Source: Klebsiella pneumoniae (GTDB taxonomy: Bacteria; Pseudomonadota; Gammaproteobacteria; Eutrophobiales; Eutrophobiaceae). Taken from it: a stretch of DNA of 44,106 bases. Both the position numbers and the translations under genes were made by a program. The stretch covers positions 1 to 44,106 of the forward strand of contig CAMBTO010000009.1 of NCBI GenBank assembly GCA_945870865.1, given 5' to 3'. The notes beneath the pieces are model-generated. The model saw only the letters and a program-made list of their open reading frames with translations. It did no database searches and was not told the DNA's origin. Positions 1 to 44,106 of this stretch are shown here, in pieces. The first letter of the stretch is position 1. Each line of letters opens with the position of its first letter.

Positions 1-298
1 CGGATGGGGCGGCGGGGCTGAAACCGGGGCGCATACCCTTGCTGGTATCGGCAGGCAGGGTAAACTGGGGTACGAGTAGCAAACCGCCCTGGATTTCGGT
101 CAAACTGAGGTTCATCCTGCCATCAGCATCCGCGAAGATTCGATATCCCAACATGCGTTTGAGCAGGCGGTCTGCCGTTGCGGATGTGTCGTGTTTTTCT
201 ACACCTATCAGGGCGCAAATACCCTGTTCTATAGTGGCGATAGTCTGCTGGTTGACTACCACCCGGGCCTGGCTAACCCTTTGAATCAGGCTTATCAC
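1..298 (-). CDS. dtd: D-aminoacyl-tRNA deacylase, 3' end outside window
   Basis: Hydrolyses D-aminoacyl-tRNAs (and glycyl-tRNA-Ala) so that D-amino acids do not enter protein; cytosolic homodimer. The minus strand reads from a GTG at 298 as MISLIQRVSQARVVV, the usual Dtd N-terminus. It continues through a GVEKHD segment, LGYRIFADADGRMNLS and the SQFTL-equivalent VPQFTLPADTSKGMRP. About 99 of the usual 145 residues are present; the GxPxSG catalytic segment lies beyond position 1. GTG is chosen because no ATG lies near and the family begins with MxALIQRV. The ribosome-binding site is poor. It lies 24 bp downstream of a broken small membrane gene on the same strand. Confidence 0.93.
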   Translation of the reverse strand, partial: MISLIQRVSQARVVVNQQTIATIEQGICALIGVEKHDTSATADRLLKRMLGYRIFADADGRMNLSLTEIQGGLLLVPQFTLPADTSKGMRPGFSPAAPS

Positions 299-322
299 CT
301 AGCGATAGGGCGTGAGGTCAAA

Positions 323-477
323 TCAGGGAAACATGCCCAGATAATCGAGAATATTAACTGCAAACAGGTCGACAGCGGCGGCAAGTACAGCCCATTCCAT
401 ATTGCGTCTGGCAAGGAATCCGGTGAAATGCAGGATTAATACGATGATGGAGACAATATAGACGATGTAAAAATCAT
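323..477 (-). pseudogene. Small membrane protein, apparently frameshifted at its start
   Basis: A reading frame on the minus strand encodes a hydrophobic segment (FYIVYIVSIIVLILHF) followed by TGFLARRNMEWAVLAAA and ends at TGA 325-323. That frame has no ATG, GTG or TTG between its upstream stop and the hydrophobic segment. A good Shine-Dalgarno GAGG (488-485) stands 7 nt before an ATG (477-475), but that ATG is in another frame and stops after 13 codons. One extra T in the five-T run just after the ATG would join the start to the body and give about 51 residues with one or two membrane segments. No family recognised. It is either a decayed gene, a sequencing indel, or use of a rare start codon. 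Confidence 0.4.
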
Positions 478-641
478 AACGTACCCTCGTGTGTGTATAT
501 ATTGATTAATTATAATTATATATTGCTGCCCTGCCCCTAAACTTGCCGGAAGCGACCGCATAATTCCTGCCGGCATGCCTGTCCGTCAAATTATAAGCGC
601 CTGTAATATATAACATTTACCTGGGTATCTGCCAGATACAA

Positions 642-1301
642 TCACCTGCGCAGCGTCCGCACAGATTGATCATTGGCCACCAGCAGGATATCGGCCGGAC
701 GACAGGCGAACAAACCGTTGGTCACGACGCCGGTAATCTGGTTCAGTTGCGACTCCAGCTCGACCGGATTCAATATATTCAGGTTATGCACGTCCAGAAT
801 GATATTGCCATTATCGGTAATGAACCCTTCGCGCAGGACCGGCTTGCCACCCAACCGGGCGATGCTACGGGCCACGTGGCTGCGTGCCATCGGTATCACC
901 TCAACCGGCAGCGGAAACTTGCCCAGTATATCAACGACCTTGGAATCATCGACGATGCAGACAAATGTCTTACTGACGGCGGCCACGATCTTCTCCCGGG
1001 TCAAGGCACCACCGCCGCCCTTGATCAATTGCAGATGGCGGGTCGTTGCATCCGCACCATCAACATAGACCGGCACCTCGTCTACGCTGTTCAGGTCCAG
1101 TACCGGAATATGGTGCCTGCGCATAAGCTCTTCTGATGCCTTTGAACTGGAGACCCCACCTTCAATGCGGTGTTTGATTGTGGCAAGATAGTTGATGAAA
1201 TGGTTTACGGTACTGCCCGTACCCACACCGACGATCATATTGTCCTCAATATATTCGAGTGCCGCCTTCGCCACTGCCTGCTTCTTTTCATCTGCTGTCA
1301 T
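642..1301 (-). CDS. rpiA: Ribose-5-phosphate isomerase A
   Basis: Interconverts ribose 5-phosphate and ribulose 5-phosphate in the non-oxidative pentose phosphate pathway; cytosolic. The protein is 219 residues, the E. coli length. It begins [18 protein letters not shown] and carries the phosphate loop [13 protein letters not shown], the DGADA motif and the lysine-bearing [13 protein letters not shown] segment. The frame is open a further 7 codons upstream, but the ATG at 1301 is preferred because AGAGG lies 7 nt before it and the alignment starts there. The upstream gene on the same strand ends 87 bp away. A short perfect inverted repeat (625-639) lies just past the stop but has no T-tract. 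Confidence 0.97.
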
Positions 1302-1388
1302 ATGTGAACCTCTGGTCTGCACCGATAAGAATTTTGAAATTTTCGGGTGGGTGGGCAGTGTCTCCCGACACAGCTGACATTAAATTTG

Positions 1389-2204
1389 TCAGCCCTCGCG
1401 CTTGCGCAGCAATTTCTCCGAGATATCAAAGGAGTTTTGATCATCGACGTCTATCGGGCCAAAATCATACGGGAGGAAAACCGCTGCCACCTTGACCCCG
1501 AAGCCCTTGCCGATACGGCGTACCATACCGTCTATCGTGATCATTTTCAGTTTGTAGAGCAGAAACGATATCAGACCGAATGCCTTGAGGATGCGGATAT
1601 GGCGCTTACCGAACTGGCCACCGCCGCGAAACACCTCTACGGTCTTCAGTGCGTTCCGGTCTTTTAATGAATACAGGTTACAGGAGGAGAAACCGCCGTC
1701 CTTCAGCCGATGAAACGCCTTGGCGGCCTCGGGCAGAGTGGCAACAACTACTTCCTCACGGGTGATACCACAGGAGACATCGGCACGATTGGTTTCTGCA
1801 CCGTCAATAAAATCGCGCACGATCTCCGGCGTATGCAAGGCATTGTCACCGGTAGTAATCATAATTGGCCAGTCTGCATCCGGGATCTGTTCCGCTGCGG
1901 AGAGTACGCTGTCTGTCAGGGAGTTGCGTGCGGAAACGGTACTAACTGATCCATCTGCCAGCCAACCGGATATTTTTGCATTTGTTCGCAGTACCTGCGG
2001 GTCATCTATCGATACATACACATGTTTGCAGCGGTCACTTTGCAGTACGGCCTCAATGACCCGTTCAAGCATCGGCCGTCCGTTAATCGGCGCAAGACAC
2101 TTATGGGTCACTCCGACCGCCTTGGCCAGCGGGTCGAGGATACCGGGCCTTCTGGCAGCCAGCACCAGGGCGCTGTATTGTAATTTTGAACCTTGCATGG
2201 GCAT
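1389..2204 (-). CDS. MobA-like nucleotidyltransferase family protein
   Basis: 271 residues with an NTP_transf_3 / MobA-like fold: an N-terminal nucleotide-binding segment (YSALVLAARRPG), the lysine-containing HKCLAPINGRPMLERVIEAV block, and ITTGDNALHT with the aspartate expected to bind metal. The family usually has a GG-x-G-x-R loop at the start; here it reads LAARRPGILDP, a clear departure. The second half contains a basic hydrophobic stretch (ILKAFGLISFLLYKLK) and a DVDD segment near the end. These enzymes move NMP onto a sugar phosphate, cofactor or phospholipid head group; the substrate cannot be told from sequence. The gene follows the MmgE/PrpD gene by 23 bp, so co-transcription is likely. 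An upstream in-frame ATG two codons earlier is possible. Confidence 0.8.
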   Translation of the reverse strand: MPMQGSKLQYSALVLAARRPGILDPLAKAVGVTHKCLAPINGRPMLERVIEAVLQSDRCKHVYVSIDDPQVLRTNAKISGWLADGSVSTVSARNSLTDSVLSAAEQIPDADWPIMITTGDNALHTPEIVRDFIDGAETNRADVSCGITREEVVVATLPEAAKAFHRLKDGGFSSCNLYSLKDRNALKTVEVFRGGGQFGKRHIRILKAFGLISFLLYKLKMITIDGMVRRIGKGFGVKVAAVFLPYDFGPIDVDDQNSFDISEKLLRKREG

Positions 2205-2227
2205 TGTTTAATGCTCCCGAGGGTGGA

Positions 2228-3652
2228 TTAGGATGCCTGCAAGTTTACTGCAAAACACCGGCTCATGTCGCTGGCCAGTGTCAAGGTATGAAAGTCACGC
2301 AAGGCCTGTTTTAAGGCGGCGGCTCGTGCGTTATCAAGCAGACCCTGTACACAGGCATCATATTTTTCCCAGTACTCGGTCATAGTAAACGGCGCAGCGA
2401 TACTGCCCCGCGGCATCCTGGCGGTCAGCATGTATTGCCTGCCATCCGTGGTCAACACGGTCAGCCGGGTCGGGAACTCGCTTTCGAGTTTGTCTACCGG
2501 TCGCAACTGGATTCGGTTGAAGTACATCCTCAGCTCCGGTCTCGCCACGGCCTCGTCAGTAAAGTCCTGCAGGCCGCAATAACCGGTTGAGAGCAGACAG
2601 GCCAGTGCATACTGCATCGAGAACTTTGCCTCCAGACCGTTCACAGGTTTATGGTAAAACAGGTTGTCCAGATGCGATTTGGGTGCCTCAACGATTACGG
2701 TAATCACACTATCAGGGCTGATCGGATTGGTCTGTAGTATCTCCAGCAATAAATCCATTGCCCGATGGGCACTGCCACAGTTGGGAAACCGTTTTACCCG
2801 GAAACCGTATTCAGTGATGTGCAGCGGTTCGCCAATATTTCTGGTTTCAAAGGTCAGCGTCTGGCCATGTTCAGCACCGGTCACCCCCTTTCTCAGTTCG
2901 TCACGATCCGGTCCTACCATCAACGTATTCATGCCGGTCGGGCCATCGAGTGTGTGTTTACCCGCCTTCATACCATTCTGTGCCAATGCAGATGCCACCA
3001 CGCCACCTTTCGCAGCGAGGCCGGCATGTAATGACTTGGCCATCGAGCCAAACTGGGACATAAAGCCGGACGACATGCTGCTGGCCAGCGACAAGGCATG
3101 TGCGCTCTGCGCGGCATCCAGTTTCAAAAGGCGGGCACAGGCCGCCGCTGCGCCAAAAACACCAACGGTCGCCGTTGCATGCCAGCCACGATTTCGATGA
3201 ACCGGATTCACGCCCTGTCCCACCCTGCCCATGATCTGCAAGCCGACGACGTAGGCATCCAGCACATCCATACCGGAAATTTTATGCGTGTCAGCCAGCG
3301 CTAATATGGCGGGATAGAGGACAGCCGAGGCATGCGCCTTCGGCGGGTCAAAATTATCATCAAAATCAAGAGCATGGGCAGCGGTGCCGTTGACAAGGGC
3401 GGCCCAGGGGGCGGCAAACTTGTCAGTTGTACCGGTAATATTAGCACCACTATCAGTACCACCCCAGGATCGCACAGTCTCCAGAGCAATCAGCGCGGAT
3501 GGTTCGATCGCGCCGGGTATCATCACCGCGACCGTGTCAATCAACTGACGGTGGGCACTCTCGTATGCCGCAAGACTCCATTCAACCGGGCAGTTCGCAA
3601 TCCATTCGCCATAGGCATCAACAACATTGACGGGGGTAGATTCTGTGCTCAT
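2228..3652 (-). CDS. MmgE/PrpD family protein
   Basis: 474 residues, matching the MmgE/PrpD superfamily, whose members include 2-methylcitrate dehydratase (PrpD), cis-aconitate decarboxylase and iminodisuccinate epimerase. Recognisable blocks are AHALDFDDNFDPPKAHASAV near residues 90-110, RNRGWHATATVGVFGAAAA around 155-175 and the MAKSLHAGLAAKGGVVAS block around 205. No prpB, prpC or acn gene is nearby, so a methylcitrate role is not supported, and the substrate remains open. It lies between an EVE protein (21 bp upstream) and a nucleotidyltransferase (23 bp downstream), all on the minus strand and probably one transcript. Confidence 0.85.
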   Translation of the reverse strand: MSTESTPVNVVDAYGEWIANCPVEWSLAAYESAHRQLIDTVAVMIPGAIEPSALIALETVRSWGGTDSGANITGTTDKFAAPWAALVNGTAAHALDFDDNFDPPKAHASAVLYPAILALADTHKISGMDVLDAYVVGLQIMGRVGQGVNPVHRNRGWHATATVGVFGAAAACARLLKLDAAQSAHALSLASSMSSGFMSQFGSMAKSLHAGLAAKGGVVASALAQNGMKAGKHTLDGPTGMNTLMVGPDRDELRKGVTGAEHGQTLTFETRNIGEPLHITEYGFRVKRFPNCGSAHRAMDLLLEILQTNPISPDSVITVIVEAPKSHLDNLFYHKPVNGLEAKFSMQYALACLLSTGYCGLQDFTDEAVARPELRMYFNRIQLRPVDKLESEFPTRLTVLTTDGRQYMLTARMPRGSIAAPFTMTEYWEKYDACVQGLLDNARAAALKQALRDFHTLTLASDMSRCFAVNLQAS

Positions 3653-3673
3653 AGACTAATCCGTGTAATGCGG

Positions 3674-4132
3674 TCATTCAAGACCGTGTATATAGTTCCA
3701 TTCCGCAGGGCTGACCGGCATGACCGACAACCGGCTCCCTTTCTGCAATAACTTCATGTTACTCAGGGCCTTATGTCCACGCAATTCATTCAGCGTAATG
3801 ATACGTTTAAACTGTTTTTTAAATTTAACATCGACCAGATACCAGGTGGGTTTGTCCGTCCGGCTCTTCGGATCATAATGAAGGTGCTTATTATCCAATG
3901 CGGTCGGATCCGGTCGCGCCGCCGCGACAACGGTCATGATGCCCGCAATACCCGGCACCTCGCAGTTCGAATGATAAAAAAATGCCAGATCACCGGCACG
4001 CATGTCGTCATGGATAAAGTTTCTGGCCTGATAATTCCGGATGCCATCCCAGGGTTCGGTCCTGCCAGGACGATCTTTCAGATCACTGATACTGAATACG
4101 TCGGGTTCTGACTTCATCAGCCAATAACTCAT
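3674..4132 (-). CDS. EVE domain-containing protein
   Basis: 152 residues that make up a single EVE (PUA-like) domain, as in human THYN1 and many proteobacterial homologues. The start MSYWLMKSEPDVFSI and the WDGIRNYQARNF, GDLAFFYHSNC and WYLVDVKF blocks are the conserved features. EVE domains bind modified bases in nucleic acid; the ligand of this branch is not settled. In gammaproteobacteria this gene often lies near 6S RNA and zapA, as it does here: the 6S gene and a hairpin end 120 bp upstream on the same strand. It heads a run of closely spaced minus-strand genes leading to rpiA. Confidence 0.93.
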   Translation of the reverse strand: MSYWLMKSEPDVFSISDLKDRPGRTEPWDGIRNYQARNFIHDDMRAGDLAFFYHSNCEVPGIAGIMTVVAAARPDPTALDNKHLHYDPKSRTDKPTWYLVDVKFKKQFKRIITLNELRGHKALSNMKLLQKGSRLSVMPVSPAEWNYIHGLE

Positions 4133-4254
4133 CGGTGTCTGATCACTCTTATGTTTGTTTCGGTGCTGGTTTGGTCGCTATCGTGTCGGGCTGGCCATCG
4201 GTGAGATGGCAGCAGATAATATGATGTAATCTGTTTATACACAACGGGGAAACG

Positions 4255-4285
4255 CCCTTACAGGCGCTGTGAGCACCTGTAAGGG
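4255..4285 (-). terminator. Strong hairpin after 6S RNA
   Basis: Two 14-nt arms (4255-4268 and 4272-4285) are complementary except at one pair, separated by 3 nt. On the minus-strand transcript the odd pair is a G-U wobble, so the stem is complete only in that direction. It lies 5-35 nt past the closing stem of the 6S gene and is followed by a short pyrimidine run (TTTCCCC) rather than a long T-tract. A terminator or processing hairpin for the zapA-6S transcript is the simplest reading. Confidence 0.55.
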
Positions 4286-4289
4286 GAAT

Positions 4290-4480
4290 TTAAGAGGGTA
4301 TCAACCGTTCTGACGTTGAAAGCGCTGAACTTGAACCAATAGTTCAAGTGGGGACAGCCTGTGACATATCAGGCTTCCCTTGCGGGCATGCACAACAACA
4401 TCACGATTAGCCCCCGGGGTTATGTAATTAGGCTCAAGTTACCCTGCCTTGTTACGCGCAGTCCAGAAGATACCCAAGGT
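4290..4480 (-). ncRNA. ssrS: 6S RNA
   Basis: 6S RNA mimics an open promoter and holds sigma70 RNA polymerase in stationary phase. The region directly follows zapA on the same strand, the usual gammaproteobacterial position. A terminal stem is visible: 4469-4475 pairs with 4296-4302 (GGGTATC with GATACCC), reinforced by TTCTG with CAGAA. Near the apex the minus strand reads GCATGCCCGCAAGGGAAGCC, close to the E. coli apical GCATGC...GAGAAGCC. Near the 3' side is the family's small hairpin of the TTGAAC/GTTCAA type. Ends are approximate (plus or minus 10 nt). Strand is set by the apical motif and gene order. Confidence 0.87.
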
Positions 4481-4514
4481 GAATCTGTTCAGACGGACGA
4501 TCGCCAGTACTTTC

Positions 4515-4829
4515 CTACTGGACTTCCAGTTGTTTGCCACTGGTCAATGCTTCATCCAGTTTATTACGCAAGCGCTGGATCGTCTTGTCTATGGTTTTAG
4601 TATAGTCAGCATTATGACGTTTGTATGCAAGAAATTCATGTGCGATGTTCAACGCAGCCACCACCGCAATGCGCTCGGAGCCAATGACCTTGCCTCCATC
4701 TTTTGCATCTTTCATTTTCATATTCAGGAAGGTGACCGCAGTATGTAACTGCTCACGTTCGCTATCGTCACAGGAAATAAGGTATTCCTTGTCGAGTATA
4801 CGTACAGTGACTGGTTTGGGGTTGCTCAT
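4515..4829 (-). CDS. zapA: Cell division protein ZapA
   Basis: Bundles and cross-links FtsZ protofilaments at the Z ring; acts at midcell as a dimer or tetramer. 104 residues with the ZapA head (PVTVRILDKEYLISCDDSERE), followed by the conserved SERIAVVAALNIAHEFL helix and a C-terminal coiled-coil stretch. Length agrees with the family (about 100-110). Its ATG overlaps the end of the ZapB-like gene by 4 nt, so the two are likely translationally coupled. 6S RNA follows directly, as in E. coli and Pseudomonas. Confidence 0.96.
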   Translation of the reverse strand: MSNPKPVTVRILDKEYLISCDDSEREQLHTAVTFLNMKMKDAKDGGKVIGSERIAVVAALNIAHEFLAYKRHNADYTKTIDKTIQRLRNKLDEALTSGKQLEVQ

Positions 4830-5050
4830 GTCCGTGTTTCCATCGCCCGCAAACGGGTAATCATCGATTCAATACGTGCCCTCGCCTGCTCGGTTTTTTC
4901 AATCAGACTGGAACGCTCATTTACCATGTATTCTTGCTGTGAGCGCAAGGTGATGTTCTCGGACTTCAGCTTATCTACCGTGCGGATCAATTCATCCACA
5001 CGCGTTTCAAGTGCAGCAAGGTCAAGGTTTTCACTGTTTTTTTCATTCAT
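4826..5050 (-). CDS. Small coiled-coil protein, TIGR02449/ZapB-like
   Basis: 74 residues that form almost one continuous coiled coil: leucine and isoleucine heptads run through LAALETRVDELIRTVDKLKSEN and continue to the MITRLRAMETRT tail. Short coiled-coil genes of this kind (TIGR02449) sit directly upstream of zapA in many gammaproteobacteria and resemble ZapB in size and shape. A cell-division scaffold role next to ZapA is inferred from position and form, not shown. The stop overlaps the zapA start by 4 nt. A 176-bp divergent region separates it from ygfB and must hold promoters for both directions. Confidence 0.82.
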   Translation of the reverse strand: MNEKNSENLDLAALETRVDELIRTVDKLKSENITLRSQQEYMVNERSSLIEKTEQARARIESMITRLRAMETRT

Positions 5051-5226
5051 AGTCGAAACATTTTCTTATATTAATTATGTTAAAACGCCTGTACTTCTTA
5101 CCATCCAATATAGGGTGCCGCCTGATTACGGTCAACAGCCGATATTGGCGATTTACTTTTACTACTTGAACCCGGATGATGTTGCCCTGCAAAATACCCG
5201 CTTATTCTGGAGAATACGGTTGAATT

Positions 5227-5781
5227 ATGCTGAATTATAATGAGTTAAGCGAGTTATTGCGACTGTCCGACGCAGCAGCTCATGCAGCTGACTGTCATGG
5301 ATTTCTGTGCGGGCATCTGTGTGTCAATGACACTCCTGACCCGGAGACCTGGGAAGAGTATCTGGATCTGCAGACTGAAGTGGATTCCCTGGTCGATGAG
5401 TGCCATGAGGAGATCGAGCTGCTGCTGACGGAAACCCGCAGGAACCTGGATGCACCTGAACTTGACTTTCACCCGCTATTACCTGACGACGATGCGCCAC
5501 TGGCAGATCGTGTCGTAGCGCTAAGTGAATGGTGTTATGGTTTCCTCAACGGATTTGCGTTGGGACAACATTCTGCAACGGCGTTGGGAAATGAGGAAGG
5601 CAAGGAAATGATCGAAAATTTCACCCGCGTTTGCCAGATAGAAGCCAGTGAAATAGCCGATGAAAGCGACGAGCAGGCGTTGTTTGAACTGGTGGAGTAT
5701 GTACGCATCGGCGCGATTTATATCTATGATCTGCTGCAACCTTCCGGTATGGCAGTCGACAAACAGGAGACCTACCATTAA
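5227..5781 (+). CDS. ygfB: UPF0149 family protein YgfB
   Basis: 184 residues of the UPF0149/YgfB/YecA family. Conserved features are the DAAAHAADCHGFLCGHLC block near the N-terminus, the WCYGFLNGFALG segment in the middle and the acidic ADESDEQALFELVEYVRIGA helix near the end. The molecular role is not well settled; in Pseudomonas YgfB is reported to affect antibiotic resistance regulation. It starts the plus-strand operon ygfB-pepP-ubiH-ubiI-glnS. The stop TAA shares its last A with the pepP ATG. The GGAG upstream of the ATG is about 13 nt away, so the ribosome-binding site is weak. Confidence 0.93.
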   Translation: MLNYNELSELLRLSDAAAHAADCHGFLCGHLCVNDTPDPETWEEYLDLQTEVDSLVDECHEEIELLLTETRRNLDAPELDFHPLLPDDDAPLADRVVALSEWCYGFLNGFALGQHSATALGNEEGKEMIENFTRVCQIEASEIADESDEQALFELVEYVRIGAIYIYDLLQPSGMAVDKQETYH

Positions 5782-7091
5782 TGGATAAAAAGGAATATTC
5801 ACGGCGCCGGAAACGGCTGATGGACATGATGGGTGACCAGAGTGTTGCCATTATACCGACCGCCCCGGTATCAATACGCAACCGCGATGTGGAGTTTTCA
5901 TTCCGGCCCGAGAGCGATTTTTATTACCTGACCGGATATTCCGAACCCGAGGCGGTCGCCGTACTCATACCCGATCGGCACCACGGAGAATATGTACTGT
6001 TCTGTCGTGAACGTGACGAAAAGATGGAAATCTGGAACGGGCGTCGTGCCGGACTTGAAGGAGCTTGTGAATTATACGGTGCCAATGATGCATTCCCGAT
6101 TGAGGACATGGACGATATCCTGCCCGGTCTGCTGGAGGATCGGGATCGCATCTACTACACGATGGGTAATAATGCACCGTTTGATCATCGTGTGCTCGGC
6201 TGGGTAAACCAGGTACGCAAACGCATACGCACCGGGGTCAAGTCGCCGGACGAGTTTATCTCACTGAACCACCTGCTGCACGAGATGCGTCTGTTCAAAA
6301 GCCGTGATGAAGTATCATTGATGCGCAAGGCCGCAAAGATTGCCGCCAGTGCACACAAACGTGCAATGCGTATATGCAAACCTGGCATGATGGAATACCA
6401 GATTGAGGCAGAGTTGTTACATGAGTTCATGCTGAATGGTGCACGTTCTCCGGCCTACCCGTCCATCGTTGGTGGAGGTGCAAACAGCTGCATCCTGCAC
6501 TACACCGAAAACGCGGACGAACTGAAAGACGGTGACATCCTGCTAATTGACGCCGGCGCAGAATACGGAAACTATGCCAGTGATATTTCGCGCACCTTCC
6601 CGGTTAACGGCACTTACTCCCGCGAACAACGCCAGATTTATGAACTGGTACTCGACGCCAATCTGGCAGCGATTGCCGAGGTTAAACCCGGCAAACACTG
6701 GAATGACCCGCACGATATTGCTGTCAGCGTACTGACCGAGGGACTGTTGTCACTGGGTATACTGAAAGGCAAGTTGTCCGCCCTCATCAAGGAACAGTCC
6801 TACAAGAAATATTTCATGCACCGCACCGGCCACTGGCTGGGTATGGACGTGCACGACGTGGGTGATTACAAGCTGGATGGTGAGTGGCGCAATCTGGAGC
6901 CCGGCATGGTCACCACGATCGAGCCCGGCCTCTATTTTCAGCCGCACAAGGGGCTATCGAGTAAATGGTGGAATATCGGTGTACGTATAGAAGATGATGT
7001 GCTGGTGACTCGAGATGGTAACGAGGTAATGACCCGGGATGTACCAAAGGCGGTTGACGAGATTGAGGCATTGATGGCGGGTGCAAGTTGA
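5781..7091 (+). CDS. pepP: Xaa-Pro aminopeptidase
   Basis: Removes an N-terminal residue when proline is second; cytosolic metallopeptidase with two Mn ions. 436 residues: an AMP_N domain (about 1-140, with the FRPESDFYYLTGY block) followed by the pita-bread M24 domain. All five metal ligands of the family are in place: D257, D268, H351, E381 and E404, each within 3 residues of the E. coli numbering. The ATG overlaps the ygfB stop by 1 nt. In E. coli the same order ygfB-pepP-ubiH-ubiI is found, so the operon is ancestral. A hairpin repeat occupies the gap to ubiH. Confidence 0.97.
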   Translation: MDKKEYSRRRKRLMDMMGDQSVAIIPTAPVSIRNRDVEFSFRPESDFYYLTGYSEPEAVAVLIPDRHHGEYVLFCRERDEKMEIWNGRRAGLEGACELYGANDAFPIEDMDDILPGLLEDRDRIYYTMGNNAPFDHRVLGWVNQVRKRIRTGVKSPDEFISLNHLLHEMRLFKSRDEVSLMRKAAKIAASAHKRAMRICKPGMMEYQIEAELLHEFMLNGARSPAYPSIVGGGANSCILHYTENADELKDGDILLIDAGAEYGNYASDISRTFPVNGTYSREQRQIYELVLDANLAAIAEVKPGKHWNDPHDIAVSVLTEGLLSLGILKGKLSALIKEQSYKKYFMHRTGHWLGMDVHDVGDYKLDGEWRNLEPGMVTTIEPGLYFQPHKGLSSKWWNIGVRIEDDVLVTRDGNEVMTRDVPKAVDEIEALMAGAS

Positions 7092-7122
7092 TCAAAAGAT
7101 GCATCCCTGTTCAGGAGAATCA

Positions 7123-7213
7123 GGCCCGGTAGCCCGGTCTGGTTGTGACAGACCGTGTGCCGCATGGATGTATTCACGGCGTGTCTGGAGCGACCAAGCC
7201 GTACTGCCGGGCC
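7123..7213 (+). repeat. Hairpin repeat element, copy A (shortened core)
   Basis: One of three related intergenic elements. Outer arms 7123-7143 and 7193-7213 are complementary at most positions (21 nt, 5 mismatches). The core begins AGACCGTGTGCCGCATG and ends GTATTCACGGCGTGTCT, matching copy C almost exactly at both ends. It lacks about 23 nt present in the middle of copy C, as expected for a deletion between two short ATG-containing direct repeats. It sits within the pepP-ubiH gap of an operon. Confidence 0.8.
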
Positions 7214-7254
7214 GGACAGTATCATCAGATCCCTGTCTATTTGATTGAAAAAAT

Positions 7255-8484
7255 ATGAATAATGAATACGACATCGCGATCATCGGCGGCGGCCTCGCAG
7301 GCGCGAGCCTGGCTTGTAGTCTGGCGGGTCAGCCCCTACGTATTGCCGTTATTGAGCAGGTGGCGGCGGATGCAGACGAGCAACCCAGTTATGATGACCG
7401 CGGGCTTGCGCTGGCGCTGTCATCGCAACGTATCCTGATTGCCATTGGAGTCTGGCCGGATCTTGCAGCACAATCAGTACCCATCCGCCATATCCATATC
7501 AGTGAAAAGGGCCGATTTGGAATGGTGCATTTACATGCCGCTGATCTGGATCTGGCCGCACTCGGCCATGTGGTGATGGCACGTGACCTCGGGGCGGCGC
7601 TGTTACGCAAGACGTCCTCACTGACAAACACTGACTATATCTGCCCCGCCAGCGTGACCGATATCAGAAATGGCGGAAACTGTATTGAAGTGGACTACCG
7701 CCGTAACGAACAGTTGTTCACGCTACGCTGCAGACTATTGGTCGGCGCGGACGGCACCAGTTCGGAGATACGTACAAGACTGGGTATAGAAACCAGCGTG
7801 AAGGATTATGGACAAACGGCTATCGTCTCGAATCTGACGCCGGAACTGGCGCATAACAATACCGCCTATGAACGCTTTACCCCGCAGGGGCCGATCGCGA
7901 TGCTGCCTGTCGCTGAAGGGCGCTGTGTGGCCGTACATATCGTTGCCAGCAGCCTGAAGGACGGTTATATGGCAATGGACAACGCTGCCTATCTGGACAC
8001 CGTACAACAGGATTTTGGCACGCGGCTGGGACGGATGCAGAAGGCCGGCAAGCGCAAGAGTTATCCGATCAGGCTGGTTCAGGCGAATCGCCAATATACC
8101 GAACGCGCTGTGTTACTCGGCAACTCGGTACACACGATACACCCGAACGGCGCACAAGGTTTTAATCTTGGCCTGCGTGATGCCGCCTCACTTGCAGAAC
8201 ATATCATTGAGGCAGTGCAACGTGGTACCGACCCTGGCAGCATGGATGTGCTGGAGACTTACACCCATGCACGCATGCTGGATCAGTCCGGGGTTGTTTG
8301 CTTTAGCGATACGATCGCAGGCATGTTCTACAATGACAACCCGGTAAAGGCGCTGATCAGAAACCTCGGCATGCTCGCACTCGACCTGTCCCTGCCGATG
8401 AAACGGCGACTGATACGCCAGGCAACTGGCCTGGCAGGCAGACAACCGGGGCTGGTTAGACAAAGACAGAACGGGCTGCCATGA
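7255..8484 (+). CDS. ubiH: Ubiquinone hydroxylase UbiH family
   Basis: FAD-dependent hydroxylase of aerobic ubiquinone synthesis (2-octaprenyl-6-methoxyphenol hydroxylation), acting in the cytosolic Ubi complex near the membrane. 409 residues: FAD-binding GGGLAG loop at the N-terminus, the GADG motif at about residue 163 and a late GNSVHTIHPNGAQGFNLGLRD segment. The N in GN, where most relatives have GD, and the GQGFNLG-type ending are characteristic of UbiH and separate it from UbiI. The last 4 nt overlap the ubiI start (ATGA), so the pair is translationally coupled. The ribosome-binding site is weak, with an A-rich leader. Assignment to the UbiH branch rests on the motif and gene order. Confidence 0.92.
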   Translation: MNNEYDIAIIGGGLAGASLACSLAGQPLRIAVIEQVAADADEQPSYDDRGLALALSSQRILIAIGVWPDLAAQSVPIRHIHISEKGRFGMVHLHAADLDLAALGHVVMARDLGAALLRKTSSLTNTDYICPASVTDIRNGGNCIEVDYRRNEQLFTLRCRLLVGADGTSSEIRTRLGIETSVKDYGQTAIVSNLTPELAHNNTAYERFTPQGPIAMLPVAEGRCVAVHIVASSLKDGYMAMDNAAYLDTVQQDFGTRLGRMQKAGKRKSYPIRLVQANRQYTERAVLLGNSVHTIHPNGAQGFNLGLRDAASLAEHIIEAVQRGTDPGSMDVLETYTHARMLDQSGVVCFSDTIAGMFYNDNPVKALIRNLGMLALDLSLPMKRRLIRQATGLAGRQPGLVRQRQNGLP

Positions 8485-9716
8485 GACTCTACCAGACCGG
8501 GGTCGCGATCGCCGGGGCCGGACTGATCGGCCGTACACTCGCAAATCTGCTGTCCCGTAAAGGTATTGCCACCATTTTAATTGATACGGCAAGGCCACTG
8601 CCGGCAAGCGCTGAAGCAAGTCCGGACCCACGCACACTGGCAATCACACCGGCATCGGCCAATATCCTTGCCTCTATCCATATCTGGCAGCGACTACCAC
8701 GTGAACGTATTGGCACATTCAGCCAGATGCATGTCTGGGACGAAACCACCGGCAGCGAGATCCGGTTTGACAGTGCCGAGATCTGTGAACCTGCACTTGG
8801 GTACATCGTTGAACAACAGTTACTGGAACAACAGCTGGAACAGGCCTGTACTTACCTGCCAGACTGCACCGTGATCCGACACTGCCAGATCGCGTCGATC
8901 GTGAACCAGGAGGCAGAGGTCGAACTGGAATTAACGAACGGTGACCGCATCCAGGCTGATTTACTGGTCGCCGCAGATGGTAGCCATTCCCCGGTCCGCA
9001 AACTGTCCGGACTGGATGGCGCACGCCATGATTACCACCAGCAAGCGATTACCTGCACAGTGACCAGTCGACTCGCACATGATCATGTCGCAAGACAACG
9101 TTTCCTGTCGAACGGACCGCTCGCATTCCTGCCACTGGCAGAACCGCACCGTTGCGGCATCGTGTGGTCGACCACACCTGAACAAGCCAGGGAACTGCTG
9201 GCGATGGCAGAACCCGAGTTTTGCCTGACTCTGCAACAGGCCTTCGAACACCGGTTGGGCGAGGTCACCTCCTGCGGGAAACGCGGTGGTTTCGACCTGT
9301 ACCGCGCCAATGCACCCGCTTATATCGCTGACAGGCTGGTGCTGGTCGGTGATGCCGCCCACACAGTACATCCTCTGGCCGGTCAGGGTGCCAATATGGG
9401 ATTGCTCGATGTGGCCGTGCTAGCCGACCTTATCCTTAAAGCCAGGGCTAAACAGCGCACGATATACTCACGGCAACTGTTGCGGCGCTATGAACGCTGG
9501 CGCAGAACGGATAATCAATGTATGCAACTGGCGCTGGACGGGATCAAAACGGTCTTCGCTTCCCGGAACAGCGCACTCGTGAACCTGCGCGGATTTGGAC
9601 TGGATACAGTAAATTCGATTCCCTGGATAAAATCCGCGATAATGCAACACGCGATGGGACTGGAAGGAGACCTTCCAGCCATGGCAAAACGAGCCTTGTA
9701 CCCCGAGATGATTTAA
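8481..9716 (+). CDS. ubiI: Ubiquinone hydroxylase UbiI/VisC family
   Basis: FAD-dependent monooxygenase that in E. coli performs the C5 hydroxylation of 2-octaprenylphenol in ubiquinone synthesis. 411 residues with the N-terminal dinucleotide loop ([11 protein letters not shown]), the [11 protein letters not shown] motif near residue 165 and the late [19 protein letters not shown] motif that contacts FAD. Position directly after ubiH, overlapping it by 4 nt, matches the E. coli ubiH-ubiI order. The stop TAA shares one base with the glnS ATG. The exact ring position hydroxylated cannot be read from sequence, because UbiI, UbiF and UbiM are close relatives. Confidence 0.9.
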
Positions 9717-11389
9717 TGACTGAAACCAGCAACACCACCAGCTCAAATTTTATCCGTCGCAGAATCGAGACGGATCTTGAAAATAACAGCACGGCCGGCC
9801 GGGTCCATACCCGTTTCCCGCCGGAGCCGAATGGCTACCTGCATATAGGCCATGCCAAATCCATCTGCATCAATTTCGGTCTGGCACAGGAGTTCAAGGG
9901 CAAATGTAATCTGCGATTCGACGATACCAACCCCGAAAAGGAAGATGTCGAGTATGTTCAGTCGATCATAGAGGATGTACGCTGGCTCGGCTTTGACTGG
10001 GCGGATCGGATGTATTTTGCTTCCGACTATTTCGAGCAGTTGTATCAATATGCCGTGGAACTAATCCGGATAGACAAGGCGTACGTCGACGAACTGAACG
10101 CCGAGCAGATGCGCGAATATCGCGGCACCCTGACAGAACCGGGCCGACCCAGTCCCTGGCGGGATCGACCCGCCAGCGAGAGTATTGCCCTGTTTGAACG
10201 GATGAAACAGGGTGAATTTACTGACGGCCAGTATGTCGTCCGTGCCAAAATCGATATGACCTCGCCTAACCTGAACATGCGCGACCCGGTCATCTTCCGC
10301 ATTCGTAATGCCCGTCACCATCGTACCGGCACTACGTGGAAGATCTACCCGATGTATGACTATGCCCATTGTCTGTCCGACGCGATTGAGAACATCACCC
10401 ATTCAATCTGCACGCTTGAATTCGAGGACCACCGCCCGTTGTACGACTGGGTGCTGGACACACTGCATACACCGGCACGACCGCATCAGTATGAATTTGC
10501 CCGACTGAATCTCGACTTCACGGTGCTTAGCAAACGCAAGCTGATCGAACTGGTCAGGGACCGGTATGTCTCCGGCTGGAATGACCCGCGTATGCCGACC
10601 TTGTCTGGACTACGCCGTCGCGGCTACACCCCGGCCGCACTGCGCAACTTCTGCGAGGTCATAGGTGTGACCAAAAATGATACGCGTATAGATCCTGTCA
10701 TTCTTGAGAATGCCTTGAGAGATAATCTCGGCGAGACTACACAAAGGGCGATGGCTGTTCTGCGGCCACTGCGCGTTGTCATCGAAAACTACCCGGACAC
10801 AACTGAACAACTGGATGCAATGAACCATCCGCAAAAACCGGAAATGGGTACACGCAAGATACCTTTCGGCAAGGTCATCTATATTGAGCAGGATGACTTC
10901 ATGGAAGACGCCCCGAAGAACTTTTACCGGCTTGCCCCCGGCCGGGAAGTGCGGCTACGCTATGCGTATCTGCTGACCTGTCGTGAGGTAATCAAGAACA
11001 GCGCCGGCGAGATTGGCGAATTACGCTGCACCTATGACCCCGAGACCCGCGGTGGCAATGCGCCTGACGGCAGGAAGGTAAAAGGCACAATCCACTGGGT
11101 TGCTGAAACCGGTGCTGTCCGCGCAGAGGTACGGTTGTATGATCGCCTGTTTACCGTGGCCAATCCGGAAAAGCAGGAAGACTGGAAGGCATCGTTCAAC
11201 AAGGAGTCAATCGAGGTACTTCATGATTGTATGCTTGAGCCTTCCCTGGGAGAGGCAAGCGCCGGGATTCCATACCAGTTTGAACGACTCGGGTATTTTG
11301 CGGCTGACCCTATAGATCAGAAGACCGGGAAACCGGTATTCAACCGCTCGGTTACTCTGAAGGATACCTGGGCGAAGGTAAGTAAATAA
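9716..11389 (+). CDS. glnS: Glutaminyl-tRNA synthetase
   Basis: Charges tRNA-Gln; class I synthetase. The ATG at 9716 gives 557 residues (E. coli 554), with the HIGH motif at 43-46, a KMSKS-type VLSKRK at 270-275 and the C-terminal two-barrel anticodon-binding region. A longer open frame starts at 9518 within ubiI but is not supported by the family. The TAATG junction with ubiI indicates coupling, and glnS joined to the ubi operon is a lineage feature: in E. coli glnS lies elsewhere. The gene converges on speD, with hairpin repeat copy B between them. Confidence 0.97.
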
Positions 11390-11413
11390 CTTTTCCTGAT
11401 TACCGTGCCATAT

Positions 11414-11521
11414 CAGCCATCTGGCTATAATCGCTCAAGACACGCTGTGAATACATCCATGTGCGCTCGAGCGCCGCATCCATGCGGCTAACGGTCTTTC
11501 ACAATTATAGCCTGACGGCTG
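11414..11521 (-). repeat. Hairpin repeat element, copy B
   Basis: Reverse-oriented copy of the element at 7123 and 22455. Outer arms 11414-11431 and 11504-11521 are complementary over 18 nt with 2 mismatches, and their sequence differs from the arms of the other copies. The minus-strand core reads AGACCGTTAGCCGCATGGATGCGGC, an internal GCTCGAGCGC, then ATGGATGTATTCACAGCGTGTCT. It occupies the whole gap between convergent glnS and speD, where it could serve as a bidirectional transcription stop. Confidence 0.85.
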
Positions 11522-11554
11522 ATACCTGACTTTCGTGGAAGTCGGCTCGGGTCT

Positions 11555-12340
11555 TTAAATATTCCGACCGTAGAAAATCTCGTACATTTCCTGCTTCAGG
11601 CTCTTCTCAATCCGCTCGCGCTGGTCTTTTTTCAGGTCATCGGCCTCGACATGGAACAGGTAGGTGTTCAGATCGAAATCTTTCAGCAACATCTTTGTAT
11701 GGAAGATATTTTCCTGATAGATATTCACATCGATCATCTGGTATCTGTCCTGGGTCTCCTGGTCGATGTAGTTCTGTATTGAATTGATCTGGTGATCAAT
11801 AAAATGCTTGTTACCGATGACATCACGGGTAAAGCCACGTACACGGTAATCAATGGTCAGGATATCTGACTCAAAGCTGTGGATCAGGAAATTCAGCGCC
11901 TTCAGTGGCGAGATCATACCGCAGGTACTGACATCGATGTCCGCACGGAAGGTACTGATACCAAAATCCGGATGACTCTCCGGGTAGGTGTGTACAGTCA
12001 GATGGCTCTTGTCGAGATGTGCCACCACTGCCTCCGGGACCGGGCCGGGTTCCTCACTGTTGTTCATACCTTCAGGTGCATGACCTTCCTCTGAAATCAG
12101 AATGGTCACACTCGCGCCCAGCGGGTCATAATCTGCCTTGGCAATGTTCAGGATCTTCGCACCGATGATATTAGCAACGTCTTCCAGGATCTGGGTCAAC
12201 CGCTCGGCGTTATAGGCCTCATCGATATAATCCATGTATTCCTGGTTTTGCACATCGGTAACCGCATAGCAAACATCATAGATGTTGAAGCTAAGGGTCT
12301 TGGTCAGATTGTTAAAGCCGTGTAGACGTATTTTATCCAT
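11555..12340 (-). CDS. speD: S-adenosylmethionine decarboxylase proenzyme
   Basis: Decarboxylates SAM to give the aminopropyl donor for spermidine synthesis. It belongs to the long enterobacterial type (261 residues, E. coli 264), not the short Thermotoga type. The self-cleavage site is visible at [17 protein letters not shown], with Ser112 becoming the pyruvoyl group, as in E. coli Ser112. The C-terminal [16 protein letters not shown] and YGRN segments are also conserved. No speE lies beside it. It is divergent from purC across a 152-bp gap that must hold both promoters. Confidence 0.97.
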
Positions 12341-12492
12341 TCACGAGTCCCGACATGAGTGGTTGGAAGAAGTTGTTCAAGCGCACGCACATTACATGAG
12401 ACTCATTACATATTAAAGAAAAAACTTCCTTTTATTTGGCACACGCGCCCAAGGTGTGGGAAAATGGCAAAAAACGCTGGAATACTAACCTG

Positions 12493-13389
12493 ATGAAACC
12501 TGAAACTGACACACTTTACCGCTCCGAAATCAGCAGCCTCAAACTGCTTAACAGTGGCAAGGTACGTGATATCTACGCTGTCGATGATCAGCATATGCTG
12601 ATTGTCACTTCGGATCGGATCTCCGCCTTTGATGTAGTAATGCCGGATCCGATTCCGGGCAAGGGCAAGGTACTCACCGCCGTATCGAATTTCTGGTTTG
12701 AACGGTTCAGGGATCTGTTGCCGAACCACCTGAGTAATCTCACGCTGGAACAAGTGCTACCTGATCCAATAGAAAGACAGCCGATTATTGGCAGGGGCAT
12801 CGTGGTCAAGAAACTGAAACCATTACCAGTAGAGGCAATCATTCGTGGCTACCTGATTGGATCCGGCTGGAAAGACTACCAGAACAGCGGCGCTGTTTGT
12901 GGTATCACCCTGCCTGCAGGCTTGCGCCAGGCTGAAAAACTGGCGGAACCACTGTTCACTCCGTCTACCAAGGCCGAGATGGGCGCACACGATGAAAACA
13001 TCAGTTTTGATACGGCAGTTGGCCTGCTCGGTCGTGAGGTCGCGGAAAAGGTCAGGGACTGCAGTCTGCTGATCTATAAAAAGGCCGCTGAATTTGCGCT
13101 TACCCGCAGCATTATCATTGCCGACACCAAGTTTGAATTCGGACTGGATGATAACGGCGTGGTACACCTGATAGACGAGGCATTGACCCCGGACTCGTCC
13201 CGGTTCTGGCCAGCCGATTCTTACCAGGTCGGCACCAGTCCGCCCAGTTTTGATAAACAATACCTGCGAGACTATCTGGAGACACTGGACTGGAACAAGA
13301 CCGAACCGGGTCCGAAACTGCCTGAACACGTCATTGCGAACACGGCTGCAAAATACCGTGAAGCGCAAACGATACTGACGGGAAAATGA
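12493..13389 (+). CDS. purC: SAICAR synthase
   Basis: Phosphoribosylaminoimidazole-succinocarboxamide synthase, an ATP-dependent step of purine synthesis that joins CAIR and aspartate. At 298 residues it is of the longer type related to yeast Ade1, not the roughly 237-residue E. coli type. Conserved blocks are [41 protein letters not shown] and [10 protein letters not shown], then [16 protein letters not shown] start at TTG 12436 is possible but adds 19 residues with no family support, so ATG 12493 is chosen. The gene converges on the aldolase gene, with a strong hairpin in the 56-bp gap. Confidence 0.95.
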
Positions 13390-13395
13390 TTTGAA

Positions 13396-13431
13396 TTGCT
13401 GCCAAGCCGACAAGTATCGGCCTGGCAGCAA
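13396..13431. terminator. Bidirectional hairpin between purC and aldolase gene
   Basis: Arms TTGCTGCCA (13396-13404) and TGGCAGCAA (13423-13431) pair perfectly. After one mismatch, five further pairs (GCCGA with TCGGC) extend the stem, and a 6-nt loop closes it. It lies between the stops of two convergent genes. No long T-tract is present on either strand, so efficiency is uncertain. Confidence 0.65.
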
Positions 13432-13445
13432 GAACCGCCTGGGCC

Positions 13446-14465
13446 TTATTTCATGTCCTGGGTGTATTTTCCAAGACTGGCGTAGCCGTTGCACTTCTCG
13501 CGGTGCAGCAGGACCTCTTGTGCCTTCGCTACATTTTCCGGCTTGCCCGCCCAGGCCTTCAGACAGGGCTCCTGCAAGGCACGTCCATACGAGAAGCTGA
13601 GCGGCCAGGGCAGAGAAGGATGGGCCGCATTCATCGCATTCAGATGGGCCGTTGCCAGCTCGACACTTTGACCACCGGAAAGGAACACAATACCGGGGAT
13701 GATTGCCGGGACAGTCGAACGCAGACAGCGCACAGTCTTTTCAGCTACTTCGGCGATACCGGCCTGTACCGGGCACAACTTGCCGGATACGACCATATTG
13801 ACCTTCAGGATAGTATGCTCAAATGCCACACCCTGCTTGTCAAGTTCAATGAACAACGCCTGCAGTGTGGAAGCGGTCACGTCATAACAGGTATCAATCG
13901 TGTTATCGGCGTCCATCAGTACTTCAGGCTCGACCATGGGAACGATACCAGCTTCCTGACACAGGGCCGCATAACGGGCCAGCGCATGGGTATTTACACG
14001 GATACAGGCACTGGTCGGGATGCCCTTGCCAATAGTGATCACAGCACGCCATTTGGCAAATTTGGCGCCCAGTTGACGGTACTCGGCCAGTCGCTCGCGC
14101 AAGCCGTCCAGACCTTCGGTGACAACCTCGCCGTCATAACCGGACAGCGACTTGGTACCCTTGTCTACCTTGATACCCGGCATGATACCCTGATCCATCA
14201 GTGCCTTCGGGAATGGTACACCCTTGCTGGTCGACTGCCGCATCGTTTCATCATACAGAATCATGCCACTGATATATTCTGCTGAACCCGGTGCGGTAAT
14301 CAGCAGATCACGATAAGCACGGCGGCTTTCCTCGGTCGACGGCAGGTTGATCGTCTTGAAGCGCTTCTCGATGGTAGGCGCACTCTCGTCTATCGCCAGT
14401 ACTCCTTTGCCCTTTGCCACCATGGCACTGGCAGTTGCTTCCAGTTCTTGTGCATATTTGCTCAT
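13446..14465 (-). CDS. Class I fructose-bisphosphate aldolase
   Basis: Cleaves or forms fructose 1,6-bisphosphate through a Schiff base; cytosolic. 339 residues with VLAIDESAPTIEKRF near the N-terminus, the catalytic pair K138 (AKFAKWRAV) and Schiff-base K221 (HTILKVNMVVSG), and FLSGGQS binding phosphate near 263. This is the eukaryote-like class I form rather than the zinc class II Fba. It is the last gene of tkt-gap-pgk-pyk-fba, 42 bp after pyk. Clusters of this kind serve glycolysis and gluconeogenesis and, in autotrophs, the Calvin cycle; no Rubisco or PRK gene is visible here. Confidence 0.95.
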   Translation of the reverse strand: MSKYAQELEATASAMVAKGKGVLAIDESAPTIEKRFKTINLPSTEESRRAYRDLLITAPGSAEYISGMILYDETMRQSTSKGVPFPKALMDQGIMPGIKVDKGTKSLSGYDGEVVTEGLDGLRERLAEYRQLGAKFAKWRAVITIGKGIPTSACIRVNTHALARYAALCQEAGIVPMVEPEVLMDADNTIDTCYDVTASTLQALFIELDKQGVAFEHTILKVNMVVSGKLCPVQAGIAEVAEKTVRCLRSTVPAIIPGIVFLSGGQSVELATAHLNAMNAAHPSLPWPLSFSYGRALQEPCLKAWAGKPENVAKAQEVLLHREKCNGYASLGKYTQDMK

Positions 14466-14507
14466 GTTCTAAACTCCTGTCAGGTCTCTACAGTTCCGGA
14501 TTATTGA

Positions 14508-15962
14508 TTACTCTAAAAAATGGTCCACATCAGGGGTGATATCGCCGGCCCTGACTATCTTCATGTTGTTGGTGCCGCCACGACGACCACGCAGGTCACC
14601 CTTGGTGATTATGACAAGTTCGCCATCACGCACAAAACTGCGTTCAGTCAGCTCAGCTACCAGTTCCTGATTGATCTTCACAGTGTCGGTACTGGTTACA
14701 TCAAACAGTATCGGATAAACACCACGGTACAGCTTGACCTTGCGCATGGTGTTCAAATGGCGGGTAAAGGCAAAGATGGGTATGCCGGAACTGATGCGCG
14801 ACATAAACAACGCGGTCGAACCGGTCTCGGTCAGGGCGGCTATCGCACTGGCACCGATATGGTTGGCCGCATACATGGTCGACATGGCGATTGCCTCACC
14901 AATATTATCGAAACGGGTATTTATACGGTGGTCGGAGACGCGTATTGCACGTTGCTTTTCCGTTTCTTCGCAGATATTCGCCATCGCCTGTACGACCTTG
15001 ACCGGATACATGCCCATACTGGTTTCACCGGACAACATAACCGCATCAGTCCCATCCAGGACCGCATTGGCCACGTCAAACACCTCGGCACGGGTCGGCG
15101 TCTGGTTTTCGATCATCGACTCCATCATCTGGGTGGCGGTAATAACGGCTGTATCCATCTCGCGGGCCAGATTAATCAGACGTTTCTGCACCGGTGGTAA
15201 TGCCGCATCTCCGATTTCCACGCCGAGGTCGCCCCGGGCAATCATGATGGCATCGGCCGCACTGATAATCTGTTCAGCGTTGTGCAATGCCTCAGTTCGC
15301 TCCATCTTGGCAATGATGTGCGCATGGCTCTTCATTTTTTTCAGGTGGGCCCGGGGGATGGAGATGTCCTTTGCCGATTTGACGAACGAGACGGCGATAT
15401 AATCGACACCCATGCCGACGGCGTGCACCAGGTCAGAGATGTCCTTTTCTGTCAGGCCGTCTGTTGACAGACCACCACCCTGCAGATTGATACCCTTGCT
15501 GTTGGAGAGCTCTCCACCAACAACGGTGAAACAATGAATCTCTGAGCCTTTCACCTTTTCAACTTCGAGAACGATTCTGCCGTCGTCCAGCAACAGGCGG
15601 TTACCGCGTTTTACGTCCTTGGCAAGCTTTTTGTAGGTTACACCCACACGATCCTTGCTGCCGGCACCCGGATCCAGCTGGGTATCGAGGATGAACGGAT
15701 CATTCTCCTTCAGGAATATCTTGCCACGCTTGAAACGCTCAAGGCGGATCTTGGGCCCTTGCAGGTCGGCAATAATACCAGCCTCAATACCGACCTTCGC
15801 AGAGAGGTCGCGGACCTGACGGATACGGATCTCGTGCGATTTATGGTTCTGGTGTGAATAATTCATCCTGAACAGATCAACCCCCGAGAGGATAAGCTGT
15901 TCAAGTATTTTTGGATCGTCCGTTGCCGGACCGAGTGTGGCAATAATCTTTGTTCTGCGCAT
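14508..15962 (-). CDS. pyk: Pyruvate kinase
   Basis: Transfers phosphate from phosphoenolpyruvate to ADP. The ATG at 15962 gives 484 residues beginning MRRTKIIATLGPATDD, the standard Pyk start. The frame is open 60 codons upstream, into pgk, and that extension is not believed. Key blocks: FRMNYSHQNH, the MERTEALHN segment with the catalytic lysine just before it, IMIARGDLGVEIG and TATQMMESMI. A B domain lies at about 70-170, and the C-terminal allosteric domain is present. The start lies 13 bp after the pgk stop; its leader is A-rich with only a weak ribosome-binding site. Confidence 0.96.
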   Translation of the reverse strand: MRRTKIIATLGPATDDPKILEQLILSGVDLFRMNYSHQNHKSHEIRIRQVRDLSAKVGIEAGIIADLQGPKIRLERFKRGKIFLKENDPFILDTQLDPGAGSKDRVGVTYKKLAKDVKRGNRLLLDDGRIVLEVEKVKGSEIHCFTVVGGELSNSKGINLQGGGLSTDGLTEKDISDLVHAVGMGVDYIAVSFVKSAKDISIPRAHLKKMKSHAHIIAKMERTEALHNAEQIISAADAIMIARGDLGVEIGDAALPPVQKRLINLAREMDTAVITATQMMESMIENQTPTRAEVFDVANAVLDGTDAVMLSGETSMGMYPVKVVQAMANICEETEKQRAIRVSDHRINTRFDNIGEAIAMSTMYAANHIGASAIAALTETGSTALFMSRISSGIPIFAFTRHLNTMRKVKLYRGVYPILFDVTSTDTVKINQELVAELTERSFVRDGELVIITKGDLRGRRGGTNNMKIVRAGDITPDVDHFLE

Positions 15963-15975
15963 TTTTTTCTTTCTT

Positions 15976-17190
15976 CTAGTATTCGTGTTCTGTTGCACGC
16001 CATGCCAGTGCCCGTTCTTCGAGCATGGCGAGGGCAGGTAAGGTCTTGCCTTCGAGGAATTCCAGGAACGCCCCGCCGGCTGTGGTGATATAGGACAGTT
16101 TCGGTGCAATACCGAACTTGCTGATGGCTGAAAGAGTATCACCCCCGCCAGCTACCGAGAACGCATGGCTGTCGGCAATGGCATTGGCAACAATCCCGGT
16201 ACCGCGACTGAACTGCTCGATTTCAAACACACCCAGCGGGCCATTCCAGATTATCGTCTTCGCCTGTAACAGCGCGTCTGCATATTGTTGTGCGGTCTTC
16301 GGGCCGATATCAAGGATCATATCGTCCTCACCAATATTACCCAGTGTCCGGATTTCTGCCTCGGCATAGTCACTGACAATCTTGCCGCAAACCACATCAA
16401 CCGGCAAGGGCAGGTATTTACCATCCTGTTTGGCAATCTTCATGATTTCACGCGCGCTGTCGAGCAACTCGTTCTCGCAGAGCGAACTGCCGATATCAAC
16501 ACCGCTTGCCTTCAGGAAGGTATTGGCAATACCGCCACCGATGATCAGCTGATCCACCCTGTCCAGCAGGGATTTGAGGATATTCAGTTTGGTCGAGACC
16601 TTCGAACCACCCACGATCGCTATCAACGGTCGTGCCGGATTTTTAAACGCCGCCGTCAACACTTCAATTTCCTTTACCATCAGCGGACCTGCACAGGCCA
16701 CCGGTGCGTACTTGGCAACGCCATGGGTCGAGGCATGACTGCGGTGCGCCGCTGCAAAGGCATCGTTTACATAAACATCACACATCGCCGCCATCTTTCG
16801 CGCCAGCTGGTCGTCATTTTTTGTCTCGCCCGCCTGGAAACGGACGTTTTCCAGCAAGACAACCCTGGCACCGCCAGTTTCACCAACAGCGGCCCAGTCG
16901 GAAATAAAGGCGACCTTTTCACCCAGCAAGGTCGCCAGATGATCGGCAATCAATGCCAGACTCGCCGCCGGGTCAAATTTGCCTTCCTTGGGTCGACCCA
17001 TATGTGACATCAACACCAGGCTTGCACCGGACTCGACGATCTTGTGTATGGTCGGCAGGCAGGCACGGATACGCTGATCATCCGCGACCTTGCCGTTACG
17101 TACCGGCACATTGAAATCAACACGCAAAAGCACGCGTTTACCGGACAGCGGGATATCGTCCAGTGTTACAAACAGGTTATTACTGGCCAT
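15976..17190 (-). CDS. pgk: Phosphoglycerate kinase
   Basis: Reversibly transfers phosphate between 1,3-bisphosphoglycerate and ADP. 404 residues, slightly longer than E. coli (387), with the start MASNNLFVTLDDIPLSGKRV. Conserved blocks include VLLRVDFNVP, SHMGRPKEGK, the hinge-region IVGGSKVSTK and IGGGIANTFLKA, and the C-terminal SVAGGGDTLSAI segment that binds nucleotide phosphate. The start lies 8 bp after the gap stop, so they are translated from one message. Confidence 0.97.
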   Translation of the reverse strand: MASNNLFVTLDDIPLSGKRVLLRVDFNVPVRNGKVADDQRIRACLPTIHKIVESGASLVLMSHMGRPKEGKFDPAASLALIADHLATLLGEKVAFISDWAAVGETGGARVVLLENVRFQAGETKNDDQLARKMAAMCDVYVNDAFAAAHRSHASTHGVAKYAPVACAGPLMVKEIEVLTAAFKNPARPLIAIVGGSKVSTKLNILKSLLDRVDQLIIGGGIANTFLKASGVDIGSSLCENELLDSAREIMKIAKQDGKYLPLPVDVVCGKIVSDYAEAEIRTLGNIGEDDMILDIGPKTAQQYADALLQAKTIIWNGPLGVFEIEQFSRGTGIVANAIADSHAFSVAGGGDTLSAISKFGIAPKLSYITTAGGAFLEFLEGKTLPALAMLEERALAWRATEHEY

Positions 17191-17198
17191 AGATGCTA

Positions 17199-18212
17199 TT
17201 AACCCGCATTCATCAGCGCTATCGTTGTATCAAGCATGCGATTGGAGAAGCCCCACTCGTTGTCATACCAGGAAACCACCTTGACCAGCTTGCATTCAAT
17301 GACCTTCGTCAGTGAGGCATCCAGCGTTGATGAGGCTGGATTATGATTGAAATCGATCGACACCAGCGGCTCTTCAGTATAGGCCAGTATGCCTTTCATT
17401 GAACCGGTGGCTGCCGCTTTAACCAGCGCATTGATCTCCTTGATGCTGGTCTCACGTGCAGCGATGAAACTCAGGTCTACCATTGACACATTGATGGTCG
17501 GAACGCGTACGGCAAAACCATCGAGCTTGCCATTCAGTTCCGGCAACACCAGTCCTACCGCCGCTGCCGCACCGGTCTTCGTCGGTATCATCGACATTGT
17601 TGCGGAACGTGCACGTCTCAGATCCGAATGATAAACATCGGTCAGGACTTGATCATTTGTGTATGAATGTATTGTCGTCATGATGCCACTAACGATGCCC
17701 ACCCCTTCATGCAATACCTTGGCCAGCGGTGCCAGACAGTTGGTCGTGCAGGAGGCATTTGAAATAACAGTATCCGTGGACTTCAGTACGGAATGATTCA
17801 CACCGAACACAACGGTCGCATCCACGTCCTTTTCACCCGGCGCCGAGATAATGACCTTTTTCGCACCACCCAACAGGTGCTTGCCGGCCTTCTCCTTGCT
17901 GGTAAACAGTCCGGTGGATTCATGTACTACATCAACACCGACGTCCTTCCACGGCAATTTAGCCGGGTCACGTTCTGAAAATACCCGGATTTTGTCACCA
18001 TTCACTATCATGTAGTCGCCTTCCACACTGACCGTGCCATGAAACTTTCCATGCGCTGTGTCGTAACGTGTCAGGTGTGCATTCGTCTCGGCATTACCCA
18101 GATCATTGATGGCAACAATCTGGATCTGTTTTGACAGATCCGATTCATACAGCGCCCGCAGGATGTTCCTGCCGATGCGTCCATAGCCGTTAATTCCAAT
18201 TTTTATAGTCAT
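17199..18212 (-). CDS. gap: Glyceraldehyde-3-phosphate dehydrogenase, type I
   Basis: Phosphorylating NAD(P)-dependent GAPDH. 337 residues: a Rossmann domain starting [15 protein letters not shown], then the catalytic [13 protein letters not shown] with C155 and the helper histidine H182 (TTIHSYTND). Residue 35 or so reads AINDL: the aspartate of the usual cofactor-selecting ND position is kept, favouring NAD. Third gene from the 3' end of the carbon operon: 43 bp after tkt and 8 bp before pgk. Confidence 0.97.
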
Positions 18213-18255
18213 GAAAAATACTCCGGTTTGGTTGCAGATTTTTCTCTATCACTGA

Positions 18256-20250
18256 TCACAGCAGGCTGCTGACCAGTTTAATCAGGTTCGGGGTAGTAAT
18301 TCCGAAATGCTCGTATACGACGTTGCCGGGCGCGGATTCACCAAATCCAGGCACCCCGAGTACCTTGCCATCCAATCCGGTATATTTACTCCAGAAGTCT
18401 GGTATACCCGCCTCAACTGCCACCCGTTTACGAACATGCGGCGGCAATACCGAGTTCCGGTACTGCTCATCCTGTGCATCAAAGACATCCGTGCTAGGCA
18501 TTGATACAACCCGAACCTTGTGACCTTCCTTGCCGAGACTCTCCGCCGCATCAATGGCCATGCTGACCTCTGACCCTGTGGCAATAATGATGGCATCAGG
18601 CTCAACGTTGCCACCTGCAATTATATATCCACCGCGGGAAATATTGCTGATCTGATCAGTCGTACGGACGATATGGCGCAAATTCTGTCTGGAAAACAAC
18701 AGGCTGGTCGGGAGGGTGCAGTTTTCGATCGCGGTCGCCCAGGCCACCGCCGTCTCGACCGTATCACACGGGCGCCACAGCGACATATTGGGAATCATGC
18801 GCAGGGTCGCAGCCTGTTCTACCGCCTGATGGGTAGGGCCATCCTCGCCCAGTCCAATTGAATCATGGGTAAACACAAACACATTGCGCTGTTTCATCAG
18901 CGCGGCCATGCGCAAGGCATTTCTGGCATATTCTGAAAAAATCAGGAAGGTGGCACCGTACGGAATGAAACCACCATGTAATGCCAGACCGTTGTTGATC
19001 GCGCACATGGCAAATTCCCGCACGCCATAATACATATAGTTACCTGCCGGGTTTTTCCGGCTGTTGCCGTTTGAACCCGACCAGATAGTCAGGTTGGAGC
19101 CGGCCAGATCCGCCGAACCACCAATCAATTCTGGTAACACCGGCCCGAACGCTTCAAGCGTATTCTGCGAGGCCTTACGCGAGGCAATCGACTCGATCTT
19201 GTCGACGCACTTGCTGATAAATCCGCTGACGGTCTGCTTCCATGCTGCTGGTAGATCGCCGCCGGTTCGACGTGAAAACTCGACTGCAAGCTCCGGATAC
19301 TGTTTACGGTAGGCCGCAAACCTGTCATTCCAACCAGATTCCAGCGCGGCACCGTGACTACGACAGTCCCAGGCCTGGTAATAATTCTCCGGAATAACAA
19401 ATGCCTCATGCTGCCAACCCAGCGTCTTGCGTACCAGCGTGACCTCATCAGCGCCAAGTGCAGCCCCGTGACAGGCCTCCTTGCCTTGCTTGTTTGGTGA
19501 ACCCTTGCCGATAATCGTGTTACAGATAAGCAAACTGGGTCTGTCAGTGACAGCTCGCGCAGCCGTCAGAGCCGTATTGATAGCCTCCGGATCATGGCCA
19601 TCGATATCACCGATAACATGCCACTGATACGATTCGAAACGTTTTGCAACGTCTTCGGTAAACCAGCCATCTACCTCGCCATCAATGGAGATACCGTTGC
19701 TGTCATAAATGGCTATCAGCTTGCCGAGGCCTAACGTTCCGGCCAGCGAGCTGGCCTCATGGGACACGCCTTCCATCAGGCAACCATCACCCACACACAC
19801 GTAGGTGTAATGATTGACGATCTCGAAGTCATCGCGATTAAACTGCGCGGCAAGTGTGCGTTCGGCCAGGGCCATGCCGACCGCATTGGCCAGTCCTTGC
19901 CCCAATGGGCCGGTGGTCGTCTCGACGCCGGGTGTATAGCCATGCTCGGGATGGCCGGGCGTCTTCGAATGTAATTGCCGGAAATTCTTTATGTCGTCAA
20001 TGGACAGGTCATACCCGGCCAGATGCAGCAAGGAGTACAACAACATGGAGCCATGTCCGTTAGATAATACAAAACGGTCACGATCCACCCAGTTCGGGTT
20101 GGTCGGGTTGTGACGGAGGAAATCCCGCCAGAGCACAGTGGCTATCTCCGCCATACCCATCGGGGCACCGGGATGGCCTGAATTGGCCTTCTGCACGGCA
20201 TCCATGCTGAGTATACGGATGGCGTTCGCTAATTCATGCCTGGACAGCAT
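18256..20250 (-). CDS. tkt: Transketolase
   Basis: Thiamine-diphosphate enzyme moving two-carbon units between sugar phosphates in the pentose phosphate pathway and Calvin cycle. 664 residues (E. coli 663). The TPP/Mg motif [18 protein letters not shown] lies near residue 155, [16 protein letters not shown] near 110, and the pyrimidine-domain [11 protein letters not shown] block in the second half. It is the first gene of tkt-gap-pgk-pyk-fba, so the operon promoter should lie in the 228-bp gap upstream (20251-20478). I saw no convincing promoter hexamers there. Confidence 0.97.
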
Positions 20251-20478
20251 TTATATCTCCACTCTCTGGTTTAATGTAGCAATCGTAATACTGCAGGCTG
20301 CCATGGACAGCATCTTTCCTGTATTTTCCAGGCATTACACTAGCTTTTGCCAACATGAAACTGCAGGCATCGAACAATTGTCTGGGGCTGGAGGCGGGTT
20401 TGCACCCTGGTACACAGGCCTGATTAACAGGGCCGGACATTGTCGCTCAGGAGGTGCCTCTGGGCAAGCACGGATCTT

Positions 20479-21033
20479 TCATTTCCGCCATTTTATTGAA
20501 CATCCCATGCCCGGAATCTGGCCGGCGGGTCCTGTACCGGTCCTGGAAATCTGCATCATCGCCTCAAATAATTCGCGTCTGGCGGCAGGATGGACGTTTG
20601 AGGGTGTGGTGTCATCCAGTCGGCCCCGGTATTGCAGATCCAGATCACGGTTATATCCAAAAAAATCCGGGGTACAGACGGCGCCATAGGCCTTGCCCAC
20701 CTGCTGGGTCTCGTCTATCAGATAAGGGAACGGATAGCCGAACTCGGCCGCCACACGTTGCATGTTTTCAAGCGAATCTGCGGGAAATGCCGCTGCATCA
20801 TTCGACATGATAGCGACCGTATGTATACCCGCCTTCTGCAATTCGCTCGCATCCCGTACCAGCAGGTGCTGCACCGCCTTCACATACGGACAATGATTAC
20901 AGATAAACATGACCAGTGTGCCATTCTGTCCACGGCATTGCTCCAGCGACCACATCCGCCCGTCAGTGCCGGGCAGATTAAAGTCCGGCGCGGGTTGTCC
21001 AAAATCACCGACAGGTGTATTCAGTAGTGCCAT
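20479..21033 (-). CDS. Thioredoxin-fold (AhpC/TSA-like) protein with CxxC
   Basis: 184 residues of the redoxin/thioredoxin-like superfamily. The N-terminus has APDFNLPGTDGRMWSLEQC, then FICNHCPYVKA with C45 and C48 forming a CxxC pair, VAIMSNDAAAFPADS and a GAVCTPDFFGY block with another cysteine. This CNHCPYVK subgroup is widespread in proteobacteria and usually unassigned; a peroxiredoxin- or TlpA-like thiol role is the reasonable guess. There is no signal peptide, so it is likely cytosolic. It lies upstream of tkt on the same strand but 228 bp away, and divergent from metK. Confidence 0.85.
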   Translation of the reverse strand: MALLNTPVGDFGQPAPDFNLPGTDGRMWSLEQCRGQNGTLVMFICNHCPYVKAVQHLLVRDASELQKAGIHTVAIMSNDAAAFPADSLENMQRVAAEFGYPFPYLIDETQQVGKAYGAVCTPDFFGYNRDLDLQYRGRLDDTTPSNVHPAARRELFEAMMQISRTGTGPAGQIPGMGCSIKWRK

Positions 21034-21239
21034 CAGCTAATTCCTCTCAGGTTCAAGTCTGTATTGCCATGGCAGATCACGATCCGCTTTGGCACTGACA
21101 TTATGCCTGTTTTAACGCGATCAGATAAGCACCTGATCAGGGTGCCCCGTACTACCGGCCCAACATCAGGATCATCAGCCAATTTTAGGGTATAGTAGGC
21201 GCCTGACCCAAACTTCAACCTCTGTAAGGATTATTTTTT

Positions 21240-22409
21240 ATGCAGAAGAATTACCTTTTTACCTCTGAATCCGTATCCGAAGGCCACCCGGACAAGATGG
21301 CAGATCAGATTTCAGATGCCGTACTTGATGCATTACTTGCGCAGGACCCGATGTCCCGGGTCGCCTGTGAAACACTGATTACTACCGGGATGGTCATACT
21401 GGCCGGCGAGATTACCTCGAAGGCAAACATTGATTATGCCGCCGCTGTACGCGAGACGATTCGCCAGATCGGTTATACCTCCTCCTATATGGGTTATGAC
21501 GCTGATACCTGCGCCGTACTGGTGTCACTGGACAAACAGTCACCGGACATCGCCCAGGGCGTGAACGAAGGACAGGGACTGGATCTGGACCAGGGCGCCG
21601 GTGACCAAGGCCTGATGTTCGGATACGCCTGTAATGAAACCGACGTACTGATGCCGTTTGCCATCACCTACGCGCACCGTCTGGTGAAAAAGCAGTCCGA
21701 GGTGCGCAAGCAGGGTGTATTGCCCTGGTTACGCCCCGATGCCAAGTCGCAGGTGACCGTGGTATATGAAGACGGCAAGCCAAAATCAATTGATACCGTA
21801 GTCCTGTCTACCCAGCACAATCCCGAGATCGGTCACAAAGAACTGTCAGAGGCCGTGATCGAACAGATTATCAAGCCGGTACTGCCGAAAGACATGATTA
21901 CCTCAAAGACCCGTTATCTGGTCAATCCGACCGGGCGTTTTGTTATCGGCGGTCCGATGGGTGATTGTGGTCTGACCGGGCGCAAGATTATTGTTGATAC
22001 GTATGGCGGCTCCGCCCATCATGGTGGTGGCGCATTCTCCGGCAAGGACCCGTCCAAGGTCGACCGTTCAGCCGCCTATGCCTGTCGTTATGTTGCCAAG
22101 AACATCGTTGCCGCCGGTCTGGCCGACATTTGCGAAGTCCAGGTTGCCTATGCGATCGGCGTGGCCAAACCGGTCAGCACGCTGGTCAATACCTACGGAA
22201 CCAACAAGATAGATGAAGCGAAGATCATCGCTCTGGTCAACGAACATTTCGATCTGCGACCCAAGGCGATCATCCAGACACTGGATCTGTTACGGCCTAT
22301 CTACCGCAACAGCGCCGCCTACGGCCACTTCGGTCGTGAAGACGTGCAGTTCCCCTGGGAAAAGACCGACATGGCCGCTGCTCTCCGAGCCGCTGCGGGA
22401 CTGAAATAG
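21240..22409 (+). CDS. metK: S-adenosylmethionine synthetase
   Basis: Makes SAM from methionine and ATP. 389 residues beginning [23 protein letters not shown], where H16 and the following GHPDK contact [22 protein letters not shown] carries catalytic lysines, and the C-terminal block includes [17 protein letters not shown]. It opens the methyl-cycle cluster metK-ahcY-metF. TATAGT at 21191-21196 could be its -10 box, although I see no good -35; the ribosome-binding site is TAAGGA about 8 nt before the start. No SAM riboswitch was recognised in its leader. Confidence 0.97.
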
Positions 22410-22454
22410 GTTTCCAGACTATCTTTATCCGTCATTTAGCCAATCGAAGGCAGA

Positions 22455-22558
22455 AGCTGCCGGTAATGGTCGTGTAAGACCGTGTGCCGCATGAATGCGG
22501 CACCCGAGCCTACATGGACGTATTCACGGCGTGTCTGAAACGACCATTACCGGCAGCT
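22455..22558 (+). repeat. Hairpin repeat element, copy C (perfect arms)
   Basis: Outer arms 22455-22472 and 22541-22558 are an 18-nt perfect inverted repeat. The core contains AAGACCGTGTGCCGCATGA, an internal perfect 9-bp hairpin (GTGCCGCAT/ATGCGGCAC), a CGAGCC linker and ATGGACGTATTCACGGCGTGTCT. The ends of the core are shared with copies A and B; the arms are not. It lies 45 bp after metK and before the ahcY promoter, so it may also end the metK transcript. Confidence 0.88.
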
Positions 22559-22606
22559 GACAGACTCTCAGATAGTGGCAATCGTCCCGAAGTTTAAGGT
22601 CTGCGG

Positions 22607-22635
22607 TTGTCAGTTCCAGCGAACAACACTATACT
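22607..22635 (+). promoter_or_regulatory. Predicted sigma70 promoter for ahcY
   Basis: TTGTCA (22607-22612), a 17-nt spacer and TATACT (22630-22635) match the -35/-10 consensus at 5 of 6 positions each. The expected start of transcription, near 22642, places the SAH riboswitch in the leader, about 37 nt in. Confidence 0.65.
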
Positions 22636-22678
22636 TAGCACCCCGATACAGACCATCTGCATCGGTTTACATCAGCAT

Positions 22679-22749
22679 CCACTCCGAGGAGCGTTGCGAC
22701 GGGTCCACCCGCCAGGCTTGGAGTGAGGTTAAATCAAACGGCGCTCGCT
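22679..22749 (+). promoter_or_regulatory. SAH riboswitch
   Basis: S-adenosylhomocysteine-sensing leader (Rfam SAH_riboswitch type), an ON switch for SAH recycling. The core CCGAGGAGCGTTGCGACGGG...CCCGCCAGGCTTGG is nearly the family consensus. P1 pairs 22680-22685 with 22720-22725 (CACTCC/GGAGTG), P2 is formed by CGGG/CCCG, and the pseudoknot pairs GAGCG (22689-22693) with CGCTC (22742-22746). It ends about 10 nt before the AGGAGG ribosome-binding site of ahcY, consistent with control of translation start. Confidence 0.95.
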
Positions 22750-22772
22750 TAAATTGTTAGGAGGATAACAAG

Positions 22773-24188
22773 ATGAGCGTAGCAGGTAAGACGCTGTTAA
22801 AAGATTACCATGTAGCCGATATGTCACTAGCCGCATGGGGCCACAAGGAAATCCGTATCGCCGAGACCGAAATGCCGGGACTGATGGCAATTCGTCGCGA
22901 ATACGGCAGCCAGCAACCGCTGAAAGGCGCACGCGTAGCCGGTTCATTGCACATGACCATCCAGACTGCCGTACTGATCGAAACGCTGGTCGCGCTCGGA
23001 GCAGAGGTGCGCTGGGCATCCTGCAATATCTACTCAACCCAGGACCATGCCGCAGCGGCAGTCGCGGACCAGCAGATCCCTGTGTTTGCCTACAAAGGTG
23101 AATCACTGGAGGAATACTGGGACTACACCCACCGTATACTCGACTGGCACGACGGCGGCACACCGAACATGATCCTCGACGATGGCGGTGATGCCACCAT
23201 GCTGGTCATACTTGGTTCGAACGCCGAAAAGGACCTGTCCGTGCTCGATAACCCGAGCAGCACCGAAGAGAGATTCCTGTTTGCCTCGATCCGTAACAAG
23301 CTGAAGACCCATCCGGGCTGGTATTCCAGGATAAAAGCGAACATCAAGGGCGTGACCGAAGAAACAACGACCGGTGTACATCGTCTCTACCAGATGAAGA
23401 AGAACGGCACACTGCCGTTCCCCGCCATCAACGTAAATGACTCGGTGACCAAAACGAAGTTTGACAACCTGTACGGCTGCCGTGAGTCACTGGTCGACGG
23501 TATCAAACGCGCCACCGACGTGATGATCGCCGGCAAGGTGTGTCTGGTACTCGGTTATGGTGATGTGGGCAAGGGAAGCGCGCAATCATTGCGGGGTCTG
23601 GGTGCAACGGTCTGGATAACAGAAATTGATCCAATCTGTGCGTTACAGGCGGCAATGGAAGGTTACCGCGTCGTACGTATGGATGAGGTCTGCGACCAGG
23701 TGGATATCTTTGTTACAGCCACGGGCAACTTCAATGTAATCACCCACGACCACATGTTACGCATGAAGAATCAGGCCATCGTCTGTAACATTGGCCATTT
23801 TGACAACGAGATTGATATCGCCAGCATCGAGAAATACCAGTGGGACGAGATCAAGCCTCAGGTGGATCATGTGATCTTCCCGGACGGCAAACGCATCATC
23901 CTGCTGGCCAAGGGCAGACTGGTCAATCTGGGTTGTGGGACGGGTCATCCAAGCTTCGTCATGTCGAACTCATTCACCAACCAGGTGCTCGCGCAGATCG
24001 AGTTGTATTCGCACAATGCAAAATACACCAACGACGTCTATATACTCCCGAAACATCTGGATGAAAAGGTCGCCAGGCTGCATCTGCAAAGGATCGGCGC
24101 GAACCTGACCGAACTGACATCGAAGCAGGCTGAATATATCAGTGTCGACAGGAACGGCCCTTACAAGGCAGATCATTACAGGTACTAG
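22773..24188 (+). CDS. ahcY: S-adenosylhomocysteine hydrolase
   Basis: Splits SAH into adenosine and homocysteine, relieving inhibition of methyltransferases. 471 residues, the long proteobacterial form with the roughly 40-residue insert. The NAD-binding segment is [21 protein letters not shown], the substrate-binding loop is [13 protein letters not shown], and the late [20 protein letters not shown] and KADHYRY C-terminus are conserved. A strong AGGAGG precedes the ATG by 8 nt. The leader carries an SAH riboswitch, so expression should rise with SAH. The start lies 363 bp downstream of metK. Confidence 0.98.
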
Positions 24189-24252
24189 AAGTTTGTTGTC
24201 CGTTACGCGTCAGTAATAAAACGCGTAACGGACGATATTTACGGGAAATATT

Positions 24253-25122
24253 ATGTCCACGTCAGCACAGACCAGAAAAAAGTACAGCTTCGAATTTTTC
24301 CCTCCGCGGTCGGCGGATACGGAGAAAAAGTTGCAACACACGATGCAGCGTCTGGCTGGCTTGCAGCCCGACTTTTTTTCGGTCACATTTGGTGCTGGTG
24401 GCAGCACCCGTGACAAGACACTGGAGACTGTCCTGTCTGTGCGCGAGGCAACCAGTATTGATGCGGCACCGCATATCTCGTGTATCGGTTATGCACTTGA
24501 TGATCTGAAACAGGTAATCTCGACCTACCGCGAACACGGACTGCGTCATTTAGTCGCATTGCGTGGCGATATTCCGTCCGGTGCCATCGGCAGCGGACCG
24601 CTGAAATACGCCAGTGAACTGGTCGAACTGATCCGTGCTGAAACCGGTGATTACTTTCACATTGATGTCGCCTGTTATCCGGAAGTACATCCTCAGTCGT
24701 CCAGCGCGCGCAAGGATTTTGAAAACTTCAAACGCAAGGTGGATGCCGGGGCGAACGGGGCGATCACCCAGTATTTCTTTAACCCCGATGCCTACTTTTA
24801 TTTTATGGATGACTGTGAGCGCGCCGGTATCGACATCCCTGTCATTCCCGGGATCATGCCCATCATCAACCGCGAACAACTGTTACGTTTTTCCAGACTG
24901 TGCGGTGCGGAAATACCGCTCTGGATATTAAAAAGGCTGGAAGACTGCGCAGACGATCTTGACGCCATCCAGACCTTCGGTAACGATGTCGTCACTGGCT
25001 TGTGCTCTAGTTTACTGGAGGGTGGTGCGCCCGGCCTGCATTTCTATACGATGAACCGCCACCATTCGTCCGAAACCATCTGGCAAAATCTGCGACTGAC
25101 CAGCTCGCGTAACTCTGGCTGA
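24253..25122 (+). CDS. metF: 5,10-methylenetetrahydrofolate reductase
   Basis: FAD enzyme reducing methylene-THF to methyl-THF for methionine regeneration. 289 residues (E. coli 296): YSFEFFPPRSADTEKK with the catalytic-region glutamate at the N-terminus, SVTFGAGGSTRDKT, LVALRGDIP, IDVACYPEVHPQS, and GANGAITQYFFN binding folate/FAD. It follows ahcY by 64 bp and probably shares the riboswitch-controlled message, which would tie methyl-THF supply to the SAM cycle. No metE or metH is in the window. Confidence 0.96.
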   Translation: MSTSAQTRKKYSFEFFPPRSADTEKKLQHTMQRLAGLQPDFFSVTFGAGGSTRDKTLETVLSVREATSIDAAPHISCIGYALDDLKQVISTYREHGLRHLVALRGDIPSGAIGSGPLKYASELVELIRAETGDYFHIDVACYPEVHPQSSSARKDFENFKRKVDAGANGAITQYFFNPDAYFYFMDDCERAGIDIPVIPGIMPIINREQLLRFSRLCGAEIPLWILKRLEDCADDLDAIQTFGNDVVTGLCSSLLEGGAPGLHFYTMNRHHSSETIWQNLRLTSSRNSG

Positions 25123-25148
25123 TAGCCGCCATACCACAGCCACGTTTC

Positions 25149-25161
25149 GGGGAGAATCCCC
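25149..25161 (+). terminator. Possible weak terminator after metF
   Basis: GGGGA and TCCCC form a 5-bp stem with a 3-nt loop followed by TTT. It lies 27 nt past the metF stop. The stem is short, and the rest of the convergent gap (25162-25343) shows nothing I recognise. Confidence 0.3.
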
Positions 25162-25343
25162 TTTCGCGCATGGTTTCTCCAGCCTGATACTTGTAGTGTC
25201 CATGACAAGGTTGTATTTTGCGTCAATCAGTAACAATGGAGACCTGTGTTGCAAGTCCAGACTGCCGGTAACGAATTGAACAGTAATTCGCAGAAAACGC
25301 GGAGGCTGGACAGTTTTTGGCGAACGGGCCGGACAAAAATCTG

Positions 25344-25805
25344 TTAACTGGCTAGCTGGCTAACCGCCCTGTGTTTGGCACGGATATAGTCGGTATGCGA
25401 TACATACAGCAAGTCGGCTATCTTGCGAATAAAGTACTCTTCATACTTGTGAATCACACTGTCCGCCCCAGCGATTCGCCACAACAGTTCAATGACCGTA
25501 GTTTTTTCCTCACGGCTGAGGTCGGTATTGATAGCGCGGGTAAATTCATACAGGGAACTGGCATCTTTGACCTGCTGCCTCGCCAGGTCAACCAGCGCAA
25601 CGGCCTCGGACGGATCAAGATGAAAATGTTCGCGGATAGCCGCCACGATGACGTCATGCTCGGCGGCGTCTATTCCTTCATCAGCGAGGGCGATCTCCAG
25701 CATCAGTACAGCAGCACAGAGTTCCAGGGTGTGTTCGCGGCTGGTATTGCCTCCCGCGCCAGCGGTCAGCGACTGGCGCAGGAAATCCGTTATTGACCTC
25801 AGCAT
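25344..25805 (-). CDS. TerB-family protein
   Basis: 153 residues resembling the TerB/DUF533-like all-helical domain. Acidic-rich helices LEIALADEGIDAAEHDVIVAAIREHF and TTVIELLWRIAGADSVIHKYEEYFIRKIADLLYVS show the paired D/E pattern of TerB metal-binding sites. The first 24 residues (MLRSITDFLRQSLTAGAG) form a separate amphipathic helix. Many proteobacteria carry such single TerB genes outside tellurite operons; their role is unknown, and no other ter genes are present here. It lies 9 bp downstream of hspQ on the same strand. Confidence 0.75.
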   Translation of the reverse strand: MLRSITDFLRQSLTAGAGGNTSREHTLELCAAVLMLEIALADEGIDAAEHDVIVAAIREHFHLDPSEAVALVDLARQQVKDASSLYEFTRAINTDLSREEKTTVIELLWRIAGADSVIHKYEEYFIRKIADLLYVSHTDYIRAKHRAVSQLAS

Positions 25806-25814
25806 GGGTAAGGA

Positions 25815-26174
25815 CTAGTTCGGGCGCCAGGTGGTATTTTTATAGCGACCGTTATTGAATTCGTCAAAATAGGCGCCCACCAGCGGATGATTTATCTGCT
25901 CATCAGAACTGTCTGCCGTCAGGTCCTGCTCAGACACATAGGTCTCCTCAAGCACATTATTGACCAGTACCTTGTACCAGGGCTGGTCCTTGCGCGGACG
26001 GGTGACGGTAATATCTTCATACCAGCCATCGGAACCCAGAAACACCGGGTCGATATCAATGACCACACCACGGTATTTGAGCTGCTTATGCAGGACGACC
26101 TGGCCCATGCCAAACCGGGCAACCGCCCTGGTCACATTTTTGTCCTGCCCGACAATCACTTTATTCGTTATCAT
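25815..26174 (-). CDS. hspQ: Heat shock protein HspQ
   Basis: 119 residues of the HspQ/YccV-like domain, which in E. coli binds hemimethylated DNA, promotes DnaA degradation and acts as a Lon specificity enhancer. Conserved parts are FGMGQVVLHKQLKYRGVVIDIDPVF, the WYEDITVTRPRKDQPWYKVLV strand pair and ETYVSEQDL. The first 14 residues vary between species. It is followed closely by the TerB-like gene and divergent from rsmE across 74 bp. I cannot identify a heat-shock promoter in that short gap. Confidence 0.93.
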   Translation of the reverse strand: MITNKVIVGQDKNVTRAVARFGMGQVVLHKQLKYRGVVIDIDPVFLGSDGWYEDITVTRPRKDQPWYKVLVNNVLEETYVSEQDLTADSSDEQINHPLVGAYFDEFNNGRYKNTTWRPN

Positions 26175-26248
26175 AAGCCGATTGTATCCTCAAACGGTTG
26201 GCCCTGTATGCAGGGAATGCTGTTGTTAATACTAATGTAATGGTCTGA

Positions 26249-26995
26249 ATGAGAAAAACAAGGGTCTATACCAAATCTATCCTGGCAGTTAACACTATCG
26301 TCAGCCTGCACGACGAGGCGGCCCATCATCTGGGAAATGTACTGAAGGCACGTACAGGCGACACCGTTATCCTGTTTAACGGCACGGGAGGCTGCTATGA
26401 CGGCGAGATACTGACCGTCGAGCGCAAGGCAATTACCATACGGCCGGTACGGTTTAATCCCGCTAATAAGGAATCCCCGCTGCAGCTGACGCTGGCACAG
26501 GGCATCTCGCGGGGCCAACACATGGACTACACCGTACAGAAAGCGGTTGAGCTGGGCGTGACCCGCATCGTCCCGCTGTTTACCGAATTCAGTAATGTCC
26601 GGCTGGAAGAAGACCGGGCACGCAAACGTCGTGAACACTGGGAAAAGATCATCACGGGGGCCTGTGAACAATCCGGACGCAACCGCTTGCCCGAACTGTA
26701 TGACGCGATGCCACTGGAAGAATGGGTAAGTACCGAATCGACCTCGCTCCGACTGCTGATGCATCCTGAAGGCGGACAAGGCCTGGCAGAGTTGACCGGA
26801 AACAGCGGTGATATCACGCTGCTCTGTGGTCCAGAAGGCGGACTCAGCCAGAATGAAATTGAATACTCACTTACCTGCGGATATATGAAGGTATCTGTGG
26901 GTCCCCGGATCCTGCGCACCGAGACAGCGGCCGTTGCCGCGATAGCCGTGTGTCAGGCGCTTAGGGGGGATATGATGTATAATCCGAACTCATAA
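26249..26995 (+). CDS. rsmE: 16S rRNA (uracil1498-N3)-methyltransferase
   Basis: SPOUT-class methyltransferase that methylates U1498 of 16S rRNA. 248 residues: an N-terminal PUA-like domain with the HHLGNVLKARTGDTVILFNGTG block, the LAQGISRGQHMDYTVQKAVELGVT region, the EQSGRNRLPEL segment and the knot motif LLCGPEGGLSQNEIEYS followed by LGPRILRTETA-type sequence (VGPRILRTETAAVAAI). The gene starts 17 bp before gshA, so they probably form one operon. In many gammaproteobacteria rsmE precedes glutathione genes. Confidence 0.96.
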   Translation: MRKTRVYTKSILAVNTIVSLHDEAAHHLGNVLKARTGDTVILFNGTGGCYDGEILTVERKAITIRPVRFNPANKESPLQLTLAQGISRGQHMDYTVQKAVELGVTRIVPLFTEFSNVRLEEDRARKRREHWEKIITGACEQSGRNRLPELYDAMPLEEWVSTESTSLRLLMHPEGGQGLAELTGNSGDITLLCGPEGGLSQNEIEYSLTCGYMKVSVGPRILRTETAAVAAIAVCQALRGDMMYNPNS

Positions 26996-27012
26996 GAATA
27001 AGCCGAGGCATC

Positions 27013-28335
27013 ATGGTACCAAGAACCCTACACCCTGTTCCTGACCTGTCGACCGCGCTGAACGGACCTTTGCTGAAGGTAGAGGAACAGATTATTGCCC
27101 ACCAGGCCGAGGTTGAGTCCTGGTTCCGCAGCCAGTGGCGCCTGACCCCGGCCCCGTTTTATTCCTCGGTAGACCTGCGCAACTCCGGGTACAAGATTGC
27201 CCCGGTCGATACCAATCTGTTTCCGGCCGGGTTTAATAACCTGAACCCCGACTATGAGGCGCTCTGTATCCAGGCGCTGCAACTGGCTGTTGAACATACC
27301 GGCAAAAATATCGACCGGATCTTGCTGGTGCCGGAAAACCACACCCGTAATATGTTTTACCTCGAAAATGTGGCCGTGCTGGTATCCCTGATCGGCAAGG
27401 CAGGGTTTGATGTGCACATAGGCTCGCTGATACCCGGTTTGACAGCACCACAGACCATTGCGCTCGACTCTGGCACTACCCTGAAGCTGAATCCACTGGT
27501 TCGCACCGGTGACAAGATCAGCGCCGACGGTTTTGTCCCCGACCTCGTGCTTTTGAATAACGATATGTCAGGCGGACGCCCCGCAGTACTGGAGCAATTG
27601 CAACAACCGATCATCCCGTCATTGTCGCTGGGTTGGTCCACCCGGCTGAAATCGGTACATTTTCGTCACTACAAGGAGATTGCCGAGGAGTTTTCCCGGC
27701 AGATAGGGATAGACCCGTGGTTTATCGACCCGCTGTTTCGCAACTGTGGCGAAATTGACTTCATGAAGAACGAGAGTAACCACTGCCTGGAAAGCCATGT
27801 GAATACACTGCTGAAGGCGATCCAGAAGAAATATGATGAGTATGGGGTAGATCAGAGGCCGTATGTCGTTGTTAAGGCCGACGCCGGGACCTACGGCATG
27901 GGTGTGATGATGGCCCACAGCGCAGAAGAACTGCTCGACATGAATCGTAAGGAACGGACGCGCATGTCGACCACCAAGGAAGGCCAGAAGGTCACGAAGG
28001 TGATCATCCAGGAAGGTGTCTATACGAACGAGACCTGGGGTGAGGACAAGACGGTCGCTGAATCGGTCGTGTATATGATCGACAAAAACGTGGTCGGCGG
28101 TTTCTACCGCGTCCATCCGAAGAAGGGTGCAGATGAAAACCTGAACTCGCCCGGCATGCAGTTTGAACCACTTGCGTTTGAGGACTGCTGTAACTCCCCG
28201 GACAAGGAGCAGTCGCCGGATGCCCACCCGAACCGGTTTTATACCTACGGTGTGATCGCGCGTCTGGCCAATCTGGCAGCGGCCAGGGAGACAGCGAATC
28301 TGGACTTACCTACTGACCCTTCAGCTTTTGTCTGA
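27013..28335 (+). CDS. gshA: Glutamate-cysteine ligase, proteobacterial 'ferrooxidans' type
   Basis: First step of glutathione synthesis. 440 residues of the TIGR02049-type GshA, unrelated in length and order to the E. coli 518-residue enzyme. Visible blocks are the SSVDLRNSGYKIAPVDTNLFPAGFNNL start, VPENHTRN, LLNNDMSGG, and the ATP-grasp-like VVVKADAGTYGMGVM followed by GGFYRVHP. It follows rsmE by 17 bp. gshB, which often comes next in related genomes, is absent; instead the 3' end overlaps the convergent response regulator by 26 bp. Confidence 0.92.
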   Translation: MVPRTLHPVPDLSTALNGPLLKVEEQIIAHQAEVESWFRSQWRLTPAPFYSSVDLRNSGYKIAPVDTNLFPAGFNNLNPDYEALCIQALQLAVEHTGKNIDRILLVPENHTRNMFYLENVAVLVSLIGKAGFDVHIGSLIPGLTAPQTIALDSGTTLKLNPLVRTGDKISADGFVPDLVLLNNDMSGGRPAVLEQLQQPIIPSLSLGWSTRLKSVHFRHYKEIAEEFSRQIGIDPWFIDPLFRNCGEIDFMKNESNHCLESHVNTLLKAIQKKYDEYGVDQRPYVVVKADAGTYGMGVMMAHSAEELLDMNRKERTRMSTTKEGQKVTKVIIQEGVYTNETWGEDKTVAESVVYMIDKNVVGGFYRVHPKKGADENLNSPGMQFEPLAFEDCCNSPDKEQSPDAHPNRFYTYGVIARLANLAAARETANLDLPTDPSAFV

Positions 28336-28975
28336 TATCAGCAATATGCCGTCGACTAACGGTCAGTTTTTCCGGCATGTCACGCAGTTGCACCAGATAA
28401 CTCCCATCATTCGTCTTTTCCAGCACCACGATATGATCTAGCGACACCAGCGCATTGCGATGTATGCGCAGAAATTGACCTGCAAATTCCTCTTCGAGAT
28501 CCTTCAGCGATTCATCAATCAGTGTCTCCCGGCCGCCCTGGTACACCGAGACATATCTATTGTCTGCCCTGAAACACTGTATCTGATTGATCGATATCAT
28601 CACGATCCTGCCCTGACTGATCGCGCTGATATGGGTGCGCCAGGTCTTGCCTTGCACAGCCTCGATATGCCCGATCAGAGATCGGTTGATCAGCGCCGCC
28701 TTGTCGAGCGCCTGTTTTAATCTCTCCAGCCTGACCGGTTTTAGCAGATAGTCGACCGCATTCGCCTCGAAAGCCTCTACGGCATGTTCGTCGTATGCCG
28801 TTACAAATATGACAGTAGGGGCGGGGTTCAGTGTGGCCATATGGAAGGCAGACTCCAGCCCGTCCATTACCGGCATATGGATGTCGAGCAACACCGCATC
28901 ATTGCGGATATTCAGCAACAGGTCGGCAATACGTTGCCGCGCCGGTAATTCATCATCAACGATCAGTATCTTCAT
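28310..28975 (-). CDS. LytTR response regulator, AlgR-like, with shortened receiver
   Basis: Receiver plus LytTR DNA-binding domain as in Pseudomonas AlgR (248 residues); here 221. The acidic pair D8-D9, phospho-acceptor D31 (LLDIHMP), T59 and K79 are all present. However, D31 comes 23 residues too early: AlgR has it at 54. The missing part corresponds to the end of helix 1, strand 2 and helix 2, joined as LLLNIRNDAVLLDI, and the reading frame is kept. The LytTR domain (about 112-221) is complete, with FLRIHRNALVSLDHI. Its ATG overlaps the ancestral stop of the kinase gene by 4 nt. DNA binding may survive, but normal phosphorylation is doubtful. Confidence 0.85.
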   Translation of the reverse strand: MKILIVDDELPARQRIADLLLNIRNDAVLLDIHMPVMDGLESAFHMATLNPAPTVIFVTAYDEHAVEAFEANAVDYLLKPVRLERLKQALDKAALINRSLIGHIEAVQGKTWRTHISAISQGRIVMISINQIQCFRADNRYVSVYQGGRETLIDESLKDLEEEFAGQFLRIHRNALVSLDHIVVLEKTNDGSYLVQLRDMPEKLTVSRRHIADIRQKLKGQ

Positions 28976-29931
28976 CGCAGTAACGGAATCGTGACAGAAA
29001 CACGGTAGCTGTCCTCATCCTGGCTAACCTATAGCAGGTCGTCGTGGCTGAAAAACGAGCCCAGACGCTGGCGGACATTGTCCTGGGCAATCCGGCTGCC
29101 GGTATGTGCCGGTGATTTACTGGTCGCCTGCGAGAACGGATTTTCAATAATGATGTGGATACCTTCCTGCACCAGGCTAACGAGTATCGTGATCGTACCG
29201 CCCTCGGGTAACGGCTCGATACCGTGGTAGATAGCATTTTCGAGCAGTGGCTGGATACTCAGTGCAGGCAGCGGTGTGTTCAGCGGCAACTCGGCGAGCT
29301 GCCAGACCGCCTTCAGGCGCGGCCCGAGCCGTTGTTGCTCTATCCGCAGATAACGCCTGCTCAGTGCAATCTCGTGACCAAGCGTGCTCGGTCTCTGCGA
29401 ATCCTGCAGGCTGGCGCGAAACAGATCGGACAGGTCCTCTACCACTTCCTCCGCCAGCGCGGGGTTACGGTGGATCAGGCTGGCAATAGTATTCATGCAG
29501 TTGAACAGAAAGTGCGGTTTTATCCGCGATTGCAGCGCCTGGAAACGCGCCTCAGATTCGGGGGCAACCCGGATACGCCACTGGTGTTGTACATAAAAAC
29601 ATCGCAACGCCATCGCCCACACAATCGCGCTGATCCCGATTATCGGTAACAGAAAGACAGTATGGCCCTGACAGAAAAAGTTATACCCTATTTCCCGGTT
29701 GAACACCCACCACGCCAGCTCGGTGATAACCAACGTGACAAGCAAGGTCGTGACATAACTGATGGTTGCGACCCCGTGATCACTGCACTGTTGTAACCAG
29801 CGACGGCTCACACACAACACCGCGGTACAACTGAGCGCGACCCATTCGATGAACAGCGAATACATCGCCAGATTGTAAATCCGGTTGTCCACATAGGGTG
29901 GCTGTGCCAGCGTAAGAACTATCGCCAGCAA
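28972..29931 (-). pseudogene. AlgZ/FimS-like sensor kinase with premature amber codon
   Basis: LytS-type kinase: about four membrane segments, then the His_kinase block ARFQALQSRIKPHFLFN (H140 from the TTG at 29931) and an ATPase domain with the N-box LLENAIYHG. Reading stops at TAG 29031-29029, just after RQRLGSFFSHDDLL. The same frame then continues for 18 codons of plausible C-terminal strand (DEDSYRVSVTIPLLR) to a TGA at 28974-28972 that overlaps the regulator ATG, the normal coupling for this pair. The N-terminus is also odd: family-like sequence (FLPDFCNARTVFVVILLAELL) lies upstream of 29931, but the frame up to its previous stop has no ATG, GTG or TTG. Either decay or sequence error. 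Confidence 0.75.
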
Positions 29932-30095
29932 CTCCGCGAGCAGGATAACGACAAATACTGTCCTGGCATTGCAAAAGTCGGGCAGAAAGGTCGCCGAATT
30001 CTGTCTGTCCTGTCTTATCTGAACAAATGCCTGATAGCCTGCGACAATGTTAGAGTTATACTATCAAAATCAACAACAGCACGGTTAACTACAAA

Positions 30096-31511
30096 ATGAC
30101 ATCAAAGCATACAACAGTAAAGCCATGGGGTGGTCGATTTCACCAGGCTACCGACAGTTCTGTGGAAAAATTCACCGAATCGGTCTCCTTTGACTACCGT
30201 CTTTACCGTCATGATATCACCGGCTCCATCGCCCACACCCGTATGCTGGTGAAAACAGGCATTATCAGTGGTGATGATGGCAACAAGATAATCAATGGCC
30301 TGAACGCCATTCTTGAACAGATTGAAAACGGCCAGTTCCAGTGGAAAATGGAACTGGAAGACGTACACATGAACATCGAGGCCGCGCTGGTCGAGTCTAT
30401 CGGTGAGCCTGGAAAGCGGTTACATACCGGTCGTTCGCGCAATGACCAGGTAGCTACTGACCTTCGGCTGTACCTGCGCGACCAGGTCGACACCATTCGT
30501 ATGCTGCTGCACACGGTCATGCAGGCACTGATCGGCCTCGCCGAACGTGAGGCGGATACGATCATGCCCGGCATGACGCATATGCAAATAGCCCAGCCGG
30601 TCACATTCGGTCATCACATGATGGCCTGGTTTGAAATGTTGAAGCGTGATGACCAGCGTCTGCTCGACTGCCGCAAACGTATCAATGTAATGCCACTCGG
30701 TTCGGCCGCCCTTGCCGGCACCGATTTCCCGATAGACCGTTATTGCACAGCTGAACTGCTCGGCTTTGACGCCATTTCGGCAAACTCGCTTGATGCGGTC
30801 AGCGACCGCGACTTTGCCATCGAGTTTGCGTCGACCGCCTCTATCATCATGATGCACTTGTCGCGCTTTTCCGAGGAGCTGGTGTTGTGGATGAACCCGA
30901 TGTTCGGGTTTATCGATCTGGATGATGCCTATTGCACCGGTTCGTCGATCATGCCGCAGAAGAAAAATCCGGACATCCCGGAGCTGGTGCGTGGCAAGAC
31001 CGGACGCGTCTATGGCGACCTGCTGGCGCTTCTGACGCTGATGAAGGGCCAGCCGCTGGCCTATAACCGCGACAATCAGGAGGACAAACTCGCCCTGTTT
31101 GATGCGATCGACACGGTAGAGTCCTGCCTGTCCGTTTATGCTGGTCTGATCCCGGCGATTACGGTCAAGCGCGACACTATGCTGAAGGCGGCCCGACAGG
31201 GTTATGCCACGGCCACTGACCTTGCCGATTATCTGGTCAAGACCGGCCTGCCGTTCCGCGATGCACACGAGGCCGTCGGCCAGACGGTCAGTTATGCAAT
31301 TGCAGCAGGCAAGGAATTATCGGCATTGACGCTACAGGAACTAGGCCGGTTTTGCCCTAATCTGCGCGAGGACATCTATACTGTTCTTGAACTTACAGGC
31401 TCTGTAAATGCCAGAGATCATATCGGTGGCACCGCCCCCGGCCAGGTGAAGATTGCAGTCCGGGAGGCACATAACTATCTGGAGATAGCCAAACCAAAAC
31501 AGGCGGAATAA
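30096..31511 (+). CDS. argH: Argininosuccinate lyase
   Basis: Last step of arginine synthesis: argininosuccinate to arginine and fumarate; tetramer of the fumarase/aspartase superfamily. 471 residues with all three conserved regions: TGRSRNDQV (111-119), the [12 protein letters not shown] block carrying H162, and the flexible signature loop [12 protein letters not shown] (282-293). It diverges from the damaged sensor kinase, the algZ-argH arrangement also seen in Pseudomonas, so the neighbourhood is ancestral. No other arg genes are nearby. The AsmA gene begins 2 bp after its stop. Confidence 0.97.
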
Positions 31512-31513
31512 TC

Positions 31514-34500
31514 ATGAAAGCGATAAAAATTGTCGGTGCATTATTCGGGCTGTTACTGATCAGCCTTGTTGCCGTAGTCATATATGCTTCCACACTCGAC
31601 CCGAATGCTTACAAGGGCATGATTGCTGACAAGTTCACTGCAGAGACCGGTCGTACACTGACACTGGACGGTGACATCCGGCTGACCTATTACCCGTGGC
31701 TGGGGTTTGAACTGAACAATGTCACTATTGGAAACGCGCCGGGTTTCGGAAAGACGCCGTTCTTCCGCGCCGACCACGCGATGGTGCGGGTCAAACTGAT
31801 GCCACTGTTACGCGACCAGTACGAGATCGATACGGTACGACTGCACGGTACCACGATCAATCTTTCCAAAAACGAAAATGGTGTGAGCAACTGGGCCGAT
31901 CTGGCCAAAGCAGATTCATCTGCCAACACTGGTAATACCGCCGGCCTGCCGCTGGCCACCGTGATTCTCGGTGGCGTTGATATCCAGAATGCGAACCTGT
32001 CCTTTGACGACAAGTCGACCGGAACACTCTACAACATCAACAATATGGTGATGAGCACCGGTGAGCTAGTATACGGCGAGCCGATCCAGTTCAATCTGAC
32101 ACTGAACGCACAGGCAAATAAACCGAAGCTGGGAGCTGATGTCAAACTGGCTGGCACTGTCATCTATGACCTTAATAACGAGACCTTCGCAATCACGCCG
32201 ATGGAGCTGCTAACAACTCTGGCCGGACCAAATGTACCGAACCGCAGTGCTGACATCAATCTGAAGACCGCGATCAATATCAATCTGGCTGACGAGACAC
32301 TCGCGATCAGCGATCTTACGATTGACGCGCTCGGCACGAATCTCACCGGCACGATCAACGCCACCAATATCCAGTCCGCTACGCCGTCTTACCAGACCAA
32401 TCTGAAACTGACCGGTAACGATCTCGCCCTGCTCTTTAAAGTCGCCGAGATCGAACCACTGGCCAGCCAGATCACCCGACTGAACAATCGCTCGTTCGAT
32501 TTCTCTGCTGCTGTTAATGCGGACATGCAACGCGGTGATGTGGACGTATCCGGCCTGCAGGCCAACCTGCTCGGCGCCAATATCTCGGGCGACATCAAGG
32601 CCAGCAATATACAGTCAGGCACCCCGGCCGTACGCGGTACGCTGAATGCATCCGGCCCGGATCTGCCGACCTTGATGCAGATACTGGGACAGGTGCAGGG
32701 CGGAGCAGACTCTGCACTGACTCAGTACGGGACGAAGCTGGCACGCGTCCCGAACAAGGCATTCGTAATCAATGCGAACTTTGATGCCGACATGAGTACC
32801 GGCAACGTCAAGGTACCGGTGCTGACAGTTGATGCACTTGGAATCAGGCTTGGCGGCACACTGACGGCCATAGACATGCAAAAGTCTGGCGGGTCAATCA
32901 ATGGACAGCTGGATCTCGCCGCAGACAATCCGCAGGCACTGTTGTCTGCGCTAGATCAGGTCGACCTTGGTGAGGTCACCCAGTCGGTCAACCTGAAGGC
33001 CGCTGTCAGCGGTAACCGTGCCGACCTGAAGATCAACCCGCTGGACCTGACCGTAGTACTGTCTGGCGACAAGATCCCGAACTCCCCTGTCAATCTCGGC
33101 CTGAACGCAGATACCCGTGTCAATCTGGACAAGGAAACACTGGCACTGGAAAACTTCAAGCTGACCGGTCTTGGCCTCGACATGAGTGGCAAGATCAATG
33201 CAAGCAGTATCCTGCAATCTCCCGAGTTTAATGGTGACATTAATATCGCCGAATTCAGCCTACGCAAGTTCATGCAGCAACTGAACCAGGAAATACCGGT
33301 GACCTCCGATACGAAGGTCTACGAAAAGGTATCGCTCGCCACCACCTTTGATGGTGCGGCCAACAAGATTAACGTCAGCAAGCTCGCACTGGTACTGGAT
33401 GACACCAACCTGAACGGCACCCTTTCCGTGACCGACTTTGATAAACCGGCAGTACAGTTCGGGATCAATATCGATCAAATCAATGCCGACCGCTATCTGC
33501 CGCCGCCCCCGGCCGACGGCCAAAACCGTCCGGTCACACCAGAGACCGCCGCCGGTGCCGCCGCACAATTGCCGGTTGAAACACTGCGCGGTCTGAATGC
33601 GAAAGGTGATCTGAAGATGGGCCAGTTGGTGATCTCGAAGGCAAAGATGTCAGACATCGTCCTGTCGCTCGACGCAAAGGACGGCCGGATCAATCTGGCG
33701 TCGGTTGCAGCAAACCTGTACGCGGGCACCTATTCAGGCGATATTGGGCTTGATGCTACTGCTGCACTGCCCGTAATCAACTTCAAGTCTACCCTGCAAG
33801 GCGTGAAGATCGAGCCGTTGATGACCGATTTTACCGGCGCTGCCAATGTCAGTGGCACCGGCGATATCGAGATGTCTGTCACCGCTACCGGCGCAGACAG
33901 CACCGCACTGAAACGTTCACTCAGCGGCAATGGCAAAGTCGCACTGAAAGAAGGTGTTTTACGAGGGGTGGATGTGGCGAAGGTGCTGGAGCAGGTCGAG
34001 GTCATGATCGAAAGCAAACGCCCGATGGATATTGATCGCGGTGTGGAGACCCCGTTTGATACGTTCACCAGCACACTGGAGATTAATAATGGCGTGGTGG
34101 CAAGTAATGACCTGATGATCAAGGCACCGGGACTGCAGGTCGCCGGCAAAGGCACGGTGATTAACCTCGTCAATGATACACTGGACTACACGCTGATCGC
34201 CTCGGCCGATGCGAGCAGTGTCACTCAGGGCACTGAACGTTACAACGTCGGTGGTTACACTGTACCTATCCGCTGTAACGGACTGGTTAACAGCCCGAAA
34301 TGTGTACCTGATGCCGGAGAGATTATTAAATTCGCCGTGCAGAAGGCCGTGGAGAAAAAACTCGGTGATGTGTTGCAACGGGCAATTGGTCTGCCTGCTC
34401 AGCAACAGCAACAACCGGCAAGTGAACCTGCTGCCACGGAACAAACAACAGACTCCTCACAAGCACCCTCACTGGATCCTGGTACTGTCCCCGCAGAACA

Positions 34501-34588
34501 ACCACAAGAACAGCCACAGGAAGCGCCACCTGCTGACCCGAGAGAACTGCTACTGAACAAGGCACTGGAGAGTATCTTCAAGCGCTAG
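31514..34588 (+). CDS. AsmA family protein
   Basis: Large envelope protein of the AsmA/YhdP/TamB bridge-like group, implicated in outer membrane assembly and phospholipid transport. 1024 residues: one N-terminal membrane anchor (about 5-27, IVGALFGLLLISLVAVVIYA), the LTLDGDIRLTYYPWLGFELNNVTIGNAPGF block typical of AsmA, then long repetitive beta-rich sequence with several NLDKETLALENFKLTGLG-type units (about 250-560). The AsmA-like C-terminal domain follows (about 700-920). The last 90 residues are unusually rich in Q, P and E. Topology predicts a periplasmic body. It starts 2 bp after argH and is followed 9 bp later by an SRPBCC gene. Confidence 0.92.
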   Translation: MKAIKIVGALFGLLLISLVAVVIYASTLDPNAYKGMIADKFTAETGRTLTLDGDIRLTYYPWLGFELNNVTIGNAPGFGKTPFFRADHAMVRVKLMPLLRDQYEIDTVRLHGTTINLSKNENGVSNWADLAKADSSANTGNTAGLPLATVILGGVDIQNANLSFDDKSTGTLYNINNMVMSTGELVYGEPIQFNLTLNAQANKPKLGADVKLAGTVIYDLNNETFAITPMELLTTLAGPNVPNRSADINLKTAININLADETLAISDLTIDALGTNLTGTINATNIQSATPSYQTNLKLTGNDLALLFKVAEIEPLASQITRLNNRSFDFSAAVNADMQRGDVDVSGLQANLLGANISGDIKASNIQSGTPAVRGTLNASGPDLPTLMQILGQVQGGADSALTQYGTKLARVPNKAFVINANFDADMSTGNVKVPVLTVDALGIRLGGTLTAIDMQKSGGSINGQLDLAADNPQALLSALDQVDLGEVTQSVNLKAAVSGNRADLKINPLDLTVVLSGDKIPNSPVNLGLNADTRVNLDKETLALENFKLTGLGLDMSGKINASSILQSPEFNGDINIAEFSLRKFMQQLNQEIPVTSDTKVYEKVSLATTFDGAANKINVSKLALVLDDTNLNGTLSVTDFDKPAVQFGINIDQINADRYLPPPPADGQNRPVTPETAAGAAAQLPVETLRGLNAKGDLKMGQLVISKAKMSDIVLSLDAKDGRINLASVAANLYAGTYSGDIGLDATAALPVINFKSTLQGVKIEPLMTDFTGAANVSGTGDIEMSVTATGADSTALKRSLSGNGKVALKEGVLRGVDVAKVLEQVEVMIESKRPMDIDRGVETPFDTFTSTLEINNGVVASNDLMIKAPGLQVAGKGTVINLVNDTLDYTLIASADASSVTQGTERYNVGGYTVPIRCNGLVNSPKCVPDAGEIIKFAVQKAVEKKLGDVLQRAIGLPAQQQQQPASEPAATEQTTDSSQAPSLDPGTVPAEQPQEQPQEAPPADPRELLLNKALESIFKR

Positions 34589-34597
34589 GTCGAATCA

Positions 34598-35173
34598 ATG
34601 TTCCGCCTGATCTATAGCGGAGTGCTGCTACTGGCGTCCTTTGCTGTACAGGCGGGAGAGGTGCAACATGCCTATGTGACTTACCGCGATGGAGACTACA
34701 GTGTCGACATTGCGGTCAAGATAAACGGTGCCAGGGATACGGTTTACGCTATTGCCACCGACTACAAACAAATGTCCCGTCTGAGTGATATGATCATTGA
34801 GGCCGACCTGATAAATTATACAGACGCGAACGGTAATACCGTTGTGCTCAGGCGCATGGTCACAAAATCCTGCGTACTGGGATTCTGCTTTGATGCGATT
34901 CTGATTGAGGATCTGTGGGAGCAGGAAAGCGGGACTATCAAATCGGTATTCATCCCCGAAGAAAGCGACTTTCTGTACGGCGAGGCCATCTGGCAGATTT
35001 CAAGCGTGGACGCTAACCATACGCTGGTCACGTTTAGCAGCAAATTCAAACCGGCCTTCTGGATACCGCCTTTGATTGGACCTCTATTCATCAAGCGGAT
35101 GATGCTGGACGCGGCCAAACAGTCGATACAAAACATTGAAGATATAGCTACCCTTGAAACGGCTCTCCCCTGA
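34598..35173 (+). CDS. SRPBCC (START-like) protein with signal peptide
   Basis: 191 residues. A signal peptide (MFRLIYSGVLLLASFAVQAG, cleavage likely after QA-G) precedes a START/polyketide-cyclase-like domain, YSVDIAVKINGARDTVYAIATDYKQMSRLSD, with the characteristic helix-grip pattern. KSCVLGFCFDAI carries two cysteines. The C-terminus has a hydrophobic helix, WIPPLIGPLFIKRMMLDAAKQSI. Periplasmic lipid- or hydrophobe-binding is a fair inference given the fold and the AsmA neighbour. The end overlaps the mutY start by 20 nt, so the two are coupled. Confidence 0.8.
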   Translation: MFRLIYSGVLLLASFAVQAGEVQHAYVTYRDGDYSVDIAVKINGARDTVYAIATDYKQMSRLSDMIIEADLINYTDANGNTVVLRRMVTKSCVLGFCFDAILIEDLWEQESGTIKSVFIPEESDFLYGEAIWQISSVDANHTLVTFSSKFKPAFWIPPLIGPLFIKRMMLDAAKQSIQNIEDIATLETALP

Positions 35174-36215
35174 TTTACTGAAATGGTTTCGTCATTCCGG
35201 ACGTCATGACCTGCCCTGGCAACAGGACAAAAATCCCTATCGCGTGTGGGTATCCGAGATCATGTTGCAGCAGACGCAAGTAAAGACGGTTATTCCCTAT
35301 TATGAAAGGTTTATGCAGCGCTTTCCTGATGTCGACACTCTTGCTGCCGCGCCGGCAGATGAGGTATTACACCTGTGGTCCGGCCTCGGTTACTACGCCC
35401 GCGGTCGCAATCTGCACAAGGCCGCCCACATGGTCATGACGGACTTCAACGGGGAGTTTCCATATGATATCGATAGACTGATGTCCCTGCCCGGCATCGG
35501 ACGTTCAACCGCCGGCGCCATCCTCGCGCTCGGCCTGCAACAGGTCCATCCGATACTCGACGGTAATGTCAAACGCGTGCTGACCCGCTACCACGGTATC
35601 AACGGCTGGCCCGGTGACAAGTTGGTTGAAGACAAACTGTGGGTGATCGCTGCACAGGAAACACCTCGACGTAATATCGCTGACTACACCCAGGCAATTA
35701 TGGACCTCGGTGCAACTGTTTGTACTCGCAATAAACCCCGATGTGACTTCTGTCCACTCTCAGTCAATTGTTTTGCCCGTACCCATAACCAGCAGTCGGA
35801 ACTGCCGACCCGCAAAAAATCGAAACAGCTATCGGTCAGACAGACTGTGCTGGTAATCATTGAGAATAAACGTGGCGAGGTCCTGTTACAGAGACGGCCA
35901 CCTGCGGGCATCTGGGGTGGCCTGTGGAGTCTCCCGGAATGTCCGTCCAATGAAGCGCTTCCGGCATGGCTAAATAGACGATTCGGTAGTAAAGTAACGA
36001 CACTGACAGCGCTGCAACCACTGCGACATACGTTCAGTCATTTTCACCTCGATATCCACCCTTACCGGGCAAAATTACGTGCAAATGACGTCGCAGTCAG
36101 GGACGAGGACACCTGCTGGTATCGGCCTGACGGTCAGACCAGACTCGGCATGGCGGCGCCGATCATAAAGCTGCTGTCCACATTAACTGAACACACTGCC
36201 GGAGCAGATGAATGA
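35154..36215 (+). CDS. mutY: A/G-specific adenine DNA glycosylase
   Basis: Removes adenine mispaired with 8-oxoguanine. The start is TTG at 35154 inside the upstream gene, because the family N-terminus ([16 protein letters not shown]) begins right there and no ATG serves. 353 residues: catalytic E35 ([10 protein letters not shown]), Hh[13 protein letters not shown], catalytic D136 ([11 protein letters not shown]), and the 4Fe-4S ligands C190, C197, C200 and C206 with C-x6-C-x2-C-x5-C spacing. The C-terminal NUDIX-like domain includes FSHFHLDI. yggX follows with a 4-nt overlap, the standard mutY-yggX order. Confidence 0.97.
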
Positions 36216-36484
36216 CATACATGGTCAATTGCGTAAAGCTGGGACGTGAGGCCGAAGGCCTGCATGCACCACCGTATCCGGGCGAACTCGGCAAACGTGT
36301 CTATCTGAATGTCTCGAAGGAGGCATGGAAGATGTGGCTGGGCCACCAGACCATGTTGATAAACGAGTACCGCCTGACCCCGATCGAGCCAAAAGCCCGT
36401 CAATATCTAGAAACCGAGATGGAAAAGTACTTTTTCGGCGACGGATCGGAAAAACCGACGGAATTTATCACCCCGGACAAATAA
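36212..36484 (+). CDS. yggX: Probable Fe(II)-trafficking protein YggX
   Basis: 90 residues of the YggX family, linked to iron handling and protection of Fe-S enzymes from oxidation; MutY, an Fe-S protein, is one proposed beneficiary. The conserved C7, [24 protein letters not shown] and [10 protein letters not shown] blocks are present. The start overlaps the mutY stop (ATGA). tRNA-Phe follows 93 bp downstream. Confidence 0.96.
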
Positions 36485-36541
36485 GCTGGCTTGACGAACC
36501 TGCTTTTGCTCTGTTTAATACGCGCTTCATTTTGTAAACCC

Positions 36542-36561
36542 CCGGATCTTCCCTGATCCGG
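36542..36561 (+). other. Hairpin between yggX and tRNA-Phe
   Basis: CCGGATC (36542-36548) and GATCCGG (36555-36561) form a perfect 7-bp stem with a 6-nt loop. It lies 57 bp past yggX and 16 bp before the tRNA. With no T-tract it could be a weak terminator or a 5' leader structure of the tRNA precursor. Confidence 0.35.
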
Positions 36562-36577
36562 ACAAGCGGTACACCAG

Positions 36578-36653
36578 GGCCAGGTAGCTCAGTTGGTAGA
36601 GCAGGGGACTGAAAATCCCCGTGTCGGCGGTTCAATTCCGTCCCTGGCCACCA
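36578..36653 (+). tRNA. tRNA-Phe (anticodon GAA)
   Basis: 76 nt with CCA encoded. The acceptor arms GGCCAGG and CCTGGCC pair fully. The anticodon stem GGGGA/TCCCC encloses CTGAAAA with GAA in the middle. The T arm is GGCGG TTCAATT CCGTC with one weak pair, and the D arm AGCTCAGTTGGTAGAGC is standard. Confidence 0.98.
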
Positions 36654-36665
36654 TTTCTCAAATAC

Positions 36666-37871
36666 TCAAACGGCAAGCCATTGCAAAACACCTTGTCCAA
36701 CGGCATGCCCACTTGCAAAACAGGCTGTGAGCAAATAACCTCCGGTTGGCGCCTCCCAATCTATCATTTCACCGACGCAGAAAACACCAGGCAGACTCTT
36801 CAACATCAGATGCTCATCCAGCGCGTCGAAGGATACCCCGCCAGCGGAGCTAATCGCTTTATCCAGTGAGCGGGTGGCGGATAACGTCACCGGTATATTT
36901 TTAATATACGTAGCAAGCCGTAACTCTGTAAATTCAGCTTTGGGTACAAACTCCCGTAACAAGCCTGCCTTAACGCCTTTGATTCCGACGGTCTTTTCCA
37001 GATGATTCGCCATCGAACGTGACTCGCGCGGCCTGGATAATTTTTCTCTCAACTGATCTTCGGTTTTATCGGGGACCAGATCCAGATGCATCACCGCACT
37101 ACCATGCGCCTCAATCTCCTCCCGCAGAAGCGCAGAACACGCATAAACCAAACTGCCCTCCACGCCTTCTTTGGTGATGACGAATTCTCCCTGCTGACGA
37201 AATTCACCGGCCGAGAGAACGACAGACTTGACGGGCTGCCCTTCATACTTTTCCTTGAATACGGGACTCCAGTCGACCTCGAACCCACAATTGGAGGAGC
37301 GCAATGGCTCGACCTTGACGCCTATCTCGTGCAGCCATTCAACCCAGGCGCCGTCCGAGCCGAGTCTTGGCCAACTGCCACCGCCGAGCGCAAGAATAAC
37401 GGCATCGGCCTGCACCGTGACATCACCCTCGGGCGCGTTGAACTGTAGAGTCCTGTCAGGGTGTATCCCTGTCAGTTTGTGGCGCAGGTGCAAGGTCACG
37501 CCGGAGCTGTTTAGTCGTTGCAGCCAGGCCCGCAGCAGCGGACTCGCTTTCATCTCCACCGGGAAGACCCGTCCGGAGGAACCCACAAAGGTTTGCACAT
37601 CCAGTCCATGCACCCACGCAAGGAGTTGCTCGGCACCGAATGTTTTTAAAAGAGGTGCGATCTGCTCGCGGCGTTTACCATAACGTGAGGCAAAAACATC
37701 GAACGGATCGGAGTGGGTGATATTCAGCCCGCTTTTGCCTGCCATCAGAAACTTACGACCGACAGACGGCATGGCGTCGTATACGTCTACGTATATGCCT
37801 TGCGCGCTGATGACCTCGGCTGCCATTAGGCCTGCGGGGCCGCCGCCGATGATTGCTACAGTTTTTGTCAT
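36666..37871 (-). CDS. HI0933/YhiN family flavoprotein
   Basis: 401-residue FAD-binding protein of the HI0933-like (TIGR03862) family. It starts with the dinucleotide fold MTKTVAIIGGGPAGLMAAEVISAQG, then the signature GRKFLMAGKSGLNITHSD. VILALGGGSWPRLGSDGAW lies in the middle, and the ending GVFCVGEMIDWEAPTGGYLLTACFASGHAVGQG binds FAD. The physiological substrate is unknown for this family, although it is often annotated as an aminoacetone oxidase or BaiN-like reductase. The 3' end converges on tRNA-Phe, 12 bp away. A terminator for the gene upstream lies at 37889-37915. Confidence 0.9.
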   Translation of the reverse strand: MTKTVAIIGGGPAGLMAAEVISAQGIYVDVYDAMPSVGRKFLMAGKSGLNITHSDPFDVFASRYGKRREQIAPLLKTFGAEQLLAWVHGLDVQTFVGSSGRVFPVEMKASPLLRAWLQRLNSSGVTLHLRHKLTGIHPDRTLQFNAPEGDVTVQADAVILALGGGSWPRLGSDGAWVEWLHEIGVKVEPLRSSNCGFEVDWSPVFKEKYEGQPVKSVVLSAGEFRQQGEFVITKEGVEGSLVYACSALLREEIEAHGSAVMHLDLVPDKTEDQLREKLSRPRESRSMANHLEKTVGIKGVKAGLLREFVPKAEFTELRLATYIKNIPVTLSATRSLDKAISSAGGVSFDALDEHLMLKSLPGVFCVGEMIDWEAPTGGYLLTACFASGHAVGQGVLQWLAV

Positions 37872-37888
37872 GGTCTAATGATAAAGAT

Positions 37889-37915
37889 AAAACTGCTGAT
37901 TCGCTCAGCAGTTTT
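37889..37915 (-). terminator. Rho-independent terminator after PEP-CTERM gene
   Basis: AAAACTGCTGA and TCAGCAGTTTT form an 11-bp perfect stem with a 5-nt loop (TTCGC). On the minus strand the stem ends in TTTT and is followed by ATCTTTATC. It lies about 90 bp past the PEP-CTERM stop and 18 bp before the flavoprotein start. Confidence 0.75.
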
Positions 37916-38006
37916 ATTGAGATATGAACTTTTTTAGCGGACGTTCACCGTTAGCTTGAACCAGGGGCGTTTATGCTTGCTGGACAGTAACGTGTGTTGT
38001 CCTCGA

Positions 38007-38576
38007 CTATGCCTCCCGCTTCCTGCGGCGAGGCGCAAAACCCAGCATCGAAATGCCCGCGAGCATCAACCCCAGTGAGCCTGGTTCCGGTACAGAAGCA
38101 TGACCAAAGTCCAGGGTTGCTGTCAGGTATATGCTCGGGTCGAAAGACAGCCCCTTCCAGTCGAACATTACATAATCACTACCGAAAGCAAGTCTGGACG
38201 AATCCCACCCGACCATATTGCGACTAACGAAAACGTTTTGCAGGACATAACCGCTGCTGTCGTTAAGGCCAGAGACGACCAAACCATTAAAACTCAAGGG
38301 CACTGAACTACAATCAAAGGGCCAGGTGGCCACACACGACATCGTTTCTGCCGCCCACGTAGCCGAAACGGGGAGGTAATCAAAGGTGACATAGATGCTG
38401 TCCGCTTCAACGTTTATCTGGTATGCATAGGGATAGAACCAATAGAAAGTATAGATATCTGAAGTGCCAACCACTACGGGGAAGGAAGCTGGTGGCGGCG
38501 CACCCATCATCGGTCCTTCGTGACCTACTGTCACGGTATCGCCGACCAGCGTCGCGTTGGCCGTTCCAGCCCACAT
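38007..38576 (-). CDS. PEP-CTERM sorting domain protein, start region frameshifted
   Basis: Secreted protein with a C-terminal PEP-CTERM tag: VPEPGSLGLMLAGISMLGF then RRRKR, the signal that EpsH/exosortase cleaves. The 160-residue body is rich in aromatic and small residues, with no domain recognised. The ATG at 38576 lies in the middle of a signal peptide: the same frame upstream reads AGSITAALWIACTMWAGTANA but meets a TGA with no start codon. An ATG at 38622 with a good GGAG 7 nt before it is one frame off; deleting one T of the following ATT would give MIAGSITAALWIAC. So a single-base insertion, or sequence error, probably separates the start from the body. The 38623-38732 gap upstream shows no other gene. 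Confidence 0.75.
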   Translation of the reverse strand: MWAGTANATLVGDTVTVGHEGPMMGAPPPASFPVVVGTSDIYTFYWFYPYAYQINVEADSIYVTFDYLPVSATWAAETMSCVATWPFDCSSVPLSFNGLVVSGLNDSSGYVLQNVFVSRNMVGWDSSRLAFGSDYVMFDWKGLSFDPSIYLTATLDFGHASVPEPGSLGLMLAGISMLGFAPRRRKREA

Positions 38577-38732
38577 CGTGCATGCAATCCATAAAGCAGC
38601 CGTAATAGAGCCTGCTAATCATGCTACAACTCCGAAAGATTCGTGGTGGCCAGCTTTCACTCTGTTCACAGATGCCTACTGATAGTAATGTATAAGACCA
38701 GTTTTAGTATCATTTGTGGTCTAGGAAATAAC

Positions 38733-38746
38733 TTGAGCTAGATCAA
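38733..38746. promoter_or_regulatory. FNR/ANR-like box
   Basis: TTGAG-CTAG-ATCAA matches the FNR consensus TTGAT-N4-ATCAA at 9 of 10 positions. It lies 37-50 nt upstream of the putative start of the small exported gene. It may control the peptide-hydrolase pair according to oxygen, but no clear -10 box was identified, so this remains a motif match. Confidence 0.4.
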
Positions 38747-38818
38747 ACAATCCCTATATTTCAATAATAAGGAGTAAAACGACTGAGAAATCCAGTCAGT
38801 CAAAGATCCCTCGAAAAC

Positions 38819-38974
38819 ATGTTCCTGACGTTTTCTACGGCCTCCATCCTTGTAGGCGTCGGCTACGCATGGGATGACAAACCGGGACACCACCAAAACT
38901 TCTCGTTAATTGACAATAATACGTACATCCGGGAAACTCATTGGCAGATTTATATGAATGGGGAGTGCTCGTGA
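38819..38974 (+). CDS. Small exported peptide coupled to hydrolase gene
   Basis: ATG 38819 opens a 51-residue frame starting MFLTFSTASILVGVGYAWDD, a signal-peptide-like segment with cleavage likely after GYA. The remainder is short and polar (HHQNFSLIDNNTYIRETHWQ), with one cysteine, and ends ECS. The ribosome-binding site AAGGAG (38769-38774) is 8 nt from a CTG at 38783 in the same frame, so a 63-residue form starting RNPVSQRSLEN with a CTG start is possible. The stop TGA overlaps the GTG start of the hydrolase by 4 nt (GTGA), good evidence that this is translated. No family recognised. Confidence 0.5.
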   Translation: MFLTFSTASILVGVGYAWDDKPGHHQNFSLIDNNTYIRETHWQIYMNGECS

Positions 38975-40911
38975 TCAAATATCAAAATGTCGACATTTAT
39001 AGACTGCGTCAGCAGCTATTAAGGTCTGTGTTGCCTTGTGCAAGTATGTTCATTGCCAGCCTGTTTACCGGCAATTTGATGGCACAGGAGGGTTGTAAAT
39101 ACCTGGAGCAGTACATGGCGCCGACGGAGATGCCGGAAGATGACTGGAACTCGGCGATGGCCGGTCCACGGCCGGGAGAGGTGGAGCAACGGATGGTGGG
39201 TCCGGAAGGATGCAGCATCGTCGAAGAGAAGATTATTAAAAATGCACACGGTGTCGCCTATCGCCACATAACAATGGCGATCCACGGCACGGTCTTTGGC
39301 TATATGCCGAGAAACTCTCGCTTGCTGCCCCCGATTGGTACGGGTGTCGATGGCGAGGGCCGCGAGAACACGTTTGATGATCAGGTGTTTATCATGCAGG
39401 CCAGGGGCAATATGGGGCCCTACGTGCCAGGTGTGGCGCGTTATCGCTATGCCGAGAAGACACCTTCGAGTGTCGAGATCCTGATCCCGCAGAATGCGGC
39501 CGACTGGAACGGTAATATGTGGGTGCTGGTACACGGTGCGTCGCGCTATCCTGCGTTGCAATTTTTTCCGCGCGAACCGGGCAAGTTTAACCGCTATACC
39601 GAGGCAAGTGAGTCAGCCGGTGCATTGATGGATATGGGTTCGGCTGTAATCTGGACCCGACGCGACGCGACCGGCAATGATGAAGACCTGGTCAAGACGA
39701 CTGATCCGGTATCGAACACTGTACTGCTGGACGACGGTACCGAAATGGGTGTGACGGGCACTGCGGTGATGGGTCTGAATAACAACCTCGGGCTGATCCG
39801 CGATTACACGGTGATCAGCCGCAATTACGTGATCGAGCAACTGGGCAAACCACCCGAGTATCTGTTCTTCCGCGGACATTCCGCCGGGGGTGCTTCTGGC
39901 CGGGCGTTTTTGATCGTGCGTGGTATGAACACCGATCACGCCGGCAAGAAACTGTTCGACGGTTTTTTTCTTGACGACAGTGCCGGTGGGCGTGGTGCAC
40001 CCACCTATTTCTGGGATGCGACCGTGGTCGATGAGACCGGTGCATTCCGGCTGCAACCAACCGAAACCGATCAGCTCAGTTTTGATGCGAACCAGCGTCG
40101 TTTCATGAGCCCCGTTATTGAGGTGATACATGCGGCCTACGCCGGGGGCAATACCTCGACCGTGCCGCAGATCTTCGAGCGGGTATATCCGACCTATGCC
40201 AACTACAAGCGCGAGAACGCCCGCCTGAATATCGAGAAGGGTCTCGGTGATATCTGGAAGTCGTATGAGATTGCCGATGTCAGCCATGCCGACGCGACCG
40301 CCGAGGCCAAACGTTATCCCGAACTTGCGAAAGACATGATCGATATCGGCGGTGTGGCCATTGCGCTTGAACAGGCACTGGTAGACTGGGTAAGAACTGG
40401 CAAGAAACCGCCCGAGACCCGCGTCGACGCCGTTGATGTGTGGGATGTGGACGATAAGGCCGGTCCGGCGATTCAGATGCCCGAAACTGCCTGCCCACGC
40501 GGCGTATTCCGCACCTATATGAACCGCCCGGACGGTACCGCCGTCGGTTCAAGCCCGGCGCTGTTCGTCCCGTTCCTCACCGAGCTGCGTCCGCAGATCA
40601 ATGCAAACCAGGATCCCCCGCCTGGTTTTAAGGACGAGTGGCTGGAGCCGCTCAACCGCGAAGGTTACCTGGTAGACATGACCGACAGCGGTCAACGCGA
40701 TACCCGCCCGACGATCGAGCAGGTCTGGCACCAGCGATACCGTGAAGGGGAAAAGACCGGTGTTTTGCGCCCCTATGAAAACCTGACCCGTAAGCGTTAC
40801 GTCGAGTGTGTCTCTGGCGTAGTCACCGCGTTACACACTGACGGTCTGCTGACCCCCGAGGCGAAGCTGTGGTATATCGAGAAGGCGAAGACCGATGTGA
40901 TTGGGGAGTAA
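38971..40911 (+). CDS. Secreted alpha/beta hydrolase (Abhydrolase_10-like)
   Basis: 646 residues from GTG 38971, chosen because GGGGAG lies 5 nt before it and it overlaps the upstream stop; an earlier in-frame TTG (38941) adds 10 residues without support. A signal peptide (about 1-38, cleaved near NLMA-QE) precedes an alpha/beta hydrolase domain with the oxyanion strand WVLVHGASRYP and the nucleophile elbow GHSAGG (S304). The C-terminal 200 residues contain TACPRGVFRTYM. The type is often annotated as an alpha/beta hydrolase domain protein or tannase-like esterase. A carboxylic ester substrate is likely; phthalate or another aromatic ester is a guess from the neighbouring decarboxylase and Rieske genes. 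It converges with the next gene, 17 bp apart. Confidence 0.75.
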   Translation: MIKYQNVDIYRLRQQLLRSVLPCASMFIASLFTGNLMAQEGCKYLEQYMAPTEMPEDDWNSAMAGPRPGEVEQRMVGPEGCSIVEEKIIKNAHGVAYRHITMAIHGTVFGYMPRNSRLLPPIGTGVDGEGRENTFDDQVFIMQARGNMGPYVPGVARYRYAEKTPSSVEILIPQNAADWNGNMWVLVHGASRYPALQFFPREPGKFNRYTEASESAGALMDMGSAVIWTRRDATGNDEDLVKTTDPVSNTVLLDDGTEMGVTGTAVMGLNNNLGLIRDYTVISRNYVIEQLGKPPEYLFFRGHSAGGASGRAFLIVRGMNTDHAGKKLFDGFFLDDSAGGRGAPTYFWDATVVDETGAFRLQPTETDQLSFDANQRRFMSPVIEVIHAAYAGGNTSTVPQIFERVYPTYANYKRENARLNIEKGLGDIWKSYEIADVSHADATAEAKRYPELAKDMIDIGGVAIALEQALVDWVRTGKKPPETRVDAVDVWDVDDKAGPAIQMPETACPRGVFRTYMNRPDGTAVGSSPALFVPFLTELRPQINANQDPPPGFKDEWLEPLNREGYLVDMTDSGQRDTRPTIEQVWHQRYREGEKTGVLRPYENLTRKRYVECVSGVVTALHTDGLLTPEAKLWYIEKAKTDVIGE

Positions 40912-40928
40912 AGAAAATAATATCTGAA

Positions 40929-41918
40929 TCAGCCGGATGTATGAGCCGGCAAATCCAGAAACAACTCGTCGGCGCGAACGGCACGCGGGGCAAGGCCTTG
41001 CTCGTGCACGTAGCGACCGACGGCGTCTATCGTCGCGCGATTAGGCGCGAGACCATAGGCCCAATAGTCCTTGCCGAGTACGCGCCAGGCCTCTTCGACA
41101 TGATCGATCAGCCAGGGCAATGTAAGGTGTAGCGCGTCGGTGTCGTATAACTGCTCGGTGGCAACATCTCTGGCCTCGCAGAATGCTTTGAACATACTGG
41201 CGGCCACCCAGGGATGGGCCTGATGGATGTCCTCACGCAACACTATAGTGTGCATGATCGGGAAGATGCCAGTACGCCGGTAATAGTCCTGCTCAAACGT
41301 CTTGAAATCGGGGAACAGTCTTTTGATATGCGGCGAACCCTGCAGGAATATAGAGGGCAGGTAGATTGAGAACAAGGCATCCAGCTCGCCATCGAGCAAC
41401 ATCTGCTCCAGTGTCTGTCCCACCTTTACAAATTCGATCTGAATTTCAGGCGGTAATTCAAACGGTATTAGTGGTGACTGTGTCGGTGTGGTAAGGCCTC
41501 CCATAAACCAGTGCATATCGGAACTGGTGACGCCGTATTCATCCTTCAGCATTCCCTTGATGTAGGTTGCGGCAGTAGAGCCATACTGGGTGGTGCCGAC
41601 ACGTTTACCTATCAAGTCACGCGGCTCATGGATGCCGGCATCGGCACGCACATAGATACAGGAATGACGAAAGAAGCGTGACACCGGGACCGGGATGGCG
41701 ATGAAGGGGCAGTTACCCCGCGCCTTCATCGCGGCATAAGACGCGAGTGACAACTCTGAAATATCAAACTCCTGATGGTCAAGCATACGCGGAAACATGA
41801 CACGGGGGCGCAGTACCTGAATATCCAGATCGATACCCTGCGGGCGCACCCGACCATCTATCAATGCGCGGGTACGGTCATAATTCCAGAATGCTATCTT
41901 CAACGACAGATTCGACAC
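40929..41918 (-). CDS. 4,5-dihydroxyphthalate decarboxylase-like protein
   Basis: 329 residues of the Pht5/4,5-dihydroxyphthalate decarboxylase group, whose fold is that of periplasmic NMT1-type binding proteins. Visible blocks are KIAFWNYDRTRALIDGRV, FDISELSLASYAAMKARG, PVSRFFRHSCIYV and LIGKRVGTTQYGSTAATYIKGML. There is no signal peptide, which fits a cytosolic enzyme rather than a transporter subunit. In phthalate degraders the enzyme yields protocatechuate, but many relatives act in other or unknown pathways. It diverges from the Rieske gene across about 130 bp of AT-rich DNA and converges on the hydrolase. Confidence 0.8.
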   Translation of the reverse strand: MSNLSLKIAFWNYDRTRALIDGRVRPQGIDLDIQVLRPRVMFPRMLDHQEFDISELSLASYAAMKARGNCPFIAIPVPVSRFFRHSCIYVRADAGIHEPRDLIGKRVGTTQYGSTAATYIKGMLKDEYGVTSSDMHWFMGGLTTPTQSPLIPFELPPEIQIEFVKVGQTLEQMLLDGELDALFSIYLPSIFLQGSPHIKRLFPDFKTFEQDYYRRTGIFPIMHTIVLREDIHQAHPWVAASMFKAFCEARDVATEQLYDTDALHLTLPWLIDHVEEAWRVLGKDYWAYGLAPNRATIDAVGRYVHEQGLAPRAVRADELFLDLPAHTSG

Positions 41919-42047
41919 AGTTTCCTCACAGTTTTAAAGGTATATCATAAATTAAACAATAATATTATCATCTCCGGCATGAATTAATTTATGCGATTTC
42001 TGGTCTGCTCGCGGGATCGGGACGCTGGAATGTGTGGAGCGCTTTTA

Positions 42048-43316
42048 ATGTATATCGTTGACGACCCGGACCGTAAGACATTCCTGCTGGACCGCATCGC
42101 TTATGTGTCTGAAGACATACTCGAACAAGAGATCAGCCGCATCTTCAACCGCTGCTGGATCTATGTCGGTCATTCCTCGGAACTGAAACAGCCGGGGGAT
42201 TTCCTGTCACGCAATGTCGCCGGGCGACCGGTGATATTCTGCCGCAGCCCGTCTGACGAGATACGCTGTTTTTTCAATACCTGCCGTCACCGTGGTGCGG
42301 TCGTGTGCACTGAGCGTGCGGGTAATACACGCCTGTTTCGTTGTATCTACCATGGATGGTCGTATGCGACTGACGGGCGGCTCGTGGGTCTGCCCGGTGA
42401 TGATGCCTACGCCGGAGACTTTGATCGGAACACACTCGGCCTGCGCAGCCCGGCGCGCTTCGAGAACTATCGCGACTTCTGGTTTATGTGCCTGAATCCT
42501 GACGCTCCGTCGCTCATGGATTATCTCGCAGAGGCGACCGCCTATATCGATCTCGTCATTGATCAGTCACCGTCCGGCAAGATGGAGATCATCTCCGGCA
42601 CACAGGAATATGATGTAGCCGCCAACTGGAAAATGATGGTTGAGAACAGCGTCGATGATTATCATCTGCCCACCACACACTCCACCTGGCTGAAATTCAT
42701 GGTCAATTCCGGCGTGACGCTTCAGGCACCAACAGCAAAAGGTCAGGTGCTGCCCAGTCATGGCCTCGCTATCTCACTCGGCAACGGTCATTTCACTACC
42801 GACAACAAGAATTTTCGGGGCAGACCGGTCGCTGCATGGATACCCCTGTATGGGGATGAGGCCAGATCGCAGATTGCGGCGATACGTGAGGAACTGGTGC
42901 AAAGACTCGGGGCCGAGCGGGCCCAACGCGTGGCTGACACGAACCGTAATCTGGTCATTTTCCCGAATCTGGTCATTAATGATGGCTCGTCTGTCACTGT
43001 CCGCACGTTTTTTCCGAATGGCGCCGGAAAGATGCATGTAACAGCCTGGGCCCTTGGCACCGCCGAGGAAGACGAGGCGGCACGGGCACGCCGTCTGGAC
43101 GCCTTCCTGACCTTCTACGGTCCCGGCGGTTTTGCCACACCGGACGATGTCGAGGCGCTGGAACTGGTGCAACAGGGTCTGACAAACTGGCGCGAGGTCC
43201 GCTGGTCGGACATGTCACGCGGCATGGGCAAACCTATTGAGGAACAATTGAACAGTGATGAACACCACCTGCGTACGTTCTGGCGCCACTGGAACGCAAT
43301 GATGAGAACCGAATAA
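42048..43316 (+). CDS. Aromatic ring-hydroxylating dioxygenase, alpha subunit
   Basis: Rieske non-heme iron oxygenase. ATG 42048 gives 422 residues and has GGAG about 9 nt before it; the open frame begins 19 codons earlier without family support. The Rieske centre is C79-x-H81 and C99-x2-H102 (NTCRHRG, CIYHGW). The mononuclear iron site is in ENSVDDYHLPTTHSTW, with H206 and H211. Its length and the adjacent beta subunit place it in the two-subunit (alpha3beta3) benzoate/toluate/biphenyl-type class. No reductase or ferredoxin gene is in the window. The substrate cannot be assigned. Confidence 0.92.
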   Translation: MYIVDDPDRKTFLLDRIAYVSEDILEQEISRIFNRCWIYVGHSSELKQPGDFLSRNVAGRPVIFCRSPSDEIRCFFNTCRHRGAVVCTERAGNTRLFRCIYHGWSYATDGRLVGLPGDDAYAGDFDRNTLGLRSPARFENYRDFWFMCLNPDAPSLMDYLAEATAYIDLVIDQSPSGKMEIISGTQEYDVAANWKMMVENSVDDYHLPTTHSTWLKFMVNSGVTLQAPTAKGQVLPSHGLAISLGNGHFTTDNKNFRGRPVAAWIPLYGDEARSQIAAIREELVQRLGAERAQRVADTNRNLVIFPNLVINDGSSVTVRTFFPNGAGKMHVTAWALGTAEEDEAARARRLDAFLTFYGPGGFATPDDVEALELVQQGLTNWREVRWSDMSRGMGKPIEEQLNSDEHHLRTFWRHWNAMMRTE

Positions 43317-43813
43317 TGGTCGACCTGGCACAGAATGTCCGCTACGAGGACGTGCAGAATTTTCTCTATCACGAGGCCGCGCTGCTGGACGAGTGGCGAC
43401 TGAACGAATGGGAGGCGCTGCTAACCGAAGACGCGACCTATTACATCCCGCCAAACGACCAGCCCGACGGGGACCCCCGCAATACCCTGTTCACCATTGC
43501 CGATAATCGCGAACGCATCCGCCAGCGGGTCATCCGCATCCTTGACCCGAACTGCCATGCCGAGTCACCGCCATCACGCACACGAAGAATGATTAATAAC
43601 ATCAGGATCATAGACCACACTGGCGACGAACTGACCGTGGCCGCGAACTTCGTCTGTTACCGATACCGTCGCCATGAGCGTGTGCGTGAGTATGTCGGTG
43701 CATTCCGGTATCGACTGATATGTGTGGACGACTCGTTCCGCATCCGCGAGCGCCGCGTGCTCATTGATGCCCATGAACTCGGCTCACTCGGATCCGTCAG
43801 CTTCATCCTGTAG
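43316..43813 (+). CDS. Aromatic ring-hydroxylating dioxygenase, beta subunit
   Basis: 165 residues of the structural beta subunit that caps the alpha trimer; a SnoaL/NTF2-like cone fold. Recognised by FLYHEAALLDEWRLNEWEALLTEDATYYIP near the N-terminus and by the VCYRYRRHERVREYVGAFRYRL and FRIRERRVLIDAHELG segments near the end. The ATG shares one base with the alpha-subunit stop, so the two are coupled and made in equal amounts. Nothing that I recognise lies in the 125 bp that follow. Confidence 0.92.
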   Translation: MVDLAQNVRYEDVQNFLYHEAALLDEWRLNEWEALLTEDATYYIPPNDQPDGDPRNTLFTIADNRERIRQRVIRILDPNCHAESPPSRTRRMINNIRIIDHTGDELTVAANFVCYRYRRHERVREYVGAFRYRLICVDDSFRIRERRVLIDAHELGSLGSVSFIL

Positions 43814-43938
43814 CTCTATCTGAATTTTTTTGACTGTGACACCTTAAGTAGCTTAAAATAAAACTACAAGTATCTCTTTCATCTACATGGGATTTCTCGT
43901 AGCTGAATGTTCATAACACTCAGGGAAACAGTAGCGCC

Positions 43939-44106
43939 ATGAACACCCAGACTGAGGCTGAAAAGCAAGCTGTCGAAAATGTAGATCCCAGTCGGCTACT
44001 TGTAGGTGGCACCGCCGCTTTGCTCACAGCATGTGGCGGCGGGGGCAGTGGATCTACCCCAGCGCCAGCGCCAGCGCCAACGCCACCGCCATCGCCACCG
44101 ACCGCC
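43939..44106 (+). CDS. Putative lipoprotein, 5' end only
   Basis: 56 codons reach the window edge. The N-terminus MNTQTEAEKQAVENVDPSRL is acidic and longer than normal, then GGTAALLTACGGGGSG gives a lipobox (LLTAC) with the glycine run typical of surface lipoproteins. A (Pro-Ala) and Pro-rich linker follows (from TPAPAPAP). DUF1800-type proteins often start in this way, but the family cannot be decided from this piece. The AGGGA ribosome-binding site is about 12 nt upstream. The true function lies outside the window. Confidence 0.6.
   Translation, partial: MNTQTEAEKQAVENVDPSRLLVGGTAALLTACGGGGSGSTPAPAPAPTPPPSPPTA

Follow-up and report, generated by a model that had tools for sequence, protein, structure and literature searches.

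Probable recent inactivation of an algZ(fimS)-algR two-component pair in a draft bacterial genome

In the stretch of DNA analysed here (44,106 nucleotides, referred to as the window; contig 9 of a 2.17-Mb, 97-contig draft genome), the frame of an AlgZ/FimS-like sensor kinase is split by an in-frame TAG at 29031-29029 (minus strand), and the locus raises the question of whether the kinase and its partner regulator still signal, are rescued by readthrough, or have been lost. The initial annotation had claimed the TAG, 18 family-like codons behind it, a TGA overlapping the regulator start by 4 nt from which the old kinase stop could be identified, and a deletion in the regulator; it took both partners to be damaged and suggested that the signalling path had been lost, with amber readthrough as the alternative. 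These sequence claims were borne out, and the locus is best explained by loss of the signalling path, supported by the amber codon, a lost start, the receiver deletion and replacements at conserved sites. The algZ(fimS)-algR pair has very probably been inactivated recently in the window genome. Comparisons were made chiefly with G001, the closest relative and of the same genus, and with G004, another congener. The features concerned are listed below.

28310 to 28975, minus strand: AlgR-like LytTR response regulator, 221 aa; receiver without 22 residues, LytTR domain present
28884 to 28900, minus strand: deletion junction with a single copy of a 17-nt stretch; two copies in G001, 66 bp apart, 16/17 identical
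28972 to 28974, minus strand: old kinase stop TGA; 4-nt overlap with the regulator ATG (28975-28973), as in G001, G004 and G002
28975 to 29028, minus strand: orphaned kinase tail, 18 codons; with the amber codon, spans strands 329-333 and 337-344 of the modelled G001 kinase
29029 to 29031, minus strand: premature amber codon TAG; an amino acid there in 103/103 aligned homologues (best 80 of 551 plus 31 loci)
29032 to 30018, minus strand: AlgZ/FimS-like sensor kinase remnant, 329 codons from old start to amber
30016 to 30018, minus strand: lost start codon ATA; ATG at the same place in G001 and G004

The homologue set comprised 80 loci, the best of 551 that were confirmed, and 31 loci from other searches, 111 in total, and the two genome collections within it may share further entries. 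The window copies (L001, L002), the reference (L003), L006, L032 (on the same contig as L014), and L018, L024 and L034 (kinases cut by contig ends) were set aside, leaving 103; L006 was left out owing to its out-of-frame regulator, though its kinase also extends past the amber site.

The kinase remnant retains a membrane part, a PF06580 His_kinase region (E 8e-23, profile 1-81 of 81) and most of the ATPase domain, is 91% identical to the G001 kinase over 300 residues, and is adjoined by a REC-LytTR regulator; no NCBIfam family matched the kinase. A profile search of the whole genome returned one PF06580 and one LytTR match, both belonging to this pair. The neighbouring genes are taken from their sequences to be argH (argininosuccinate-lyase-like) and gshA. 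A PF06580 LytS-type kinase followed by a REC-LytTR regulator, the two overlapping by 4 nt in close relatives, and the divergent orientation of the pair relative to the argH-like gene are shared with the AlgZ(FimS)-AlgR system of Pseudomonas and other Gammaproteobacteria. Unlike AlgZ-AlgR systems, the window pair has a lost start, a kinase amber codon and a receiver 66 bp short. The downstream neighbour is a gshA-like gene; in Pseudomonas, by contrast, hemCD are cotranscribed with algZR, according to PMC5790918.

Translated across the stop, the kinase frame reads ...FFSHDDLL, the stop, and then VSQDEDSYRVSVTIPLL; the sequence after the TAG, VSQDEDSYRVSVTIPLLR, gives 18 codons including the last, followed by TGA 28974-28972. 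The corresponding tail reads LLQVSQDEHSYRVSVTIPLQR and then a stop in G001 (L003; kinase 91% identical), and LLHVSQLDSSYKLTITIPLKA and then a stop in G004 (L004; kinase 74% identical), uninterrupted in both and overlapping the regulator start by 4 nt as in the window, which establishes the TGA as the original kinase stop. Judged from this alignment, the 18-codon tail is homologous rather than a chance match. The amber is codon 330 and the kinase loses its last 19 residues, while all 17 positions 330-346 are occupied in 103/103 aligned kinases (best 80 of 551 plus 31 loci). In a model of the G001 kinase (pLDDT 85) the last two strands lie at 329-333 and 337-344, and the amber is thus predicted to take out the second strand and nearly all of the first; with the TAG following codon 329, a complete ATPase domain including its last two strands is lacking in the window kinase. 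The idea that the kinase exists in a conserved shortened form was rejected, as 103/103 aligned homologues (best 80 of 551 plus 31 loci) continue past the site.

The lost start is a lesion additional to those in the initial annotation. In the window kinase frame no ATG, GTG or TTG was found from the in-frame stop upstream as far as TTG 29931, and this first possible start (29931-29929) is codon 30, within residues 18-38 that are modelled in G001 as the first helix, leaving no usable start codon ahead of the first membrane helix. The ATA and the TAG are each one C:G to T:A difference from G001. A kinase without a start codon and with the TAG would be expected to yield no working sensor.

The partner regulator has 221 residues, compared to 243 in G001 and 233-253 in 99 aligned homologues (best 80 of 551 plus 31 loci), being 66 bp, or 22 codons, shorter than the G001 gene. 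The 22 missing residues belong to the receiver and are present in 99/99 aligned regulators (best 80 of 551 plus 31 loci). A complete receiver domain is lacking: Pfam Response_reg covers only profile positions 43-110 of 111 in the window regulator and 1-110 in the G001 protein. LytTR is over its cut-off with a normal score (E 1.6e-22), and in NCBIfam the best matches of both the window and G001 regulators fell under the cut-off. The direct repeats of G001 lie at 2532 and 2598 of L003 and one is retained in the window; since the missing 66 bp equal the repeat spacing, the loss apparently occurred via slippage between the repeats. The phospho-acceptor is kept as Asp31 of the shortened regulator (VLLDIHMP), in an invariant alignment column, and the residue two positions after it, Arg in 99/99 regulators (best 80 of 551 plus 31 loci), is His in the window.

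The displaced kinase stop lies 53 nt ahead of the regulator ATG, and no Shine-Dalgarno-like stretch was seen by eye ahead of that ATG, which suggests that stop-start coupling between the genes has probably been lost. With the coupling broken, the regulator would probably be made poorly, and with the receiver loss it would probably no longer be switched by phosphorylation.

The age of the damage was approached through substitution patterns. Pairwise dN/dS against G001 is 0.100 for the kinase and 0.065 for the regulator, similar to the neighbours argH (0.060) and gshA (0.064), and these low values indicate that both genes were constrained for the greater part of the period after divergence from G001. 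With G004 as outgroup, N:S counts for the kinase were 17:36 on the window branch, one of the 17 being the lost start, and 10:24 on the G001 branch; those for the regulator were 10:17 and 3:23 on the same two branches (p = 0.054), with one codon doubly counted among the 10. For the pair together, N/S did not differ significantly between branches (p = 0.13) or from the nine control genes described below on the window branch (p = 0.17), and the counts by themselves do not prove relaxed constraint. Of 25 scored replacements on the window branch, 6 hit positions whose ancestral residue is kept by 70% or more of homologues (best 80 of 551 plus 31 loci); on the sister branch, 0 of 12 did so. A conserved-site rank test, confined to the pair genes and resting on few changes, gave p = 0.007 pooled and p = 0.041 for the kinase alone; it leaves out D4E (a column without homologues) and the second count of the one regulator codon. 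Kinase Tyr140 (97/103) is Cys and Asn308 (91/103) is Ser in the window, and regulator Lys162 of LytTR (96/99) is replaced on the window branch (each count among the best 80 of 551 plus 31 loci). By dN/dS, the check proposed with the original claim, the pair still looks constrained; the branches differ in the location of their replacements. The share of the branch spent without constraint was estimated as 2% (kinase), 13% (regulator) and 5% (both), with intervals from below 0 to 34%. This estimate says only that the loss is recent, which agrees with the still low dN/dS and non-significant N/S tests. The start loss, the amber and the 66-bp deletion are absent from G001, G004 and the aligned homologues (best 80 of 551 plus 31 loci).

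It is improbable that the kinase alone was lost and that the shortened AlgR-like protein, from which one receiver strand-helix unit has been removed, still acts as a phosphorylation-independent (constitutive) LytTR regulator. Its frame is open, the deletion is in frame, the LytTR domain scores over the cut-off, and a model of the shortened protein has a mean pLDDT of 85 with four receiver strands; in Pseudomonas, PMC8787478 describes AlgZ-independent activation of alginate by AlgR. However, the model reaches a pTM of only 0.55 and is not evidence of folding in the cell. Structure predictors tend to fold deletion variants anyway. Further points against a constitutive regulator are the altered LytTR site Lys162, the higher N:S on the window branch than on the sister branch, and the former coupling of its translation to the kinase stop. 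A related proposal is that the locus was rewired, the kinase being lost and the slippage-shortened AlgR kept as a phosphorylation-blind LytTR regulator; if this were true the lesions would mark rewiring and not simple loss, but it is judged quite improbable.

That the lesions reflect sequencing or assembly error in an otherwise intact pair is also unlikely. The genome is a draft of 97 contigs, and a single C:G to T:A change separates each point lesion from the G001 sequence. Against this, three lesions fall within one operon, whereas nine neighbour genes (25347-40908), picked as open frames present in both G001 and G004, align over their full length and without gaps between the window and G001. 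ATG starts were found in all three genomes for 7 of these 9 controls, those at 35160 and 38965 being unscored because their starts were cut by hand, and six more window genes shared with G001 had no gaps. Deletion between repeats of 17 nt is typical of slippage, and most assemblers would not collapse a repeat as short as this. The conserved-site replacements accompany the lesions, which also argues against error. The choice of open frames as controls means that any heavily damaged gene would have escaped notice.

Elsewhere in the window, at 38010-38618 (minus strand), two in-frame stops lie just upstream of an open frame at a place where the G001 gene continues; the end of the encoded protein resembles what we take to be a PEP-CTERM signal. 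Depending on its true start, this gene may be interrupted too. In that case stops absent from G001 would lend something to the error explanation, the damage may extend beyond the algZ-algR pair, and the control argument is slightly weaker.

A kinase lacking 19 residues and started elsewhere, at the ATA or at TTG 29931, might still signal with its His_kinase region and most of its ATPase fold, but this is very unlikely: the lost segment forms the last two modelled strands and is present in 103/103 homologues (best 80 of 551 plus 31 loci), a start at TTG 29931 would drop the first part of the first helix, and the receiver domain of the partner is damaged. 

Amber readthrough or TAG recoding to give a full-length kinase, the earlier alternative, is extremely improbable. 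The in-frame TAG followed by homologous codons is what the locus has in common with programmed readthrough and TAG reassignment, the 18 codons past the TAG being still family-like, but unlike TAG reassignment systems the genome has an intact RF1 (prfA; 548 bits, cut-off 423) and no suppressor tRNA match, and TAG is an ordinary stop. Anticodon CTA occurred in 0 of 40 tRNA matches in this draft, from which a few tRNAs may be missing; ARAGORN typed 39 of the 40, and the remaining one, truncated by the end of its contig, was read by eye as anticodon TGT. Nine other window genes, the regulator included, end in TAG: in seven the stop occupies the codon position that it has in G001 or G004, with TAA there in G004 for three of the seven, and in the remaining two it lies within 1 and 5 codons. 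The loss of the kinase start codon is a further point against readthrough. Both checks proposed with this alternative, for a suppressor tRNA and for other TAGs (run on the window genes), thus gave it no support, and TAG recoding was rejected.

Inactivation of the pair can be set against its distribution among relatives. A kinase match was found in 37 of 53 genomes of the family, the broken window copy included, and the pair is intact in G001, G002 and G004. Both kinase and LytTR were absent from eight genomes of the family in a 58-genome sample (G003, G018, G020, G026, G029, G030, G035 and G036), G026 having a completeness of only 83%. In the congener G003 the gshA-argH gap is about 0.55 kb and holds an algZ N-terminal relic carrying stops (L196, 895-1510); the relic comprises 177 bp at 69% identity to G002 (E 5e-15), and the remainder of the pair is gone. 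In three g17 genomes gshA and argH are separated by about 50 bp that contain no gene. Two other loci were recorded in passing. In G033 (L006, contig 352) the regulator frame ends after 20 codons though the LytTR domain follows, which could be a frameshift or an assembly fault in a genome with 6% contamination. On L042 (CAMCBY010000464.1), a contig labelled as a Klebsiella pneumoniae MAG, there is an AlgZ-AlgR-like pair of full length with 46% identity to the window kinase; this may be a mislabelled or mixed bin.

A possible reason for the decay is loss of the machinery that the pair controlled. In Pseudomonas, phosphorylated AlgR activates the fimU-pilVWXY1Y2E minor-pilin operon, as given in PMC4064291 and PMC8787478; the "pseudogene" mentioned in PMC4064291 is pilY2. 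This is the best-known Pseudomonas role of phospho-AlgR. Profile searches of the window genome gave no match to PilW and nothing over the family cut-offs for PilQ and PilB, with paralogues present below the cut-offs. Its pilM-pilQ operon has lost about 4.56 kb compared to G001 (L216), and the deletion scar, at about 2432-2438 of L215 (G000 contig 22, 20500-29000), joins pilM at about codon 79 to pilQ at about codon 663. PilM and the PilQ secretin were identified at this locus by Pfam, and the genes between them were named by order. G004 (L208, contig 1, 2511-3409) has its own deletion, from pilM at about codon 106 to pilQ at about codon 519, with algZR intact, so that pilus loss can precede loss of the pair, and in the window genome the regulator may have followed. 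Two further fragments in the window genome are probably decayed pilus or secretion genes as well: a type II/IV secretion ATPase fragment (T2SSE) in L206 (G000 contig 17, about 2810-3400), the match to which contains a TAG, and a T2SSE plus MshEN fragment in L207 (G000 contig 76, 3500-4471), the match to which omits the middle of the profile.

We lean towards the explanation that the pair lost its selective value after loss of the type IVa pilus: with pilM-pilQ cut, the value of the pair would be gone and the pair would decay, a sequence of events less certain than the inactivation itself. PilQ is lacking in 9 of 17 genomes with the pair lost or broken and in 5 of 36 with the pair present (53 genomes, p = 0.006, uncorrected for kinship), and in 5 of 9 compared to 3 of 24 among the 33 good genomes (p = 0.020, also uncorrected). 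This association rests largely on genus g15 and few independent events. There are counter-examples, in that G003 has lost the pair and kept PilQ, PilB and PilW, 5 of 6 g17 genomes lack the pair yet have PilQ, and G004 has lost pilus genes and kept the pair.

The locus is a case of ordinary gene decay, known in kind and caught early. As in bacterial pseudogenes formed after loss of a controlled function, there are several lesions, losses in relatives and a deletion of the presumed target machinery; it does not differ in kind from these, and its value lies in the graded series of states within one family, intact (G001, G002 and G004), broken (the window genome), reduced to a relic (G003) and with no gene (three g17 genomes). 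Within the same genus there are, in addition, two pilM-pilQ deletions with different end points, one in a genome with the pair intact and one in a genome with the pair decaying. Together, the natural series and the two deletions let one ask whether regulators disappear once their target machinery has gone, and at what speed.
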